Source: Hyphomicrobiales bacterium (lineage in GTDB: Bacteria > Pseudomonadota > Alphaproteobacteria > Rhizobiales > Beijerinckiaceae). Taken from it: a DNA stretch of 54,356 nt. The DNA is taken from the NCBI GenBank assembly GCA_027484605.1, contig JAIXSR010000123.1:1-54356 (forward strand). Reading direction: 5' to 3'. Positions within the stretch are counted from its first letter, which is position 1. Each line of letters begins with the position of its first letter. A model generated the notes under the pieces. The model was not told where the DNA came from. It saw only the letters and a program-made list of their open reading frames with translations, and ran no database searches. Of the stretch, positions 1 through 54,356 are shown piece after piece. Made by a program: the position numbers and the translations under genes.

Positions 1-1
1 C

Positions 2-157
2 TCCTTCATGCTGATCGAGCGGCCCGGCGCCTATGTCTTCATCGGCAACGGCAACAGCGCGGGCCTGCATCACCCGGCCTACGACTTCAATGATGACGTG
101 CTGCCCTATGGCATGCATTTCTGGACCGAACTCGCCAAGGCCCGGACGGCGGCCTGA
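2..157 (+). CDS. M20 family amidohydrolase/metallopeptidase, C-terminal end (partial)
   Basis: Only the last 51 codons are present; the gene runs off the left edge and ends with TGA at 155-157. The translation contains SFMLIERPGAYVFIGNG, then a GLHHPAYDFND stretch and a final LPYGMHFWTELA segment. The H-x-P-x-Y-D-F-N-D pattern near the C terminus is typical of M20D aminoacylase/hippurate hydrolase (AbgB/HipO-like) enzymes, in which the histidine is a metal ligand. Such enzymes hydrolyse N-acyl amino acids or peptides in the cytoplasm. It converges on the dipeptide-type ABC operon, separated by a perfect inverted repeat. A functional link between amidohydrolase and peptide transporter is plausible but is inference. 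Confidence 0.75.
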   Translation, partial: SFMLIERPGAYVFIGNGNSAGLHHPAYDFNDDVLPYGMHFWTELAKARTAA

Positions 158-174
158 GCGTTCCGGAATTCATT

Positions 175-211
175 GACCGACCGGTCAACTCAATAACTTG
201 ACCGGTCGGTC
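175..211. terminator. Perfect 14-bp inverted repeat between convergent genes
   Basis: Arms 175-188 (GACCGACCGGTCAA) and 198-211 (TTGACCGGTCGGTC) are exact reverse complements around a 9-nt loop. It sits between the stop of the M20 gene and the stop of dppF, the usual place for a shared terminator. Neither side has a good T-tract. Each arm is itself nearly palindromic (TTGACC-GACC-GGTCAA), so it could instead be a paired regulator site. Confidence 0.55.
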
Positions 212-216
212 GGGGA

Positions 217-1218
217 TCAGGGCATCCGCCCCTCCTCGGCCGCATGGCAGGCCACGCCGTCGATCATGGCCGGCGCCTCGCGCTTGCAGCGCTCGTTTGC
301 CAGCGGGCATCGCGGGTGGAACGTGCAGCCGGAAGGCGGGTTGATCGGGTTCGGGATCTCGCCGGCGACCATCTGGCGCTGGCGGCCGGTCATGCCCAGG
401 TCGGGCACGGCATCAAGCAGCATCCGCGTATAGGGATGGCGCGGTGCCGAGAAGAGCTTCTTCCCCTCGCTGATCTCGACCAGGCGGCCGAGATACATGA
501 CCCCGATCCGGTCGGCCATGTGCCGGACCACGGCCAGGTTATGCGAGATGAAGAGATAGGTCAGGCCGAATTCCTTCTGCAAATCCCGCATCAGGTTCAG
601 GATCTGGGCCTGGACCGAGACATCGAGCGCGGAAGTCGGCTCGTCGCAGACGATGAATTCGGCGCTGGAGGCAAGCGCGCGGGCAATGGCAATGCGCTGG
701 CGCTGGCCGCCCGAGAATTCATGCGGGTATTTGCGGCCATCATCCGGGTGCAATCCGACCAGCGTCAGCAATTCGCCGACCCGTGCGGCGACCTGCTCGC
801 CCTTCAGCAGGCCGAAGGCATGGATCGGCTCCGCGATGATGCGCTCCACCCGCCAGCGCGGGTTGAGGCTGGCATAGGGATCCTGGAAGATCATCTGGAT
901 CCGCTTGCGCAATTGCTGGCGGGTCTGGCTGTCCTTCACCGCTGTCATCGAGACGCCATCGATCAGCACCGAACCTGAGGTCACAGGCAGCAGCCCGACG
1001 GCCATGCGGGCCACGGTGGACTTGCCGGAGCCGGATTCCCCGACAAGGGCGAAGGTCTCGCCCCGGCGGATATCGAAGGACAGGCCATCCACGGCCTTGA
1101 GGAAGGCCTTGGGCTGGCGCTCGATCACCCGGTTGAGCCAGGGCCGCGAGACGTCGAAGACGCGCTTGAGATCGCGCACCTCGACAAAGGTTTCACTGGG
1201 CTTGGCTTGCGCCATCAT
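217..1218 (-). CDS. dppF: Dipeptide/oligopeptide ABC transporter ATP-binding protein (DppF type)
   Basis: Second ATPase of a five-component peptide-type ABC importer; it hydrolyses ATP at the cytoplasmic face of the permease pair. From the chosen start (333 aa) the Walker A GESGSGKST lies near residues 60-68, the signature SGGQRQR near 169-175, and Walker B FIVCDEPTSALD near 188-199. A C-terminal oligopeptide/dipeptide transporter extension has the CTFHPRCP motif and further cysteines. The ATG at 1218 overlaps the TGA of dppD (ATGATGA), giving translational coupling; the frame stays open upstream but inside dppD. It is the last gene of the dppABCDF-like operon. The substrate could be peptides, nickel or another small solute; the sequence does not decide. 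Confidence 0.9.
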   Translation of the reverse strand: MMAQAKPSETFVEVRDLKRVFDVSRPWLNRVIERQPKAFLKAVDGLSFDIRRGETFALVGESGSGKSTVARMAVGLLPVTSGSVLIDGVSMTAVKDSQTRQQLRKRIQMIFQDPYASLNPRWRVERIIAEPIHAFGLLKGEQVAARVGELLTLVGLHPDDGRKYPHEFSGGQRQRIAIARALASSAEFIVCDEPTSALDVSVQAQILNLMRDLQKEFGLTYLFISHNLAVVRHMADRIGVMYLGRLVEISEGKKLFSAPRHPYTRMLLDAVPDLGMTGRQRQMVAGEIPNPINPPSGCTFHPRCPLANERCKREAPAMIDGVACHAAEEGRMP

Positions 1219-2234
1219 GAGGCGGTCTCGACGGTTTTCCGGGTGTAGAGATGGCAGGCCACGCGGTGGCCGGGCATGAGCGGGGCCTCGCCTTCGAGCC
1301 CGAACCGCGGAATATCCGGATCCGGCCGTTCGACATGGCAACGGTCGAAGACCCTGTCGCAGCGCGGGTTGAAGGCGCAGCCCTGCGGGATATTCGACAG
1401 GCGCGGCATCGAGCCGGGGATCTGGACCAGCCGCTCCGCCTCGGCCTCCAGGGTGGGAATGGCGCCCATCAGCCCCTTCGCATAAGGGTGCAGCGGATGC
1501 TTGACGACATCACGGACCGGACCGATCTCAGCGACGCGGCCAGCATACATGACGGCGACGCGATCCGCCGTTTCGGCGATCACACCCATATCATGCGTGA
1601 CCAGCATGACGGCGGTGCCGCGCTCGCGGCAGAGCTTGCGGATCAGCGCGATGATCTGCGCCTGGACCGACACGTCGAGTGCGGTGGTCGGCTCATCGGC
1701 GACGATGAAATCCGGCTCGGCACAGAGGGCGAGCGCGATCACCACGCGTTGGCGCATGCCCCCGGAAAACTCATGCGGATAGCCGTCGATCCGGCGTTCA
1801 GGCGCGGGAATGCCCACCTCGTTCAGCAGGTCGATGGCCCGGGCCCGGGCCGCCGAGGGGCTGAGATCGGTATGGGTGAGGATCGTCTCGACCAGCTGCT
1901 CGCCCACCCGATAGAGCGGGTTGAGCGAGGTCAGCGGGTCCTGGAAGATCATGGCGATCTTCCGCCCGCGGATGCGGCGCAGGGATTCGGGATCGAGGTT
2001 GTCGATCCGCTGGCCATGCAGGCGGATCTCGCCGCCGGCGATCCGGCCGGGCGGCTCGATCAGGCCGATAATGGCCGAGCCGGTGACGGACTTGCCGGCC
2101 CCGGATTCCCCGACCACGCCCAGAACCTCGCCGGGCATGATGTCGAAGGAGACACCATTGATCGCGCGGAGGATGCCCTTGCGGGTGACGAACTCGACCC
2201 GGAGGTCACGGACGGAAATGACAGGCTCGGTCAT
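1215..2234 (-). CDS. dppD: Dipeptide/oligopeptide ABC transporter ATP-binding protein (DppD type)
   Basis: First ATPase of the peptide-type importer, 339 aa. Walker A GESGAGKS lies at about 42-49, the signature SGGMRQR at 157-163, and Walker [13 protein letters not shown] at about 176-187. It ends in the Opp/Dpp C-terminal extension with a GCAFNPRC motif. DppD and DppF normally form the ATPase heterodimer that drives DppB-DppC. The start follows the stop of dppC by 3 nt and the end overlaps dppF by 4 nt, so the genes are almost certainly co-transcribed and coupled. Length and motifs are normal for the family. Confidence 0.9.
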
Positions 2235-2237
2235 TCC

Positions 2238-3203
2238 TCACCTCAGACGCGGGTTGAGCGCATCGCGCAGCCAGTCGCCCAGCAGGTTCACCGCCAGCAC
2301 GAGAATGGCGAGGGTGGCCCCGGGGAAGGCGACGATCCACCAATCGCCCGAGAACAGGTACTTGTTCCCGATCGAGATCAGCGTGCCGAGCGAGGGCTGG
2401 GTCGGTGGCAGGCCGACGCCAAGGAAGGAAAGGGTCGCCTCGGTGATGACGGCGAGCCCGAGATTGATCGTCAGGATGACGAGAACCGGCCCGATCACGT
2501 TCGGCAGGACATGGCGGAGCATGATGACCGGCGCCGGCAGGCCGACCAGCCGGGCGGCATGGACGTAATCCTTGTTCTTCTCGACCAGGGTGGAACCCCG
2601 GATGGTGCGGGCATATTGCACCCAGAACGAGAGGCCGATCGAGATCACGAGCACGGGGATGGCCGATTGCTCGCGCGGGAGGCCCTGGAACAGGCCCTGC
2701 GCGACCCCGTCGATCAGCAGGGCAATGAGGATGGCGGGGAAGGTCAGCTGGACATCGGCGATGCGCATGATGATCGCGTCGATCCGGCCGCCCATATAGC
2801 CCGCGACGAGACCGAGCGTGATGCCGATGGTGGCGGCGAGCAATACGCCCAGCCCGCCGACGGCGAGCGAAACCCGCAGGCCGTAGAGGATCGCCGAGAA
2901 CATGTCGCGGCCCTGGTCATCCGTGCCGATCACGAAGCGCGAATCCCCGCCCTGCTGCCAGACCGGCGGGATGGAGGCATCCGACAGGAACACCTTGGCG
3001 GGGTCGAACGGGTCAAAGGGGGCAATCCACGGCGCGAGAAGCGCGCCGAGGAAGCAGAGCAGCACGATCACCGCTGCCACCATCGTCAGTTTTGACGAGC
3101 GGAAACTGTGGAGGATGTCGGAATCGAGGATCTTGCGGATCACCGGAGAGCCGGCGCCGCCGCCGACCAGCCCCTTCACTTCCTCGGGCGTGGGTGCAGG
3201 CAT
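2238..3203 (-). CDS. dppC: Dipeptide-type ABC transporter permease (DppC type)
   Basis: Inner-membrane permease of 321 aa with a cytoplasmic N-terminal tail, a first transmembrane helix at about residues 38-60 (the MVAAVIVLLCFLGALLAPW region), and a C-terminal binding-protein-dependent transport module of five helices. An AARLVGLPAPVIMLRHVLPN stretch is the EAA-loop region that contacts the ATPase. Fusion of an N-terminal OppC-type helix to the BPD module is characteristic of DppC/OppC. It starts 3 nt after dppB and ends 3 nt before dppD. It should pair with DppB as the translocation channel. Confidence 0.9.
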   Translation of the reverse strand: MPAPTPEEVKGLVGGGAGSPVIRKILDSDILHSFRSSKLTMVAAVIVLLCFLGALLAPWIAPFDPFDPAKVFLSDASIPPVWQQGGDSRFVIGTDDQGRDMFSAILYGLRVSLAVGGLGVLLAATIGITLGLVAGYMGGRIDAIIMRIADVQLTFPAILIALLIDGVAQGLFQGLPREQSAIPVLVISIGLSFWVQYARTIRGSTLVEKNKDYVHAARLVGLPAPVIMLRHVLPNVIGPVLVILTINLGLAVITEATLSFLGVGLPPTQPSLGTLISIGNKYLFSGDWWIVAFPGATLAILVLAVNLLGDWLRDALNPRLR

Positions 3204-3206
3204 GGC

Positions 3207-4184
3207 TCAGCTCCTCATCGCGATGCGCAGGCGCGGATCGACGAGCCCGTAGGTCAGGTCGACCAGCAGGTTGATCAGCACGAAAAGCAGGCCGATGAGC
3301 ATGAGATAGGCCGCCATGATCGGGATATCGACGTTCTGTACCGCCTTCAGGAAGAGAAGGCCCATGCCGGGCCAGTTGAAGACGGTTTCGGTGATGATGG
3401 CGAAAGCAATGATCGAGCCAAGCTGCAGGCCGGCAATGGTGATGACCGGGATGAGCGTGTTCTTCAGGGCATGGCCGAAATGGATGGAGCGCGTGCGGAG
3501 GCCGCGGGCCTTGGCGAACTTGATGTAATCCGTCCGCATCACTTCCAGCATCTCGGCCCGGACCAAGCGCATGATCAGCGTCATCTGGAAAAGGCCGAGC
3601 GTGATCGCCGGCAGGACCAGAGCCCTCAGCCCGGATGCCGTGAGAAAGCCGGTGGTCCACCAGTCGCCGAATTTGACGACCTGCCCTCGCCCGTTGGAAG
3701 GCAGCCAGCCGAGTACCACGGCGAAGAGGTAGATCAGCAGGATGCCGATCAGGAAGGTCGGCAGGCTGACACCGATCAGCGAGATTGCCTGGAACAGCTG
3801 GGCGAGCCAGGAATCCCGGCGCAGTGCGCAATAGACGCCCATGACAAGCCCGACCACCAGCGCGAAGGCCGCAGCGGTGAAGGCGAGTTCGAGGGTTGCC
3901 GGCGCGCGCTCGGCCAGGAGCCGGGTGACAGGCTGGCGGAACTGGTAGGACACGCCGAAATCGAAATGCAGCGCATTCCACATGAAGCGGCCGAACTGGA
4001 CGATGGTGGGATCATTCAGGCCGAGCGACTGGCGCAGGCGCGCCACCTCTTCCTGAGGCGTGTCGACGCCGACCATCTGGTTCACCGGGTCGCCGACAAA
4101 GCGGAACATCAGGAATGCAATCAGGGCGACCGCCAGCATGACAGCCGCCGATTGCATGATGCGCCGGATCACGAACGCGAGCAT
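3207..4184 (-). CDS. dppB: Dipeptide-type ABC transporter permease (DppB type)
   Basis: Inner-membrane permease of 325 aa. It begins with the hallmark MLAFVIRRIMQS helix of DppB/OppB, followed by the large periplasmic segment with DPVNQMVG, then five further helices. The EAA loop is in the KARGLRTRSIHFGHALKN region. It forms the channel with DppC. It lies 83 nt downstream of dppA, and a stable hairpin with a T-rich tail sits in that gap, so permease expression is probably lower than that of the binding protein. Confidence 0.9.
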   Translation of the reverse strand: MLAFVIRRIMQSAAVMLAVALIAFLMFRFVGDPVNQMVGVDTPQEEVARLRQSLGLNDPTIVQFGRFMWNALHFDFGVSYQFRQPVTRLLAERAPATLELAFTAAAFALVVGLVMGVYCALRRDSWLAQLFQAISLIGVSLPTFLIGILLIYLFAVVLGWLPSNGRGQVVKFGDWWTTGFLTASGLRALVLPAITLGLFQMTLIMRLVRAEMLEVMRTDYIKFAKARGLRTRSIHFGHALKNTLIPVITIAGLQLGSIIAFAIITETVFNWPGMGLLFLKAVQNVDIPIMAAYLMLIGLLFVLINLLVDLTYGLVDPRLRIAMRS

Positions 4185-4216
4185 GCAACGGTTCCAATTC
4201 TGGCGGAAAGGCCTTG

Positions 4217-4252
4217 ATCAAAAAGAAAGGGGCGGCCGGGAATGGCCGCCCC
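4217..4252 (-). terminator. Intercistronic hairpin with T-tract between dppA and dppB
   Basis: GGGGCGGCC (4229-4237) pairs perfectly with GGCCGCCCC (4244-4252) around a 6-nt loop. Read on the minus strand it is followed by TTTCTTTTTGA, the layout of an intrinsic terminator. Lying inside the operon just after dppA, it most likely acts as a partial terminator or 3'-end stabiliser that raises binding-protein mRNA over permease mRNA. Confidence 0.75.
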
Positions 4253-4267
4253 TCCGGATGTTCGACG

Positions 4268-5863
4268 TCAGTTCTTCTTGGCCCAGTAGAGCAGGACCGA
4301 GTTGTCGGCGCGCTGCGACAGCTCGACCTTACTGGAAACGCCCCAGCTCAGGGCCTGCTGGTGCAGCGGGACATAGCCGAATTCGCCGGTCGTGATCTGG
4401 AAGGCTTCCTTGATCATGGCGTCGCGCTTCGCCGGATCGCTCTCGACAAGGATCTTGTCGGCCAGCTCGTCGACCTTCTTGTTGCAATAGCCGCCGAGGT
4501 TGGATTCACCGCGCGGCGAGCCATCGGCACGGCAGCCATGGATGTCGAAGAGGACATTGTGACTGTCGAAGGTGCCGGGGGTCCAGCCGAGCAGGTAGAA
4601 GGAGGTCTTGTAGCCCCCCGACTTCAGCACCTTGGCGAAATACTGCGCCTTGGGCTGGGCGTTGAGGTTCACCTTCACGCCGATGCGGGCCAGCATCCCG
4701 ACGGCCGCCTGGCAGATCTGGCCGTCATTGACGTAGCGGTCGTTCGGGCAATCCATGCCCACCTCGAAGCCATTCGGATAGCCGGCATCGGCCAGAAGCT
4801 TCTTTGCCGCTTCCGGATCGAATTTCGGGCTGGTGAAGTCCTTCGAATGCGTGAAGAGCGACGGGGCGATCATCAGGGCCGACGGGGTCGACAGGCCCCG
4901 CATGACGCGCGCCTTGATGGTCTCCTTGTCGATGGCCATGTTGAAGGCCTGCCGGACGCGGACATCCTTGAAGGGGTTCTTGCCCTTCACGTTCGATTCC
5001 AGAAGCTCGTCGCGGATCTGGTCAAAGCCGAGGAAGATCGTGCGCAGTTCCGGGCCGGCCAGCACCTTGGCAGTGTTGGAGGAATTGACGCGGGCGATAT
5101 CCTGCACCGGAACCGGTTCGATGACATCGACCTCGCCCGACAGGAGCGCCGCCACGCGGGTGGCATCGTTCGGAATCGGGGTGAAGACGATCTCGGTGAG
5201 GTTGTGTTCCTTCTTGCCCCACCAGGCCGCATTGGCCTTGAACACGGTCTTCACGCCCGGCTGGTGGCTCTCGATCCGGAAGGGGCCGGTACCGTTGGTG
5301 TTGAGCGAGGAATGGCTCGGCGTCGTGGCGGCGGCCGGCGTCGGGGCGACGGCATTGTTCGCCTCGGCCCATTTCTTCGACATGATGTACCAGGTATCCC
5401 ACTGGGCAACCATGATCGGGTTCGGGCTTTCCAGTTCGACCTCGACGGTGTGACTGTCGATCTTCGTGAACTTCGCGCCCTTGGGCACGCGGGTCTGGAA
5501 ATTCGAGCCCGTGGCACGGACACGATCCGCCGAGAAGATCACGTCATCGGCGGTGAAATCCTCGCCATTGTGGAACTTCACGCCCTTGCGCAGGTGGAAG
5601 CGCCAGCGCTTGGCACCGTCGAGCACTTCCCAGCGCTCGGCCAGGCCCGGACCGACCTTGAGGTCCTTCCCGCGGGAAGTCAGGCCCTCATAGACATGGC
5701 CGAGATGGGCATTCGCGGTGGTTTCATTGAGGGTGTAGGGATCGAGCGACTTCAGGTCGCCCTGGTTGGCATAGCGAAGCGACACCGCATGCGCCGGCGA
5801 CAAAGCGACCGACAATGCGAGGGCCGCGCCGGCGGCCAGCAGATATTTCCGAAGATTCATCAC
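4268..5863 (-). CDS. dppA: Periplasmic peptide-type ABC transporter substrate-binding protein (DppA type)
   Basis: Family 5 solute-binding protein of 531 aa. A Sec signal peptide covers about residues 1-26, with a probable cleavage after AHA. The mature N terminus has the family pattern LRYANQGDLKSLDPYTLNE, followed by EGLTSRG and, further on, NGEDFTADDVIFSADR. It captures the solute in the periplasm and delivers it to DppBC. AGGGAGA lies about 7 nt before the ATG at 5863. It is the first gene of the operon and diverges from the cyclase gene. Family members bind dipeptides, oligopeptides, glutathione, nickel or opines; the ligand cannot be read from the sequence. Confidence 0.9.
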   Translation of the reverse strand: MMNLRKYLLAAGAALALSVALSPAHAVSLRYANQGDLKSLDPYTLNETTANAHLGHVYEGLTSRGKDLKVGPGLAERWEVLDGAKRWRFHLRKGVKFHNGEDFTADDVIFSADRVRATGSNFQTRVPKGAKFTKIDSHTVEVELESPNPIMVAQWDTWYIMSKKWAEANNAVAPTPAAATTPSHSSLNTNGTGPFRIESHQPGVKTVFKANAAWWGKKEHNLTEIVFTPIPNDATRVAALLSGEVDVIEPVPVQDIARVNSSNTAKVLAGPELRTIFLGFDQIRDELLESNVKGKNPFKDVRVRQAFNMAIDKETIKARVMRGLSTPSALMIAPSLFTHSKDFTSPKFDPEAAKKLLADAGYPNGFEVGMDCPNDRYVNDGQICQAAVGMLARIGVKVNLNAQPKAQYFAKVLKSGGYKTSFYLLGWTPGTFDSHNVLFDIHGCRADGSPRGESNLGGYCNKKVDELADKILVESDPAKRDAMIKEAFQITTGEFGYVPLHQQALSWGVSSKVELSQRADNSVLLYWAKKN

Positions 5864-6176
5864 AACTCTCCCTTGTCACCGGTCGCCGCTGCGAGAACGT
5901 CCGGGCTGTTGGTGGACCAAGTCGACCGTTTTGCCCCGGCAAAATCAAGCGGATTCTCCAGAACATGCGAATGAGCTGATAGAACCGGCAAAACGGGCCG
6001 AAAACCGGGAGCCGGACAGCCTCGATTCGCCGCGTTCCGGCAGGATTGCCCGATCAAGCGATGCCCTGCCGGGCCGGCGATGGTCGAAGGCGGGAAACTG
6101 TGCGCCGCCGCACAGCGCCGCTTTGTGCGCTGGCGCATGGTGTGGCACCTTGACCCCTCGTTGGACGCCCTGACTC
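5864..6176. promoter_or_regulatory. Divergent intergenic region between dppA and the cyclase gene
   Basis: This 313-nt gap must hold both promoters, but no convincing -35/-10 pair was identified. The clearest structure is an inverted repeat CTGTGCG-CCGC-CGCACAG (6098-6115, perfect 7-bp arms), about 60 nt before the GTG of the cyclase gene. It could be an operator or a leader hairpin. No convincing small gene was seen. Confidence 0.4.
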
Positions 6177-8171
6177 GTGGCGGCGCCGGAGCATCGGAAC
6201 GTGAAGCGGAAAATCACAGCGATCATGGCGGCGGATGTCGCCGAATATACGCGCCTGATCTCGGAGGACGAGGAAGAGACCCTCGCACGGCTCGAATCCT
6301 ACCGGCTCGTCTTCGACGATTTCGTCAAACGGGCCGGCGGGCGGATCTTCAACACGGCGGGCGATGGCGTGATGTGCGAGTTTCCCAGCGCCGTCGAGGC
6401 CACGCGCTGCGCGATCGACATCCAGGAATCGCTGAGGACGCGCAACCTCGCCTATCCGGCTACCCGGCAGATGCATTTCCGGATCGGCATTTCCATCGGC
6501 GACGTGGTCGAGCGCGATGGCGACCTGCTCGGCGACGGCGTGAACATTGCCGCAAGGCTGCAGAGCCTGGCCGAACCGGGCAGCATCTGCGTCTCGCGCA
6601 ACGTGCATGAGGCGGTGACGAACAAGATCTCGGTGCCCTTCCGCGATCTCGGCAGCCGCGAGGTCAAGAACCTGCCGCATCCCGTCCATGCCTTCCAGAT
6701 CGAGATGGGCCCGCGCGACAGGATGTCCGCGATTGCGGCCGCCCGGTCGGCGCCCAAAGGCGACAAGGCCGGATTGCCTGTCGGGGCTTTCGTCGCCGGC
6801 GCGGCCGCTCTCGCCATCGGCGTGGCTGCCGGCGCCTTCCTGATGGGCCGGGACCGCCCTGCCCCGCCACAGCCGGGCCCGCTTGTGGCGCAACCTGCCC
6901 CGGTTCCCGTTCCCGCAGCCCCCTCGCCGCCGGCCGAGCCGGCAAAGCCGCCGCAGCAGGCGAGCGTGGTCGTGACGGAGAATCTCACCCCGGCCGAGGC
7001 GTTCGACCGGCTGGCAAAATCCGGCGGTATCGTGCGCGATCCGAAATCGGCGCCGGAACTCTATCACAATGCGCGCTCGTTCGAGGCGCGCGGCGAGGCG
7101 GCGGCGGCGCGGCGGGACTACCTCGCCTTCGCCGCGCTCGGGACCGACCACCTCGATCCGCTGATGCGGCTTGCCAGCCTGATCCGGACGCAGGATGGCC
7201 GGGCCGGGGCGCGCGAGGTCTTCGCGGAGCTGTCAAAGGGCAAGGGACGGGCGGCAGCGCTTGTCCATATCCTTCAATTCGAGGGTATCGAGCGGCAGAC
7301 ACGGCTCGGCGCCTTCGCCGAGTCCAACCCGGATTACGCGCCTGTCCATGCCCTGATCGCGCAGGAATTCGGCGAGGACCGCCAGAACGGACAGACGATC
7401 GATGACCGGCGCCGGGAACTGGCAGCCACCGAGCGGTTCCTGCTGGCCGAGCGCGAGGGCAAGCTGGTGCCCTTCTTCCTCGACCAGAGCGTGCTGGCGC
7501 AATGGATCGACCGGGCGCAGAAGCGCGAGGCGATCCTCAAGGCCTTCTTTGCCGACGGGCGTGACCAGCCCGGCCTGATGTTCATGCGGCACAATGCCGG
7601 CTGGATCGCGACGATCACGTTGCCGGAAGCCGCTTCCCGCATCGAGGTGAAGCTCGGCCAGGCGCCGGAATTCAAGCCGACGGGCATGCTCGCCAACATC
7701 GACCCGCGCACCGGCAAGCCGATGCCCAATCCCAGTTTCGAGATGGCGCCGAACCAGGCGGCCGCCGATATCGCCCTGCGTTATCTCGACGCCAATGGCG
7801 TGACCAGCCCGGTCTCGCTGAAGCGTTTCGACCCGAGAGAGAGCCTGGTCCGGGGCATGCGCGACATTCTCGACCGCTTTTCGACCAGCTGGCTGGCCTT
7901 CGGGACGGGGCATAACCAGCACCTGCTTTATTACACCCATCTCGTCAGCTATCGCTGCGCGATCCGGAAGGTGGAAATCGGCTTCAACGGCGAGTCGCCG
8001 GCACAGCCGATCGAATTGCCCCCGTGCGACGAGGCCAATCCGCATTCGATCCCCTCCGGCGCCCTGCCCTATCTGCGGATCCGCCCGGAAATCGAGAGCG
8101 CGACGATCCGCCTCACCTATATCGGCGGCGAGATTTCCGAGGTGAAGACGTTCCAGCGGCCGAAACCATGA
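6177..8171 (+). CDS. Class III adenylate/guanylate cyclase with membrane anchor and unknown C-terminal domain
   Basis: The N-terminal catalytic domain (about residues 10-175) begins RKITAIMAADVAEYTRL. It carries the two metal-binding aspartates (D20 and D63, the latter in NTAGDGVMCEF) and the transition-state Asn/Arg pair in LLGDGVNIAARL (N123, R127), so it should make cAMP or cGMP. A proline-rich linker follows a single transmembrane helix at about 200-223. The remaining roughly 420 residues, probably periplasmic, look helical at first (YHNARSFEARGEAAAARR, TPR-like) and end in beta-rich sequence that I do not recognise. The start is GTG at 6177; a second GTG at 6201 is also possible. Many Hyphomicrobiales carry cyclases with C-terminal TPR or sensory modules. 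The gene stands alone, divergent from dppA. Confidence 0.8.
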   Translation: MAAPEHRNVKRKITAIMAADVAEYTRLISEDEEETLARLESYRLVFDDFVKRAGGRIFNTAGDGVMCEFPSAVEATRCAIDIQESLRTRNLAYPATRQMHFRIGISIGDVVERDGDLLGDGVNIAARLQSLAEPGSICVSRNVHEAVTNKISVPFRDLGSREVKNLPHPVHAFQIEMGPRDRMSAIAAARSAPKGDKAGLPVGAFVAGAAALAIGVAAGAFLMGRDRPAPPQPGPLVAQPAPVPVPAAPSPPAEPAKPPQQASVVVTENLTPAEAFDRLAKSGGIVRDPKSAPELYHNARSFEARGEAAAARRDYLAFAALGTDHLDPLMRLASLIRTQDGRAGAREVFAELSKGKGRAAALVHILQFEGIERQTRLGAFAESNPDYAPVHALIAQEFGEDRQNGQTIDDRRRELAATERFLLAEREGKLVPFFLDQSVLAQWIDRAQKREAILKAFFADGRDQPGLMFMRHNAGWIATITLPEAASRIEVKLGQAPEFKPTGMLANIDPRTGKPMPNPSFEMAPNQAAADIALRYLDANGVTSPVSLKRFDPRESLVRGMRDILDRFSTSWLAFGTGHNQHLLYYTHLVSYRCAIRKVEIGFNGESPAQPIELPPCDEANPHSIPSGALPYLRIRPEIESATIRLTYIGGEISEVKTFQRPKP

Positions 8172-8258
8172 AAACCTGCCGCTCTGTCAGGTAGAGGACT
8201 TGTCAGCGCCCGCGCGGCCATGTTCGATCCCGGCGCATTGCCAGAAAAGGGATTTCCC

Positions 8259-9392
8259 ATGCTGCCCTCCGACGACCAGATCATGATCCGCGACATGGCG
8301 CGCGATTTCGCCCGCGAGCAGATCAAGCCTTTCGCCGCGGACTGGGACCGCGAGAAGCGCTTCCCGCGCGAGACGCTCTCGGCGATGGGAGAGCTGGGCT
8401 TTCTCGGCATGATCGTCGAGGAGGAATGGGGTGGTTCGGCGGTCGGCGATATCGCCTATGCGATGGCGCTGGAGGAGATTGCCGCCGGTGATGGCTCGCT
8501 CTCGACCATCATGAGCGTGCATAACTCGGTCGGCTGCAAGCCGATCGCGACATTCGGGACGCCCGCCCAGAAGGAACAGTTCCTCCGCCCCCTCGCCTCC
8601 GGGCAATGGATCGGCGGCTTCGCGCTGACCGAGCCGCAGGCCGGTTCCGATGCTTCGGCGCTGAAAACGCGCGCCCGTGCGGATGGCAATGCCCATTACG
8701 TCATCAGCGGGACGAAGCAGTTCATCACCTCCGGCAAGAACGCCAAAGTCGTGATCGTCTTTGCGGTCACCAATCCGGATGCCGGCAAGAAGGGCATCTC
8801 GGCTTTCATCGTGCCGACGGATACGCCGGGCTACACGATCGGACGCGTCGAGGACAAGCTCGGCCAGCATGCATCGGATACCTGCCAGCTTGTCTTCGAG
8901 GAGATGCGTGTTCCCGCCGAATACCGGCTGGGCGAGGAAGGCGAAGGCTATCGCATCGCGCTGTCGAATCTCGAGGGCGGGCGGATCGGCATTGCCGCCC
9001 AGGCCGTGGGGATGGCGCAGGCGGCTCTGGAGGCCGCGACAGCCTATGCGAAGGAGCGCGAGACTTTCGGCCGCAAGCTTTTCGAGCATCAGGCCATTGC
9101 CTTCAAGCTGGCCGACATGCTGACGCAGATCCATGCGGCCCGGCAGATGGTGCTGCATGCCGCTGCCTTGCGGGAATCCGGCAAGCCAGCGCTGAACGAG
9201 GCCTCGATGGCCAAGCTCTTCGCCTCGGAAATGGCCGAGCGTGTCGCCTCGACAGCGATCCAGATCTTCGGCGGCTACGGTTATCTCGCTGATTTCCCGG
9301 TGGAGCGGATCTACCGCGATGTGCGGGTCTGCCAGATCTATGAGGGCGCCTCGGACATCCAGCGCATGCTGATTGCCCGCAGCCTGGCCTGA
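8259..9392 (+). CDS. Acyl-CoA dehydrogenase
   Basis: FAD-dependent acyl-CoA dehydrogenase of 377 aa that introduces the alpha-beta double bond in an acyl-CoA and passes electrons to electron-transfer flavoprotein. Seen: the [16 protein letters not shown] flavin/substrate motif (about 122-137), the [13 protein letters not shown] strand, the [21 protein letters not shown] helix, and [15 protein letters not shown], in which E362 is the expected catalytic base of short-chain and branched-chain members. The ATG at 8259 follows AAAAGGGA with good spacing; the frame extends upstream to 8220 without a better start. It is followed by a CaiB-family gene in the same direction, so the pair may act in degradation of a branched or aromatic acyl-CoA. 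Chain-length preference is not predictable here. Confidence 0.9.
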
Positions 9393-9405
9393 TCGGGGAT
9401 GCTGA

Positions 9406-9458
9406 GATTCTGATTCAGCGGCCTCGGACATTGATTCAACCTGTTCGCGACCTGATTC
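9406..9458 (+). repeat. Phased GATTC array upstream of the CaiB-family gene
   Basis: GATTC occurs at 9406, 9412, 9433 and 9454. The last three are TGATTC direct repeats spaced exactly 21 bp apart (two helical turns). GATTC is a GANTC, the CcrM methyltransferase site of alphaproteobacteria. The array fills the 85-nt gap between the two genes and ends just before the ribosome binding site. Confidence 0.5.
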
Positions 9459-9477
9459 CGGTTCCGGAGACAACCTA

Positions 9478-10572
9478 TTGGTAAAACAAGGCAAGGCCCT
9501 TCCGCTCTCCGGCATCCGGATCCTCGAATTCGCGGGGATAGGGCCGGCGCCCTTCGCCGCCATGCTGCTGGCCGATATGGGCGCCAGCATCCTCCGGATC
9601 GACCGGCCAGGTGGAGCCGATCCCTGGACGGACAAGGTGGTTCGACGGAACCGCCTCTCCGTCACGGCCGATCTGAAGGCGCCGGAGGATCTCGCTCGGG
9701 TGAAGGCCCTCGCCAGCAGGGCCGATGCCCTGATCGAGGGGTTCCGGCCCGGCGTGATGGAACGGCTCGGCCTCGGGCCCGAGGCGCTGCTGGCCGTCAA
9801 TCCTGCCCTCGTCTTTGGCCGCATGACCGGCTGGGGCCAGGACGGGCCGCTCGCGCTGACGGCCGGGCATGACATCAACTACATCGCCATTACCGGCGCA
9901 CTTGCCGCGATCGGCCCCGCCGAGCGGCCCGTTCCGCCGCTCAACCTCGTCGGCGATCTCGGCGGCGGGGCGCTCTACCTCGCCATGGGCCTGCTGGCCG
10001 CCCTGCTCCGGGCGCGACAGACCGGCGAGGGCCAGGTGGTGGATTGCGCGATCTCCGATTGCACGATCTCGCTCATGGCGATGTTTTCCGATCTCGCGGA
10101 ACAGGGCCGTTGGGATTCCAGCCGCCGGGAGGGCAATATCCTCGACGGCGCGGCGCCCTTCTATCGCAACTATCCCTGCCGGGACGGCCGCTTCGTTGCC
10201 GTCGGGGCACTGGAACGGCCTTTCTATGCGGCCCTCTGCCAGGGCCTTGGCCTGCCGGTCCTGCCGGAGACGGAACGAATGGACGCCGCCCGCTGGCCCG
10301 AGCAGATCGCGGCTTTCTCGGCCATCTTCATGACGCGGACCCGGGACCAATGGGCTGCGCATTTCGCCGGCACGGATGCCTGCCTTGCTCCGGTCCTGAC
10401 ACTCGGGGAAGCCCCCGATCATCCGCATAACCGGGCACGCGGGGCCTTTGTTTCGGCCAATGGCGCCATCCAGCCGGCCGCAGCGCCCCGGTTCTCGGCC
10501 GCGCCGCAATCCGACATGGCCCTGCCGCCGGAACTCCCCTCGCTGGATGCGGCGCTGGCTTTCTGGTCCTGA
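9478..10572 (+). CDS. CaiB/BaiF family protein, alpha-methylacyl-CoA racemase-like
   Basis: Family III CoA-transferase fold, 364 aa. It begins LSGIRILEFAGIGPAPFAAMLLADMGA, typical of alpha-methylacyl-CoA racemases. By family comparison the racemase active-site residues are present: R90 in EGFRPGVMERLGLGPE, H131 in the GHDINYIAITGAL motif, and D160 in NLVGDLGGGALYL. These support racemisation of 2-methylacyl-CoA esters rather than CoA transfer. The start is taken as TTG at 9478, with GGAGA 8-9 nt upstream; no in-frame ATG precedes the conserved N terminus. With the upstream acyl-CoA dehydrogenase it would prepare (S)-2-methylacyl-CoA for beta-oxidation. It converges on the Tas-like gene with a 6-nt gap. 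Confidence 0.85.
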   Translation: MVKQGKALPLSGIRILEFAGIGPAPFAAMLLADMGASILRIDRPGGADPWTDKVVRRNRLSVTADLKAPEDLARVKALASRADALIEGFRPGVMERLGLGPEALLAVNPALVFGRMTGWGQDGPLALTAGHDINYIAITGALAAIGPAERPVPPLNLVGDLGGGALYLAMGLLAALLRARQTGEGQVVDCAISDCTISLMAMFSDLAEQGRWDSSRREGNILDGAAPFYRNYPCRDGRFVAVGALERPFYAALCQGLGLPVLPETERMDAARWPEQIAAFSAIFMTRTRDQWAAHFAGTDACLAPVLTLGEAPDHPHNRARGAFVSANGAIQPAAAPRFSAAPQSDMALPPELPSLDAALAFWS

Positions 10573-10578
10573 GTGGCG

Positions 10579-11634
10579 TCAGGGCGCCGGATTGCCGCGC
10601 ATCTGGTGGACGAGGTCGATCTTGCCCAGCAATTCGGGGCTGAGGGTCACGCCCTCGGAATCGATCGCGAGCTTGAGTTGCTCCATCGTTGTCGCACCGA
10701 TGATGTTCGAGGTCACGAAAGGACGGCTGTTGACGAAGGCATTGGCCATCAGGGCCGGATCAAGCCCGTATTCGCGGGCGAGGTCGACATAGTCGCGCAC
10801 GGCGACTTCCGAGCCGGGCTTCTCGTAGCGCTGCCCGCGGTTGAACAGGGTCGAGCGCGCACCGGCCGGGCGGGCGCCGTCGAGATACTTGCCGGAGAGA
10901 TAGCCCTGCGCCAGCGGCGAATAGGCGAGCAGGCCGACATCCTCGCGCAGCCAGATCTCGGCCAGCGCGGTCTCGAAGGTGCGGTTGAGCATGTTATAGG
11001 CGTTCTGGATCGACTGCATGCGCGGCAGGCCCTTCGCCTCGCTCTCGGCGAGATAGCGCATCGTGCCCCAGGCGCTCTCGTTCGAGAGGCCGAGATGCCG
11101 CACCTTGCCGGCCTTGATGAAGCCGGCGAGGATCTCGAGGACCTCGTGGAAGGGCGTTTCCTCGCCCGCTGTCTTGTAATCGGCCGCGTTGAACCGCGTC
11201 GGGTTCGAACCCCACGGCATCGCCCGGTCCGGCCAGTGCAGCTGGTAGAGATCGATGTAATCGGTCCGGAGGCGCTTCAGGCTGGAATCCAGCGCCTCTT
11301 CCATCTGGCAGCGGATCAGGCGGCCCTTCGACCCATCCTTGCGGAACCAGGTCATGTCCGAACGGCCGATCACCTTGGTGGCAAGGATCACCTTGTCGCG
11401 GTTTTTCCGGCTGGCGAACCACGTCCCCATGATCCGCTCGGTCGAGCCCTGGGTCTCCGCTGCTGGCGGGATCGAATAGAGTTCGGCGGTATCGAAGAAG
11501 TTCACGCCCCTGTCGAGGGCGTAATCCATCTGGGCATGGCCCTCGGCCTCGGTATTCTGCTGGCCCCAGGTCATGGTGCCGAGGCAGATGAGGGAAACAT
11601 CAAGTCCGGTTCGGCCAAGCGGTCGACGCTGCAT
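10579..11634 (-). CDS. tas: Aldo-keto reductase, Tas-like
   Basis: NADP(H)-dependent aldo-keto reductase of 351 aa. The catalytic tetrad is visible: D48 and Y53 in FFDTAELYS, K87 in ILATKVIG, and H133 in LYQLHWPD. Features shared with E. coli Tas include LGTMTWGQQNTEAEGHAQ near the N terminus, the PPAAETQGSTE loop, KPAGARxTLF-like sequence (ARPAGARSTLFNRGQRY here) and the terminal IDLVHQMRGNPAP. The physiological substrate of Tas is unknown; the E. coli gene was found as a suppressor of a tyrosine requirement. It lies 21 nt after yacG in the same direction, probably the third gene of a maf-yacG-tas unit. Confidence 0.85.
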   Translation of the reverse strand: MQRRPLGRTGLDVSLICLGTMTWGQQNTEAEGHAQMDYALDRGVNFFDTAELYSIPPAAETQGSTERIMGTWFASRKNRDKVILATKVIGRSDMTWFRKDGSKGRLIRCQMEEALDSSLKRLRTDYIDLYQLHWPDRAMPWGSNPTRFNAADYKTAGEETPFHEVLEILAGFIKAGKVRHLGLSNESAWGTMRYLAESEAKGLPRMQSIQNAYNMLNRTFETALAEIWLREDVGLLAYSPLAQGYLSGKYLDGARPAGARSTLFNRGQRYEKPGSEVAVRDYVDLAREYGLDPALMANAFVNSRPFVTSNIIGATTMEQLKLAIDSEGVTLSPELLGKIDLVHQMRGNPAP

Positions 11635-11655
11635 GTTCAGGTCCTTTTCGGGGAA

Positions 11656-11862
11656 TCAGGAAGAATAGGGTTCGTCGGAACGGTGGCCGTCGCCCTCGTC
11701 CTCGTCGCGCTCCGGCACGGCATAGATGCCGTTGAGCCATCGCGAGAGATCGACATCGGCGCAATGCTTCGAGCAGAACGGCCGGAATTGCTGCACCGTC
11801 AGCCGCCCGCAGATCGGGCAGCGCGGCGCACGGATCAAGGTCGGGTCTTTTGCTTCCGCCAT
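11656..11862 (-). CDS. yacG: DNA gyrase inhibitor/zinc-binding protein YacG
   Basis: Small 68-aa protein with a CPICG...FCSKHC pattern (Cys15, Cys18, Cys30, Cys34), followed by ADVDLSRWLNGIYAVPE and an acidic tail. This is the complete YacG zinc-finger family signature; E. coli YacG binds GyrB and inhibits gyrase. The frame is open for several hundred codons upstream inside neighbouring genes, so the start is decided by family length: ATG at 11862, 5 nt after the stop of maf. The maf-yacG neighbourhood is common in alphaproteobacteria. Confidence 0.9.
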   Translation of the reverse strand: MAEAKDPTLIRAPRCPICGRLTVQQFRPFCSKHCADVDLSRWLNGIYAVPERDEDEGDGHRSDEPYSS

Positions 11863-11867
11863 GGTCG

Positions 11868-12503
11868 TCACGCCTGGTTGAGCCAGCGCAGATGGACCGG
11901 ATACCCGGTCCCGGCGAGCAGGGAAGCGGTTTCGTAGAGCGGCAGGCCGACAATCGCGGAATAGGAGCCGATGATCTTGGTGACGAAGGCGCCGGCAATG
12001 CCCTGGATGGCGTAGCCGCCGGCCTTGCCTTCCCATTCGCCGCTGGCAAGATAGGCGTCGATCTCGTCGCCGGACAGGCGCTTGAAGCGGACGCGGGCCT
12101 CGACGAGCCGCTGCGACTGCCGGCCGGAAGGCAGCATGACGACAACGCTGGTATAGACGCGGTGGGCCCGGCCCGAGAGCAGGCGCAGGCATTGGGCCGC
12201 CTCGGCGGCGAGTTCGGTCTTCGGCAGGATGCGCGAGCCGAGGGCGACCACGGTATCCGCGGAGAGGATATGGGAACTGGCGAGGCCTTCCTCGTGGCGC
12301 GTGTTTCGATAGGCTGCTTCCGCCTTTTCGCGGGCCAGCCGCTCGGCATAGACACGGGGCCTTTCCCGCGTCCGGGGGGTCTCGTCGATCGAGGTGGCGA
12401 CCACGTGATCCGGCGTGATGCCGATCTGCCCCAGCAACTGGAAGCGCCGGGGCGATGCCGAGGCCAGCAGCAAGCGGCCGAACCCGTCGATCGCCTTCGT
12501 CAT
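11868..12503 (-). CDS. maf: Maf family nucleotide pyrophosphatase
   Basis: House-cleaning nucleoside triphosphate pyrophosphatase of 211 aa that hydrolyses non-canonical or excess NTPs to the monophosphate. Seen: LLLASASPRRFQLL (residues 11-24), SIDETPR (39-44) and SADTVVALGSRILPK (from 81) with the catalytic aspartate D83. Further on are GRAHRVYTSV and GKAGGYAIQGIAGAFVTKIIGSYSAIVGLPL, all diagnostic of Maf. The frame also starts with GTG at 12524, but AGGGAAGTGGAA sits directly upstream of ATG 12503, which is preferred. It is followed by yacG with 5 nt between. Confidence 0.9.
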   Translation of the reverse strand: MTKAIDGFGRLLLASASPRRFQLLGQIGITPDHVVATSIDETPRTRERPRVYAERLAREKAEAAYRNTRHEEGLASSHILSADTVVALGSRILPKTELAAEAAQCLRLLSGRAHRVYTSVVVMLPSGRQSQRLVEARVRFKRLSGDEIDAYLASGEWEGKAGGYAIQGIAGAFVTKIIGSYSAIVGLPLYETASLLAGTGYPVHLRWLNQA

Positions 12504-12813
12504 GCGGATTTCCACTTCCCTCACGGCAGGGCACAGATGCCCGACCGCGCCGTTCTAACGAGGCCGCACGAGGATCACAACCGCATCGATGCATCCCTCG
12601 CCGTGAAGGCAAACATATTCCGGATGGGTTCTTGTCGCACCCACCAATGTCTGCCAGTCTGTGGCCAACGCTCGTTTTCGGCGGCGTTTTGGTATAGGGA
12701 CAAACAATGCGCTGATCCGGCTTGTCAGTTTCGTGACAGGTTCGGAAGCTAGGCGGTGCGGGCATATGAAAAAGATGCCAAGTCCAGATTATAAACATGT
12801 GGGAGCCCAAGAG
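12504..12813. promoter_or_regulatory. Divergent intergenic region between maf and tctC (transporter 1)
   Basis: This 310-nt gap between divergent genes must contain both promoters. An inverted repeat TGTCA-N6-TGACA occurs at 12723-12738, about 75 nt before the tctC start, and is a candidate operator. TTGGTATAGG near 12690 could be part of a promoter. A good GGGAG (12801-12805) precedes the tctC ATG. No initiation-factor gene or tRNA was found here. Confidence 0.4.
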
Positions 12814-13797
12814 ATGACGACTCGACGCAATATCCTGAAAGCGGGCATGGTCGGCAGCGCAGCCGCAACCTTGCCGCTGGGGCTGCTGACACCGGCCCAG
12901 GCCCAGGCCCTGACCTCGCTGCAGGTTTTCGTGCCGGCGGCGCCGGGCGGTGGCTGGGACGGGACCGGCCGCGCGATCGAAAGCGTGATGCGCTCCGAAA
13001 AGATCATCGAGAATTTCCAGTTCGAGCATGCGCCCGGCGCCGGCGGCGTCGTTGGCATGCCGAAGTTCATTTCGACCAAGAAGGGCCAGGCCAATGCCAT
13101 CATGATCGGTGGCATGGTGATGGTCGGCGCGATCATCGCCAACAAGGCGCCGCTGAAGCTTACCGATGTGGTGCCGCTCTGCCGCCTGACCGGCGAATTC
13201 CTCGCGGTCGTCGTGCCGGCCGAAAGCCCGTTCAAGACGATGGGTGACCTTGTTGCGGCGCTCAAGGCCGATCCGGGCAAGGTGTCCTGGGCCGGCGGTT
13301 CGGCCGGTGGTTCGGACCACATCCTCGCGGGCATGATTGCCAAGGCTGTCGGCGTCGATCCGCGCAAGGTCGCCTATGTCGCCTATGCGGGCGGTGGCCC
13401 GGCCACGGCGGCGCTGCTCGGCAACCAGGTTTCGTGCGGCGTGTCGGGCTATGGCGAATTCGCCGAGCAGGTGAAGGCGGGCAAGCTGCGCGTCATCGCC
13501 CTCTCCTCGGACAAGCGCCAGGATGGCATCAATGCCCCGACGCTCAAGGAAGCTGGCGTGGATGTCGAGCTGTTCAACTGGCGCGGCGTGTTCGGCGCTC
13601 CTGGCACAACGAAGGCCCAGCAGGATGCGCTGATCGCGCTGTTCGACAAGCTGGTCATCTCGGAAGGCTGGAAGTCCGAGCTCACCAAGCGCGACTGGAC
13701 AGGAATCTACATGCGCGGCGATGCCTTCGCCAAGTATATCGAGACCGAAACCGCCCGTATCACCGGCATCCTCAAAGATCTCGGGCTCGCGGCCTGA
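12814..13797 (+). CDS. tctC: Tripartite tricarboxylate transporter substrate-binding protein (TctC family), system 1
   Basis: Periplasmic binding protein of 327 aa with an N-terminal export signal (MTTRRNILKAGMVGSAAATL, cleavage after AQAQA). The twin arginine suggests possible Tat export. The mature protein starts with a beta strand LQVFVPAAPGGGWDGTGRAIE, the Bug/TctC pattern in which the PGGG(W)D loop binds a ligand carboxylate. Further family features are EHAPGAGGVVGMPKF and YVAYAGGGPATAALLGNQV. It delivers an organic acid to TctA/TctB. Spacing to tctB is 3 nt. Substrates of the family range from citrate to aromatic acids and cannot be fixed here. Confidence 0.9.
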   Translation: MTTRRNILKAGMVGSAAATLPLGLLTPAQAQALTSLQVFVPAAPGGGWDGTGRAIESVMRSEKIIENFQFEHAPGAGGVVGMPKFISTKKGQANAIMIGGMVMVGAIIANKAPLKLTDVVPLCRLTGEFLAVVVPAESPFKTMGDLVAALKADPGKVSWAGGSAGGSDHILAGMIAKAVGVDPRKVAYVAYAGGGPATAALLGNQVSCGVSGYGEFAEQVKAGKLRVIALSSDKRQDGINAPTLKEAGVDVELFNWRGVFGAPGTTKAQQDALIALFDKLVISEGWKSELTKRDWTGIYMRGDAFAKYIETETARITGILKDLGLAA

Positions 13798-13800
13798 TCC

Positions 13801-14298
13801 ATGGTGCTGAAACCCTCTCTGCCCGAGCTTCTGGTCGGGATCGGGATGGTGGGCTTTGCCGTCGTCGTCGGTATGGCGACGGCGGCCATTCCCTCTTCCG
13901 CCTATGCCAAGGTCGGGCCGGCCGTGGTGCCTTGGGCGATCACGGCAGGTCTGGCTTTCTTCGGCCTTCTGCTGACGATCCAGGGCCTGACCGGCGGCTG
14001 GGAGCACGAGCGGGACATCGCGTTTGACTGGCGCGGCCTTGGCTGGCTGATGGCCGGACTTGCGCTCAATCTCGTACTCATCGACGGATATCGCGTCGGC
14101 GAAACGCAGGTGATCCCGCAATTCGGGTTCATCCTCGCCTCGACCGTGGTGTTCAGCTTCACGGCGCGCGCCTTCGGCAGCCGCGCCTTTCTCCGTGATG
14201 CCCTGATCGGGTTCGCGCTTGCGCTTGTGGCCTATATCGGCTTCGACCGGGTGCTGGGCTATCAGATCGGCAGCGGGATGATCGAAAGACTGATCTGA
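13801..14298 (+). CDS. tctB: Tripartite tricarboxylate transporter small membrane subunit (TctB), system 1
   Basis: Hydrophobic protein of 165 aa with four predicted transmembrane helices, in the TctB position between the binding protein and the large permease. The N terminus [20 protein letters not shown] and the segment [25 protein letters not shown] fit the poorly conserved TctB family. Its TGA overlaps the ATG of tctA by one base (TGATG), so translation is coupled. Role: auxiliary subunit of the sodium- or proton-driven TTT transporter. Confidence 0.85.
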
Positions 14299-15797
14299 TG
14301 GATACGCTCGGCCAGCTGATGCAGGGGTTCGCGATCGCCCTGACCCCGATCAACCTGATGTGGTGTCTTGTCGGGGTTGCTGTCGGAACGGCCATCGGTG
14401 TCCTGCCTGGCCTCGGACCGGCCCTGACCATCGCCCTGCTGCTGCCGATCACCACAAAGGTTGATCCGACCGCAGCCTTCATCCTCTTTGCCGGCATCTA
14501 TTACGGTGCCATGTATGGCGGATCGACCACGTCGATCCTGCTGAACACACCGGGCGAAAGCGCAACGATCGTCACCTCGCTCGAGGGCAACAAGATGGCC
14601 AAGCGCGGGCGGGCCGGCGCCGCTCTTGCCACGGCTGCCATCGGCTCGTTCGTCGCCGGCACGATCGGGACGATCGGCATTACCTTCATGGCCGAACCGG
14701 TTGTCGCCTTCGCGCTGAAATTCGGACCGGCCGAGTATTTCTCGCTGATGATGCTATCGTTTGTCACCGTGGCCGCCGTGCTCGGCAGCTCCGCCATCCG
14801 GGGCATGACAGCTTTGTTCGTCGGCATGTTCCTTGGCATGATCGGCGTCGACAACCAGTCCGGCCAGCTGCGTTTCACCTTCGGGCTGACTGAACTCTAT
14901 GACGGCATCAACGTCATCATCGTCGCAGTCGGGCTGTTTGCCATCGGGGAAACGCTGTGGCTGGCCGCGCAGCCGAAAGGCGGCAATGACGAGGTGATCA
15001 AGGTCACCGATTCCGTGATGATGAGCCGGGAAGACTGGAAGCGGTCCTGGAAGCCGTGGCTGCGTGGCTCCTTCATCGGCTTCCCGATCGGGGCCATGCC
15101 GGCAGGCGGGGCCGAGATTCCGACCTTCCTGTCCTATTCGCTCGAGAAGAAGCTCTCCTCCAAGCCGGAGGAATTCGGTCACGGCGCGATCGAGGGCGTT
15201 GCCGGGCCGGAAGCCGCGAACAATGCCTCTGCCGCCGGTGTTCTCGTGCCGATGCTCGCGCTGGGGCTGCCGACATCGGCCACGGCGGCGATCATGCTCT
15301 CCGCCTTCCAGAGCTACGGGATCAATCCCGGCCCGCAGCTGCTTCAGAGCAACCCCCAACTGGTCTGGGGCCTGATCGCCTCGCTCTATATCGGCAATGT
15401 GATGCTGCTGGTGCTCAACCTGCCGCTGGTCGGGCTCTGGGTGAAGATGCTCAAGATCCCTGCCCCGCTGCTTTATGGCGGGATCCTGATCTTCGCGACG
15501 GTCGGCTCCTATGGTATCTCGCGATCCGTGGTTGACCTTGTCCTGCTCTATCTCATCGGGATCATGGGTTTCTTCATGCGGAAATTCGATTTTCCTACCG
15601 CGCCGGTCATTATCGGGATGATCCTGGGGCCGCTCGCGGAGATGAATTTCCGGCAGGCCATGACGATCAGCCAGGGCAGCTGGTGGATTTTCGTCGAGAA
15701 ACCCCTGTCGCTCCTGCTCCTCGTTCTGGCCGTCATCGCACTGGTCGGGCCGGCGATTTGGGCGAAGTTCCGGCCGAGGACGACGCAGGAGGCCTGA
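14298..15797 (+). CDS. tctA: Tripartite tricarboxylate transporter large permease (TctA), system 1
   Basis: Integral membrane protein of 499 aa with about 11-12 helices. Diagnostic motifs: [36 protein letters not shown] and the later repeat [16 protein letters not shown], corresponding to the two inverted-repeat signature loops of the family. It moves the bound organic acid across the inner membrane. It is the last gene of tctCBA. Its last 65 nt overlap, on the opposite strand, the coding region of a small Ada-type zinc protein. Confidence 0.92.
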
Positions 15798-16047
15798 GGC
15801 CGCCTCCACATCGCTTGCAGGCGCGGAATCCGGCTGATTCCGCGTCTCCGGCTGTCGGGAAGCAGCGGATATTGCGGCGAAGTGGCAACCTCGACGAGCA
15901 TCCGGGGCTACAAAACACCCCGGTAGTTGTGACCGCATAGACGAAATCGTCGCGAACCTGCCTGGGCCGAATTGAGATGGCTTGCCATTGCCATTCCTCT
16001 GCGGTAACGAAATGTTCATCCGCCGCCCAGCGTCGTTCTTGCTTCAT
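15733..16047 (-). CDS. Free-standing Ada-type zinc-binding domain protein
   Basis: Small 104-aa protein. Residues about 18-80 match the N-terminal domain of Ada, the methylphosphotriester repair domain: [18 protein letters not shown] followed by an [10 protein letters not shown] stretch. The four zinc cysteines C46, C50, C77 and C80 have exactly the spacing of E. coli Ada Cys38, Cys42, Cys69 and Cys72, so the residue that accepts methyl from phosphotriesters is kept. No AraC-type or methyltransferase domain follows; after the last cysteine the frame runs only 24 more residues, antisense to the end of tctA. The ATG at 16047 has AAAAGGG upstream. It could be a genuine one-domain Ada protein or a decayed ada whose rest has been lost. 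Known role in Ada: sensing and repair of alkyl phosphotriesters. Confidence 0.7.
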
Positions 16048-16243
16048 CCTGTCTGCCCTTTTGCTGTATTCGCCAGTTTTGATTCATTGTTAAATACTAA
16101 TCTATTGCCTTTCAGCGTTTGGCCACCCGTTTTCCAGCCAAGCCGAGCCGATCTGAACCTGCATTCTTACGGGACAATCGCATGCTGAGGCCTGCGCTGT
16201 CCGCATGCGATTTTGTCATTTTTTGTTTTTCGGAGCATTGCCC
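16048..16243. promoter_or_regulatory. AT-rich divergent leader between the Ada-domain gene and the type I secretion operon
   Basis: The stretch 16050-16110 is clearly richer in A+T than its surroundings and probably carries promoters for both directions; TTGATT (16079) and TACTAAT (16095) are candidate elements. Downstream lies the attenuator-like hairpin annotated separately, then GGAG at 16232-16235 and the ATG at 16244. Confidence 0.45.
16176..16230 (+). terminator. Hairpin plus T-tract in the leader of the type I secretion operon (attenuator-like)
   Basis: AATCGCATGC (16176-16185) pairs perfectly with GCATGCGATT (16203-16212) around a 17-nt loop. GAC/GTC can extend the stem across a 2-nt bulge. 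It is followed by TTGTCATTTTTTGTTTTT to 16230, then immediately by the ribosome binding site of the TolC-type gene. This is the form of an intrinsic terminator placed in a 5' leader. It could instead end transcripts coming from tctCBA, about 380 nt upstream. Confidence 0.6.
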
Positions 16244-17620
16244 ATGCGAACGCTTTTCGTCGCTGCTTTCCTTCTCTTTCCCCTGTCCATGGCCCGCGGT
16301 CAGGAAAGCATGACGCTGGATCAGGCGATCCGGACGGCTGTCGCGAGCAACCCGCGCATCGACGAGGCCGCCGCCAACCGGCGCGCTGTCGATCAGGAAT
16401 TGCGGCAGGTGCAGGGCAGCCTGTTGCCGCAGGTTCGCCTTCAGGCCGAATTCGGGAACGAGCGCAATCGCCGGTTCACGGCCCCGCAGGCTACAGGCGG
16501 CAACGAATGGCGCAAGGCCGGCGGCGAGGCGGGCATTGTGGTCAACCAGTTGCTGTTCGATGGTTTCGCCACCCTGAACCAGATCTATCGCCAGATGGCC
16601 CGTTCCGATGCCGCCGCCTGGCGGACACTCGAACGTGCCGAACTGATAGCGCTCGATACGGCGGAATCCTTCCTCGATATCCTGCGGTTCTCGGCCTCCG
16701 TCGCGCATGCCGCCGAGAATGTTGCCGTCCATGAGCGGCTGGCCAACACGATTGACCAGCGCTTCAGCGGCGGCCGTGCCGGCCGGGGCGACCAGGAACA
16801 GGTGCAGGAACGGCTCGCTGCCGCGCGGGCAGTGAGGGCCGAGTTGCAGATCCGCCTCGAGGAAGCCAAGGCCGCTTTCCGCCGGGCGGTCGGCATTGTT
16901 CCGGCCCGCCTGACGGCGGCTGCGCGCCTGCAGGGCCTTCCGGCCAGCAAGCAGCAGGCCTTTGAACGCACAGTGGCCGCCAATCCGACATTGCTGGCCG
17001 CGCAGAGCGATATCACTGCCGCCGAACGTGACTTCGATGCGACAACGGGGCTCTTCGTGCCGCGAGTCGGTATCGAGGGGCGTGCCGTGACAGGCCGGGA
17101 TTCGAACAACACGCGCGGGGCTTTCGATGAAGCGTCTGTCAAGCTCCGTGCCGATTGGCTGATCTTCTCCGGCGGCACGGACACGGCCCGGCGCATGGAA
17201 CTTGGCGAACGTGTCGCCGAGAGCCGCATGCGGATGGATTCCTTGCGGCGCGCAGCTTTTGAATCGGTCGATCGAGCCTGGGGCGTGCGCCAGTTTTCCG
17301 GCGCGCGCATCGCCTCGCTGGAAGGCCAGGTCCGCGCGGCCAGATCTGTCGTTGCAGCCTATCGGGGCGAGTACGAACTGGGTCAACGCACGCTGCTCGA
17401 TCTGCTGAATGCCGAGAACGCGCTCTTCAATGCGCGCCTCTCGCTCGAAGCTGCGCGTTCCGTGGCGATCTTCTCGGACTACCAGTTGCTTGCCACATCC
17501 GGACAATTGCTGGCCCAATTGAAGATCAGCACAACGCGCGATGCCGTGCCGGCTCCAAAAGACCAGCGCAATATCTTCCCGACACGGTTCGGCAACCCGA
17601 TGAAGGGTGCAATCAATTGA
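16244..17620 (+). CDS. TolC-family outer membrane protein of a type I secretion system (LapE/AggA type)
   Basis: Outer-membrane efflux protein of 458 aa with a signal peptide (MRTLFVAAFLLFPLSMARG). The mature part has two OEP repeats: first MTLDQAIRTAVASNPRIDEA...LLPQVRLQAEF, second FERTVAANPTLLAAQSDI...LFVPRVGIEG. Typical end-of-repeat motifs are YRGEYELGQRTLLDLLNAEN and ARSVAIFSDYQLLATSGQLL. It forms the trimeric channel-tunnel that completes export through ABC and HlyD partners. The closely following LapB- and LapC-type genes identify it as the dedicated exit duct of that system. Start chosen at 16244 with GGAG 8 nt upstream; the frame stays open to 16205. Confidence 0.88.
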   Translation: MRTLFVAAFLLFPLSMARGQESMTLDQAIRTAVASNPRIDEAAANRRAVDQELRQVQGSLLPQVRLQAEFGNERNRRFTAPQATGGNEWRKAGGEAGIVVNQLLFDGFATLNQIYRQMARSDAAAWRTLERAELIALDTAESFLDILRFSASVAHAAENVAVHERLANTIDQRFSGGRAGRGDQEQVQERLAAARAVRAELQIRLEEAKAAFRRAVGIVPARLTAAARLQGLPASKQQAFERTVAANPTLLAAQSDITAAERDFDATTGLFVPRVGIEGRAVTGRDSNNTRGAFDEASVKLRADWLIFSGGTDTARRMELGERVAESRMRMDSLRRAAFESVDRAWGVRQFSGARIASLEGQVRAARSVVAAYRGEYELGQRTLLDLLNAENALFNARLSLEAARSVAIFSDYQLLATSGQLLAQLKISTTRDAVPAPKDQRNIFPTRFGNPMKGAIN

Positions 17621-17764
17621 TCGGGCAGCTTTCTGGTCGCGGAAGACACAGCGCGGATGCTCCCGCACGAGCAGCTCTCGCCTTTCGATCTTTCGCGCTC
17701 CCGGCCTGGACGGCCGCTTGTCAGCATATCCTGAAACCCGCATGGCCAGAGAGGTGCCCGATCC

Positions 17765-19906
17765 TTGCCTGATCCCGATTTCCACGACCCCTTGCTCAAG
17801 GCGCTCCTCTATCTTGCAGGGAAACACGGGCGTGCAGTCGGGAAGGATGTCGTCCTTTCCGGCTTGCCGCTGGAAGGCGGTCCGCTCAGGCCTTCGCTCT
17901 TTCCGCGTGCCGCCTTGCGGGCCGGGCTGGAGGCCGGGCTTGTCTGTCGCCCCTTCATGGATCTCTCCCCCATCGTCCTGCCCTGCCTGATCTTCCTGCG
18001 TGACGAGCCGGTGGTTCTCCTCCGGTTCGAGGAAGCCGGCGGCACATGCGAGATCGTCACTTTTCCAGAAGGCGCGGCTGCACACGAGATCACGCGGCCC
18101 CGTCGGGAGATCGAGGCGGCTTACGCAGGCTACGCCTTCCTTGTCCGACCCCGCGATGCGAGGGCGGAGGATCCGGCGGAGGCGCCGCGCCCCTATCGCT
18201 GGTTCTTCGATGTGATCGGGCGGTTCCGATCGAATTATCTGCACATCGCCGCCGCCGCGCTGATCATCAACGTTCTCGCCCTGGTCTTCCCGCTCTTCAC
18301 CATGGCGGTCTATGACCGGGTCCTGCCGAATTACGCGATCTCCTCACTCGTTGCGCTCGCGACCGGAGTGCTGCTGGCAATCGTCTTCGACTTCGCGATC
18401 CGCCTCGCCCGGTCGCGGATGATCGATCTGACCGGCAAGCAGGCCGATGTCGTTCTCGCCTCGCGGATCTACGAGCACCTGCTCAATATCCGGATGCGCG
18501 CGCGGCCGGCGCGAATCGGCGTGCTGGCCAACCAGATCCGGGATTTCGACTCCGTCCGGGAATTCTTCACCTCGGCAACATTGATCGCTGTTACCGACCT
18601 GCTGTTTGCCTTTCTCTTCATCGGGATCATATTCCTGATCGCCGGGCCGCTGGCCTGGATTCCCCTCCTCCTGCTCCCGATCCTCGGGATGATCGGGCTG
18701 CTCATCCGGCGACCGCTGGACCGTGCGATGAAGGCCTTCCAAGGCGAAGCCTCGGCCAAGCACGGTATCCTGATCGAAAGCATCGCCGGGCTGGAGACGA
18801 TCAAGGTGATGGGGGCGCAATCTAGCCTGCAATCCTCTTGGGAGCGATCGGTCGCCATGTCGGCACGGGCGAGCGAGGATGTCCATCACTGGTCCTCGCT
18901 TGCGCTGACGCTCTCGAATGCCGCCCAGCAGCTGGCCTCGCTGGGAATCATGGTCGGCGGCGTGTTCCTCGTCATGAACAACACCATTTCCGTTGGCGCG
19001 CTGGTCGCTGCCAACCTGCTGTCCGGCCGGGTCCTTGCGCCGCTGACCAACATTGCCGCCATGATCTCGCGCGCCAATCAGACCCTGATGGCCCTGCGCG
19101 CCATCGATTCCCTGATGGGCATGGAAACCGAAAGGCCGGCGGGTGAACTGAAGACCGCACGCGGGATCAAGCACGGCGCGATCGATTTCGACAAGGTGAC
19201 GTTCCGCTATCCGGGCGCGGCAAGGCCAGCGATCGAGCAGGTGAGTTTCCGGATCCGGCCGGGAGAAAGGGTTGGCATTGTCGGCAAGATCGGTTCGGGC
19301 AAGACAACGATCGGCCGGCTTCTGGTCAATCTCTACGCGCCGGATTCGGGTCGGATCCTGCTCGACGAGGCTGATCAGCGCCAATTCGACCCGATCGAGC
19401 TCCGGCGCGATGTCGGCTTCGTCCTGCAGGATTCCGAACTCTTCATGGGCACGCTTCGGCACAATATTGCCCTCGGGCGCCCGGACGCGACCGATGAAGA
19501 GATCATCGCCGCTGCGTCGCTCGCCGGTGTCGACGCCTTCGCATCACAGCATCCCGACGGCTACGAAATGAGGATCGCCGAGGGTGGCCGGTCGCTGTCG
19601 GGCGGGCAAAGGCAAGCCGTAGCGCTGGCCCGCGTCCTTCTTCGCCGGCCGCGGATCCTCTTTCTCGACGAGCCGACCAGCGCGCTCGATGTGAGCAGCG
19701 AGGCGGAATTCTGTTCCCGGCTCGATGCGATGATGGGGCGCGACACGACCTTCCTTGTCTGCACACATCGCGTGTCGTTGCTCGCCTTTGTCGAGCGGCT
19801 GCTTGTGTTCGAGAACGGGTGCCTCGTCGGTGACGGCCCGCGCGACAGGATCCTCGCGGCAATGCCGACGCGCGGCACCGGGCCCAGGAAACGGGCCGAT
19901 GCATAA
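17765..19906 (+). CDS. lapB: Type I secretion system permease/ATPase (LapB type)
   Basis: ABC exporter half-transporter of 713 aa. Residues 1-130 form a peptidase C39-like domain without the catalytic Cys and His, as in LapB and HlyB, where it binds the unfolded substrate instead of cutting it. Six helices lie at about 158-440. The nucleotide-binding domain has Walker A GKIGSGKT (507-514), signature LSGGQRQ (611-617) and ILFLDEPTSALD (631-642). The start is taken as TTG at 17765, preceded by AGAGAGGTG; no in-frame ATG fits. It energises export of a large RTX-type substrate directly from the cytoplasm. Its end overlaps the HlyD-type gene by 8 nt. No substrate gene is adjacent. Confidence 0.88.
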   Translation: MPDPDFHDPLLKALLYLAGKHGRAVGKDVVLSGLPLEGGPLRPSLFPRAALRAGLEAGLVCRPFMDLSPIVLPCLIFLRDEPVVLLRFEEAGGTCEIVTFPEGAAAHEITRPRREIEAAYAGYAFLVRPRDARAEDPAEAPRPYRWFFDVIGRFRSNYLHIAAAALIINVLALVFPLFTMAVYDRVLPNYAISSLVALATGVLLAIVFDFAIRLARSRMIDLTGKQADVVLASRIYEHLLNIRMRARPARIGVLANQIRDFDSVREFFTSATLIAVTDLLFAFLFIGIIFLIAGPLAWIPLLLLPILGMIGLLIRRPLDRAMKAFQGEASAKHGILIESIAGLETIKVMGAQSSLQSSWERSVAMSARASEDVHHWSSLALTLSNAAQQLASLGIMVGGVFLVMNNTISVGALVAANLLSGRVLAPLTNIAAMISRANQTLMALRAIDSLMGMETERPAGELKTARGIKHGAIDFDKVTFRYPGAARPAIEQVSFRIRPGERVGIVGKIGSGKTTIGRLLVNLYAPDSGRILLDEADQRQFDPIELRRDVGFVLQDSELFMGTLRHNIALGRPDATDEEIIAAASLAGVDAFASQHPDGYEMRIAEGGRSLSGGQRQAVALARVLLRRPRILFLDEPTSALDVSSEAEFCSRLDAMMGRDTTFLVCTHRVSLLAFVERLLVFENGCLVGDGPRDRILAAMPTRGTGPRKRADA

Positions 19907-21215
19907 GGACGATTTCGCCTTCGCCAACGATATCCGGTCGGCTGCAGCCTTGCGGACCCCGCGGACCTATGCGCTGCTGGTCCAGGTGACGGCAGCGCTG
20001 ATGCTGACGGCCCTGGTATGGGCCCATTTCGCAATCCTCGACGAGGTGACGCGGGGCGATGGCCGGATCATCCCCTCCCGGCAGATCCAGGTGGTCCAGC
20101 CCCTCGAGGGCGGCCTTGTCGAGAATATCCACGTGAAGGAGGGAGCGATTGTCCAGAAGGGCGACATCCTGATGCGGATCGACGATACCAGTTTCGCGGC
20201 CCAGCTTGGCGAGATCCGCGAGCGCCGCATGGCCCTGGCAACCCGCGTCGCACGGCTGACGGCGGAAGCGGCCGGGCAGAGCCAGATTGTCTCGTCACCG
20301 GCCCTGCTCCGCGAAACGGCCCGGGCTTGGGAAGCGGAAAAGGCGGTGTTCGAGGCACGGCAACGGAAGCTTCAGCAGGATATCGAGGTGATCGTCCAGC
20401 AGGTCGGCCAGAGACGGGCCGAACTGGCCGAGTTGCAGGCGCAGGACCGCCGTTTGACCCAGAGCATCGCGCTGCTGTCCAGGGAGATCGCGATCACGCG
20501 GCGGCTCTACCAGCAACGAGTCGTGCCCGAGATCGAGATGCTGCGCCTCGAACGCCAGGCGGCGGAGCTTGAAGGCCAGCTCGACGTGGTCAAGGCCTCG
20601 CTTGGCAAGGCCGATACCGGCATCCGCGAGGCAGAGGCCCGGCGCGAGAACGTGGTCTCCACCTTCCGGGCGACCTCTGAAGAGGAATTGTCGAAGGCTC
20701 AGGCGGATCTGGCCGTCGTCGAAGAGACCATCCGCGCCGCCCAGGACCGCGTCCGGCGGACGGATCTGCGCGCGCCCGTCCACGGAATCGTCAACAAGAT
20801 CAGCGTCACGACGATCGGGGCGGTCGTGCAGCCCGGCCAGGCCGTGATGGATATCGTGCCGCTCGAGGACAACCTGCTGGTCGAGGGCAATATCCGGCCG
20901 GCCGATATCGCCTTCATGCGGCCGGGACAGGCTGCAGTGGTCAAGGTCTCGGCCTATGATTCAACGATTTACGGCTCCCTTCAGGGCAAGGTCGAGCGGA
21001 TCAGCGCCGATACGATCACCAACGAGCAGAAGGATGTCTTCTACCGGGTGATTGTCCGGACGACGAAAAGCCATCTCGGCCCGGATGCGGCACCCCTGCC
21101 CATCATCCCCGGCATGGTGGGCAGTGTCGAAATCCTCACCGGGCGTAAATCGGTACTGGACTACGTGCTGAAGCCCGTGCGCAAGGTCTTCGGCGAGGCT
21201 ATGCGCGAACGCTGA
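19899..21215 (+). CDS. lapC: HlyD-family membrane fusion protein of the type I secretion system (LapC type)
   Basis: Periplasmic adaptor of 438 aa with a short cytoplasmic tail, one transmembrane helix at about 24-47, a lipoyl/barrel half motif IIPSRQIQVVQPLEGGLVENI, and a long coiled-coil region of about 200 residues rich in E/R/Q/L. The second half motif is RRTDLRAPVHGIVNKI, and the HlyD signature region NLLVEGNIRPADIAFMRPGQ follows. It bridges the ABC transporter and the TolC-type duct. The ATG at 19899 lies inside the end of lapB (8-nt overlap), implying translational coupling; an earlier in-frame ATG would lie deep in lapB and is unlikely. Confidence 0.9.
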   Translation: MHKDDFAFANDIRSAAALRTPRTYALLVQVTAALMLTALVWAHFAILDEVTRGDGRIIPSRQIQVVQPLEGGLVENIHVKEGAIVQKGDILMRIDDTSFAAQLGEIRERRMALATRVARLTAEAAGQSQIVSSPALLRETARAWEAEKAVFEARQRKLQQDIEVIVQQVGQRRAELAELQAQDRRLTQSIALLSREIAITRRLYQQRVVPEIEMLRLERQAAELEGQLDVVKASLGKADTGIREAEARRENVVSTFRATSEEELSKAQADLAVVEETIRAAQDRVRRTDLRAPVHGIVNKISVTTIGAVVQPGQAVMDIVPLEDNLLVEGNIRPADIAFMRPGQAAVVKVSAYDSTIYGSLQGKVERISADTITNEQKDVFYRVIVRTTKSHLGPDAAPLPIIPGMVGSVEILTGRKSVLDYVLKPVRKVFGEAMRER

Positions 21216-21404
21216 TCGATAAACAGCAAACTTTCTGCTTCAACCCGACGAAAGCACGCCGTGAAGTTCACGCTGCGGGCGGGTCCGGCTTAACCGAAAA
21301 CCGATGGCTGCCGCCCATCCTGAGCCGGCACAGGGAAAGAGATCTGTCCGATCAGGCAGAACCGCAAGGCTCCGATCCCCGTGCCAACAGGTGTGGGGTT
21401 GCTG
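21216..21404 (+). other. Spacer between lapC and the LapG-like gene with a small palindrome
   Basis: The 189-nt gap contains CGTGAA-G-TTCACG (21260-21272), an odd-length palindrome with 6-bp arms, and no clear terminator or promoter. GGTGTGGGG precedes the ATG at 21405. The LapG-like gene may be read through from the secretion operon or have its own promoter here. Confidence 0.35.
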
Positions 21405-22382
21405 ATGACGCATTTCCTGTCAGTCTGGCGCTGGCCCGTCGTCAGCTTCGTCGCCGGTTTCCTGCCGGTTCTCTCCATGATCTCCCCTGCCCTCTCCCAG
21501 GATTCGGCGGCCGTGTGGCGCCCGGCCTCGGCCCTCACCGTCTCGCAGCGGCTTGATGACGGGCCGAAATTCTTCACGATCCGCCAGATTGTCGACCGCC
21601 AGGCCGGAAAAGCGTCGACCATGGAGCCTGAAAACCCGGCATGGCCGATGCGAATGTCGACGCTCGGCCTGGAAGTGCCTGCCGCGACAGCCGGAGATGC
21701 GCCCTATCTGGGTGCAGGCTACCAGCTGTTCCCGTCCTTCCATGCGCAGGTCGCGCTGAACTGGCGACGTCTTCAGACCGAATGGGCCCGGGATGCGGCC
21801 ATTCTGGAACAATGCGAGCGCAACCCCGGGCGATGCCCGAAAGCCGGCAGTGCCTATCTCTCGATCCTGCGGCAGGCGAGCCTGGTCGAGCGGGAAGCGC
21901 AGATCGAGCTTGTCAATGCCCGGGTCAATGCCTCCGTCCGGTACCAGAGCGATTTCGCGCGCCATTCCGAATGGGATGTCTGGTCGAGCCCGCTCAAGAC
22001 GCTCGGGCAGGCAGGCGATTGCGAAGATTATGCGATTGCCAAGTTCTACCTGCTGAAGGCACTCGGGATCCCCGAGGTGGATATGCGCATCGTCCTGCTG
22101 CGCGACAGGCAGGCCCGCGAAGACCATGCCGTACTGGCGGTACGGGGCCGCTTTGCCTGGCATCTGCTCGACAACCGTCATGACGGGCTGGACAGCGATG
22201 CCAGCTCGCCGCATTACCGGCCTGTCATCGCCCTCAACAGCTTCCGACAGGATCTTTTTGCGGCCCCCTTCGTCGAGGTCGAGGATGCCGAAGGCAAGGG
22301 TGGCCTTGTCGCGCGGACGGCCAGTACCGCGACGCACGCAGCCGAGCCAGGCCAAGAATACCTCCTTCGCGGCACGCGCTAG
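21405..22382 (+). CDS. lapG: LapG-like periplasmic transglutaminase-like cysteine protease
   Basis: Bacterial transglutaminase-like cysteine proteinase (BTLCP family), 325 aa, with an N-terminal signal or anchor (residues 11-31). The catalytic triad is present: C206 in QAGDCEDYAIAKFYLLKALG, H241 in REDHAVLAV and D256 in WHLLDN. The DCED motif also keeps the Asp and Glu that bind calcium in LapG. In Pseudomonas, LapG cuts the N-terminal retention module of the giant adhesin LapA and so releases biofilm cells, under control of the c-di-GMP receptor LapD. Its position behind LapE/B/C-type genes supports the same job here. Neither a LapA-type adhesin nor LapD is in the window. The start at 21405 is favoured by the ribosome binding site; GTG 21381 is possible. 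Confidence 0.85.
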   Translation: MTHFLSVWRWPVVSFVAGFLPVLSMISPALSQDSAAVWRPASALTVSQRLDDGPKFFTIRQIVDRQAGKASTMEPENPAWPMRMSTLGLEVPAATAGDAPYLGAGYQLFPSFHAQVALNWRRLQTEWARDAAILEQCERNPGRCPKAGSAYLSILRQASLVEREAQIELVNARVNASVRYQSDFARHSEWDVWSSPLKTLGQAGDCEDYAIAKFYLLKALGIPEVDMRIVLLRDRQAREDHAVLAVRGRFAWHLLDNRHDGLDSDASSPHYRPVIALNSFRQDLFAAPFVEVEDAEGKGGLVARTASTATHAAEPGQEYLLRGTR

Positions 22383-23860
22383 CCGGCGCTTCCGCGGCCA
22401 AGCGGAGCGATGGCCTCGGCGAGCCTGTCTGCCGTGAGCCCCGGGCCCAGCCGCTGCCCTGTCGCGGCGTGCCGATAGACGCCGGCACAGGCGGCTTCGA
22501 AAGGCGCCATACCTGCCGCGAGATGCGCGGCGATGATGCCGGCCAGCACGTCTCCCGACCCGGCTGTCGCCAGTTCAGGCCCGCCGGAGATGTTGATGGC
22601 GGCACGGCCATCCGGGGCGGCAATGACGGTATCCGGCCCCTTATGGACGACGATGCAGCTGCTCCGCACGGCGGCTGCCCGCGTTGTCTCGACTTTCGAG
22701 CCGGCTTCGGAGAGACCGAACAGGCGCGTGAATTCTCCGGCATGCGGCGTCAGCACAGCACCGCCGCGGTTGCGGGGCGCGAGCCATTCCGGCTGGCCCT
22801 GCAAGGCCGTGATGGCATCGGCATCGATGACCAGCTTCAGCCCCGCCTCCATCAGGACCGCGAGCGCCTTCCGCGTTTCCGGGCCGGTTCCTGCTGCCGG
22901 CCCGATTACGGCAGCCGAGAAGCGCCCCCGGGCCAGCAGGTCCGGCAGGGCATCCGGGCCAGCCAGTTCCGCCAGCATGACGGCCGAGAGATGCGCTGCA
23001 TGGATGCGCAGGGCGGCGGCTTCACCGGCCAGGGTGACCAGACCCGCCCCGGAATGCAGGGCGGCCAGAGCGGACAGGCGTGCAGCCCCCGTGCGGAATT
23101 CCGGGCCGCTCAGGACCAGGACATGGCCTTTCCCGAACTTGTGGATTGCCGGGCCGGGTGGCGGCAGGGCCGCGCGCCAGAGCGCCGGGCCGTTGAGAGA
23201 AAGCGGCGGATCGGCCGGGATGCGCGGCAGATGCGCCGGAGCAAGGCCGATCTGGGCCAGAACCAGCCTGCCGCAGAGATGCCGCCCCGGCTCCAGCCAA
23301 TGGCCCGGCTTCGTGCGGAAGAAAGTCACGGTCCGGTTCGCGCGAAGAACAGGGCCGGTTGCGCAGCCTGTATCGCCCGAGAGCCCGCTGGGCATATCGA
23401 CGGCCACCACAAAGGCACCGGACCTCGCCACACGGGAGAGTGACTCGGCCTCGGCGCCGCGGATCGATCGCGAGAGCCCGGCCCCGTAGAGGGCGTCGAT
23501 GATGATCGTCCCGGCATGCGGTGTGAAGTCGGATAGCGTGCGGATCGGCAAGCCGGTCCGGGCCGCCTGTTCCGCAGCCGGCGAGCCGGGCGTCGGCGGG
23601 CGCTCGGCGAAGATGGCGACTGCCATGCCGCTCGCTGCGAGATGGCGTGCAGCGACATAGCCATCTCCGCCATTGTTACCGGGCCCGCAGAGAACCGCCA
23701 CCGGCGCGCGGAACGGCACGGCATCGGCCACGGCCTGGCCGGCCTTTTCCATCAGATCAAGGATGGGGATGCCCATGCGAACCGCCGCAGCATCGACCTC
23801 GGCCATGGCGGCAGTGGTAAGAAGCTCGGGCGGGAAACGATGCAGGTCCTGCAGGGCCAT
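22379..23860 (-). CDS. nnr: Bifunctional NAD(P)H-hydrate epimerase / ADP-dependent NAD(P)H-hydrate dehydratase
   Basis: Metabolite-repair enzyme of 493 aa in the E. coli YjeF (Nnr) arrangement. The N-terminal epimerase domain (about 1-210) has GPGNNGGDGYVAARHL (59-74) and VVAVDMPSGLSGDTG. The C-terminal ribokinase-like dehydratase domain (about 225-490) has TPHAGEF (371-377) and the catalytic GSGD (434-437) in ATAGSGDVLAGIIAAHLAAG. Together they repair hydrated NADH and NADPH. The gene starts 1 nt after the TetR gene, so the two are co-transcribed. Its stop overlaps that of the LapG-like gene in a shared CTAG. The usual alphaproteobacterial neighbours of nnr (PII protein, ammonium genes) are absent. 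Confidence 0.92.
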   Translation of the reverse strand: MALQDLHRFPPELLTTAAMAEVDAAAVRMGIPILDLMEKAGQAVADAVPFRAPVAVLCGPGNNGGDGYVAARHLAASGMAVAIFAERPPTPGSPAAEQAARTGLPIRTLSDFTPHAGTIIIDALYGAGLSRSIRGAEAESLSRVARSGAFVVAVDMPSGLSGDTGCATGPVLRANRTVTFFRTKPGHWLEPGRHLCGRLVLAQIGLAPAHLPRIPADPPLSLNGPALWRAALPPPGPAIHKFGKGHVLVLSGPEFRTGAARLSALAALHSGAGLVTLAGEAAALRIHAAHLSAVMLAELAGPDALPDLLARGRFSAAVIGPAAGTGPETRKALAVLMEAGLKLVIDADAITALQGQPEWLAPRNRGGAVLTPHAGEFTRLFGLSEAGSKVETTRAAAVRSSCIVVHKGPDTVIAAPDGRAAINISGGPELATAGSGDVLAGIIAAHLAAGMAPFEAACAGVYRHAATGQRLGPGLTADRLAEAIAPLGRGSAG

Positions 23861-23861
23861 G

Positions 23862-24527
23862 TCAGCGCCCCGGTTCGGGGAGCAGCAGCCCTTCGGTGAT
23901 CAGGTCGAGATGGGCCGCGAGGAATTGCTCAGGCGGGATAGGGGCTTCCCGGGTGAAGGTCATCTGCCAGATCGCGCTCATGATGGCGGGAGCCATGATG
24001 ACAAGCGGCAGGTCGGCGGCGGCGCCATCGCGAATTTCTCCCCTCGCCCGGCCCCGCGCCACGATACGTTCGAGCAACTCGCGGCCACGCAGGACAGTCT
24101 CCCGGTAATAGAGGGCTGTCAGGCCCGGGAAATGGCTGCCCTCTCCGATCAGGATCCGGAGAATGGTGTGCAGGTCGCTCTGGACGAGGCGCTGGTGAAG
24201 CACTGGAATGACCAGCTTGAGAAGCTCACGCGTCGGGCCGGGGAACGAATCGACAAAGCCGGCGATCTCGCCGATGGCCGGCACGACCTTCTCCTGCACG
24301 GCCGCCATGAAGAGCGATTCCTTGTCGCGGAAATAGAGGTAGATCGTCCCCTTCGCGATCCCGGCGCGGCGGGCGACATCCTCCAGCCGTGTACCGGCGA
24401 AACCGCGCAGGGCGAATTCCTGCATTCCCGCTTCGATGATTTCGGCGGGGCGGGCCTCCTTCCGGCGGCGGCGCGCCGGCGGTGCAGCTTCGCCCGGCAC
24501 TGATTGAATAACTGACTCTTTGGTCAT
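23862..24527 (-). CDS. TetR/AcrR family transcriptional regulator
   Basis: 221-aa one-component repressor. The N-terminal helix-turn-helix is visible as EIIEAGMQEFALRGFAGTRLEDVARRAGIAKGTIYLYFRDKESLF, with a variable ligand-binding C-terminal domain (AefR-like length). Upstream is a basic tail (ARRRRKEAR). The ATG at 24527 has AAGGA upstream; in-frame sequence to 24539 is not needed. It diverges from the DevBCA-type exporter. Two palindromic sites lie between the genes, one covering its own start codon and one covering the exporter promoter, so it very likely represses both itself and the exporter. The inducer is unknown, but an exported compound is the usual case. Confidence 0.9.
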   Translation of the reverse strand: MTKESVIQSVPGEAAPPARRRRKEARPAEIIEAGMQEFALRGFAGTRLEDVARRAGIAKGTIYLYFRDKESLFMAAVQEKVVPAIGEIAGFVDSFPGPTRELLKLVIPVLHQRLVQSDLHTILRILIGEGSHFPGLTALYYRETVLRGRELLERIVARGRARGEIRDGAAADLPLVIMAPAIMSAIWQMTFTREAPIPPEQFLAAHLDLITEGLLLPEPGR

Positions 24528-24528
24528 T
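24511..24528. promoter_or_regulatory. Operator-like palindrome O1 overlapping the tetR start
   Basis: ACTGACT-CTTT-GGTCATT: 5 of 7 arm positions are complementary, with the same 4-nt spacing as O2. It covers the tetR start codon (24525-24527) and lies just upstream of the exporter -35 element, a good position for autorepression. Confidence 0.6.
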
Positions 24529-24533
24529 AATCC

Positions 24534-24561
24534 TTGCAATCCCGATGAAACCTGCTAGAAA
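24534..24561 (+). promoter_or_regulatory. Sigma-70-like promoter of the DevBCA-type exporter
   Basis: TTGCAA (24534-24539), a 16-nt spacer, then TAGAAA (24556-24561), which runs into operator O2. The ribosome binding site AAGGA (24593-24597) and ATG 24605 follow at sensible distances. Confidence 0.55.
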
Positions 24562-24577
24562 TGACTTTGTAGTCATT
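24560..24577. promoter_or_regulatory. Operator palindrome O2 for the adjacent TetR regulator
   Basis: AATGACT-TTGT-AGTCATT is a perfect inverted repeat with 7-bp arms. It overlaps the -10 region of the exporter promoter and shares the TGACT...GTCATT core with O1. The tetR neighbour makes it the natural binding site. Confidence 0.75.
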
Positions 24578-24604
24578 AAGCCCCGAAAGACCAAGGACAT
24601 TCGC

Positions 24605-25837
24605 ATGCGCGCCGGCGAGGACCCTGCTGAAACGGCCCCGGGAACACCCGCCCTGCCGATGGTGGTGGTCGAGAGGAACCTTCCGGCACCGGCCCGATCC
24701 CACCGTCTGCGGCCGATGCTGCGCGCCCTGCCCTTCATTCCCGCCGTGATGGCGCTGCTGATGACCGGTGGCGTGATCGGGCTCTATTTCCAGCCGCCCG
24801 GCGTGCGGAAAGTCATGACCTGGCTGAATCTTGCCCCGGGTGGTGGCACGTCGAACCCGATCGCGGTGCCGGCGCCGCCCGTCCAGCCGGACGCCGTCCG
24901 GGCGCAGCCCCGCGCCGTGATCGGTCTGGGCAAGCTGTTGCCGGAGGGTGAGGTGGTCACGGTGGCGCCGCCCTATGGCGCCGGCGATGCCCGGATCAGC
25001 CGGATTCTGGTCTCCGAAGGCCAGAAGGTCGAGGCTGGCGCCTTGCTCGGCGTGATGGACAACGAGCGTCCGCTGCTTTCGGCGCTCGAGGCGGCGAAGG
25101 CCAGCCTCGCTTCCAAGCAGGCGGTTCACGCGCAGGTGCGCAATGCGACGGCCGCGGCAAGGGCCGAGGCCCAGGCTGCGCTCGCCCGTTCGGAATCGGT
25201 GGCGCAAAATGCCGCCCGCGATTTCGAGCGGGTGGAAGAACTCAAGCGCCGGGGCTTTGCCTCGGACCAGAGCCATGACCAGCGCCGCAGCCAGATGGAA
25301 GAGGCCATGCGCGATGTCGAGCGCAACCGCGCCTCGCTGACGCGCTATGGCGAGGGTGATCTCGACCTGCAGCCCGATATCGTGGTTGCTGCCCGGACGG
25401 TCGATCTTGCCCGGGCCGATCTCGAACGGGCTGCCGCCGATCTGGAGCGGGCCTATATCCGCGCCCCGCTGGCCGCGACGATCCTCTCGATCACGGCGCG
25501 ACCGGGCGAGAAGCCCGGGGCGGGTGGCATTCTCAATCTCGGTGATATCGACCATATGAAGGCCGAGATCGAGGTCTACCAGACCGAAATTTCCCGGGTG
25601 GGTCTCGATGCACGGGTGGAGGTCCAGGCCGAAGCCTTGCCGGAACCTCTGCAGGGCAGGGTCTCGCGGATCGGGCTCGAGGTCGGGCGGCAGACGATCA
25701 CCGATCCCTCCCCCGCCGCCAATACGGATGCGCGGGTCATCAAGGTGACGGTCCGGCTGGATCCGGCTTCGAACGTGATCGCGCGGGGCTTCACAAACCT
25801 GCCTGTCCGGGCCCGCATCCTGCCGGCCGCGCCATGA
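24605..25837 (+). CDS. devB: DevB-type membrane fusion protein of an ABC exporter
   Basis: 410-aa HlyD-family adaptor with a cytoplasmic tail, one membrane helix at about 38-62, a barrel/lipoyl half-motif GEVVTVAPPYGAGDARISRILVSEGQKV, an alpha-hairpin of about 130 residues (LEAAKASLASKQAVHAQVRN...), and DLERAYIRAPLAATILSI completing the hybrid domain. The layout matches DevB, the adaptor of the DevBCA exporter that in cyanobacteria exports heterocyst glycolipids through a TolC partner. Translation from 24605 is preferred: it has AAGGA 7 nt upstream and lies downstream of the promoter, whereas the longer frame from 24545 would start inside the -35/-10 spacer. Its stop overlaps devC by 4 nt. 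Confidence 0.85.
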   Translation: MRAGEDPAETAPGTPALPMVVVERNLPAPARSHRLRPMLRALPFIPAVMALLMTGGVIGLYFQPPGVRKVMTWLNLAPGGGTSNPIAVPAPPVQPDAVRAQPRAVIGLGKLLPEGEVVTVAPPYGAGDARISRILVSEGQKVEAGALLGVMDNERPLLSALEAAKASLASKQAVHAQVRNATAAARAEAQAALARSESVAQNAARDFERVEELKRRGFASDQSHDQRRSQMEEAMRDVERNRASLTRYGEGDLDLQPDIVVAARTVDLARADLERAAADLERAYIRAPLAATILSITARPGEKPGAGGILNLGDIDHMKAEIEVYQTEISRVGLDARVEVQAEALPEPLQGRVSRIGLEVGRQTITDPSPAANTDARVIKVTVRLDPASNVIARGFTNLPVRARILPAAP

Positions 25838-27009
25838 CTGCCTGGCTGGAATCCCTGCTTGGCCGGCTGCCGATCGGCTGGCTGCAGCTCAGCCACAGCA
25901 AGGGCCGGCTGGCTGCCGCAGTGGCCGGAGTGGCTTTCGCCAATATCCTCATCCTGATGCAGCTCGGCTTCCTCGGGGCGCTGATCGGCAGCATTGCCCT
26001 GCCCTACAACCAGTTCCAGGCCGATCTGATCATTTCTTCCTCCGACATGAACACGCTGGCCGATGGCTCGCCCCTGCCCCGCCAGCGCATGTACCAGGCC
26101 CTGGCGGTGGAGGGCGTGCGGAGCGCCACGCCGGTCTATTTCGGCAAGCTGGACTGGAAACGTCCGGATGGCTCGGTCCGAACGCTCGACCTTTTCGGAG
26201 TCGATCCGGCCGCGACCACCTTCCGCAATCCGCGGATCGCCGCGCGGCTGCCCGAACTGGCCCTGTCGGATGTCGCGCTGATCGATTCGAAGACGCGCAA
26301 CGTGCCGGCGGAGATGTTTGCGGCGATCGACCGGGGCGAACGCTACAGTTTCGAGGCGAAGGGGCGCACGATCTCGGTCGCCGATACGTTTGTGATGGGC
26401 GGCGGCTTCTCGGCCGATGGCTATCTCGTCGTTTCGGACCAGACCTTCCTGAAGCTGTTCCCGCAGCGGGCGCCGGGCGCGCCCAATCTTGTCTTCGTGA
26501 CGCTGGAACCGGGCGCCGTTCCCGCGAAGGTTCTGGCCACGATGCGGGCGCTTCTGCCGCGGGACGACAGCAAGGTCCGGACACTGGCCGAGACGATCGC
26601 CGTGGACCAGCGCTTCCAGACGACGCAGAAGCCGGTCGGGATCATCTTCGGCTTCGGCATCGTGATCGGCATTCTGGTTGGCATCATCATCGTCTATCAG
26701 GTGCTCTCGACGGATGTGGCGGATCACATCAAGGAATATGCGACCTTCAAGGCGATCGGCTATCCGCAGCGCTTCTTCCTTGGCATCGTATTCGAGGAAG
26801 CCCTGATCCTGGCCTTGCTCGGCTTCGTGCCCGGCCTGCTGATCGCGCTGGGCCTCTATGCCCTCGTGACCGGGGCGACCGGCCTGCCCCTCGCCATGAC
26901 GGCCTCGCGCGCCGGCGGCGTCCTGATCGGCACGCTGCTGATGTGCACGCTTTCCGGTGCCATTGCGACGCGCAAGCTGGCGCGGGCCAACCCGGCGGAT
27001 CTGTTCTGA
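25834..27009 (+). CDS. devC: DevC-type ABC exporter permease
   Basis: 391-aa inner-membrane permease of the FtsX/MacB class: one N-terminal helix (about 27-52), a large periplasmic domain (about 55-260), and three C-terminal helices starting at IIFGFGIVIGILVGIIIVYQ. The motif DVADHIKEYATFKAIGYPQRFF is strongly characteristic of DevC proteins. It works with DevB and the ATPase DevA. The ATG overlaps devB by 4 nt and its TGA overlaps the ATG of devA by 1 nt, giving a coupled three-gene unit. The exported substrate, perhaps a lipid or small amphiphile, is not determined. Confidence 0.9.
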   Translation: MTAWLESLLGRLPIGWLQLSHSKGRLAAAVAGVAFANILILMQLGFLGALIGSIALPYNQFQADLIISSSDMNTLADGSPLPRQRMYQALAVEGVRSATPVYFGKLDWKRPDGSVRTLDLFGVDPAATTFRNPRIAARLPELALSDVALIDSKTRNVPAEMFAAIDRGERYSFEAKGRTISVADTFVMGGGFSADGYLVVSDQTFLKLFPQRAPGAPNLVFVTLEPGAVPAKVLATMRALLPRDDSKVRTLAETIAVDQRFQTTQKPVGIIFGFGIVIGILVGIIIVYQVLSTDVADHIKEYATFKAIGYPQRFFLGIVFEEALILALLGFVPGLLIALGLYALVTGATGLPLAMTASRAGGVLIGTLLMCTLSGAIATRKLARANPADLF

Positions 27010-27704
27010 TGGCCACCTCCTCCATCATCATCGGCAAGCTCGACCATTGGTTCGGCGAGGGCGAGGCGCGGAAACAGGCGCTGTTCGACGTGGATCTTGC
27101 CATCGAGGCCGGGAAACTGACGGTGCTGGTCGGCGCTTCCGGTTCCGGCAAGACCACCCTCCTCACGCTGATGGGGTGCCTCCGGCGGGTTCAATCCGGG
27201 AGCATCCGGCTGCTGGGCCAGGAACTGGCGGGCGCGGACGAGGCCGTGCTTATCGGGATGCGCCGGCGCCTCGGCTTCATCTTCCAGGCGCACAACCTGC
27301 ATGAAAGCCTGACCGCAATGCAGAATGTCCGCATGGGGCTGGAAGTGCACGGGCCCGGCCCGATGCGGCAATGGCAGCCGGCCTGCCGGCAGATCCTGAC
27401 ACTGCTCGGCCTCGATGACCGGCTCGATTACCTGCCGGCCAATCTGTCGGGCGGGCAGAAACAACGCGTGGCCATTGCCAGGGCCCTTGTCGGCAACCCG
27501 GACATCGTCTTTGCCGATGAACCCACGGCCGCATTGGACAAGGCCAGCGCGCTCAACGCAGTCATGCTGCTGAAGCGACTGGGAGAGGAACGCGGAACGA
27601 CCATCGTCATGGTGACCCATGATGCCAAGATCCTCGATCTGGCCGACTGGGTCGTCACGATCGACGAGGGGCGGATCATGGAGAGCCGGCAGGCCGGTTC
27701 ATAG
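27009..27704 (+). CDS. devA: DevA-type ABC exporter ATP-binding protein
   Basis: 231-aa ATPase of the LolD/MacB/DevA class. Walker A GASGSGKT lies at 42-49, Q-loop FIFQAHNL near 90-97, signature LSGGQKQR at 146-153, and Walker B DIVFADEPTAALD near 165-177. The Q-loop sequence and the final VVTIDEGRI are typical of DevA. It starts in the TGATG overlap with devC and completes the TetR-controlled devBCA unit. Its end converges on the mltF-like gene with a 6-nt overlap. Confidence 0.9.
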   Translation: MATSSIIIGKLDHWFGEGEARKQALFDVDLAIEAGKLTVLVGASGSGKTTLLTLMGCLRRVQSGSIRLLGQELAGADEAVLIGMRRRLGFIFQAHNLHESLTAMQNVRMGLEVHGPGPMRQWQPACRQILTLLGLDDRLDYLPANLSGGQKQRVAIARALVGNPDIVFADEPTAALDKASALNAVMLLKRLGEERGTTIVMVTHDAKILDLADWVVTIDEGRIMESRQAGS

Positions 27705-29171
27705 GCCGGGCGCTGGCGGAAGGCGTCGGAACGTGCCGCGCGCGGCGAGGCTGGCATTCTCGCGTTCGACGACCAGCCGGTAGGTCAGGTAGTATTTGTA
27801 GATGTTCGAGACATACTGGACAGTCTCGCGGCCCACGACCATTGCCGCAGCATGCTCGACATTGCCGAACCAGCGGTCAGGGTCGAGGCCCTTCTCCCGC
27901 GCGAGACGGCGGAATTTCCGGAGATTGCCCGGGCCGGCATTGTAGGCCGCGAGCGTCATCAGCATCCGCTCGTGCGGGTCGAGGGCGGGATCCCGCAGAT
28001 AGGTTTCGCGGAGATGCTGCATATAGAGCGCGCCGGCACGGATATTGGTGTCGGCATCGCTGGCAATGTCGCGGATGCTGACCGGCGGCGCGGCGGCGGT
28101 GCGGGGCAGGAGCTGCATGACCCCGACAGCCCCGCGATGCGAGCGGCGCTTCTGTTCCAGCTGCGATTCCTGATAGCCCTGTGCGGCCAGCATCAGATAG
28201 TCGAAGCCACTCGTCTCCCCATGGCGCTGGAACGAGTCGAGATGGCCGTTGAACTTCTGCAGCTCCGTGGATGATGTCGCTGGCTTGACTGCATTCCTGC
28301 CGCCGAAATAGCGCTGGAAGACGGTATTGCCGAAGCTTGTGCCAATCTTCGTTTCCTCGAAGAAGGCATCGATCTCGGCCTTGAGGACCGGCGAGCCCTT
28401 GCGGATTGCCCAGGCAATCTCCCCGCCCGCATTGACCGCCAGATCTTCCCGCGCCCGGAGCGCCGGAAAGATGGCGAGCCATGGCCGGACCTTGTGTTCG
28501 TCGACGATGGCCAGCGGCAGCAGGCCGGCCTGCACCATCTCGAGCAGGTCCTCGTCCTCGAGCGCGGTCGGGGTCGGCTCGATCCGGATTGGCTTCCGCC
28601 CGGCCAGTTCCAGCTTTGCCGACAGCGCGCGGATATGGCTGGCATAGCTGGACGAAAGCCTAAGCTGCACGCTCTGGCCGGAGAGGTCATCCAGGGTGGC
28701 GAGGGGCGGCGCGGCCGGGCCGGTGACCACGATCTCGCGGACATCCGTCAGCCAAGGGCGGGCAAAATCCACTTCGGCCAGTCTCTCGGGCGTGATGGTG
28801 AGATTGGCGGCGATGATGTCGCCTTCTCCCTTCTTCAACGCTTCCAGCATCCGGTTGCGGGGGGTGGGGATGAACACAACCGAGACCCGGCCCACACCGC
28901 CTTTGTGGCGACGGTTGAGCCAGGTCTCGAATTCGCTGCCGAATTCGGCGACAAGCCCGTATTGACGGCCGCGATCGATAAAGAAAAGCGTCCGGCTATA
29001 CGGCACGATGAGTCGAACGACGCGTCGCTTCAGGATCGCATCGAGATCACCGGTCGAGACGCGGAGATCGGTGCGCAGACGTGCCGACTGAGGCGTCTGG
29101 GCATGGGTGGCAGCGGGGCCAGCCAGCCCGGCGAGCAGGGCCACACACAAGGCGATCAGAATTCTCGGCAT
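27699..29171 (-). CDS. mltF: MltF-like membrane-bound lytic transglycosylase with solute-binding domain
   Basis: 490-aa exported protein with signal peptide 1-24 (cleavage after THA). Residues about 40-290 form a family 3 solute-binding domain (VVRLIVPYSRTLFFIDRG, ALKKGEGDIIAANLTITPER, VDFARPWLTDVREIVVTG). Residues about 310-480 form an SLT lytic transglycosylase domain with catalytic E335 in AAQGYQESQLEQ, then GAVGVMQLLP, TNIRAGALYMQ and AAYNAGPG. This is the MltF architecture: it cleaves peptidoglycan glycan strands, and in MltF the binding domain senses muropeptide ligands. It lies 95 nt behind tupA in the same direction, with a GC-rich hairpin between, so co-transcription is possible. The frame extends far upstream, but the signal peptide fixes the start. 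Confidence 0.88.
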   Translation of the reverse strand: MPRILIALCVALLAGLAGPAATHAQTPQSARLRTDLRVSTGDLDAILKRRVVRLIVPYSRTLFFIDRGRQYGLVAEFGSEFETWLNRRHKGGVGRVSVVFIPTPRNRMLEALKKGEGDIIAANLTITPERLAEVDFARPWLTDVREIVVTGPAAPPLATLDDLSGQSVQLRLSSSYASHIRALSAKLELAGRKPIRIEPTPTALEDEDLLEMVQAGLLPLAIVDEHKVRPWLAIFPALRAREDLAVNAGGEIAWAIRKGSPVLKAEIDAFFEETKIGTSFGNTVFQRYFGGRNAVKPATSSTELQKFNGHLDSFQRHGETSGFDYLMLAAQGYQESQLEQKRRSHRGAVGVMQLLPRTAAAPPVSIRDIASDADTNIRAGALYMQHLRETYLRDPALDPHERMLMTLAAYNAGPGNLRKFRRLAREKGLDPDRWFGNVEHAAAMVVGRETVQYVSNIYKYYLTYRLVVERENASLAARGTFRRLPPAPGL

Positions 29172-29224
29172 GCAGATCCCCCGGCGCTGCCACGAGGATA
29201 GCGCTCCTCGTTCATGCCGTGAAG

Positions 29225-29263
29225 CCGGGCCGGGATGGATGTCCCCGGCCCCGGCCGGCCCGG
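29225..29263. other. GC-rich inverted repeat between tupA and mltF
   Basis: CCGGGCCGG (29225-29233) and CCGGCCCGG (29255-29263) are perfect 9-bp complements around a 21-nt loop, immediately downstream of tupA on the minus strand. No T-tract follows, so it is more likely a stabilising or pausing hairpin than a strong terminator. Confidence 0.35.
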
Positions 29264-29266
29264 AGA

Positions 29267-30106
29267 TCAAGCCCCCGGCTGTGTGGCGTTCGGGAAGAAC
29301 AGCGAGGCACCGCCGATCTTGTAATCCGAGATCGCCTTCTGGCCCTCGGGCGAGACCAGCCAGTCGATAAAGGCCTGTCCTTCCGCCTTCTTCACATGCG
29401 AGTGCTTCGCCGGATTGACGAGCATCACGCCATATTGGTTGAATAGGCGACGATCCCCCTCGACCACGATGTCGAGATCGCCACGGTTCCTGAAGTTCAG
29501 CCAGGTCGCGCGGTCGGAGAGGACATAGCCGTTCTGGGCCGAGGCCATGTTGAGCGCCGCGCCCATCCCCTGCCCGATCTCGCGGTACCACGGGCCCTTG
29601 ACCTTCTCGATATCGATCTCGGCAGCCTTCCAGAGGTTGAGCTCGGCCGAATGCGTGCCGGACTTGTCACCGCGCGAGATGAAGAGCGAGCCCTTGGCCT
29701 GCACGGCCTTCAGCGCTGTGACAATATCCTTGCCACCCTTGATGCCGGCGGGGTCGGCCTTCGGGCCGATCAGCACGAAGTCATTGTACATGACCGGCTT
29801 GCGCTCGACGCCGAAACCCTCCTCGACGAATTTCAGCTCCTGCGCGCGGGCATGGACGAAGACGACATCCGCATCGCCGCGACGCCCGGTATCCAGCGCC
29901 TGCCCCGTGCCCTGGCTGACCACACGCACCTCGATGCCGGTTTTCGCCTTGAAGAGCGGCAGCAGATGCGTGAACAGGCCGGAATCGGTGGTCGATGTCG
30001 TCGAAGACACGGTAATGAAGCGCTCGGCGGGGGTTCCCTGCGCGAAAGCCGGGCCAGAGGCCACGAGGGCAAGGCCAAGGACCAGCCACATTTTTCTGTC
30101 GATCAT
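29267..30106 (-). CDS. tupA: Tungstate ABC transporter substrate-binding protein
   Basis: 279-aa periplasmic protein with a signal peptide (MIDRKMWLVLGLALVASGPAFA). The mature N terminus has ITVSSTTSTTDSGLFTHLLP, the serine/threonine-rich TTSTTDSG oxyanion-binding motif of TupA. Further family motifs are VVSQGTGQALDTGRRGDADVV, SRGDKSGTHSAE and ALNMASAQNGYVLSDRATWL. TupA binds tungstate with very high affinity; closely related proteins are often annotated as phosphate or molybdate binding. AGGAG precedes the ATG at 30106. It is the third gene of a tupB-tupC-tupA order, which differs from the common tupABC order. Confidence 0.9.
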   Translation of the reverse strand: MIDRKMWLVLGLALVASGPAFAQGTPAERFITVSSTTSTTDSGLFTHLLPLFKAKTGIEVRVVSQGTGQALDTGRRGDADVVFVHARAQELKFVEEGFGVERKPVMYNDFVLIGPKADPAGIKGGKDIVTALKAVQAKGSLFISRGDKSGTHSAELNLWKAAEIDIEKVKGPWYREIGQGMGAALNMASAQNGYVLSDRATWLNFRNRGDLDIVVEGDRRLFNQYGVMLVNPAKHSHVKKAEGQAFIDWLVSPEGQKAISDYKIGGASLFFPNATQPGA

Positions 30107-30143
30107 CGATTGTCTCCTTTTCGGATGTTTGCGGTTCGAAAGG

Positions 30144-30875
30144 TCACCAGAGCAGATCTCCGGCAAGGAAGGCCCGGGCTTCCGGCGAGGCGGGAGCCCG
30201 GAGAAACTGTTCCGCAGGCGCGTCTTCCTTGAGGCGCCCGGCATGGAGAAACAGGACGCGGTTCGCCAGCCGGCGGACCTGCCCGAGATCATGCGTGGTC
30301 ATCAGGATCGTCATGCCCTCGGCCGCAAGCCCGGCAATGATCTGCTCGATCTGGCGTGTCGCACCGGGATCGAGATGCGCGCTTGGCTCGTCAAGCATGA
30401 GCAGTTCGGGCTCCAGCGCCCAGGCGCGGGCAATGGCGAGGCGCTGCTGCTCCCCGCCCGAGAGCAACCGGGCCGGGCGCTCCGCAAGATCAGCAAGGCC
30501 ATAGCGGGCCAGAGCCGCGCCCGCGCGATGTTCCGGCTGGTCGAAATCGAGCGCGCGGAGGGCATGGACAAGGTTCGCCCTTACTGAGCGCCGCAGCATG
30601 ACGGGCCGCTGGAAGACCATGGCATGACGAGGCCGTCCGGCAATCCGGCCGGATCCGATTGCCCAGCCGATCGTGCCGTCATCCGGCTGGATCAGGCCGT
30701 GGCAAAGCCGGAGCGTCAGGGACTTGCCGGCGCCGTTGGGGCCGATCAGGGCGGTCACGCCGCCCCGGGGAAGCGCGAAGCCGACGCCATCGAGCAGGCG
30801 CTTGCCATCGCGGTGCAGGGTCAGGCCCTCGACCTGAAGCGGCAGGATCGTGGGCATGCCATGCATCGGGATCAT
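30144..30875 (-). CDS. tupC: Tungstate ABC transporter ATP-binding protein
   Basis: 243-aa ATPase with Walker A GPNGAGKS (45-52), signature LLSGGEQQR, and Walker B LLMLDEPSAHLD followed by the H-loop MTTHDLGQ. Q-loop AMVFQRPVMLRRSV is typical of tungstate/phosphate-type importers. It drives uptake through TupB. The ATG at 30875 overlaps the TGA of tupB (ATGA); ATGs at 30866 and 30857 are also in frame, but the coupled start is preferred. Tungsten imported here would feed tungsten- or molybdenum-cofactor enzymes such as formate dehydrogenases, none of which lies in the window. Confidence 0.88.
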   Translation of the reverse strand: MIPMHGMPTILPLQVEGLTLHRDGKRLLDGVGFALPRGGVTALIGPNGAGKSLTLRLCHGLIQPDDGTIGWAIGSGRIAGRPRHAMVFQRPVMLRRSVRANLVHALRALDFDQPEHRAGAALARYGLADLAERPARLLSGGEQQRLAIARAWALEPELLMLDEPSAHLDPGATRQIEQIIAGLAAEGMTILMTTHDLGQVRRLANRVLFLHAGRLKEDAPAEQFLRAPASPEARAFLAGDLLW

Positions 30876-31573
30876 CCTGCGAAGCGCGTGCCGATGCGGC
30901 TGGCCGCATAGCCGGCCGCGTTGATCGCGAGGGTCAGGGCCATCAGCACGAGGCCGAGCCCGAGGGCGAGCGGCAGGTCGCCCTTGGAGGTCTCGAGCGC
31001 GATCGTGGTGGTCATCGTCCGGGTGTAGTTGGCGATGTTGCCGCCGACGATCAGCACCGCCCCGACTTCGGCGCTGGCGCGGCCGAACCCGGCGAGCAGG
31101 CCCGTCGCCAGTGCGAAGCGCCCGTCCCAGAGCAGGGTCGGCACGGCGCGCCAACCCGTCAGGCCCAGCGAGGTCAGGTGCTCGCGATATTCCTGCCAGA
31201 GTTCCTCAAGCGTCCCGCGGGTCAGGGCAATGACAATCGGCAGGACCAGGATCGTCTGGGCGATGATCATCGCCGTCGGCGTGAAGAGCAGGCCGAGCGG
31301 GCCCAGCGGGCCCGATCGCGAAAGGAAGAGGAAGACGACAAGCCCCGCCACGACCGGGGGCAGGCCCATCAGCCCGTTGATGACGACGATCAGCGCCGTC
31401 CGCCCGGGAAAGCGCGCCAGAGCCAGCCAGGCGCCGAGCGGCAGGCCGATGATTGCCGCGACAAGGACAGCCGTCAGGGTGACGCGCAGCGAGAGGCCGA
31501 CGATCTGCAGGAATTGCGGATCGAACGTCACCATCAACCGGATCGCAGCCTGCATGGCCCCCAGAGCATCCAT
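30872..31573 (-). CDS. tupB: Tungstate ABC transporter permease
   Basis: 233-aa inner-membrane permease with about five or six helices (LSLRVTLTAVLVAAIIGLPLGAWLAL, GLPPVVAGLVVFLFLSRSGP and others). The EAA-loop region is EHLTSLGLTGWRAVPTLLWD, and the ASAEVGAVLIVGGNIANYTRTMTT segment is characteristic of TupB. It is the first gene of the operon and diverges from the HTH/solute-binding regulator, with 93 nt between the starts. Its stop overlaps the start of tupC. Confidence 0.9.
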   Translation of the reverse strand: MDALGAMQAAIRLMVTFDPQFLQIVGLSLRVTLTAVLVAAIIGLPLGAWLALARFPGRTALIVVINGLMGLPPVVAGLVVFLFLSRSGPLGPLGLLFTPTAMIIAQTILVLPIVIALTRGTLEELWQEYREHLTSLGLTGWRAVPTLLWDGRFALATGLLAGFGRASAEVGAVLIVGGNIANYTRTMTTTIALETSKGDLPLALGLGLVLMALTLAINAAGYAASRIGTRFAG

Positions 31574-31666
31574 GGGCCTGATTTAGGGCGGCGCCTTGAC
31601 GGCGGGAAGCAATTTCTTCAGAAATCGGATGTTTCGGAAATCATGCTGATCAGCGCAGGTGTATGC
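31574..31666. promoter_or_regulatory. Divergent promoter region between tupB and its regulator
   Basis: TTGACG (31596-31601) is a candidate -35 for the plus strand. ATTTC-TTCA-GAAAT (31612-31625) is a 5-bp-arm inverted repeat, followed by a related TTTCGGAAAT at 31632-31641; the two GAAATC units resemble paired half-sites. This is the expected location of the operator for the adjacent regulator. Confidence 0.45.
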
Positions 31667-32542
31667 ATGTCGATCTATCTCTCGACCGAAGAAGCGGCCG
31701 CCTATCTCGGTCTCAAGGAGCGCAAGCTCTACGACATGGCCGCAGCCGGCCAGGTGCCCTGCTCCAAGGTGACCGGGAAATGGCTGTTCCCGCGCGCCGC
31801 GCTCGACCGCTGGATCGAGGCGGGCCTGTCCGGCGCATTGCCGATGCCCGTCAACCCGCCCGCCATTATCGGCGGCAGCCATGATCCTCTGCTGGAATGG
31901 GCGGCGCGCCGGTCAGGATCCGGCCTCGCCCTGCTGGCTGTCGGCTCCGAAGCCGGACTGGACCGGCTGGCGCGGAACGAGGTGGCGATCGCGGCAATCC
32001 ATCTCCATGCGCCGGCGAGCGAGGATGCCAATCTCGACATGGTCGCAGCCCTGCCGGGCCTGAATGACCTCGTGATGATCCATTTTTCCCGCCGCGAGGA
32101 AGGCCTGCTGCTTCCAGCCGGAAACCCACGCGGGATTGCCCGGCTGGCGGATGCCTTCGCGCCGGGCATCCGCTTCGGCCAGCGGCAGGCCGGCGCCGGC
32201 GCGCAATTGCTGCTGATGAAGCTGGCGCAGGAGCAGGGGTTCGAGCCCTCCGCCCTGCCGCGCAGCCTCGCCTATGAGACGGGGCAGGATCTGGCCTTTG
32301 CCATCCGTGCGAATGCGATCGATTGCGGCATCGCGACCCGGGCGGTTGCCGAAGCGAATGGTCTCGGCTTCCTTTCGCTGGCCTGGGAGAATTTCGACCT
32401 CGTCATGCGCCGCCGGACCTATTTCGAACCGGGGCAGCAGGCGCTCTGGGATTTCCTGCGCAGCCCGGCCTTCCACGACCATGCCCGCCGGCTGGGCGGG
32501 CTGGATGTGAGCGAGGCCGGACGGGTGCGGTTCAACCGGTAA
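31667..32542 (+). CDS. HTH plus periplasmic-binding-like domain regulator, probable tungstate/oxyanion sensor
   Basis: 291-aa one-component regulator. Residues 4-50 (LSTEEAAAYLGLKERKLYDM...VTGKWLFPRAALDRWIE) are an excisionase/MerR-like winged helix. Residues about 62-290 are a cytoplasmic PBP-like domain of the kind fused to HTH in molybdate/tungstate-type regulators: LALLAVGSEAGLDRLARNEV, AIAAIHLHAP, FSRREEGLLLPAGNPRGI, RQAGAGAQLLLMKL, AIRANAIDCGIATRAVAEANGLGF. No membrane segment is present. Divergence from tupBCA suggests it represses or activates that operon in response to the oxyanion. Start at 31667 with AGGT 6 nt upstream; ATG 31643 in the same frame is an alternative. It converges on the mutarotase gene with an 8-nt gap. 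Confidence 0.8.
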   Translation: MSIYLSTEEAAAYLGLKERKLYDMAAAGQVPCSKVTGKWLFPRAALDRWIEAGLSGALPMPVNPPAIIGGSHDPLLEWAARRSGSGLALLAVGSEAGLDRLARNEVAIAAIHLHAPASEDANLDMVAALPGLNDLVMIHFSRREEGLLLPAGNPRGIARLADAFAPGIRFGQRQAGAGAQLLLMKLAQEQGFEPSALPRSLAYETGQDLAFAIRANAIDCGIATRAVAEANGLGFLSLAWENFDLVMRRRTYFEPGQQALWDFLRSPAFHDHARRLGGLDVSEAGRVRFNR

Positions 32543-32550
32543 GTGCAGCA

Positions 32551-32997
32551 TCAGCCCGGTGCGAGGGCGCCCATCCGGATGAGGACATTGCCGTAAAGGC
32601 GCCGCTCCCCGCATTGAACCACGGCGAAGGCTCCCTTTGCGGCCTCGTAGAAGGCGAAACGCTCCAGCGCATGGAACGGCCCGCCAAAGCCGGCCCGGTA
32701 TGCCACCTGCTCCATCGCGCGCACGGCTTCGGGCTTGTCGTCCGGTCGGCCGACCACCTGCATGAAGCGCACCGGATCCGGCGTGAAATCATCGAGGGGG
32801 AAGAGGGAGAGGACCGCTTCCAGCACGGCATCCACGCCGAGGCCGGGCAGCCGGACCAGCGTGCCGGTGACGGTGCTGGCCGCCACGGTTTCCGCCGGAT
32901 GGTTGGAATCGACGATGGCAAGGTCATCGCCATGGCCCATCCGGGCGAGCAGATAGAGCAGTTCCGGCGACAGGCGCGGATCGATCCCCCTCAGCAT
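32551..32997 (-). CDS. fucU: RbsD/FucU family sugar mutarotase (L-fucose mutarotase type)
   Basis: 148-aa protein of the RbsD/FucU fold. Seen: MLRGIDPRLSPELLYLLARMGHGDDLAIVDSNHP, in which H22 and D30 match the FucU active-site pattern, and later YRAGFGGPFHALERFAFYEAAKGAFAVVQCGERRLYGNV. It interconverts alpha and beta anomers of L-fucose or a related sugar, supplying the anomer used by the dehydrogenase. It is the last gene of the eight-gene operon; its ATG overlaps the stop of the lactonase gene by one base. Confidence 0.9.
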   Translation of the reverse strand: MLRGIDPRLSPELLYLLARMGHGDDLAIVDSNHPAETVAASTVTGTLVRLPGLGVDAVLEAVLSLFPLDDFTPDPVRFMQVVGRPDDKPEAVRAMEQVAYRAGFGGPFHALERFAFYEAAKGAFAVVQCGERRLYGNVLIRMGALAPG

Positions 32998-33836
32998 CAG
33001 AGACGCCCCCTTTTCCCAAGATAGATCCGGGCGGCATTGCCCCCCATGATGGCGGCCTGTGCCTCGGCGGAAAGCCCGGCAATCGTGCGCTCGACAATGT
33101 CGAGCCAATCGGCATAGGTGCCGGCCAGTTCCAGAACCGGCCAGTCCGAGCCGAACAGGACACGCTCGGGGCCGAAAGCCTCAAGGACGGTCCGGATGAA
33201 GGGATAGAGATGGTACATGCCATCGCCCGCAGCGGCTTCCGTCAACAGGCCCGACAGTTTGACCATGACATTCGGCCGGCGGGCCAGCGCGGCGAGATCG
33301 CTCGACCAGGGCTCATGGATCCGCTCGCGGACCAGCGGCTTGGCTGCATGATCGACCACGATGGCGAGATCGGGCATGCGATCGGCCAGAACCAGCAGGC
33401 GCGAGAGGTGCGGCGGACGGAGAAGCGCGTCGAAGACGAGCCCCTGGGTCACCATGGCCCGCAGCGCCGGGAGGATCGATGGCGCCAGCATCCATTCCGG
33501 ATCGGCAATGTCGTGGATCATCGGCCGCAAGCCGACCAGAAGCGGATCAGCGGCGAGCGCGGTGATCCGCTCCGGCGCATCGGCGGCGTCGAAATCCGCC
33601 CAGCCAACCACGCCGGCAATGCTGGCATGCCGGGCGGCAAGATCGAGCAGGTAGCGCGTCTCGGCCTCTGTCGGCGCGGCCTGGACAAGGATGGTCCGGT
33701 CGATCCGGCCGACCTCGAGCATCGGCGCGAGATCGGCGGGTCCGAAATCGCGATGGATGGCGGCGAGGGCCGGCGTCAGCCAGCCATAATCGCCGCGTTC
33801 CAGCGCCCAGTAATGCTGGTGGGCATCGATCCGCAT
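32997..33836 (-). CDS. Amidohydrolase 2 family sugar lactonase (L-fuconolactonase type)
   Basis: 279-aa TIM-barrel hydrolase of COG3618. The N-terminal metal motif DAHQHYW is present (H7 and H9 counting from a GTG at 33839, one codon less from the ATG used here). Then come VVGWADFDAADAPERI, IVVDHAAKPLVRE with a conserved histidine, NVMVKLSGLLTEA, and ERVLFGSDWPVLELAG with the barrel-end aspartate. Characterised members open L-fucono-, L-rhamnono- or related lactones. It sits between an aldose dehydrogenase-like AKR and a mutarotase, which supports a lactonase in an oxidative L-fucose-type route. ATG 33836 overlaps the preceding stop by one base, and GGGGGAGGGG lies just upstream. Confidence 0.85.
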   Translation of the reverse strand: MRIDAHQHYWALERGDYGWLTPALAAIHRDFGPADLAPMLEVGRIDRTILVQAAPTEAETRYLLDLAARHASIAGVVGWADFDAADAPERITALAADPLLVGLRPMIHDIADPEWMLAPSILPALRAMVTQGLVFDALLRPPHLSRLLVLADRMPDLAIVVDHAAKPLVRERIHEPWSSDLAALARRPNVMVKLSGLLTEAAAGDGMYHLYPFIRTVLEAFGPERVLFGSDWPVLELAGTYADWLDIVERTIAGLSAEAQAAIMGGNAARIYLGKRGRL

Positions 33837-34852
33837 CACCCCTCCCCCGTCGGCGCGCGCGGGGCGATCAGCCCGGCAGCGCGCATGTCCTGCCAGAAGG
33901 CCGCGGGAACCGGGGCTGACCAGCCTTCGAGATTCCGGCGGATCTCCGCCGGCGTGACCGCCCCGAGCACGACGCTGGAAATGGCGGGATGCGCGCGAGC
34001 GAAATTCATCGCAGCACTGGGGAGCGCCACGCCATGGCGCCGGCAGAGCGCCTCGATCCGGCGAACCCGGTCAAGGACGGGCTCGGGCGCATCGGCATAA
34101 TCGTATTTCGCGCCGGGAATGGCACCGGTGGCGAGAATGCCGGAATTGAAGACCCCGCCGAGCAGGATGCCGATGCCCCGTGCCTCGGCCAGCGGGAACA
34201 GCGCATCGAGCGCACCCTGCTCCAGCAGCGAATAGCGACCGGCGAGGAGCAGGCAATCGAGATCGCAATGATCGGCAAAACGCAGGCAGATCTCCACCTC
34301 GTTGACGCCGATGCCGATAGCGCGGATCACCCCTTGCTCGCGCAGGCGGAAAAGAGCACGCCACGCGCCGGCCAGGGCCTCGGCGAAACGCTGGTCGACC
34401 GCATCGCCATGGTTGCGCCGGTCGACATCGTGGATGAGGGCAATGTCGATGCGGTCGGTGCCCAGCCGGAGGAGTGACTGTTCCAGCGAGCGCATGGTGC
34501 CGTCATAGGAATAGTCGAGCGTAGCGGCAAAAGGCAGCCCGCCGGCATAGCCCTCGCGGTCCCATTCGCCCCGGGCGGGGCTCATCCAGCGGCCGACCTT
34601 GGTCGAGAGCACGACCCGGTCCCGGCCGGCGCGGCGGATGGCGGTGCCGACGCGATGCTCGGCAAGGCCATGGCCATAGAGCGGCGAGGTATCGATCAAC
34701 GTCACGCCGGATTCGATGGCTGTCGTGACAGCCGCAATCGCCTCCTCGTCATCGATCAGGCGATAGAGGTCGCCCAGCGGAGCGGCGCCGAAGCCGAGTT
34801 CGCTTACGGGAATGCCGCTTCGCCCGAGGCTTCGTTTTCCGACAGCCGCCAT
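33836..34852 (-). CDS. Aldo-keto reductase, probable L-fucose/aldose 1-dehydrogenase
   Basis: 338-aa aldo-keto reductase of the D-threo-aldose (L-fucose) dehydrogenase subgroup. Tetrad: D54 and Y59 in LIDTSPLYGHG, K85 in VVLSTKVGRW, H141 in IALIHDVDRR. The stretch TLDYSYDGTMRSLEQSLLRLGTDRIDIALIHD and the GVNEVEICLRFADHCDLDCLLLAGRYSLLEQGA segment are typical of L-fucose/galactose dehydrogenases. It would oxidise the pyranose to the 1,5-lactone with NAD(P)+, feeding the next enzyme in the operon. The long open frame upstream lies within dctM, so the TGATG-coupled ATG at 34852 is chosen. Confidence 0.85.
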   Translation of the reverse strand: MAAVGKRSLGRSGIPVSELGFGAAPLGDLYRLIDDEEAIAAVTTAIESGVTLIDTSPLYGHGLAEHRVGTAIRRAGRDRVVLSTKVGRWMSPARGEWDREGYAGGLPFAATLDYSYDGTMRSLEQSLLRLGTDRIDIALIHDVDRRNHGDAVDQRFAEALAGAWRALFRLREQGVIRAIGIGVNEVEICLRFADHCDLDCLLLAGRYSLLEQGALDALFPLAEARGIGILLGGVFNSGILATGAIPGAKYDYADAPEPVLDRVRRIEALCRRHGVALPSAAMNFARAHPAISSVVLGAVTPAEIRRNLEGWSAPVPAAFWQDMRAAGLIAPRAPTGEG

Positions 34853-36138
34853 CAGCGCCCCATGACCAGCTTGGGCAGGAAGGTGGTCAGCGGAGGCCAC
34901 AGCGTGATCGCCAGAAGCACGGCCAGCAGGGGCAGCAGCCAGGGCAGGATGGCCCTGGACATCGCCTCGAATGAGATATTGGCGATTTTCGCTGTCACGA
35001 AGAGCACGACGCCGACTGGCGGCGTGATCGTGCCGATCATCAGGTTCAGCACGAAGATCAGCCCGAACTGGATCGGGTCGATCCCGAATTGCGCGGCGGC
35101 CGGCGTCAGGATGGGGATCAGGATCAGCATGGCGGCAAGGGCCTCCATGAAGCACCCGACCACCAGCAGAAGGCCGTTGACCGCGAGCAGGAAGACGAGC
35201 GGATTGCCAATCCAGTCAACGATCATCGGGCCGACGGTCTGGGGAATGCGCGAGATCGACAGGCACCACGCCAGGGCCGCCGCCGTCATGACCAGAGCCA
35301 GCACGACACCGGTCGTCTCGACCGTGTCGGCAATCAGATCCGGCAGGTCGGACAGGCGGAAATCGCGGTAGACGAAAAGACCGAGCACCAGCGCATAGAC
35401 AGTGGCGACGCCGGCGGCCTCGGTCGGGGTGAACCAGCCACCGATCATGCCGCCGAACAGGATGACGGGCGTCATCAACGCCCAATGGGCACGCTTGTAG
35501 GCCACCCAGACCTCGCGAAGGCCCGGGAAGGGATGGCGCGGCATGTTCCGGCGGCGCGCCACTTCCGTCACCATCAGCATGAGCGCGCCGGCCATCAGCA
35601 AGCCCGGGATGACCCCGGCGAGGAACAGGCCTCCGATCGAGACATCGGCCGAGACGCCATAGACCACCATCGGGAGGGACGGCGGGATGATCGGGCCGAT
35701 CGTGGCCGAGGCCGCCGTGATGGCCGCGGCGGTTTCCGGATCATAGCCCTCGTCGCGCATGGCCTTGATTTCGAGCGTGCCCACGCCGCCCGCATCAGCC
35801 ACGGCCGAGCCGGACATGCCCGCGAAGATGACGCTGGCAAGGATATTGGCATGGCAGAGTCCGCCCCTGAGCCAGCCGACGCAAGCCGTAGCGAAGGCGA
35901 AGATCCGGTCGGTCACACCAGCCGAATTCATGATATTGCCCATAAGGATGAAGAGCGGTGCGGCCAGAAGCGGGAAGGAATTCGCCGCCTGCGCGATCTT
36001 CTGCGGCACGATGCCGGCGGGAATGCCGGCCAGCGCGACGAAGGCAAAGGCCGCAAGCCCCATCGAGGCGAAAAGCGGAATGCCGGCCAGTAACACGGCG
36101 AACCAGCCCAGCAGGATATAGCCCATGGTGCCGGTCAC
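34852..36138 (-). CDS. dctM: TRAP transporter large permease (DctM type)
   Basis: 428-aa inner-membrane protein with about 12 helices. Motifs: PLFILMGNIMNSAG, FAGMSGSAVADAGGVGTLEIKAM, AASATIGPIIPPSLPMVVYG, and NLMIGTITPPVGVVLFV, all TRAP-type DctM signatures. It catalyses sodium-coupled uptake of the solute handed over by DctP. The start is taken as GTG at 36138, overlapping the dctQ stop (GTGA) with GGAGGG 8 nt upstream; ATG 36126 is the alternative. Followed by the sugar dehydrogenase in a TGATG overlap. Confidence 0.92.
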   Translation of the reverse strand: MTGTMGYILLGWFAVLLAGIPLFASMGLAAFAFVALAGIPAGIVPQKIAQAANSFPLLAAPLFILMGNIMNSAGVTDRIFAFATACVGWLRGGLCHANILASVIFAGMSGSAVADAGGVGTLEIKAMRDEGYDPETAAAITAASATIGPIIPPSLPMVVYGVSADVSIGGLFLAGVIPGLLMAGALMLMVTEVARRRNMPRHPFPGLREVWVAYKRAHWALMTPVILFGGMIGGWFTPTEAAGVATVYALVLGLFVYRDFRLSDLPDLIADTVETTGVVLALVMTAAALAWCLSISRIPQTVGPMIVDWIGNPLVFLLAVNGLLLVVGCFMEALAAMLILIPILTPAAAQFGIDPIQFGLIFVLNLMIGTITPPVGVVLFVTAKIANISFEAMSRAILPWLLPLLAVLLAITLWPPLTTFLPKLVMGR

Positions 36139-36632
36139 AGGGTCATCCCTCCACCGGCGCCACCCGCCCTTGGCCCGTGGCGGGCGATGAGCACGGCCTC
36201 GGACAGGGCCTGGAGGATCAGCAGCGCAGCCGCGAAGGGGATCGGCAGATAGAGCAAGCCGGCAGGGAGCGGCAGGCTGACCCATTCGATATCCCAGTTC
36301 CGGCCGATCAACGGCGTGCCGTAGCGGATCAGCTGGATCGCGAAAACAATGACCGCCAGCCGGATGGCGATCTCGGCAATCCGGCCGGCCCTGTCCGGCA
36401 GGAGATCGACCAGCATGGTGATGCGGATATGGCTCCGCCGGCGCGCGGCGATCATCAGGCCGACAAAGCCGGCCCAGACCAGCAGGTTCTGCGCGGCCTC
36501 GTCGGTCCAGGCCAGCGGCTGGCCGATGGCGCGCGCCAGCACGCCGGCCACGACGGAGACCAGCAGGGCCACCATCAGCAGGACCGCCATCCAGCGCAGC
36601 GCGCGGTCGGTCAATCGGGAAAGAAGCGTCAT
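36135..36632 (-). CDS. dctQ: TRAP transporter small permease (DctQ type)
   Basis: 165-aa protein with four transmembrane helices. The central signature LAWTDEAAQNLLVWAGFVGLMIAARRRSHIRITMLVDLLP is diagnostic of DctQ (the E-x-x-Q/R-x-x-x-x-W plus H-I-x-x-x-x-x-D pattern). It forms the membrane complex with DctM. Glycine-rich C terminus (GPRAGGAGGGMTL). Located 57 nt after dctP. Confidence 0.9.
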   Translation of the reverse strand: MTLLSRLTDRALRWMAVLLMVALLVSVVAGVLARAIGQPLAWTDEAAQNLLVWAGFVGLMIAARRRSHIRITMLVDLLPDRAGRIAEIAIRLAVIVFAIQLIRYGTPLIGRNWDIEWVSLPLPAGLLYLPIPFAAALLILQALSEAVLIARHGPRAGGAGGGMTL

Positions 36633-36654
36633 GGTCTATCCTGCAAGGAGAACC

Positions 36655-36680
36655 GGCCGGCCACCGGTTGGCAACCGGCC
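36655..36680. other. Hairpin between dctP and dctQ
   Basis: The gap contains GGCCGG...CCGGCC arms around an inner CCGGTTG-G-CAACCGG palindrome (36664-36678). Located right behind dctP on the minus strand, it may stabilise the binding-protein mRNA. There is no T-tract. Confidence 0.4.
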
Positions 36681-36689
36681 CGCATCACG

Positions 36690-37682
36690 TCAGAGCGCCT
36701 TCAGGGTATCGAAGGAACCCTTGCCCCAGCGGGCCTCGAACTTCGCCGGAACCGTGGCGAGGACGGGCTTGCGGAAGGCCTCGAGATCGGGCTCGATCAC
36801 CGTCATGCCCGCGCCTTTCAGCGTGGCCACAAGATTGGCCTCCTGGCTGAGCAATTCCTTGTCCTGCCAGGCCGCGGCCGCGTCGAAAGCGGATTGCAGC
36901 AGGCCGCGATCGGCCGCCGGGAGGCTCTTCCAGAAGCCGTCATTCACGATGATCATGCGCGGCGTGATGATGTGCTCGGTCAGGACGAGGAATTTCTGGA
37001 CCTCGAAGAACTTGCCCGACTGGATCGTCGGCAGCGGGTTTTCCTGCCCGTCGACCGCACCCTGGCTGAGCGCGAGATAGAGTTCCGGGAAGGCGATCGG
37101 CGTCGCCTTGGCACCCCAGGCATCGGCCATGGCCTGGAACACATCCACCGGCGGCACGCGCAGCTTGAATCCGACCATGTCGGCCGGGGTCCTGACGGCC
37201 TTGTTGCCCGTGGTGAGATGGCGCTTGCCGTAATAGGTGACGTTGAGCATCCGCATGCCGCGCTTGGCGGAAAGCTCCTCGTTCATCTTGGCGAAGATCG
37301 GCGTATCCTTCACCTTGGCGAGATGCGCCGCATCACGCCAGAGATACGGCGCCTCGACCAGCGTCAGCGCCGGAAGGAAAGCGCCGAGCGCGCCCGCACC
37401 GTCAGTGGTGAATTGCAGCGCTCCGGCCGAGACGGATTCCATCATGTCCTTGCCGGAGCCGAGCTGACCGCCCGGAAAGACCTGGATGTCGATCCGGCCG
37501 CTCGTCTTCTGTTTCACATCGGCGGCAATACGCTGGACCATCTGCACCTGCGGATGGGTGGCCGCGAGCAATTCGCCCCAGCGGATGGTGGTGGCCTGCG
37601 CCCGCAGCACGGACGGCATGGCCAGGGTGGCGCCGGCCAGGGTTGTGCCGGCCAGAAACCCGCGTCGATCGATCCTCGTCAT
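36690..37682 (-). CDS. dctP: TRAP transporter solute-binding protein (DctP type)
   Basis: 330-aa periplasmic protein with a twin-arginine signal peptide (DRRGFLAG, cleavage after LRAQA). Family features: TIRWGELLAATHPQVQMVQRIAADVKQKTSGRI, then DIQVFPGGQLGSGKDMMESV, GFKLRVPPVDVFQAMADAWGAKATPIAFPELYLALSQGAVDGQENP. The arginine in KLRVPP is the usual carboxylate-binding residue, so the ligand should carry a carboxylate, such as a sugar acid, rather than be a free neutral sugar. This fits import of an aldonate as well as, or instead of, the sugar itself. Confidence 0.9.
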   Translation of the reverse strand: MTRIDRRGFLAGTTLAGATLAMPSVLRAQATTIRWGELLAATHPQVQMVQRIAADVKQKTSGRIDIQVFPGGQLGSGKDMMESVSAGALQFTTDGAGALGAFLPALTLVEAPYLWRDAAHLAKVKDTPIFAKMNEELSAKRGMRMLNVTYYGKRHLTTGNKAVRTPADMVGFKLRVPPVDVFQAMADAWGAKATPIAFPELYLALSQGAVDGQENPLPTIQSGKFFEVQKFLVLTEHIITPRMIIVNDGFWKSLPAADRGLLQSAFDAAAAWQDKELLSQEANLVATLKGAGMTVIEPDLEAFRKPVLATVPAKFEARWGKGSFDTLKAL

Positions 37683-37723
37683 GGTCTTTCCTCCAAAATG
37701 GGCCGTTCACGGCCTCTGGTCTG

Positions 37724-38380
37724 TCATTCGATGTTTATGGCGCGGCTCCGTGCCTGGTTGATATGGAAGGCCATCGCCGCCACGGCGCCCTCGGCATCCT
37801 TGCGCTCGATGGCCTCGATCACCTTGAGATGATCGCGCATGACCGGGATCACCAGATCGGCATAGAGCCGGGTCTCGTTCTGGCGGATCAGGCGGATCTT
37901 GATCCAGTTGACGCGGAAGGCATTGGAAATGATCTCGTTGTCGAGATGGTCGATCACCGCCTCGTGCAGCGACCGGTCGGTGGCCTCGGCATCGGCGATC
38001 AGCGTCTCGCGCTCGCCGGCCTCGGCCCGGGCGATGATCCGCTCATGGCTGGAGCGCAAGCCCGCAACCGCCGAATCCGAGCGGGCATGGGCGAAGAGCG
38101 CAGTGGCCTGCGTCTCGAGGAAGAGCCGGAACTGATAGGCGTTCCGGATCAGGCTCAGATCGACATGGGCCACCTGCATGCCGCGCTGCGGCACGGTGGT
38201 GATCAGCCCCTCGGCTTCAAGCCGGGGGATCAGCTCGCGGATCGCGCCGAGCGGGAGACCGGTCAACTCGACCAGTTCCCGCTGGGAAATGAATTGCCCC
38301 GGCCGGATCTCGCGCGAGAGCAGGCGCTCGGTGAAGCTCTCGTAGGCGCGCTCGCGAAGCTTGAGCGGGGTGCCGTTCAT
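37724..38380 (-). CDS. GntR family regulator with FCD ligand domain
   Basis: 218-aa regulator. The N-terminal winged helix is KLRERAYESFTERLLSREIRPGQFISQRELVELTGLPLGAIRELIPRLEAEGLI. The C-terminal FCD helical domain has the likely metal/ligand residues in DRSLHEAVIDH, VMRDHLKVIEAIERKD and AAMAFHINQARSR. FCD regulators usually respond to small carboxylates or sugar acids. It is the second gene of the operon, 1 nt after the aldolase gene, so it is transcribed with its targets. The TGTCA/TGACA repeat at 39332-39347 is the likely operator. Confidence 0.88.
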   Translation of the reverse strand: MNGTPLKLRERAYESFTERLLSREIRPGQFISQRELVELTGLPLGAIRELIPRLEAEGLITTVPQRGMQVAHVDLSLIRNAYQFRLFLETQATALFAHARSDSAVAGLRSSHERIIARAEAGERETLIADAEATDRSLHEAVIDHLDNEIISNAFRVNWIKIRLIRQNETRLYADLVIPVMRDHLKVIEAIERKDAEGAVAAMAFHINQARSRAINIE

Positions 38381-38381
38381 G

Positions 38382-39290
38382 TCATGCCGCCGCGCTGGCG
38401 CCGGAACGCAGCGCCGCAAGGGTCGCGGCCAGCTCGCGCGCGGCCGCTTCCGTCATGGGGTCCAGCGGTGACCGCATGACACGCCAACCGGCATCGCCGG
38501 TGCGCTCCGCGATCATCGCCTTGATGGCCGACATGAAGGAATGCTTGAGAATGGCATCGACCATCGCGTTGATGCGCGGGTCATCCTTGCCTTCGTTGGC
38601 CAGCGGGCGGAGCAGGTCCGGCGCGATATTGGCCAGGCCACAGATGCTGCCCGCGCCACCCGACCGGACCGACCGCGCAAGCTGGCGCTCGTCGCCCACC
38701 AGGATCTGAAGGCCCGGAAGTTCGGTGAGACGGCGCTCGGTGGCGTTCCAGTCGCCGTTGGAATCCTTCACGCCGACCACCACGCCGGGATAAGCCTTGG
38801 CGAGGCGCTGGGTCAGTTCGACCGAGATGCCATTCCGGGTCATTCCGGGGATATGATAGAGGATCACGTCGCGCAGCTGGCCGCCGAGTTGATCAAACAG
38901 GGCAGCGAAGAAGCGGAACAGGCCTTCATCGCTGGCATTACCGAAATAGAAGGGCGGCGCCAGCAGGAGCGCCCGGCAATCCATGGCATAGCCTGTCCGG
39001 GCCTGCTCGACCGCATCGTCCAGCGTGGCGGCCGAGACGCCGACCATCACCTTCCGGCGAAGATCGATCCCGCTCGCGCCGATCGCGCCCAGCATGCGGT
39101 TGCGCTCGGCATGGGCGAGCGAGGCGCCCTCGCCTGTCGTGCCGAACAGGGTGAACCCGTCGCAGCCATTGGCGAGAACCCATTGGGCATGGGAAACCAG
39201 CCGCGTCAGGCAAACCTGGCCATCGGCCTGGAACGGGGTGGAAAGCGCGCAGTTCAGGCCGATGCGGCCAGATGTCGATGTCGGTGTCAT
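38382..39290 (-). CDS. DapA/NAL family aldolase (2-keto-3-deoxy sugar acid type)
   Basis: 302-aa TIM-barrel lyase of the dihydrodipicolinate synthase/N-acetylneuraminate lyase family. Seen: GLNCALSTPFQADGQV, the GTTGE loop (50-54), Tyr145 in VILYHIPGMTRNGISVELTQRL, and the Schiff-base lysine K175 in GVVVGVKDSNGDW. In this operon the best match is a 2-keto-3-deoxy-L-fuconate-type aldolase, giving pyruvate and lactaldehyde. True DapA is unlikely because the neighbours are sugar genes. The ATG at 39290 has GAGGGA upstream. It is the first gene of the operon. Confidence 0.85.
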   Translation of the reverse strand: MTPTSTSGRIGLNCALSTPFQADGQVCLTRLVSHAQWVLANGCDGFTLFGTTGEGASLAHAERNRMLGAIGASGIDLRRKVMVGVSAATLDDAVEQARTGYAMDCRALLLAPPFYFGNASDEGLFRFFAALFDQLGGQLRDVILYHIPGMTRNGISVELTQRLAKAYPGVVVGVKDSNGDWNATERRLTELPGLQILVGDERQLARSVRSGGAGSICGLANIAPDLLRPLANEGKDDPRINAMVDAILKHSFMSAIKAMIAERTGDAGWRVMRSPLDPMTEAAARELAATLAALRSGASAAA

Positions 39291-39309
39291 GAATCCCTCA
39301 CTCCCCCGC

Positions 39310-39347
39310 AAATTCGACTGACCTGCCGGAGATGTCAAGACTGACAT
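39310..39347 (-). promoter_or_regulatory. Promoter and operator-like inverted repeat of the fucose-type operon
   Basis: ATGTCA-AGAC-TGACAT (39332-39347) is a perfect 6-bp-arm inverted repeat. On the minus strand its right half provides TTGACA (complement of 39333-39338), a consensus -35 placed about 45 nt before the aldolase start, with a weak -10 (GAATTT) after 17 nt. Overlap of repeat and -35 suggests repression, most simply by the GntR protein encoded in the operon. Confidence 0.6.
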
Positions 39348-39514
39348 GTTAGCCTGTGCACTTTGAATCCCGAGCCTTGAACCCGGGAGCGCCGAGACGG
39401 GTCTTGCCAGTTCCGCTTTCCCTGCCTAATCGAAACCAAGGCGGGCAGGCGCCAGGGCGATCCGGCATTGCTCTTGCCTGCCCTCGCCGAACCTTGAAGC
39501 CTTCCGGGGATCCG

Positions 39515-41113
39515 ATGCGCGCCGCCCTTGCCCTCTTTCTCGCCGTTGCCGCCCTGATCGCCGGATTCTGGACCTGGATGGGCGCTCCTGTGGTCGTTTC
39601 CGCCTCCACCGTGCGGGAACCGATCTATTGCGTGTCCTTCGCCCCGTTCCGCTCGCATCAGAGCCCGTTCGACCTGTCGACGCGGATCGAGGCCGAGCAG
39701 GTCGAGGAGGACATGAAGCGGGTGCGGGCGCTGACGGATTGTGTGCGGACCTACGCAACCGATTTCGGCAGCCAGCATGTGCCCGGCATTGCCCGGAAGC
39801 TCAACATGAAGGTCTATCTCGGCATCTGGATCGGCGATGACATCATGCGCAACAGCGTTCAGGTCGAGGCTGCAGTTGCGCTGGCCAGCCGCTATCCGGA
39901 TGTTGTCCGGGCGATCATCGTCGGCAACGAGGTGCTGCTGCGGCGCGACCGGTCGCCAGCCGAGCTGGCGGCCTATATCCGCGAGGTCAAGAGCCGTTCG
40001 CAGGTGCCGGTGACCTATGCCGATGTCTGGGAATTCTGGCTCAGGAACCGGGAACTGGCGAACCTTGTCGATTTCATCACCATCCATACCCTGCCCTATT
40101 GGGAGGATATCCCGATCGGCATCGAAAAGGCCGCGGCCCATATCGACCAGACGCTGCAGGAAGTCCGCCATTCCTTTCCGGGCAAGGAGATCCTGATCGG
40201 TGAAGTTGGCTGGCCGAGCGCCGGCCGCATGCGCGAAGGCGCCCTGCCCTCCCTGTCCAACCAGGCGAAACTCCTTGCCGACATGACGGAGATCGCGCGG
40301 AAGGGCAATTACAGGTTCAACTGGATCGAGGTGATCGACCAGCCTTGGAAGCGCCGGTCCGAAGGCACCGTGGGTGGCTATTGGGGCCTGTTCGAAGCCG
40401 GGGCCGACCAGCCGAAATTCTTCCCGGGTTCGCCGGTCTCCGATCACCCGTTCTGGCGCTGGCAGCTCGGTGGCGGGCTCGTCTTCGCCGCCCTGCTTTT
40501 CGGCCTTGCCGCGACACGTCTCCGCCGTCTCCCGGAAGCCGAGACCTCACGCCTGTGGGTGCAGGTGGCGGCTGTGGCGCTGGCCGGCGGCGCGCTTTCC
40601 GGCCTGAGCCTCGAGAAGCTGGTGCTGGAGAGCATCACCTGGAAGGACTGGCTCTTTGCCGGCACGCGACTGGCGGCCATGCTTGCGATCGTGGTGTTCG
40701 GCACGCTGGCCGTCGCCGGGAACGAAGCCGCGCCGCGCCTTTCGCGGGCTGTGGCGCGCCTGACCGGTCAGCCCGGCGAAATGGCGCGGACGCTTGACCT
40801 GCTTTTCCTGGCGCTTGGCTTCTTCGCACTGCAGAGCGCGCTCGGGCTGGCGCTGGATGCGCGCTATCGCGACTTTCCCGCCCCCACGCTGACCATGGGC
40901 GCCCTGCCCCTCCTGATCCTCGCCTGGCGCGACCGCGGCCTGAGCGATCTTGCCGGCGGGCTGGGGATTGCGATGGGGCTGGGATTTGCGGCGATCTTGA
41001 TCACGATCGCCGAGGGGATGCAGAACTGGCAGTCGCTCTGGTTCGTCGCCAGCCTAGCCGGCGTGGCGCTGGCCATCGCGCGCGGGGCCAAGCAGGGCCA
41101 GATGCAGCAATAG
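39515..41113 (+). CDS. ndvC: GH17-type membrane glucan synthase/transglycosylase (NdvC type)
   Basis: 532-aa protein with an N-terminal membrane anchor (residues 3-28), a glycoside hydrolase 17 domain (about 35-320), and about eight C-terminal membrane helices. The two GH17 catalytic glutamates are present: acid/base E139 in IIVGNEVLLRR and nucleophile E230 in LIGEVGWPSAG. In Bradyrhizobium, NdvC is needed for beta-1,6 linkages of periplasmic cyclic beta-(1,3),(1,6)-glucans, which act in osmotic adaptation and nodulation; size and architecture agree. The ATG at 39515 follows GGGGA; the frame is open upstream to 39356. It is convergent with the ndvB unit, overlapping the small gene by 60 nt. 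Confidence 0.78.
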   Translation: MRAALALFLAVAALIAGFWTWMGAPVVVSASTVREPIYCVSFAPFRSHQSPFDLSTRIEAEQVEEDMKRVRALTDCVRTYATDFGSQHVPGIARKLNMKVYLGIWIGDDIMRNSVQVEAAVALASRYPDVVRAIIVGNEVLLRRDRSPAELAAYIREVKSRSQVPVTYADVWEFWLRNRELANLVDFITIHTLPYWEDIPIGIEKAAAHIDQTLQEVRHSFPGKEILIGEVGWPSAGRMREGALPSLSNQAKLLADMTEIARKGNYRFNWIEVIDQPWKRRSEGTVGGYWGLFEAGADQPKFFPGSPVSDHPFWRWQLGGGLVFAALLFGLAATRLRRLPEAETSRLWVQVAAVALAGGALSGLSLEKLVLESITWKDWLFAGTRLAAMLAIVVFGTLAVAGNEAAPRLSRAVARLTGQPGEMARTLDLLFLALGFFALQSALGLALDARYRDFPAPTLTMGALPLLILAWRDRGLSDLAGGLGIAMGLGFAAILITIAEGMQNWQSLWFVASLAGVALAIARGAKQGQMQQ

Positions 41114-41440
41114 CAGCGCTGCAGCGCCGGAGGCGAGATCCGCCTGATAGAGCACGAGCCCCGCGCCGCACAGGGCAAGGGCGATGCTCATCCGCGGCAG
41201 GCTCGGTCGCCATAAAGTCAGCAGGGCGAGGACCATCAGCACCCAGCCTCCTGCGGGATGACGGAGGATCAGGGAGAGCTGGCTCCGCAAGCGGCAGAAC
41301 CAGGCGCTGGCATCTGCATCGCAGAGAGTGCGAACCGTATCATTGTCGAGGAAAAGGTGCCGCAAGCACCAGCCGAGGCCGACCGCGAGGCCGGCCCCGG
41401 CCAGAATGGCCAGGGAGTGCCGCATATTCGTCTTCGCCAT
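41054..41440 (-). CDS. Small four-helix membrane protein downstream of ndvB
   Basis: 128-aa hydrophobic protein with about four predicted helices (SLAILAGAGLAVGLGWCLRH, PAGGWVLMVLALLTLW, MSIALALCGAGLVLYQA, GAAALLLLHLALLGP) and a middle loop with cysteines (TLCDADASAWFCRL). Its ATG lies 2 nt after the ndvB stop, which supports a real, translationally coupled gene. The last 60 nt overlap the end of ndvC on the opposite strand. Bradyrhizobium carries a small ndvD gene with ndvB/ndvC; equivalence is possible but not shown. Function unknown, presumably tied to cyclic glucan synthesis or export. Confidence 0.65.
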   Translation of the reverse strand: MAKTNMRHSLAILAGAGLAVGLGWCLRHLFLDNDTVRTLCDADASAWFCRLRSQLSLILRHPAGGWVLMVLALLTLWRPSLPRMSIALALCGAGLVLYQADLASGAAALLLLHLALLGPARDGQRHAG

Positions 41441-41442
41441 GA

Positions 41443-44274
41443 TCAGCCGCTCTTCCGCTGCGGTTCCTGATCATTGGCGGCGAAGGGGAGTGAACCCGCT
41501 GCCGCCTCGGCCATGGAATTGCCGGTGGCCGGCTTGCCCCAACTGGAGACGAGGCGCGCACGCAGGGTGTCGAGGCTCGGCAGGCTGAACTCGACCATCC
41601 GGGCCTTGGCGGATTCGGGCAGGCGTTCCATGAGCGCGAGCAGGACGGCAAAGAGGAACGGGACCGCCTGGACCACCATCACGGCCGCGAAGAGATAGAG
41701 TTCGTGCACTTCCGTGTAGTTGGTCATCACGACGATCGCTGCCGAGGCCAGCAAAAGGCCGGCCATGATGGCCTCGCCCCGCGCCGGGAACACATCGCTC
41801 TTCTGCGCCTTGCCGCCCTTGTCCGTCCGGATGAAGACCAGCTTGTCGGCGAAAAGCGACTTCCCGACCGCGCGGGCCATCGTCCATTGCAGGGACATGT
41901 GCGCCATGAGGGCAAGCGCCATTTCCTTGGCCGACATATCGACACAGCGCCGGTAGAGCAGCCCGAAATGAAGGAGCGACAGGCCGAGCATGAAGAGGAT
42001 CGGCAGCGTCAGGATCTTGTCCGGCACGGCGATGCTGAGGAAGGCCACAACCGGCGTCCAGACGATATTGAGGATGGCGATGAGCACGCCGAGGCTTTCA
42101 TTGGCCAGCCAGGAGAGCCAGCCCGCCGCGAAGGTGCGCCGCTGCGGCACCGAAAGCTTGCTCCTTCCCGGCAGGAAGGCGCGGGCATGCTTGAAGACGA
42201 TCTGCATGCCGCCCGAAGCCCAGCGATGGCGCTGCTTCTTGTAGTCGCGGAAGGTGTTCGGCAGCAGCCCGTGGCCGTAGCGGCGGTTGGTATAGTGCTG
42301 GAGCCAGCCCTTCTCGAGGATGGAGAGGCCGAGATCGGTATCCTCGCAGATCGTGTCCTCGGACCAGCCGCCCGCGCTTTCGAGCGCGGCACGCCGCACC
42401 AGGCACATCGTGCCATGGGTGATGATCGCGTTTTCTTCGTTCCGCAACACCATGCCGATATCGAAGAAGCCGGCATATTCGGCATTCATGGCCTGATGCA
42501 GCGGCGAGCGGCGGCCGTCGCGGTGATCCTGCGGCGCCTGCACGAGGCCGACGCGGGCATCGGCAAAGGCAGGGACGAGATCACGCAGCCAGTTCGATTC
42601 CACGATGTAATCCGCATCGATCACGCCGATGATCTCGGCGGCCGGGTCGGTGTGGTCGAGCGCGATCTGCAGCGCCTTGGCCTTGAAGCCATCCACCTTG
42701 CCGGCATTGACGAACTTGAAGCGCGGGCCGAGCAGGCGGCAATGTTCCTCCACCGGGGCGACCATGGCCTCGTCCGGCGTATTGTTGATGAGCACGATGC
42801 ATTCGAAGTCGGGGTAGTCGAGCCGGGCCACCGAATCGAGTGTCTCTTTCAGCATCTCGGCCGGCTCGCGGCAGGCCGGGATATGGATCGAGACCTTCGG
42901 CAGCGGCGCGGCCTGGGCCAGACGGCCGGCGGCGAGCAGGCGGCTCGGCTTGCGGCCGAACAGGAACTGCGCGATCTCGGCAATTTGGTTGAGCGCCACG
43001 ATGACCAGCGGCACAAGAAGCACCATGCCGAGCAGGAAGGCGAAGGCAGCGCCCGGCACGAAGTAATGCAGCGCCCAATGGCCCCAGGCCAGGGCAGCCC
43101 AGGCGCCGACGGCATTCGCCGCCACGGTGAGCACTAGGGCCTGGCTTGTCGTGACGCGAAGCGGGCCGCGCCCCTGGATGAGCAGGATCAGGAGGCTCAG
43201 CAGGAGGCCGGCGGAAACAGCGACCGTCGCCTTCTGGGTATAGCCGCGATCATGGATCGGGCCGGTCCAGGGGAACTTGGTGTTCCGGTCGGTCGAGAAG
43301 GCGCCCCAATACGGGCCGACGCCGCCTTCGAAGGTCTTCCACGGCTGGTCGTAGGCTTCGATGATGTTGTAGTCGACGCCAAGCCAGTTCGCCCGCGCCG
43401 CGAAATCGCGGAGGATGACCGCCTGTTCGAGGCGGCCCGGCGCCGCGCCATGGCGATTGTAGCCAGCGCTCGGCCAGCCGAATTCCGAGATCTTGACCTT
43501 CTTGTTCGGATAGGCAGCCTGGACCTTGGACAGGATCTCGAACGTGCTGTCGACAGCCTGGTTGGCCGGCGTGCCTTCCCAGTACGGCAGAACGTGGATG
43601 GCGATGAAGTCAGCCGCCTCGACCAGTTCCGGATATTTGAGCCAGACCGTGTAGATTTCACCCGTGGAGACCGGCACGCGACCGCCCGTCTCGGTCCGGA
43701 CGCGGCGCATCAGCGTGATCAGCCGGTTGACGGTGGCGCGCTCGAGCGCATCCTTTTCCTTGGTGGTGACGGCGCGCCTTTCCTCGTCGGTCAGCTGCTC
43801 GCCGCGCAGGATCGGCACATCGCCACGCACGTTCAATTCGTTGCCGACATAGATGCCGTTGACGTTCCAATGCGTGTTGGCGAGCTCGATCGCCTTTTCG
43901 AGTTCGCGCGTATTGCGCTCCGGATCATTGTCCAACCAGGCGCCGATCGTGGCGCGCATCCCGAATTCCGCGGCGACACCGGGCACCAGGTCGGTGCCCT
44001 CGGTCACGGTATAGGTACGGACTGCCTTGGTGTAGGGCGCGATGGCGCGGAAATCGTTGCGGATCTGGTCGGCCGTCGGCACGTAGCCGTCGCCCCGCTC
44101 GCGCTTCTGCCCCTCGAAGGCCGTGTAGGACATACTGGCAAGGCGGCCCACAAGATCCGGCGCCTGTCGCTCCTGCTCGAACCAGGCCCAGAGCCCGGCA
44201 TGGAGAAGCGTGACAAGGAGCGCGGCGAGGACCGGCAGGCGGGTCAGGAACCGGACGAAAGAGGGAGCACTCAC
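41443..44274 (-). CDS. ndvB: Bifunctional GH17/GT2 cyclic beta-glucan synthase (NdvB type)
   Basis: 943-aa membrane protein with an N-terminal anchor (about 12-30) and a periplasmic GH17 domain (about 40-340) with E146 in IYVGNELNVRG and E264 in KISEFGWPSAG. After helices comes a GT2 glycosyltransferase domain (about 458-690) with DAD (553-555), CEDTD (643-647) and QRHRW (681-685), then further helices. The GT2 part would polymerise beta-1,3-glucan from UDP-glucose; the GH17 part would transglycosylate and cyclise it in the periplasm, as proposed for Bradyrhizobium NdvB (about 102 kDa, similar size). The start is taken as GTG at 44274; no ATG fits the N-terminal anchor, and the open frame continues upstream without membrane or domain sequence. 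Confidence 0.82.
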   Translation of the reverse strand: MSAPSFVRFLTRLPVLAALLVTLLHAGLWAWFEQERQAPDLVGRLASMSYTAFEGQKRERGDGYVPTADQIRNDFRAIAPYTKAVRTYTVTEGTDLVPGVAAEFGMRATIGAWLDNDPERNTRELEKAIELANTHWNVNGIYVGNELNVRGDVPILRGEQLTDEERRAVTTKEKDALERATVNRLITLMRRVRTETGGRVPVSTGEIYTVWLKYPELVEAADFIAIHVLPYWEGTPANQAVDSTFEILSKVQAAYPNKKVKISEFGWPSAGYNRHGAAPGRLEQAVILRDFAARANWLGVDYNIIEAYDQPWKTFEGGVGPYWGAFSTDRNTKFPWTGPIHDRGYTQKATVAVSAGLLLSLLILLIQGRGPLRVTTSQALVLTVAANAVGAWAALAWGHWALHYFVPGAAFAFLLGMVLLVPLVIVALNQIAEIAQFLFGRKPSRLLAAGRLAQAAPLPKVSIHIPACREPAEMLKETLDSVARLDYPDFECIVLINNTPDEAMVAPVEEHCRLLGPRFKFVNAGKVDGFKAKALQIALDHTDPAAEIIGVIDADYIVESNWLRDLVPAFADARVGLVQAPQDHRDGRRSPLHQAMNAEYAGFFDIGMVLRNEENAIITHGTMCLVRRAALESAGGWSEDTICEDTDLGLSILEKGWLQHYTNRRYGHGLLPNTFRDYKKQRHRWASGGMQIVFKHARAFLPGRSKLSVPQRRTFAAGWLSWLANESLGVLIAILNIVWTPVVAFLSIAVPDKILTLPILFMLGLSLLHFGLLYRRCVDMSAKEMALALMAHMSLQWTMARAVGKSLFADKLVFIRTDKGGKAQKSDVFPARGEAIMAGLLLASAAIVVMTNYTEVHELYLFAAVMVVQAVPFLFAVLLALMERLPESAKARMVEFSLPSLDTLRARLVSSWGKPATGNSMAEAAAGSLPFAANDQEPQRKSG

Positions 44275-44744
44275 GGCAGGACTTCGACCAATGGTTAGGG
44301 TTGCAGGCGCAAACCCTCTCCACTGCGCTCGACGCGCTGCTTCGACGATTTGCGGAATCTCTTCGATGTCGAGCGGGTTATGCCGATGGCTGGCTGTATG
44401 CCAGATGAATAAGTTCCGTGAACCGCCGCGAAACCGCGAAAGATTTCGCAGCGCAACAAGCAAGGGTTGGACCAAGCGGAACGAGGCCCTGGAGGACCCG
44501 GCAACCCGGCATGGCGACGCGGGGCAATTTGCCGCCTTTTTGGCGCGAACCACGCATTTCTGCAGGATTCCTGCTGAAATTCAGAGCCTTGAACACAGAT
44601 CTGCCGCCCGTTTTCAGGGCGCACCGCCTAAATGATGGGCACCTCCCGGGCCATTGTCCTTGATCAAGCAAGGTCGCCGCACGTGGCAGGCCTGCCTGCG
44701 AGACCGTGCTTATCGTTCATGTTCGCGCGGGTTGCCGCGCGAGG
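44275..44744. promoter_or_regulatory. Non-coding region upstream of ndvB
   Basis: 470 nt without a convincing gene. It holds a perfect palindrome GCGAAA-GA-TTTCGC (44436-44449), preceded directly by another GCGAAA (44428-44433), about 160 nt before the ndvB start, which is a candidate regulator site. At the right end TCGCGCGG-GTTG-CCGCGCGA (44723-44742) forms a perfect 8-bp hairpin immediately after the stop of the upstream operon, probably its transcript end. No clear -35/-10 pair was identified. Confidence 0.45.
44723..44742 (-). terminator. GC-rich hairpin after the four-gene oxidase/membrane operon
   Basis: TCGCGCGG-GTTG-CCGCGCGA, perfect 8-bp arms with a 4-nt loop, 2 nt beyond the stop codon at 44745-44747 on the minus strand. 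No T-run follows, so termination may be partial or the hairpin may only protect the 3' end. Confidence 0.4.
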
Positions 44745-45065
44745 TCAGGGAGGCCCGCTGCCGGGTGCGGTTCCGGTGCAGCCGCGCCCGTCGGTGGCGA
44801 GCACGATCACCCCGCCCGAGGCATAAAGCCGGCGCACGAAACCCGCGCTCCGGCCTGCCAGTACCATGATCCTGCCGCTGCCCTCGAGAAGCGCGACATC
44901 GGCCCCGCCAATTGCGCGGATGAGATGGGCCTCCGAGAGCGCGATGACGGTAACATTCCGAACGCGATCATCGAGGATCGGCCAGGCAACGAGAAGGCTC
45001 CACCATCCTGCCAGCGCAAGAAACGCCGCAGAAAGCCAGCCGGCCCCGCCCTGCTCAGTAATCAT
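44745..45065 (-). CDS. Small membrane-anchored protein of unknown function
   Basis: 106-aa protein with one N-terminal helix (GWLSAAFLALAGWWSLLVAWPIL, residues 9-31). A soluble domain follows that alternates strands and helices: VRNVTVIALSEAHLIRAIGGADVALLEGSGRIMVLAGRSAGFVRRLYASGGVIVLATD. I do not recognise the family. The soluble part would face the periplasm if the single helix is an uncleaved signal anchor. The ATG at 45065 lies 11 nt inside the preceding gene, so translation is coupled; it is the last gene of the oxidase/membrane operon. Confidence 0.6.
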   Translation of the reverse strand: MITEQGGAGWLSAAFLALAGWWSLLVAWPILDDRVRNVTVIALSEAHLIRAIGGADVALLEGSGRIMVLAGRSAGFVRRLYASGGVIVLATDGRGCTGTAPGSGPP

Positions 45066-46122
45066 AGGCGTGCTCAACGATGCCGCCCGCCCGGTCAAGC
45101 TCGGCTTTGAGGACCGGCAGGGTTTCCAGTCGCACGAAATAGCCCAGACGCAGCCAGCCCTGGCGCGCCTGCAGCGGCGCCGTGATCAGGGCCGGTGGCA
45201 AAGTCTGCGGCGTCTTCCAGGATCCCGGGACGAGCACGGTCACGAAGATTTCCGTCTGGCCGGCAATCTCGAGGATTCGGTGCCCCCGGCCGATCTGGTG
45301 GAGCAGAAAGGCCGTGAAGGCGCGATAGCGGGGTGTCTCGACGATCACGCTGCCATCCGGGCGCCGCTCGACGATGGTCAACTCGCCCGTCGGCTCCACG
45401 CCCGAAAGGACGCTGCGGATCGTCAGGCTTGCCGGAGACAGCCCTGCCGCGGCGGCCATCAGCCGGGCATAGAGCGCCTTGCCGCCCCATTCGAGCGACA
45501 GGGCGAGGCGGCGCTCCACCGAGCGGGCGGGCGCCGTGCCTTGCCAGGGCAATTCCCAGAGCTTGCCGAGATAGTCGGCGAAGGGAAAGGCATACCACGG
45601 CGTCTGCTGGAGAAACGCGGCATAGGTATCCGCCATTTGCCAGGCGAGGAGATCCTCGGCGGGAAATGGCGCCGCGGAGGGGCGGAACAAGACGCCGATT
45701 GTCGTTTCATAAAGGCCTTTCACGCCGAGTTCGGCCGAGAAGCTGACCCCGATGATGTAAAGCATGGCCTTGATGTCGCTGGAGACCGTCCCGCGTGACG
45801 AGGCCGTCCGCGCCAGCGAACACAGGTTGCTCCAGTAATCGCCGATTGCCTCGCGGTAGGCGAAGGCGCCCTCCCCGTTGCGCCGCGAGACGGCCGCGAG
45901 GTCCTCATAGGCATGGACGATGGACCATTCCGGATAGGTCAGGAATGTATCAACCAGTGCCCGATGATGTTCCGGCGCCAGTGCACTGCCGCGAATGGGG
46001 GGCGCCGGATTGGCCGGCCCGAAACACTGGGTCTCGACATAGAGGATCGGGGCAGCCGCCGCGATGGCCAGCAAGACCACAACGAGGCCGAGATTGCGCA
46101 GGAGGCGGAACAGGCCCCGCAT
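45055..46122 (-). CDS. Membrane-anchored protein of unknown function, 355 aa
   Basis: The N terminus has a signal anchor (LGLVVVLLAIAAAAPILYVE, about residues 11-30). A large, presumably periplasmic, domain follows with the distinctive segment ALVDTFLTYPEWSIVHAYEDLA and then GDYWSNLCSLARTASSRG. Further conspicuous stretches are DIKAMLYIIGVSFSAELGVKGLYETTIG and TPWYAFPFADYLGKLWELPW. The C-terminal 140 residues look like a beta-rich domain (ELTIVERRPDGSVIVETPRYRAF, HRILEIAGQTEIFVTVLVPG). I do not recognise a described family. It starts 3 nt after the 135-aa membrane gene and overlaps the next gene by 11 nt. Co-expression with a Tat-exported FAD oxidase suggests a periplasmic redox or small-molecule role, which is inference. 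Confidence 0.75.
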   Translation of the reverse strand: MRGLFRLLRNLGLVVVLLAIAAAAPILYVETQCFGPANPAPPIRGSALAPEHHRALVDTFLTYPEWSIVHAYEDLAAVSRRNGEGAFAYREAIGDYWSNLCSLARTASSRGTVSSDIKAMLYIIGVSFSAELGVKGLYETTIGVLFRPSAAPFPAEDLLAWQMADTYAAFLQQTPWYAFPFADYLGKLWELPWQGTAPARSVERRLALSLEWGGKALYARLMAAAAGLSPASLTIRSVLSGVEPTGELTIVERRPDGSVIVETPRYRAFTAFLLHQIGRGHRILEIAGQTEIFVTVLVPGSWKTPQTLPPALITAPLQARQGWLRLGYFVRLETLPVLKAELDRAGGIVEHAYDY

Positions 46123-46125
46123 GGT

Positions 46126-46533
46126 TCAGGCCGTCTCGCGTCGGAACAGGACGAAACCGGCGAGGACAGCAAAACCCCCAAGGGCGAGATGCGGCAGGTT
46201 GGCGAGGATCTTGAAACCAAAGGGCATGGCCTGCACCCCATGGATCAGGATGCCGAGATCGAGAAAGCCCGAGCCGGTCATCAGCCCGAGGGCGCCATCC
46301 GCCAGATAGAGGCTGCCGAAGCCCTTCAGGAAGGTGAGGCAGGCCTGCCGCGACAGTAAGGCAGCCATCGCGGCCCAGAGTGCCGAGGCCCAGTGGAGCA
46401 TGTCGTCATAGATATCGAGCGCGAAGATGCCAAAGGCCCGGCCCTGCGCATCGGTCAGACCGGGAATGTAGTTGAGGGAACCGGCAATCAGCAGGGCCAG
46501 GGCATAGCCGAGGCAGACATGGCGAGGGGTCAT
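46126..46533 (-). CDS. Four-helix integral membrane protein of unknown function, 135 aa
   Basis: Four predicted helices (VCLGYALALLIAGSLNYIPG, DMLHWASALWAAMAALLS, FLKGFGSLYLADGALGLM, LANLPHLALGGFAVLAGFVLF). Between helices 1 and 2 is FALDIYDDMLHWASALWAA, and before helix 4 a LGILIHGVQAMPFGFKILANLPH stretch. The pattern of a short loop with aspartates before helix 2 and histidines before helix 4 recalls small DUF4383-like membrane proteins, but I cannot assign it. It begins 9 nt after the FAD oxidase gene and ends 3 nt before the 355-aa gene. Confidence 0.7.
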   Translation of the reverse strand: MTPRHVCLGYALALLIAGSLNYIPGLTDAQGRAFGIFALDIYDDMLHWASALWAAMAALLSRQACLTFLKGFGSLYLADGALGLMTGSGFLDLGILIHGVQAMPFGFKILANLPHLALGGFAVLAGFVLFRRETA

Positions 46534-46542
46534 CGGCGTTCC

Positions 46543-47988
46543 TTACAGGCGATCAAGATACGCATCCCACATCGTGTTGCGGAACAGGAGCTTCGGATCG
46601 ATCTGGCGCTTTCGCGCGGCAAAGAGGCGGGCACCGGGATAGATCGAGAGGAACTGGTCGGGCCGGGCATGCAGGCGATAGGGCAGATAATAGCTGCCGC
46701 CGATGCTCCCGACCATATCGATCAGCGCTTCGGTGGTGGCGATCATGTCCGTCTCGCCGTTCGGATTGTTCTTCTGCGAGAAGGACATGACGGCAGCGAT
46801 GCGGTCCGTTGTGGCATAGGAGAGAAGGCTGGTGGAATCGCGCTTCACGTGGCGCAGCGTGACGTTGAGGAATTCTGCCGATGCCCGCGGGATGATGCGG
46901 CGGCACCCTTCGAGAAAGGCCTTGAACTGGTCAGGCGCGACGAAATACTCATGCAGGATATCCGTCCGGCGGTAGTCCCGGTTGGCGAGATTCAGCACCG
47001 GCTCATTCATGAGGCTGTTGCGTGTGGCAATGCCGGAGGAAAGGGCCGGCCCCGCCGTCTTTTCCATGAACCAGCGCAGGCTCTTGCCCCATTCCCGCTC
47101 CACCTGGGCGCGGTAGACGCGGCGGGAAAAGCCGCTCAGGGCGCTTTCCCGCGTGGCGGGCGGCAGACCGGCTGGGGGGACGGGCTCGCGCCGGTAGGTG
47201 ATGAGAAGGGCCTCCTCGAAGAAGCTGCCGCGTTCGACATTCAGGCGGCCATAGATCATCGGCACGGCAGGGTCATTCGCGGCGTTGATGAAGCGCGGCG
47301 CGAAATCCGCCGCTGGCATGGATTCGAATTTCGGTCGGAGGAGCATGTTCTCGACCATCTCGACATCGAGGTCGAGAATGATGCCGAAGGCGCCATATCC
47401 GCCCATGGCGAGACCGAACAATTCGGCATTTTCGTCACGCGAGCAGCGGATGACCGTGCCATCGGCCAGCATGATGCGGAAAGCGCGCACCGTGGCGCCG
47501 AACGGTCCGTAGGGTGTCGGCCAGCCATGGGCATTGACCGAAAAGGTGGCCGCGACACCGAAATCGCTGTTTGACTGCATAACGGCCGGCGAGAACCCGG
47601 CGGGATCGAGGCGCGCGATCACCTGGTGCCAGCGCGTGCCGCCGGCTGCGCGGAACAGCTTCCCCGCGCGGTCCAACTCGGTCTGGTCGATATCCAGCGT
47701 CATGGCCACGCCATCGCGCATCAGCGCCTGCCCGCCCATCGAATGGCGCGCAGCCCCGATGCAGACCGGGCGCCCCTGGCTTTCGGCCGCCTTCAGTTCC
47801 CGCCGCAGCGCCGCGACGAGATCGGCCTCGGCGTTGCGGACATGCCAGTGCCGCGCCACCGGCGTCGGGTTGAGCCGACTGGCATCGTTCATGATGAGCC
47901 GCGTCTGGCCCCGAACCGGGCCTGGCAGGGTGGCCAGTGCAACGGCCCCGGCGCCTGCCATCACGGCGCGCCGCGTCAATCTGGGCAT
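46543..47988 (-). CDS. Tat-exported FAD-binding oxidase of the VAO/PCMH (sugar-lactone oxidase-like) family
   Basis: 481-aa flavoprotein with a twin-arginine signal (LTRRAVMAGAGAVALATL, cleavage near VRGQ). The FAD domain has RPVCIGAARHSMGGQ, in which H82 of the RHS motif corresponds to the histidine that binds FAD covalently in aldonolactone and alditol oxidases. Further PCMH motifs are GVAATFSVNAHGWPTPYGPFG, VRAFRIMLADGTVIRCSRDEN, and GGYGAFGIILDLDVEMV. The C terminus keeps the family pattern DPKLLFRNTMWDAYL. It would oxidise an alcohol, lactone or polyol in the periplasm. The substrate is unknown, and the three co-transcribed membrane proteins give no direct clue. Start at ATG 47988 after GGAGG; TTG 47994 is also possible. 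Confidence 0.85.
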   Translation of the reverse strand: MPRLTRRAVMAGAGAVALATLPGPVRGQTRLIMNDASRLNPTPVARHWHVRNAEADLVAALRRELKAAESQGRPVCIGAARHSMGGQALMRDGVAMTLDIDQTELDRAGKLFRAAGGTRWHQVIARLDPAGFSPAVMQSNSDFGVAATFSVNAHGWPTPYGPFGATVRAFRIMLADGTVIRCSRDENAELFGLAMGGYGAFGIILDLDVEMVENMLLRPKFESMPAADFAPRFINAANDPAVPMIYGRLNVERGSFFEEALLITYRREPVPPAGLPPATRESALSGFSRRVYRAQVEREWGKSLRWFMEKTAGPALSSGIATRNSLMNEPVLNLANRDYRRTDILHEYFVAPDQFKAFLEGCRRIIPRASAEFLNVTLRHVKRDSTSLLSYATTDRIAAVMSFSQKNNPNGETDMIATTEALIDMVGSIGGSYYLPYRLHARPDQFLSIYPGARLFAARKRQIDPKLLFRNTMWDAYLDRL

Positions 47989-48087
47989 GACCAACCTCCC
48001 CCGGGAATCGCGAACCCCCCGGGGAGGATACAGATTGCCGGCGCGTGGCCAAGCGATGACGGTGCCTGCGCGCCTGCTGCCGCCGTC

Positions 48088-48127
48088 TTGCAGAAATGAA
48101 CGCGCACGCTGTATACAGCATACTTGA
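48088..48127 (+). promoter_or_regulatory. Promoter and 19-bp operator A upstream of the PdxA2-type gene
   Basis: TTGCAG (48088-48093) and TGTATA (48110-48115) form a -35/-10 pair with 16-nt spacing. The -10 is embedded in CTGTATACAGCATACTTGA (48109-48127), which contains the perfect palindrome GCTGTATACAGC at 48108-48119. The 19-bp sequence recurs before two other units (52374 and 53838). Confidence 0.65.
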
Positions 48128-48204
48128 CCAATGAGAGCGAGGTTTCTAGGTTAGGCTCCGAGGCGGCGCCCGTGTGCCCCTGCTCTTCGGAAGGAGTTTC
48201 GACG

Positions 48205-49215
48205 ATGGATGCCAGCCGGCCTGTCCTTGCCCATGTGATTGGCTGCCCGGCGGGCATTGCACCCGAACTTTCCGCCCGCATCCTCGCGGATCCCGAGATC
48301 CATGCCGGCGCGCGCATCATCGCCATCGGCGATGCGCGGGTGCTCGCTGCCGGCGCGAAATCAGCCGGTGTTTCCGTCTCGCTCCCGACGATCCGCGATG
48401 GCGACTCGATCCCTTCCGGGAACGGTCCGGTGCTCATTGACATGGCGCATCTCGACCCTGCCACGATCCGCCCCGGCGAGTTGCAGAAGCCAGCCGGCGA
48501 TGCCGCGATGGCCAATTTCCGCAAGGGACTGGCCTTGGCCAAGGCCGGGGTTGTTGATGGGGTGACCTTCTCGCCCTTCAACAAGGCCTCGATGCGGCTC
48601 TCCCATCCGGCTTACGAAGACGAGGTCGTCTTCATGAACGAGTTCCTCGATTTCAAGGGAACCGCCAGCGAATTCAACATCCTGCCGGATCTCTGGAATG
48701 CCCGCGTCACCTCGCATGTGCCGATCTCCGGCGTTGCGCCGCTGATCACGGCGGAGAATGTGACCCGCGCGCTGCGCCTGACCGACCAGGCGATGCGGGC
48801 TGCCGGATGGTCGCGCCCAAGGATCGGCGTAGCAGGCCTCAACCCCCATGCCGGGGATGGCGGCAATTTCGGCCGCGAGGAGATTGACGTGCTCGAACCC
48901 GTGGTGGCGGCCGGCCAGCGCGAGGGCATTGCCTGCGCAGGCCCCTTTCCTTCGGATACTGTTTTCGTCCGGGCCCGCAAGGGCGAGTTCGATGCAGTGC
49001 TGACCATGTATCATGACCAGGGCCAGATCGCGATGAAGCTGATCGGGTTCGACCAGGGCGTGACCGTCCTTGGCGGCTATTCCTTCCCCATCGCCACGGC
49101 GGCCCATGGCTCGGCCTATGACATTGCCGGCAAGGGCGTCGCCAATCCCGATGCCATGCGCAATGCCATGAGCATCGCGATCCGGATGGCTGCAGCTCGC
49201 CGCAAGGCGGCCTGA
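48205..49215 (+). CDS. pdxA2: PdxA2-type 4-hydroxythreonine-4-phosphate dehydrogenase family protein
   Basis: 336-aa metal- and NAD-dependent dehydrogenase of the PdxA fold. The three metal histidines are present: H171 in TSHVPISG, H215 in GLNPHAGDGG, and H270 in MYHDQGQIAMKLIGFDQGVTV. The substrate-phosphate loop of biosynthetic PdxA (GHTE) is replaced by YEDE at 137-140, which points away from vitamin B6 synthesis. PdxA2-type enzymes in sugar-acid clusters oxidise and decarboxylate 4-phospho-D-threonate or -erythronate to dihydroxyacetone phosphate. A DUF1537 kinase that would supply such a substrate is not in the window. AAGGAG precedes the ATG at 48205. Shared operators tie it to the neighbouring transporters. 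Confidence 0.82.
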   Translation: MDASRPVLAHVIGCPAGIAPELSARILADPEIHAGARIIAIGDARVLAAGAKSAGVSVSLPTIRDGDSIPSGNGPVLIDMAHLDPATIRPGELQKPAGDAAMANFRKGLALAKAGVVDGVTFSPFNKASMRLSHPAYEDEVVFMNEFLDFKGTASEFNILPDLWNARVTSHVPISGVAPLITAENVTRALRLTDQAMRAAGWSRPRIGVAGLNPHAGDGGNFGREEIDVLEPVVAAGQREGIACAGPFPSDTVFVRARKGEFDAVLTMYHDQGQIAMKLIGFDQGVTVLGGYSFPIATAAHGSAYDIAGKGVANPDAMRNAMSIAIRMAAARRKAA

Positions 49216-49248
49216 GCTGTTCTTCCTGTTCTCAGGATGAGGAATGAC

Positions 49249-49273
49249 AAACGCCGCCTTTCTGGCGGCGTTT
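49249..49273. terminator. Bidirectional intrinsic terminator
   Basis: AAACGCCGCC (49249-49258) and GGCGGCGTTT (49264-49273), a perfect 10-bp stem with a 5-nt loop, between the convergent pdxA2 and tctA genes. On the plus strand the right arm ends in TTTTC; on the minus strand the stem likewise ends in TTT, followed by GTCATTCCTC. Confidence 0.85.
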
Positions 49274-49303
49274 TCGCGTCGTCGCGCGGAAGGTGTTTGG
49301 CCG

Positions 49304-50803
49304 TCAGGCCCGCGACGGCCGCAGCCGCTGGCGAAGCGCGCCGAGGAGCGGCCAGAAGAGCAGGACAAGCCCCAGCAGCATCAGGCTGGTGACCAGCGGG
49401 TTGGACCAGAAGATCGCCAGCGATCCCTTTGACATGATCATCGACTGGCGGAAGGCGTCCTCGGCCTTGTCGCCGATCACCATGGCGAGGATCAGCGGCG
49501 CGATCGGGTAGTCGAGCTTCTTGAAAGCATAGCCCAGCACCCCGAAGGCAAGCGCCAGCCATAGATCGAAGGGCCGGCCGGCAATCGTGTAGGCTCCGAT
49601 GAAACAGACGACAACGATCAGCGGGCCAATAATGGCGAAGGGGATGCGCAGGATCGAGGCGAAGAGCGGCACGGTGGCGAGAACCAGCACGACGGCAACG
49701 ACATTGCCGAGATACATCGAGGCGATCAGGCCCCAGACGAAATCCGGCCGCTCAACGAAAAGCATCGGACCGGGATTGAGCCCCCAGATCATCAGCCCGC
49801 CCAGCATGACGGCGGCGGTGGCCGAGCCCGGCAGGCCGAGCGCCATCATCGGCAGCATGGCCGAGGTCCCGGCGGAATGATCGGCGGTTTCCGGCGCGAT
49901 CACGCCATCCGGCTCGCCCTTGCCGAAATTGGCGCGATAGGCCGAGAAGCGCTTGGCGAGGCCGTAGGACATGAAGGAGGCTGCCGTCGGGCCACCGGGC
50001 GTGATGCCCATCCAGCAGCCGACAATCGAGGAGCGCAGCAGCGTCGCCCAATGCTTTGGCATCTGCATGGCCGTGCGCAGCACATCACGCGGGGTGATCT
50101 TGGCGCGGATGCCATCGAGCTTCAGGCCATCCTCGATGGTGAGGATCAACTCGCCGATGCCGAAAAGGCCGATGACGGCGACGAGGAAGCTGATGCCGGC
50201 CAGCAGAACATCAAAGCCGAAGGTCAGGCGCAGGCTGCCGGAGACCGAATCCATACCGACGGCCGCGAGCGAGAAGCCGAGGGCGATCGAAACCGCCGCC
50301 TTGAGCGGCGGCGCGCCGGACAGGCCGACAAAGCTGGCAAAGGCGAGGAAATAGACGCCGAAGAATTCCGGCGAGGAGAACTTCAGGGCGAATTGCGTGA
50401 CCCAGCCCGAAAGCGCCGTGATCAGCAGCACGCCCACGATCGCGCCGAAGCCGGCGGAGAGAAAGGCGAAGCTGAGCGCCTCGGTGGCGCGGCCATTCTG
50501 CGCCATCGGATAGCCGTCGAAGGTTGTCGCGACCGAGGAAGGCTCACCCGGAATGTTGAAGAGGATCGAGGTTGTCGATCCGCCGAACAGCGCGCCCCAG
50601 TACATGCTGGTCAGCAGGATGATGGCCGCGACGGGATCCATCGTGAAGGTGAGCGGCAGCAGGAGCGAGACGCCGTTCGGCGCGCCCAGTCCCGGCAGGA
50701 CGCCGACCAGGATGCCCAGCAGCACGCCGATCACCATCAGCAGGATGTGATGCCAGGTCAGCGCGACGCCGAATCCGTGCAGGAGGCCCGAAAATCCATC
50801 CAT
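49304..50803 (-). CDS. tctA: Tripartite tricarboxylate transporter large permease (TctA), system 2
   Basis: 499-aa integral membrane protein with family signatures [53 protein letters not shown], and the second loop WMGITPGGPTAASFMSYGLAKRFS. Distinct in sequence from the TctA at 14298-15797, so it is not a recent duplicate. It is the last gene of a tctC-tctB-tctA operon. ATG 50803 lies 7 nt after the tctB stop; the frame extends upstream to 50854 inside tctB. It ends near the bidirectional terminator. Confidence 0.92.
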   Translation of the reverse strand: MDGFSGLLHGFGVALTWHHILLMVIGVLLGILVGVLPGLGAPNGVSLLLPLTFTMDPVAAIILLTSMYWGALFGGSTTSILFNIPGEPSSVATTFDGYPMAQNGRATEALSFAFLSAGFGAIVGVLLITALSGWVTQFALKFSSPEFFGVYFLAFASFVGLSGAPPLKAAVSIALGFSLAAVGMDSVSGSLRLTFGFDVLLAGISFLVAVIGLFGIGELILTIEDGLKLDGIRAKITPRDVLRTAMQMPKHWATLLRSSIVGCWMGITPGGPTAASFMSYGLAKRFSAYRANFGKGEPDGVIAPETADHSAGTSAMLPMMALGLPGSATAAVMLGGLMIWGLNPGPMLFVERPDFVWGLIASMYLGNVVAVVLVLATVPLFASILRIPFAIIGPLIVVVCFIGAYTIAGRPFDLWLALAFGVLGYAFKKLDYPIAPLILAMVIGDKAEDAFRQSMIMSKGSLAIFWSNPLVTSLMLLGLVLLFWPLLGALRQRLRPSRA

Positions 50804-50810
50804 CGCCGTC

Positions 50811-51299
50811 TCACAATCCCAGGAAGGCTTCGAGCGGGCCCTTGAGCATCGCAACCTTGAACACCCGCTCGATCAGCAGGTAGGCAAGGAACGGTGTCGT
50901 CAGGGCAATGAGTCCGGCCTTGATCACGGGGTAACGGTTCTGCAGCACGAGCGTGCCGAACAGGTAAAGCGCCATCCCGACATAGAGGCCGAGCATCAGG
51001 CTGGCGACGACCAGGCCGAGGATCGGCAGGGTGAAGCCCAGGACAAGCCGCATCTGCTCGGGCTTCAGGAAGGCCTGCCCGGCCCAGAGACCGGGCCGCA
51101 GCAGGGGCAAGGCGGCGCGCAGGCCATTGGCGACGCTGGCGAGCAGGACGATGATCCCCATATAGAAGGGGAAGGCACCCGGCTCCGGCCCCGAGGGCGA
51201 CCAGCCGACCCCGTATTCCAGCGCGCCGATGATCGTCACGATGCCGATGACGGCCAACAAGGCCGCCATCCCGAGTTCTGCCTGCCAGCGCGCGACCAT
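50811..51299 (-). CDS. tctB: Tripartite tricarboxylate transporter small subunit (TctB), system 2
   Basis: 162-aa protein with four predicted helices. The N terminus MAALLAVIGIVTIIGALEYGVGWSPSGPEPGAFPFYMGIIVLLASV is typical of TctB, with the conserved G-P-x-P-G-x-F-P loop after helix 1. It is an auxiliary membrane subunit of TctA. It starts 12 nt after tctC and ends 7 nt before tctA. Confidence 0.88.
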   Translation of the reverse strand: MVARWQAELGMAALLAVIGIVTIIGALEYGVGWSPSGPEPGAFPFYMGIIVLLASVANGLRAALPLLRPGLWAGQAFLKPEQMRLVLGFTLPILGLVVASLMLGLYVGMALYLFGTLVLQNRYPVIKAGLIALTTPFLAYLLIERVFKVAMLKGPLEAFLGL

Positions 51300-51311
51300 G
51301 GCCCGCTGTCC

Positions 51312-52304
51312 TTACTTCACAATCCAGCCTTCGCGCTCGAACACTTCGCGCGAGAGCTTGTCATCATTGGCCACGAAGGCCTTCAGGCTGTCGCCCGACA
51401 GGAACTGGCCGGTCTGGACCGTCCGCGTGATGTATTCCTGCCATTCCGGGGTTTCCGAGACCTTCTTGAGAACACCCTCGTAGAACTGGGCAGCGCCGGG
51501 CGGCGTGCCGGCCGGGAGCCAGACAGTGCGCGGCATCTGGAAGCGCTCGACCGGGATGCCGGCTTCCTTGCAGGTGGGAATGTCGGCCCAGCCGGCCGTC
51601 TCGGTCACCTTCGGACCTGCCGGCAGGCGCGCCGGCGAGAAGACGCAGAGCGGGCGGACCTGCCCGGCCTTCCACTGGCCGATGCTCTCGTTGGGATTGT
51701 TGGTATGCGAGTTCACATGCCCGCCGGCGAGCTGGGTGCCGACGGCGCCGCCACCCTGGAACGGGACGTAGATGAATTTCGCGCCCGTCACCGTGGAGAG
51801 GATGCTGGTCAGCGTCTGGTCGGTATCCTTCGACTGGCTGCCGCCCATCTTGTAGGTCTCGGGCTTGGCCTTGACAGCCTCGACATAGTCCTTCGCGGTC
51901 TTGTAGGGCGCATCCGCCTTGACCCACAGCAGGAACTCGTCAAGCGCCAGGGCTGCCACCGGCGTCAGGTCCGAGAATTTGTAGCCGAGCTTGGCGACAT
52001 AGGGCAGCAGATAGGCGTTGTTGGTGCCGAAAATGACCTTGTAGGGGTCTCCGGCGGCTGTCTTGGAGACGAGATAGCCTTCCGCGCCCGAACCGCCGCC
52101 CTTGTTGCTGACGACAATCGGCTGGTCGATCAGCTTGTACTTCATGATGATCGACTGGATCATCCGGGTAAAGTTGTCGGTGCCGCCGCCGGGGCTGGAC
52201 GTCACGACGAACTCGATCGGCTTGGTCGGCTGCCAGCCCTGTGCGGCCGCGCCAGCCATGCCGGCGGCCAGGAAGCCGAGCGCCATTCCGAGTCTGCGAG
52301 TCAT
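51312..52304 (-). CDS. tctC: Tripartite tricarboxylate transporter substrate-binding protein (TctC), system 2
   Basis: 330-aa periplasmic binding protein with signal peptide MTRRLGMALGFLAAGMAGAAAQ. The ligand loop region is IEFVVTSSPGGGTDNFTRMIQSII, followed by VVSNKGGGSGAEGYLVSKTAAG and the YVPFQGGGAVGTQLAGGHV stretch, all TctC/Bug family. It is the first gene of the operon, divergent from the SAF-domain gene across a 123-nt region carrying operator B. Ligand unknown; the regulatory link to PdxA2 suggests a short sugar acid. Confidence 0.92.
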   Translation of the reverse strand: MTRRLGMALGFLAAGMAGAAAQGWQPTKPIEFVVTSSPGGGTDNFTRMIQSIIMKYKLIDQPIVVSNKGGGSGAEGYLVSKTAAGDPYKVIFGTNNAYLLPYVAKLGYKFSDLTPVAALALDEFLLWVKADAPYKTAKDYVEAVKAKPETYKMGGSQSKDTDQTLTSILSTVTGAKFIYVPFQGGGAVGTQLAGGHVNSHTNNPNESIGQWKAGQVRPLCVFSPARLPAGPKVTETAGWADIPTCKEAGIPVERFQMPRTVWLPAGTPPGAAQFYEGVLKKVSETPEWQEYITRTVQTGQFLSGDSLKAFVANDDKLSREVFEREGWIVK

Positions 52305-52364
52305 TCTTACCTCCCTTTGCTCATGATTCGACGCAGGCCCTTGGATGGCCCGCTTGCCGACAAC

Positions 52365-52393
52365 TTGTCATATCTGTATGCAGCATGCAACAT
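52365..52393. promoter_or_regulatory. 19-bp operator B in the divergent tctC/SAF-gene promoter region
   Basis: CTGTATGCAGCATGCAACA (52374-52392) matches operators A and C at the same 13 positions. For the plus strand, TTGTCA (52365-52370), 17 nt, then CAACAT (52388-52393) is a possible promoter spanning the operator, 35 nt before ATG 52428. Being between divergent genes, the site could control both. Confidence 0.65.
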
Positions 52394-52427
52394 TCATCCT
52401 GTTTGCGCCCGATCAGGATTCCCGCCC

Positions 52428-53819
52428 ATGAACTATCACCATCGCTATGCCGCACTTGCTGCCCCGGTTGGCCTTTGCGTCATCGGGAGCGGGCAATTCG
52501 GCCAGAGCCTGATCGCGCAGGCGCGGCATATTCCGCGCCTCGCTCCCCGGATTGCCGTCGATCTCACGGCGGAAGCTGCCGGACGCGCCTTCGTGGCCGC
52601 CGGGCATGATCCGCTTGACGTCGCCCTCTGCACCAACGCGCGCGAGGCCCGCTCCGCCCATGATGCGGGCAAGCTCGTGGCGGCGGGCTCCCTCGACATC
52701 GTGCTCGACCTGCCCTTCGACATCCTCGTCGAGGCGACAGGACATCCGGAAGCGGCGGCCCGGCACAGCCTCGCGGCGATCGAGGCGCGGCGCCATGTGC
52801 TGCTCGTCAGCAAGGAAGCGGATTCCGTGGCCGGGCCGATCCTCGCGCGGAAGGCGCGGGAGAATGGCGTCCGCATCGCCCCGGTCGATGGCGACCAGCC
52901 GAGCCTCCTGATCGACCTCGTCACCTGGGCGGAAACCCTCGGCTTCGAGCTTCTCTGTGCCGGCAAGTCCAGCGAATATGATTTTGTGGTCGATCCGGCA
53001 TCCGATGGTGTCACCTGCAACGGCGTGCCGGCGCGCATCGAAGGGATCGGCGCCGCCTGGAACAATCCGGCCAGCCCGGCCACCAAGCGTGCGGCGGATC
53101 GTGCCAATCTGCTGGGCCGGCATTTCCTGCTGCGCGCCGTTCCCGATCTCTGCGAAATGACCCTCGTGGCCAATGCGACGGGCCTTGCCGCAGATCAGCC
53201 CGGGTTCCATTGCCCGGTAGCCCGTATTCCCGAGATCGCCGATCTGTTCCGGCCGCAGGATATGGCCGGCCTCCTCTCTGGCGGGCGCCGGCTCGACGTG
53301 TTTCACCATATCCGGCTGGCGGAGGAAGCGAGCTTTGCCGGCGGTGTCTTTGTCTGCGTCCGGTGCCAGGACCGGACGGCCTGGCAGGTGCTGGCGGAAA
53401 AGGGCCATGCCGTCAGCCGGGATGGCCAGACCGCCATGATCTACCTGCCCCGCCATCTGCTCGGCCTGGAGGCGGCGACCAGCCTGTTCGACCTCGCGGC
53501 TTTCGGCGAGACACCCTATGGCCCGGATTACGCGCCGAAGCAGGATCTCGTCGCGGTGACCACCCGCCCCCTCGCCGCCGGCAGGCTGCTGGAGGCCCGC
53601 GGCCATCACCATACGATCGACGGCGTGACGGCCGAGATGCGGCCGGCCGTGCCGCTCTCCGCCGAAGCCACAACGCCGTATTACCTTGTCGCCAACCGCG
53701 TGCTGGCCCGTGATCTGCCGGCGGGAATGGCCATCCGCCCCTCCGACCTCGCCTTCGAGCTGAAATCGACCCTGCTTGATCTGCGCCTCCAGCAGGACGC
53801 GGCCTTCCTCGGCGCTTGA
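52428..53819 (+). CDS. NAD(P)-binding protein with C-terminal SAF domain (homoserine dehydrogenase-like)
   Basis: 463-aa protein of the COG4091 type. The N-terminal Rossmann motif is VGLCVIGSGQFGQSL (G20-x-G22-x-x-G25), followed by a VALCTNAREARSAH segment, LVEATGHPEAAARHSLAAIEARRHVLLVSKEAD, and VDGDQPSLLIDLVTWAETLGFELLCAGKSSEYD. The last 80 residues (LVANRVLARDLPAGMAIRPSDLAFE) are an SAF domain. It is a predicted NAD(P)-dependent oxidoreductase; the true substrate of this family is poorly defined, and members often lie in sugar-acid gene clusters with PdxA2-type and aldolase genes. The ATG at 52428 (AGGA upstream) is chosen because the longer frame runs through the divergent promoter and tctC. 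Confidence 0.8.
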   Translation: MNYHHRYAALAAPVGLCVIGSGQFGQSLIAQARHIPRLAPRIAVDLTAEAAGRAFVAAGHDPLDVALCTNAREARSAHDAGKLVAAGSLDIVLDLPFDILVEATGHPEAAARHSLAAIEARRHVLLVSKEADSVAGPILARKARENGVRIAPVDGDQPSLLIDLVTWAETLGFELLCAGKSSEYDFVVDPASDGVTCNGVPARIEGIGAAWNNPASPATKRAADRANLLGRHFLLRAVPDLCEMTLVANATGLAADQPGFHCPVARIPEIADLFRPQDMAGLLSGGRRLDVFHHIRLAEEASFAGGVFVCVRCQDRTAWQVLAEKGHAVSRDGQTAMIYLPRHLLGLEAATSLFDLAAFGETPYGPDYAPKQDLVAVTTRPLAAGRLLEARGHHHTIDGVTAEMRPAVPLSAEATTPYYLVANRVLARDLPAGMAIRPSDLAFELKSTLLDLRLQQDAAFLGA

Positions 53820-53856
53820 CAAGGGCAGACGCGCGTTCTGTATTCTGCATACAACA
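53816..53856 (+). promoter_or_regulatory. Promoter and 19-bp operator C upstream of TRAP transporter 2
   Basis: TTGACA (53816-53821), 17 nt, TGTATT (53839-53844). The -10 lies within CTGTATTCTGCATACAACA (53838-53856), whose core TGTAT-TCTGC-ATACA is a perfect 5-bp-arm inverted repeat. It has the same arrangement as operator A. The -35 overlaps the stop of the preceding SAF gene. Confidence 0.7.
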
Positions 53857-53873
53857 AGAATGGAAACGCCGCC

Positions 53874-54356
53874 TTGTTCGAGCGCCTCTTCCTCCGGCTC
53901 GTCGAGAATGCCCTGATCCTTGCGCTCGTCGTGATGATCGCGCTGGTCTTCGGCAATGTCGTCATGCGCTACGGCTTTGACTCGGGGATTATCCAGTCGG
54001 AGGAAATCGCGCGGATCCTCTTCGTCTGGCTGACCTTCGGCGGCGCATTCCTGGTTGCCCGGGAGCACGGACATCTCGGCATGACCTCTGTCGTCGGCGC
54101 GCTGGGCCCTTCGGGCCAGAAGGCATGCCGGGTCTTTGCCGAACTCGTCTCGCTGGGCTGCATCGGCCTCGTCGTGATCGGCTCCTGGCGGCAGGCTGTC
54201 ATCAATATCGACAATTACGCCCCGATTACCGGCGTTCCGCTGGCGCTGACCTATATTGCGGCGCTTGTTGGCGGAATCGGGATCGCAGCGCTGAACATCG
54301 TGGCGCTTTACCGGCTCGCCACAGGCCGGATGCCGCCGGAGGACTATGTCGTGGGA
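53874..54356 (+). CDS. dctQ: TRAP transporter small permease (DctQ type), partial at the right edge
   Basis: 161 codons are visible before the window ends. It begins FERLFLRLVENALILALVV, followed by FGNVVMRYGFDSGIIQSEEIARILFVWLTFGGAFLVAREHGHLGM, the DctQ signature with the E-x-A-R-x-x-x-x-W and E-H-x-H-L patterns, and two further helices. The start is taken as TTG at 53874, since the only nearby ATG (53860) is out of frame. It is the first gene of a second TRAP unit whose large permease and binding protein should follow beyond the window. Operator C places it in the same regulon as pdxA2 and tctCBA 2. Confidence 0.82.
   Translation, partial: MFERLFLRLVENALILALVVMIALVFGNVVMRYGFDSGIIQSEEIARILFVWLTFGGAFLVAREHGHLGMTSVVGALGPSGQKACRVFAELVSLGCIGLVVIGSWRQAVINIDNYAPITGVPLALTYIAALVGGIGIAALNIVALYRLATGRMPPEDYVVG

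Follow-up and report, generated by a model that had tools for sequence, protein, structure and literature searches.

The window analysed here is a whole contig (C94) of 54,356 nucleotides from G000, a 4.01-Mb assembly of a Hyphomicrobiales bacterium. Toward its right end lie a pdxA2-like gene, a divergent gene for an FAD-binding oxidase, the transporter genes tctA, tctB and tctC, a gene for a DXR-II-like oxidoreductase and dctQ of a TRAP transporter, along with three predicted operator sites (Table 1). The FAD-binding oxidase gene may share the first site with pdxA2. The nearest solved structures to the DXR-II-like oxidoreductase are 3upl and 3upy. According to PMC3847144, DXR-II features Thr229 and lysines 191 and 193, which anchor fosmidomycin. 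The protein encoded here departs from this pattern: Thr229 pairs with Asp and Lys193 with Ser, with Lys191 kept, as hand-counted in one pairwise alignment that is weak in this region. The DLO families, to which the DXR-II-like oxidoreductase is related, were called uncharacterised in 2013 (PMC3847144).

Table 1. Genes and predicted operator sites in the window.
Feature	Coordinates	Strand	Description
FAD-binding oxidase gene	46543..47994	-	PF01565; divergent from pdxA2; orthologue at same place in L087-L090
Operator site 1 (predicted)	48110..48124	+	TGTATACAGCATACT; between FAD-oxidase gene and pdxA2; 2 mismatches to palindrome
pdxA2-like gene (PdxA family)	48205..49215	+	PF04166, E 5.8e-80; regulated unit 1 (predicted)
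tctA, transporter subunit	49304..50803	-	Within ORF 49304-50854; named by homology and operon place; orthologues in L087-L090 97-98% identical
tctB, transporter subunit	50811..51299	-	ORF; orthologues in L087-L090
tctC, solute-binding subunit	51312..52304	-	PF03401; regulated unit 2, left (predicted)
Operator site 2 (predicted)	52375..52389	.	TGTATGCAGCATGCA; between divergent tctC and DXR-II-like (SAF) gene; 1 mismatch
DXR-II-like oxidoreductase with SAF domain	52428..53819	+	PF21135 DRL_cat, PF08666 SAF; regulated unit 2, right (predicted)
Operator site 3 (predicted)	53839..53853	+	TGTATTCTGCATACA; ahead of dctQ and, farther along, gntR; 1 mismatch
dctQ of TRAP transporter	53874..54356	+	PF04290; opens unit 3; incomplete at contig end, continues on C124

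The original prediction described three 19-mers that agree at 13 of 19 positions, ahead of pdxA2, the tctC/SAF gene pair and the second TRAP transporter, and all three are present in the sequence at these places. The proposed core, TGTAT-N5-ATACA, is exact at the third site only, given that the first site ends in ATACT and the second in ATGCA. The consensus of the three sites is a 15-bp odd palindrome, TGTATGC-N-GCATACA, which is a better description. A scan of the window for this palindrome with up to 3 mismatches finds only sites 1-3. A pattern built from the 19-mers has 6 window matches at up to 2 mismatches, versus 0.72 in shuffles, and these correspond to the three sites, to a shifted and an opposite-strand reading of sites 1 and 3, and to a stray match at 45423. 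The stem at 48104-48123, which overlaps the first operator, was also read as a terminator or hairpin, and this reading was rejected because the palindromic motif recurs in four promoters.

A scan of the assembly, as proposed with the original prediction, found the motif to be rare. The palindrome occurs at 8 places with up to 2 mismatches, of which 4 are sites of the gene cluster, and a reversed-pattern control gives 0. With up to 1 mismatch there are 3 places, two in the window and one on contig C44. The latter, at G000:C44:106419, is where relatives have a fourth cluster site. The 15-base pattern CTGTATNCNGCATNC has 4 exact matches in the assembly, which are the three window sites and the one on C44. 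The three sites that had been proposed are real, but the cluster has four. In the whole genomes of four relatives, searched with up to 1 mismatch, all four cluster sites are found in each. Matches elsewhere in these genomes number 1, 7, 1 and 7, and the reversed-pattern controls give 2, 2, 1 and 2. Elsewhere in G000, C36:3324 (2 mismatches) was taken as a chance match because it has no counterpart among the matches with up to 1 mismatch in these relatives, and C16:118 and C162:7250 each differ at 2 positions from the pattern applied to the relatives, beyond its cut-off of 1. The 15-mer at C44:37801 (2 mismatches) is identical in G250 and G252 and is retained as a candidate site, although coding conservation could explain this identity, because an FAD-oxidoreductase frame starts there.

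Related genomes keep the motif in the orthologous promoters. In an alignment of 5 genomes, 15/15 columns are identical at both site 1 and site 2, and 14/15 at site 3, compared to 13/55 columns flanking the latter; site 4 is identical in 4/4 aligned genomes. All four sites are at equivalent positions in loci L087-L089, and three of them in L090, where the locus sequence ends before the fourth.

A regulator gene had been expected to the right of the window or elsewhere, and a GntR-type gene with an FCD domain is located about 3 kb past the window end, at G000:C124:3156-3854, on a contig whose start has 68 identical bases in common with the end of C94. The GntR helix-turn-helix (PF00392, 1.5e-16) and FCD (PF07729, 1.8e-24) domains are both over cut-off, and the orthologues in L087-L090 are 96-98% identical. 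C124 aligns to L090 at the expected position, and in the four relatives gntR also belongs to this cluster, lying downstream of site 3. C124 and the end of C44 cover the same 295 bases at 90.8% identity, so that the two contigs may come from different strains within the assembly. Site 3 heads the dctQ-M-P-cyclase-gntR unit; by position and conservation the motif is in the promoter of the regulator's own unit, a check proposed with the original prediction. The original prediction saw no regulator for the motif in the stretch; the window does contain an FCD GntR gene (37724-38419), outside the part which that prediction covers, but it is not likely to be the cognate one.

The three sites are very probably binding sites of the regulator encoded just past the window end, and that regulator is most likely a repressor. 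From the computed sites, their conservation, the gene position and the match between site and regulator clade, we infer binding, repression rather than activation, an inducer and the operon structure. With good confidence, the motif can be read as the operator of one cluster-encoded FCD-type GntR protein, that of C124, which represses the transporter and enzyme units and itself until an inducer binds. In short, without an inducer derived from the substrate, GntR would occupy its operators and block RNA polymerase at the promoters of pdxA2, of tctC and the DXR-II-like gene, of dctQ-M-P-cyclase-gntR, and of the amidohydrolase and dapA-like genes, with the third operator providing autoregulation of gntR. 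Binding of the inducer, which is probably either an acid that is imported or an intermediate derived from that acid, to the FCD domain would release GntR from the DNA, and transporters and enzymes would be made together. Position and conservation point to a local, autoregulated catabolic regulon.

The placement of the sites relative to promoters bears on whether the regulator represses. No promoter in this part of the window reached the prediction threshold, and the hexamers at sites 1-3 were therefore assigned by eye. The original prediction placed a -10 element inside the motif in two of three cases. By eye, this stands at site 3, which covers a possible -10 ahead of dctQ (TGTATT, with TTGACA 17 bp upstream); at pdxA2 the last base of site 1 instead begins TTGACC, a possible -35, and the promoter at the second site is uncertain. 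Site 4 overlaps the only promoter-like match there, TTGCGA-16-TATAGT, at its -35. Some activators touch polymerase at the -35. The regulator could be an activator or act both ways, as the possible -35 at site 1 would allow. This is unlikely, given the positions of site 3 and site 4 and the fact that two regulators discussed below, Atu1419 (PMC7797058) and NanR (PMC8012715), are both repressors.

Alternatively, the sites could belong to another regulator encoded elsewhere, such as the FCD GntR protein encoded in the window or a LysR-type protein, with gntR a mere neighbour. The distribution of sites among orthologues makes this improbable. A palindrome with up to 2 mismatches lies within 300 bp upstream of 22/34 orthologues of the C124 gntR at named loci (0.14 when shuffled) and of 0/44 other FCD genes (0.3 when shuffled), where the shuffles keep base composition only, near-identical species inflate the count, and the border for orthologues, 200 bits, was chosen after the scores were seen, with a gap there from 229 to 169. 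A DXR-II-like gene lies within 1,500 bp of 31/44 of the other FCD genes and of only 9/34 orthologues, and a motif tied to the pathway alone would not split the two groups. The association both supports the idea of a GntR operator with a local regulon and favours the C124 gene over the FCD GntR gene of the window, which was set aside as cognate. Of the 12/34 orthologues that miss the cut-off of 2 mismatches, 5 also miss 3; among these five loci the site is before dctQ in L090 and L123 and before the DXR-II-like gene in L091 and L093, and none was found in the promoter regions of L096. In a second sample found through the regulator, the 19 of 28 other matching genomes that were given a locus, 7/19 have a site at 2 mismatches, all of them within the top 12 by similarity, and 12/19 do not; this sample is not fully independent of the first, in that several members carry a DXR-II-like gene and some may belong to the species of named loci. 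The orthologues in G082 (same genus, regulator 72% identical) and G207 (68% identical) have no site upstream, which would fit another regulator. G082 has three 1-mismatch sites, all on contigs other than that of its regulator, and G207 has one 1-mismatch match, 1.9 Mb away and inside a coding frame. G188 has one place, 3.7 kb from its gntR orthologue, with a 15-mer identical to site 2. A single match in G188 or G207 alone is at chance level, because the reversed-pattern control has one place in each too.

It is hardly credible that the sites are alike only because they share promoter sequence, such as TGTAT-like -10 elements: two window sites do overlap possible promoter hexamers, but the motif is palindromic, rare in the assembly, variable in position relative to the likely promoter and nearly invariant while its flanks drift.

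The regulatory arrangement is fairly ordinary, but the layout of the binding site is unusual. The outer GT and AC of the palindrome are 9 nt apart (GT-N9-AC), and the inner GYATRC boxes each fit GT-N2-AC with a degenerate side. Column counts were based on 19 sites, one per group judged near-identical, from the 29 orthologues with up to 3 mismatches, with the 5 site-less ones left out. Across the orthologue loci there are 35 box pairs at an offset of 7, versus 2.05 in dinucleotide-keeping shuffles of this full set, a count also inflated by near-identical species; the 19 representative loci have 17 offset-7 pairs and 7 offset-14 pairs. Each site resembles a row of two or three GYATRC boxes at 7-bp steps. 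A tentative reading, to which we give slightly less than even chances, is that regulators of this clade use a repeated operator: on self-complementary boxes, two to three dimers, or else a dimer of dimers, would sit side by side at a spacing near two thirds of a helical turn, with box number setting the strength of repression at each promoter. This would give a variant mode of DNA recognition by GntR proteins that can be tested, distinct both from the single palindromes at FadR-type sites and from the GGTATA repeats of NanR.

The spacing had been called typical of FadR-type dimers, which does not hold for the outer GT and AC. Operators of the FadR subfamily, as described in PMC4494728, are likewise palindromes with GT and AC, but the usual distance is 2-3 nt (GT-N2-3-AC), compared to 9 nt for the outer pair here, or two boxes 7 bp apart. 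Many groups of that subfamily have additional, weaker boxes at 7-12 nt from the centre, and the terms pdxA and TRAP are absent from the main text of that source (PMC4494728). NanR of Escherichia coli is a GntR-family repressor that binds (GGTATA)3 cooperatively as three dimers (PMC8012715). The likeness is in the closely repeated box, known here from sequence only, but the boxes are GTATAC-like and do not match the NanR repeats. Atu1419 of Agrobacterium fabrum, an FCD GntR protein of the VanR group, represses catabolic genes and itself (PMC7797058). Within its box, ATGTATACAT, is the sequence TGTATACA, which site 1 shares and of which the orthologue loci have 18 occurrences across 112 promoter regions (shuffles for this count keep base composition only). 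As a tetramer, Atu1419 binds to widely separated single 10-bp palindromes (PMC7797058), whereas each site here has two or three boxes at 7-bp steps; the genes under control are also different. An Asn/Asp and three His of the C124 protein, a possible FCD metal-site pattern, pair with those of 7xp0 in an alignment; the metal ligands of Atu1419 are Asn137 and three His (PMC7797058).

No description of this operator or regulon was found among the papers that searches of an open-access library brought up, as judged by title and start of abstract. The DXR-II-like oxidoreductase is linked here to a set of transporters and enzymes that appear to be regulated together by one predicted sensor protein. 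Once found, the inducer of the C124 GntR would directly indicate the substrate. The gene content of the cluster, with PdxA, FAD oxidase, cyclase, amidohydrolase, DapA-like, CoA-transferase and enoyl-CoA hydratase genes, suggests an acidic carbohydrate. Locus L101 additionally holds dihydroxyacetone and FGGY kinases.

The window, which is the entire contig C94, had originally been predicted to carry three 19-mers as one operator motif in front of three units, and both their positions and their agreement at 13 of 19 positions are confirmed. The motif can be recast as the palindrome TGTATGC-N-GCATACA, which at up to three mismatches matches nothing in the 54,356-base window besides sites 1, 2 and 3. 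In the whole assembly (4,009,353 bases, 171 contigs), the palindrome occurs at up to one mismatch in three places, namely sites 2 and 3 and C44:106419, and at up to two mismatches in eight, which are sites 1-3, C44:106419, C16:118, C36:3324, C44:37801 and C162:7250; a reversed-pattern control at up to two mismatches gives 0 places. The 15-base pattern CTGTATNCNGCATNC has four exact matches in the assembly, at sites 1-3 and C44:106418, and the related pattern CTGTATNCNGNATACA is present in 10 of 249 genomes of the order, our own counted. The two-mismatch copy at C44:37801-37815 (L053 7802-7816) lies at the start of a FAD-oxidoreductase frame, and the identical 15-mer is found in genomes G250 and G252.

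Sites and genes of the putative regulon (contig C94 unless another contig is named)
Feature	Coordinates	Description
Site 1	48110-48124	2 mismatches to TGTATGC-N-GCATACA
Site 2	52375-52389	1 mismatch to TGTATGC-N-GCATACA
Site 3	53839-53853	1 mismatch to TGTATGC-N-GCATACA
SAF-domain gene	52428-53819	DXR-II-like group (PF21135; 3upl)
gntR	C124:3156-3854	232-residue product with GntR HTH and FCD domains

Footprint alignments were made of our own sequence with the cluster loci of four relatives (L087-L090), or with L087-L089 for the fourth cluster site, on contig C44. Identical columns number 15 of 15 in site 1 (95 of 220 elsewhere), 15 of 15 in site 2 (71 of 120) and 14 of 15 in site 3 (13 of 55). 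Site 4 is identical in all four aligned sequences, which is less telling because its flank is also well conserved. In the whole genomes of the four relatives, TGTATNCNGCATNCA at up to one mismatch recovers the four cluster sites in each; outside the cluster it has 1, 7, 1 and 7 places, and the reversed pattern has 2, 2, 1 and 2.

A regulator gene had been expected to the right of the window or elsewhere, and an FCD-type gntR is indeed found on contig C124, whose first 68 bases are the last 68 of C94. The assembly contains 19 FCD genes including this one, whose product is 96-98% identical to the counterpart in the same cluster of L087-L090. A second FCD GntR gene, inside the window at 37724-38419, adjoins a DctP gene (36690-37682) and perhaps serves its own TRAP system.

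C124 aligns over 9,442 bases, at 90%, to the stretch next in line in L090. The right part of C124 and the end of C44 align to adjoining, overlapping stretches of L087 and L088. The ends of C124 (L167 9151-9445) and C44 (L050 15604-15898) have 295 bases in common at only 90.8% identity (27 mismatches), so the contigs are not simply joinable and the right half of the cluster map is based on relatives. Judging by this overlap, the assembly may contain two strains or a duplicated stretch, and C124 and C44 may derive from different strains. In the relatives, a FAD oxidase gene and pdxA2 diverge from site 1, tctA-B-C and the DXR-II-like gene diverge from site 2, and site 3 precedes dctQ, dctM, dctP, a cyclase gene and gntR. 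Facing the last unit are genes for an enoyl-CoA hydratase and a CoA-transferase, a further TRAP set (dctM-Q-P) and then a 3-hydroxyisobutyrate-dehydrogenase-like gene; finally, an amidohydrolase gene and a dapA-like gene diverge from site 4. Names come from Pfam for the scanned proteins; for tctA, tctB, dctM of the site 3 unit, the further set's dctQ and the dehydrogenase-like gene they come from homology, position or inspection by eye. Between site 3 and gntR, a TRAP set is present in C94/C124 and in L090, where site 3 precedes dctQ and gntR lies 3.6 kb further, but is absent from L087-L089 (about 11427-11647), where site 3 is 171-227 bp upstream of gntR.

The link between site and regulator was examined in 80 named loci gathered via the DXR-II-like protein, kept from 113 stretches encoding a relative. 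Genes matching the C124 protein by tblastn at 200 bits or more were taken as orthologues (n=34) and those below as other FCD genes (n=44). Within 300 bp upstream, TGTATNCNGNATACA at up to two mismatches occurs in 22 of 34 orthologues (shuffled mean 0.14) versus 0 of 44 other FCD genes (0.3), and at up to three mismatches in 29 (2.0) versus 2 (2.98). Among the five remaining orthologues, L090 and L123 have the site before dctQ instead and L091 and L093 before the DXR-II-like gene, and no site was found at the L096 locus. The putative operator tracks the regulator clade rather than the DXR-II-like enzyme, since it is the other FCD genes that are mostly close to the gene for that enzyme (31 of 44 at a distance of up to 1,500 bp, versus only 9 of 34 orthologues).

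A second sample, which may have species in common with the first, came from a search for the regulator in 249 genomes of the order, 29 of which match at E 1e-50, our own counted. The upstream site is present in 7 of 19 loci tested, all among the 12 most similar. In G188, the one place found in the genome repeats site 2 and stands before an ABC-permease-looking frame, 3.7 kb from gntR; with the reversed pattern one place turns up as well, so nearness to gntR is what counts. Two things count against the tie: orthologues in G082, of the same genus (72% identical), and G207 (68% identical) have no upstream site, and the 1-mismatch places in these genomes are located on different contigs or at a distance of 1.9 Mb. 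Because the evidence for the tie comes from relatives and from the exact overlap of C94 with C124, the mismatch between C124 and C44 leaves it unweakened. G082, which has no match to the DXR-II-like gene, carries 1-mismatch sites (L218, L219) just upstream of two frames that by eye resemble a four-carbon acid sugar kinase (DUF1537) and a 2-hydroxyacid dehydrogenase.

The spacing had been called typical of GntR (FadR-type) dimers, which fails as worded: 9 nt separate the outer GT from the outer AC, versus the 2-3 nt given for FadR-type sites in PMC4494728. Each palindrome half holds a self-complementary GYATRC-like box. When such boxes were counted at up to one mismatch in 112 promoter regions of orthologue loci, pairs at a 7 bp offset numbered 35 (shuffled mean 2.05, maximum 7) and at 14 bp 12 (2.36, maximum 10). 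The 7-bp pair is present in all four of our own regions and in none of positions 1-47000 of the window, among 325 boxes. In the same 112 regions, the 8-mer TGTATACA occurs 18 times (0.17 shuffled) and TGTAT-N5-ATACA six times (0.02). The site would suit a single dimer on a wide palindrome, or else an array of boxes that each take a dimer. NanR, described with three dimers on (GGTATA)3 (PMC8012715), is one precedent, and Atu1419, described with single ATGTATACAT boxes (PMC7797058), is another.

In pairwise alignment, the DXR-II substrate residues Thr229 and Lys193 (as reported in PMC3847144) are replaced in the SAF protein by Asp and Ser, which makes a DXP reductoisomerase unlikely. The protein is perhaps a DLO-type enzyme, and the place of its gene in the predicted regulon is a lead to its function.

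In the simplest reading, a regulator on the sites would occlude polymerase and thereby repress. The end of site 4 lies on TTGCGA, with TATAGT 16 bp away, the sole promoter-like match there. The end of site 1 lies on TTGACC (kept in 5 of 5 genomes), with TAGGTT (3 of 5) 17 bp away. A TTGACA ahead of site 3, 17 bp from TGTATT within it, is conserved in all five genomes; part of this conservation may be coding, as the hexamer shares bases with the stop codon of the DXR-II-like gene. Promoter prediction on the window part gave nothing that reaches the tool's threshold. Immediately left of site 2, at 52359-52369, lies GACAACTTGTC, a perfect odd palindrome of 11 bp, identical in 5 of 5 aligned genomes, which may be the site of a second regulator or a -35 (TTGTCA).
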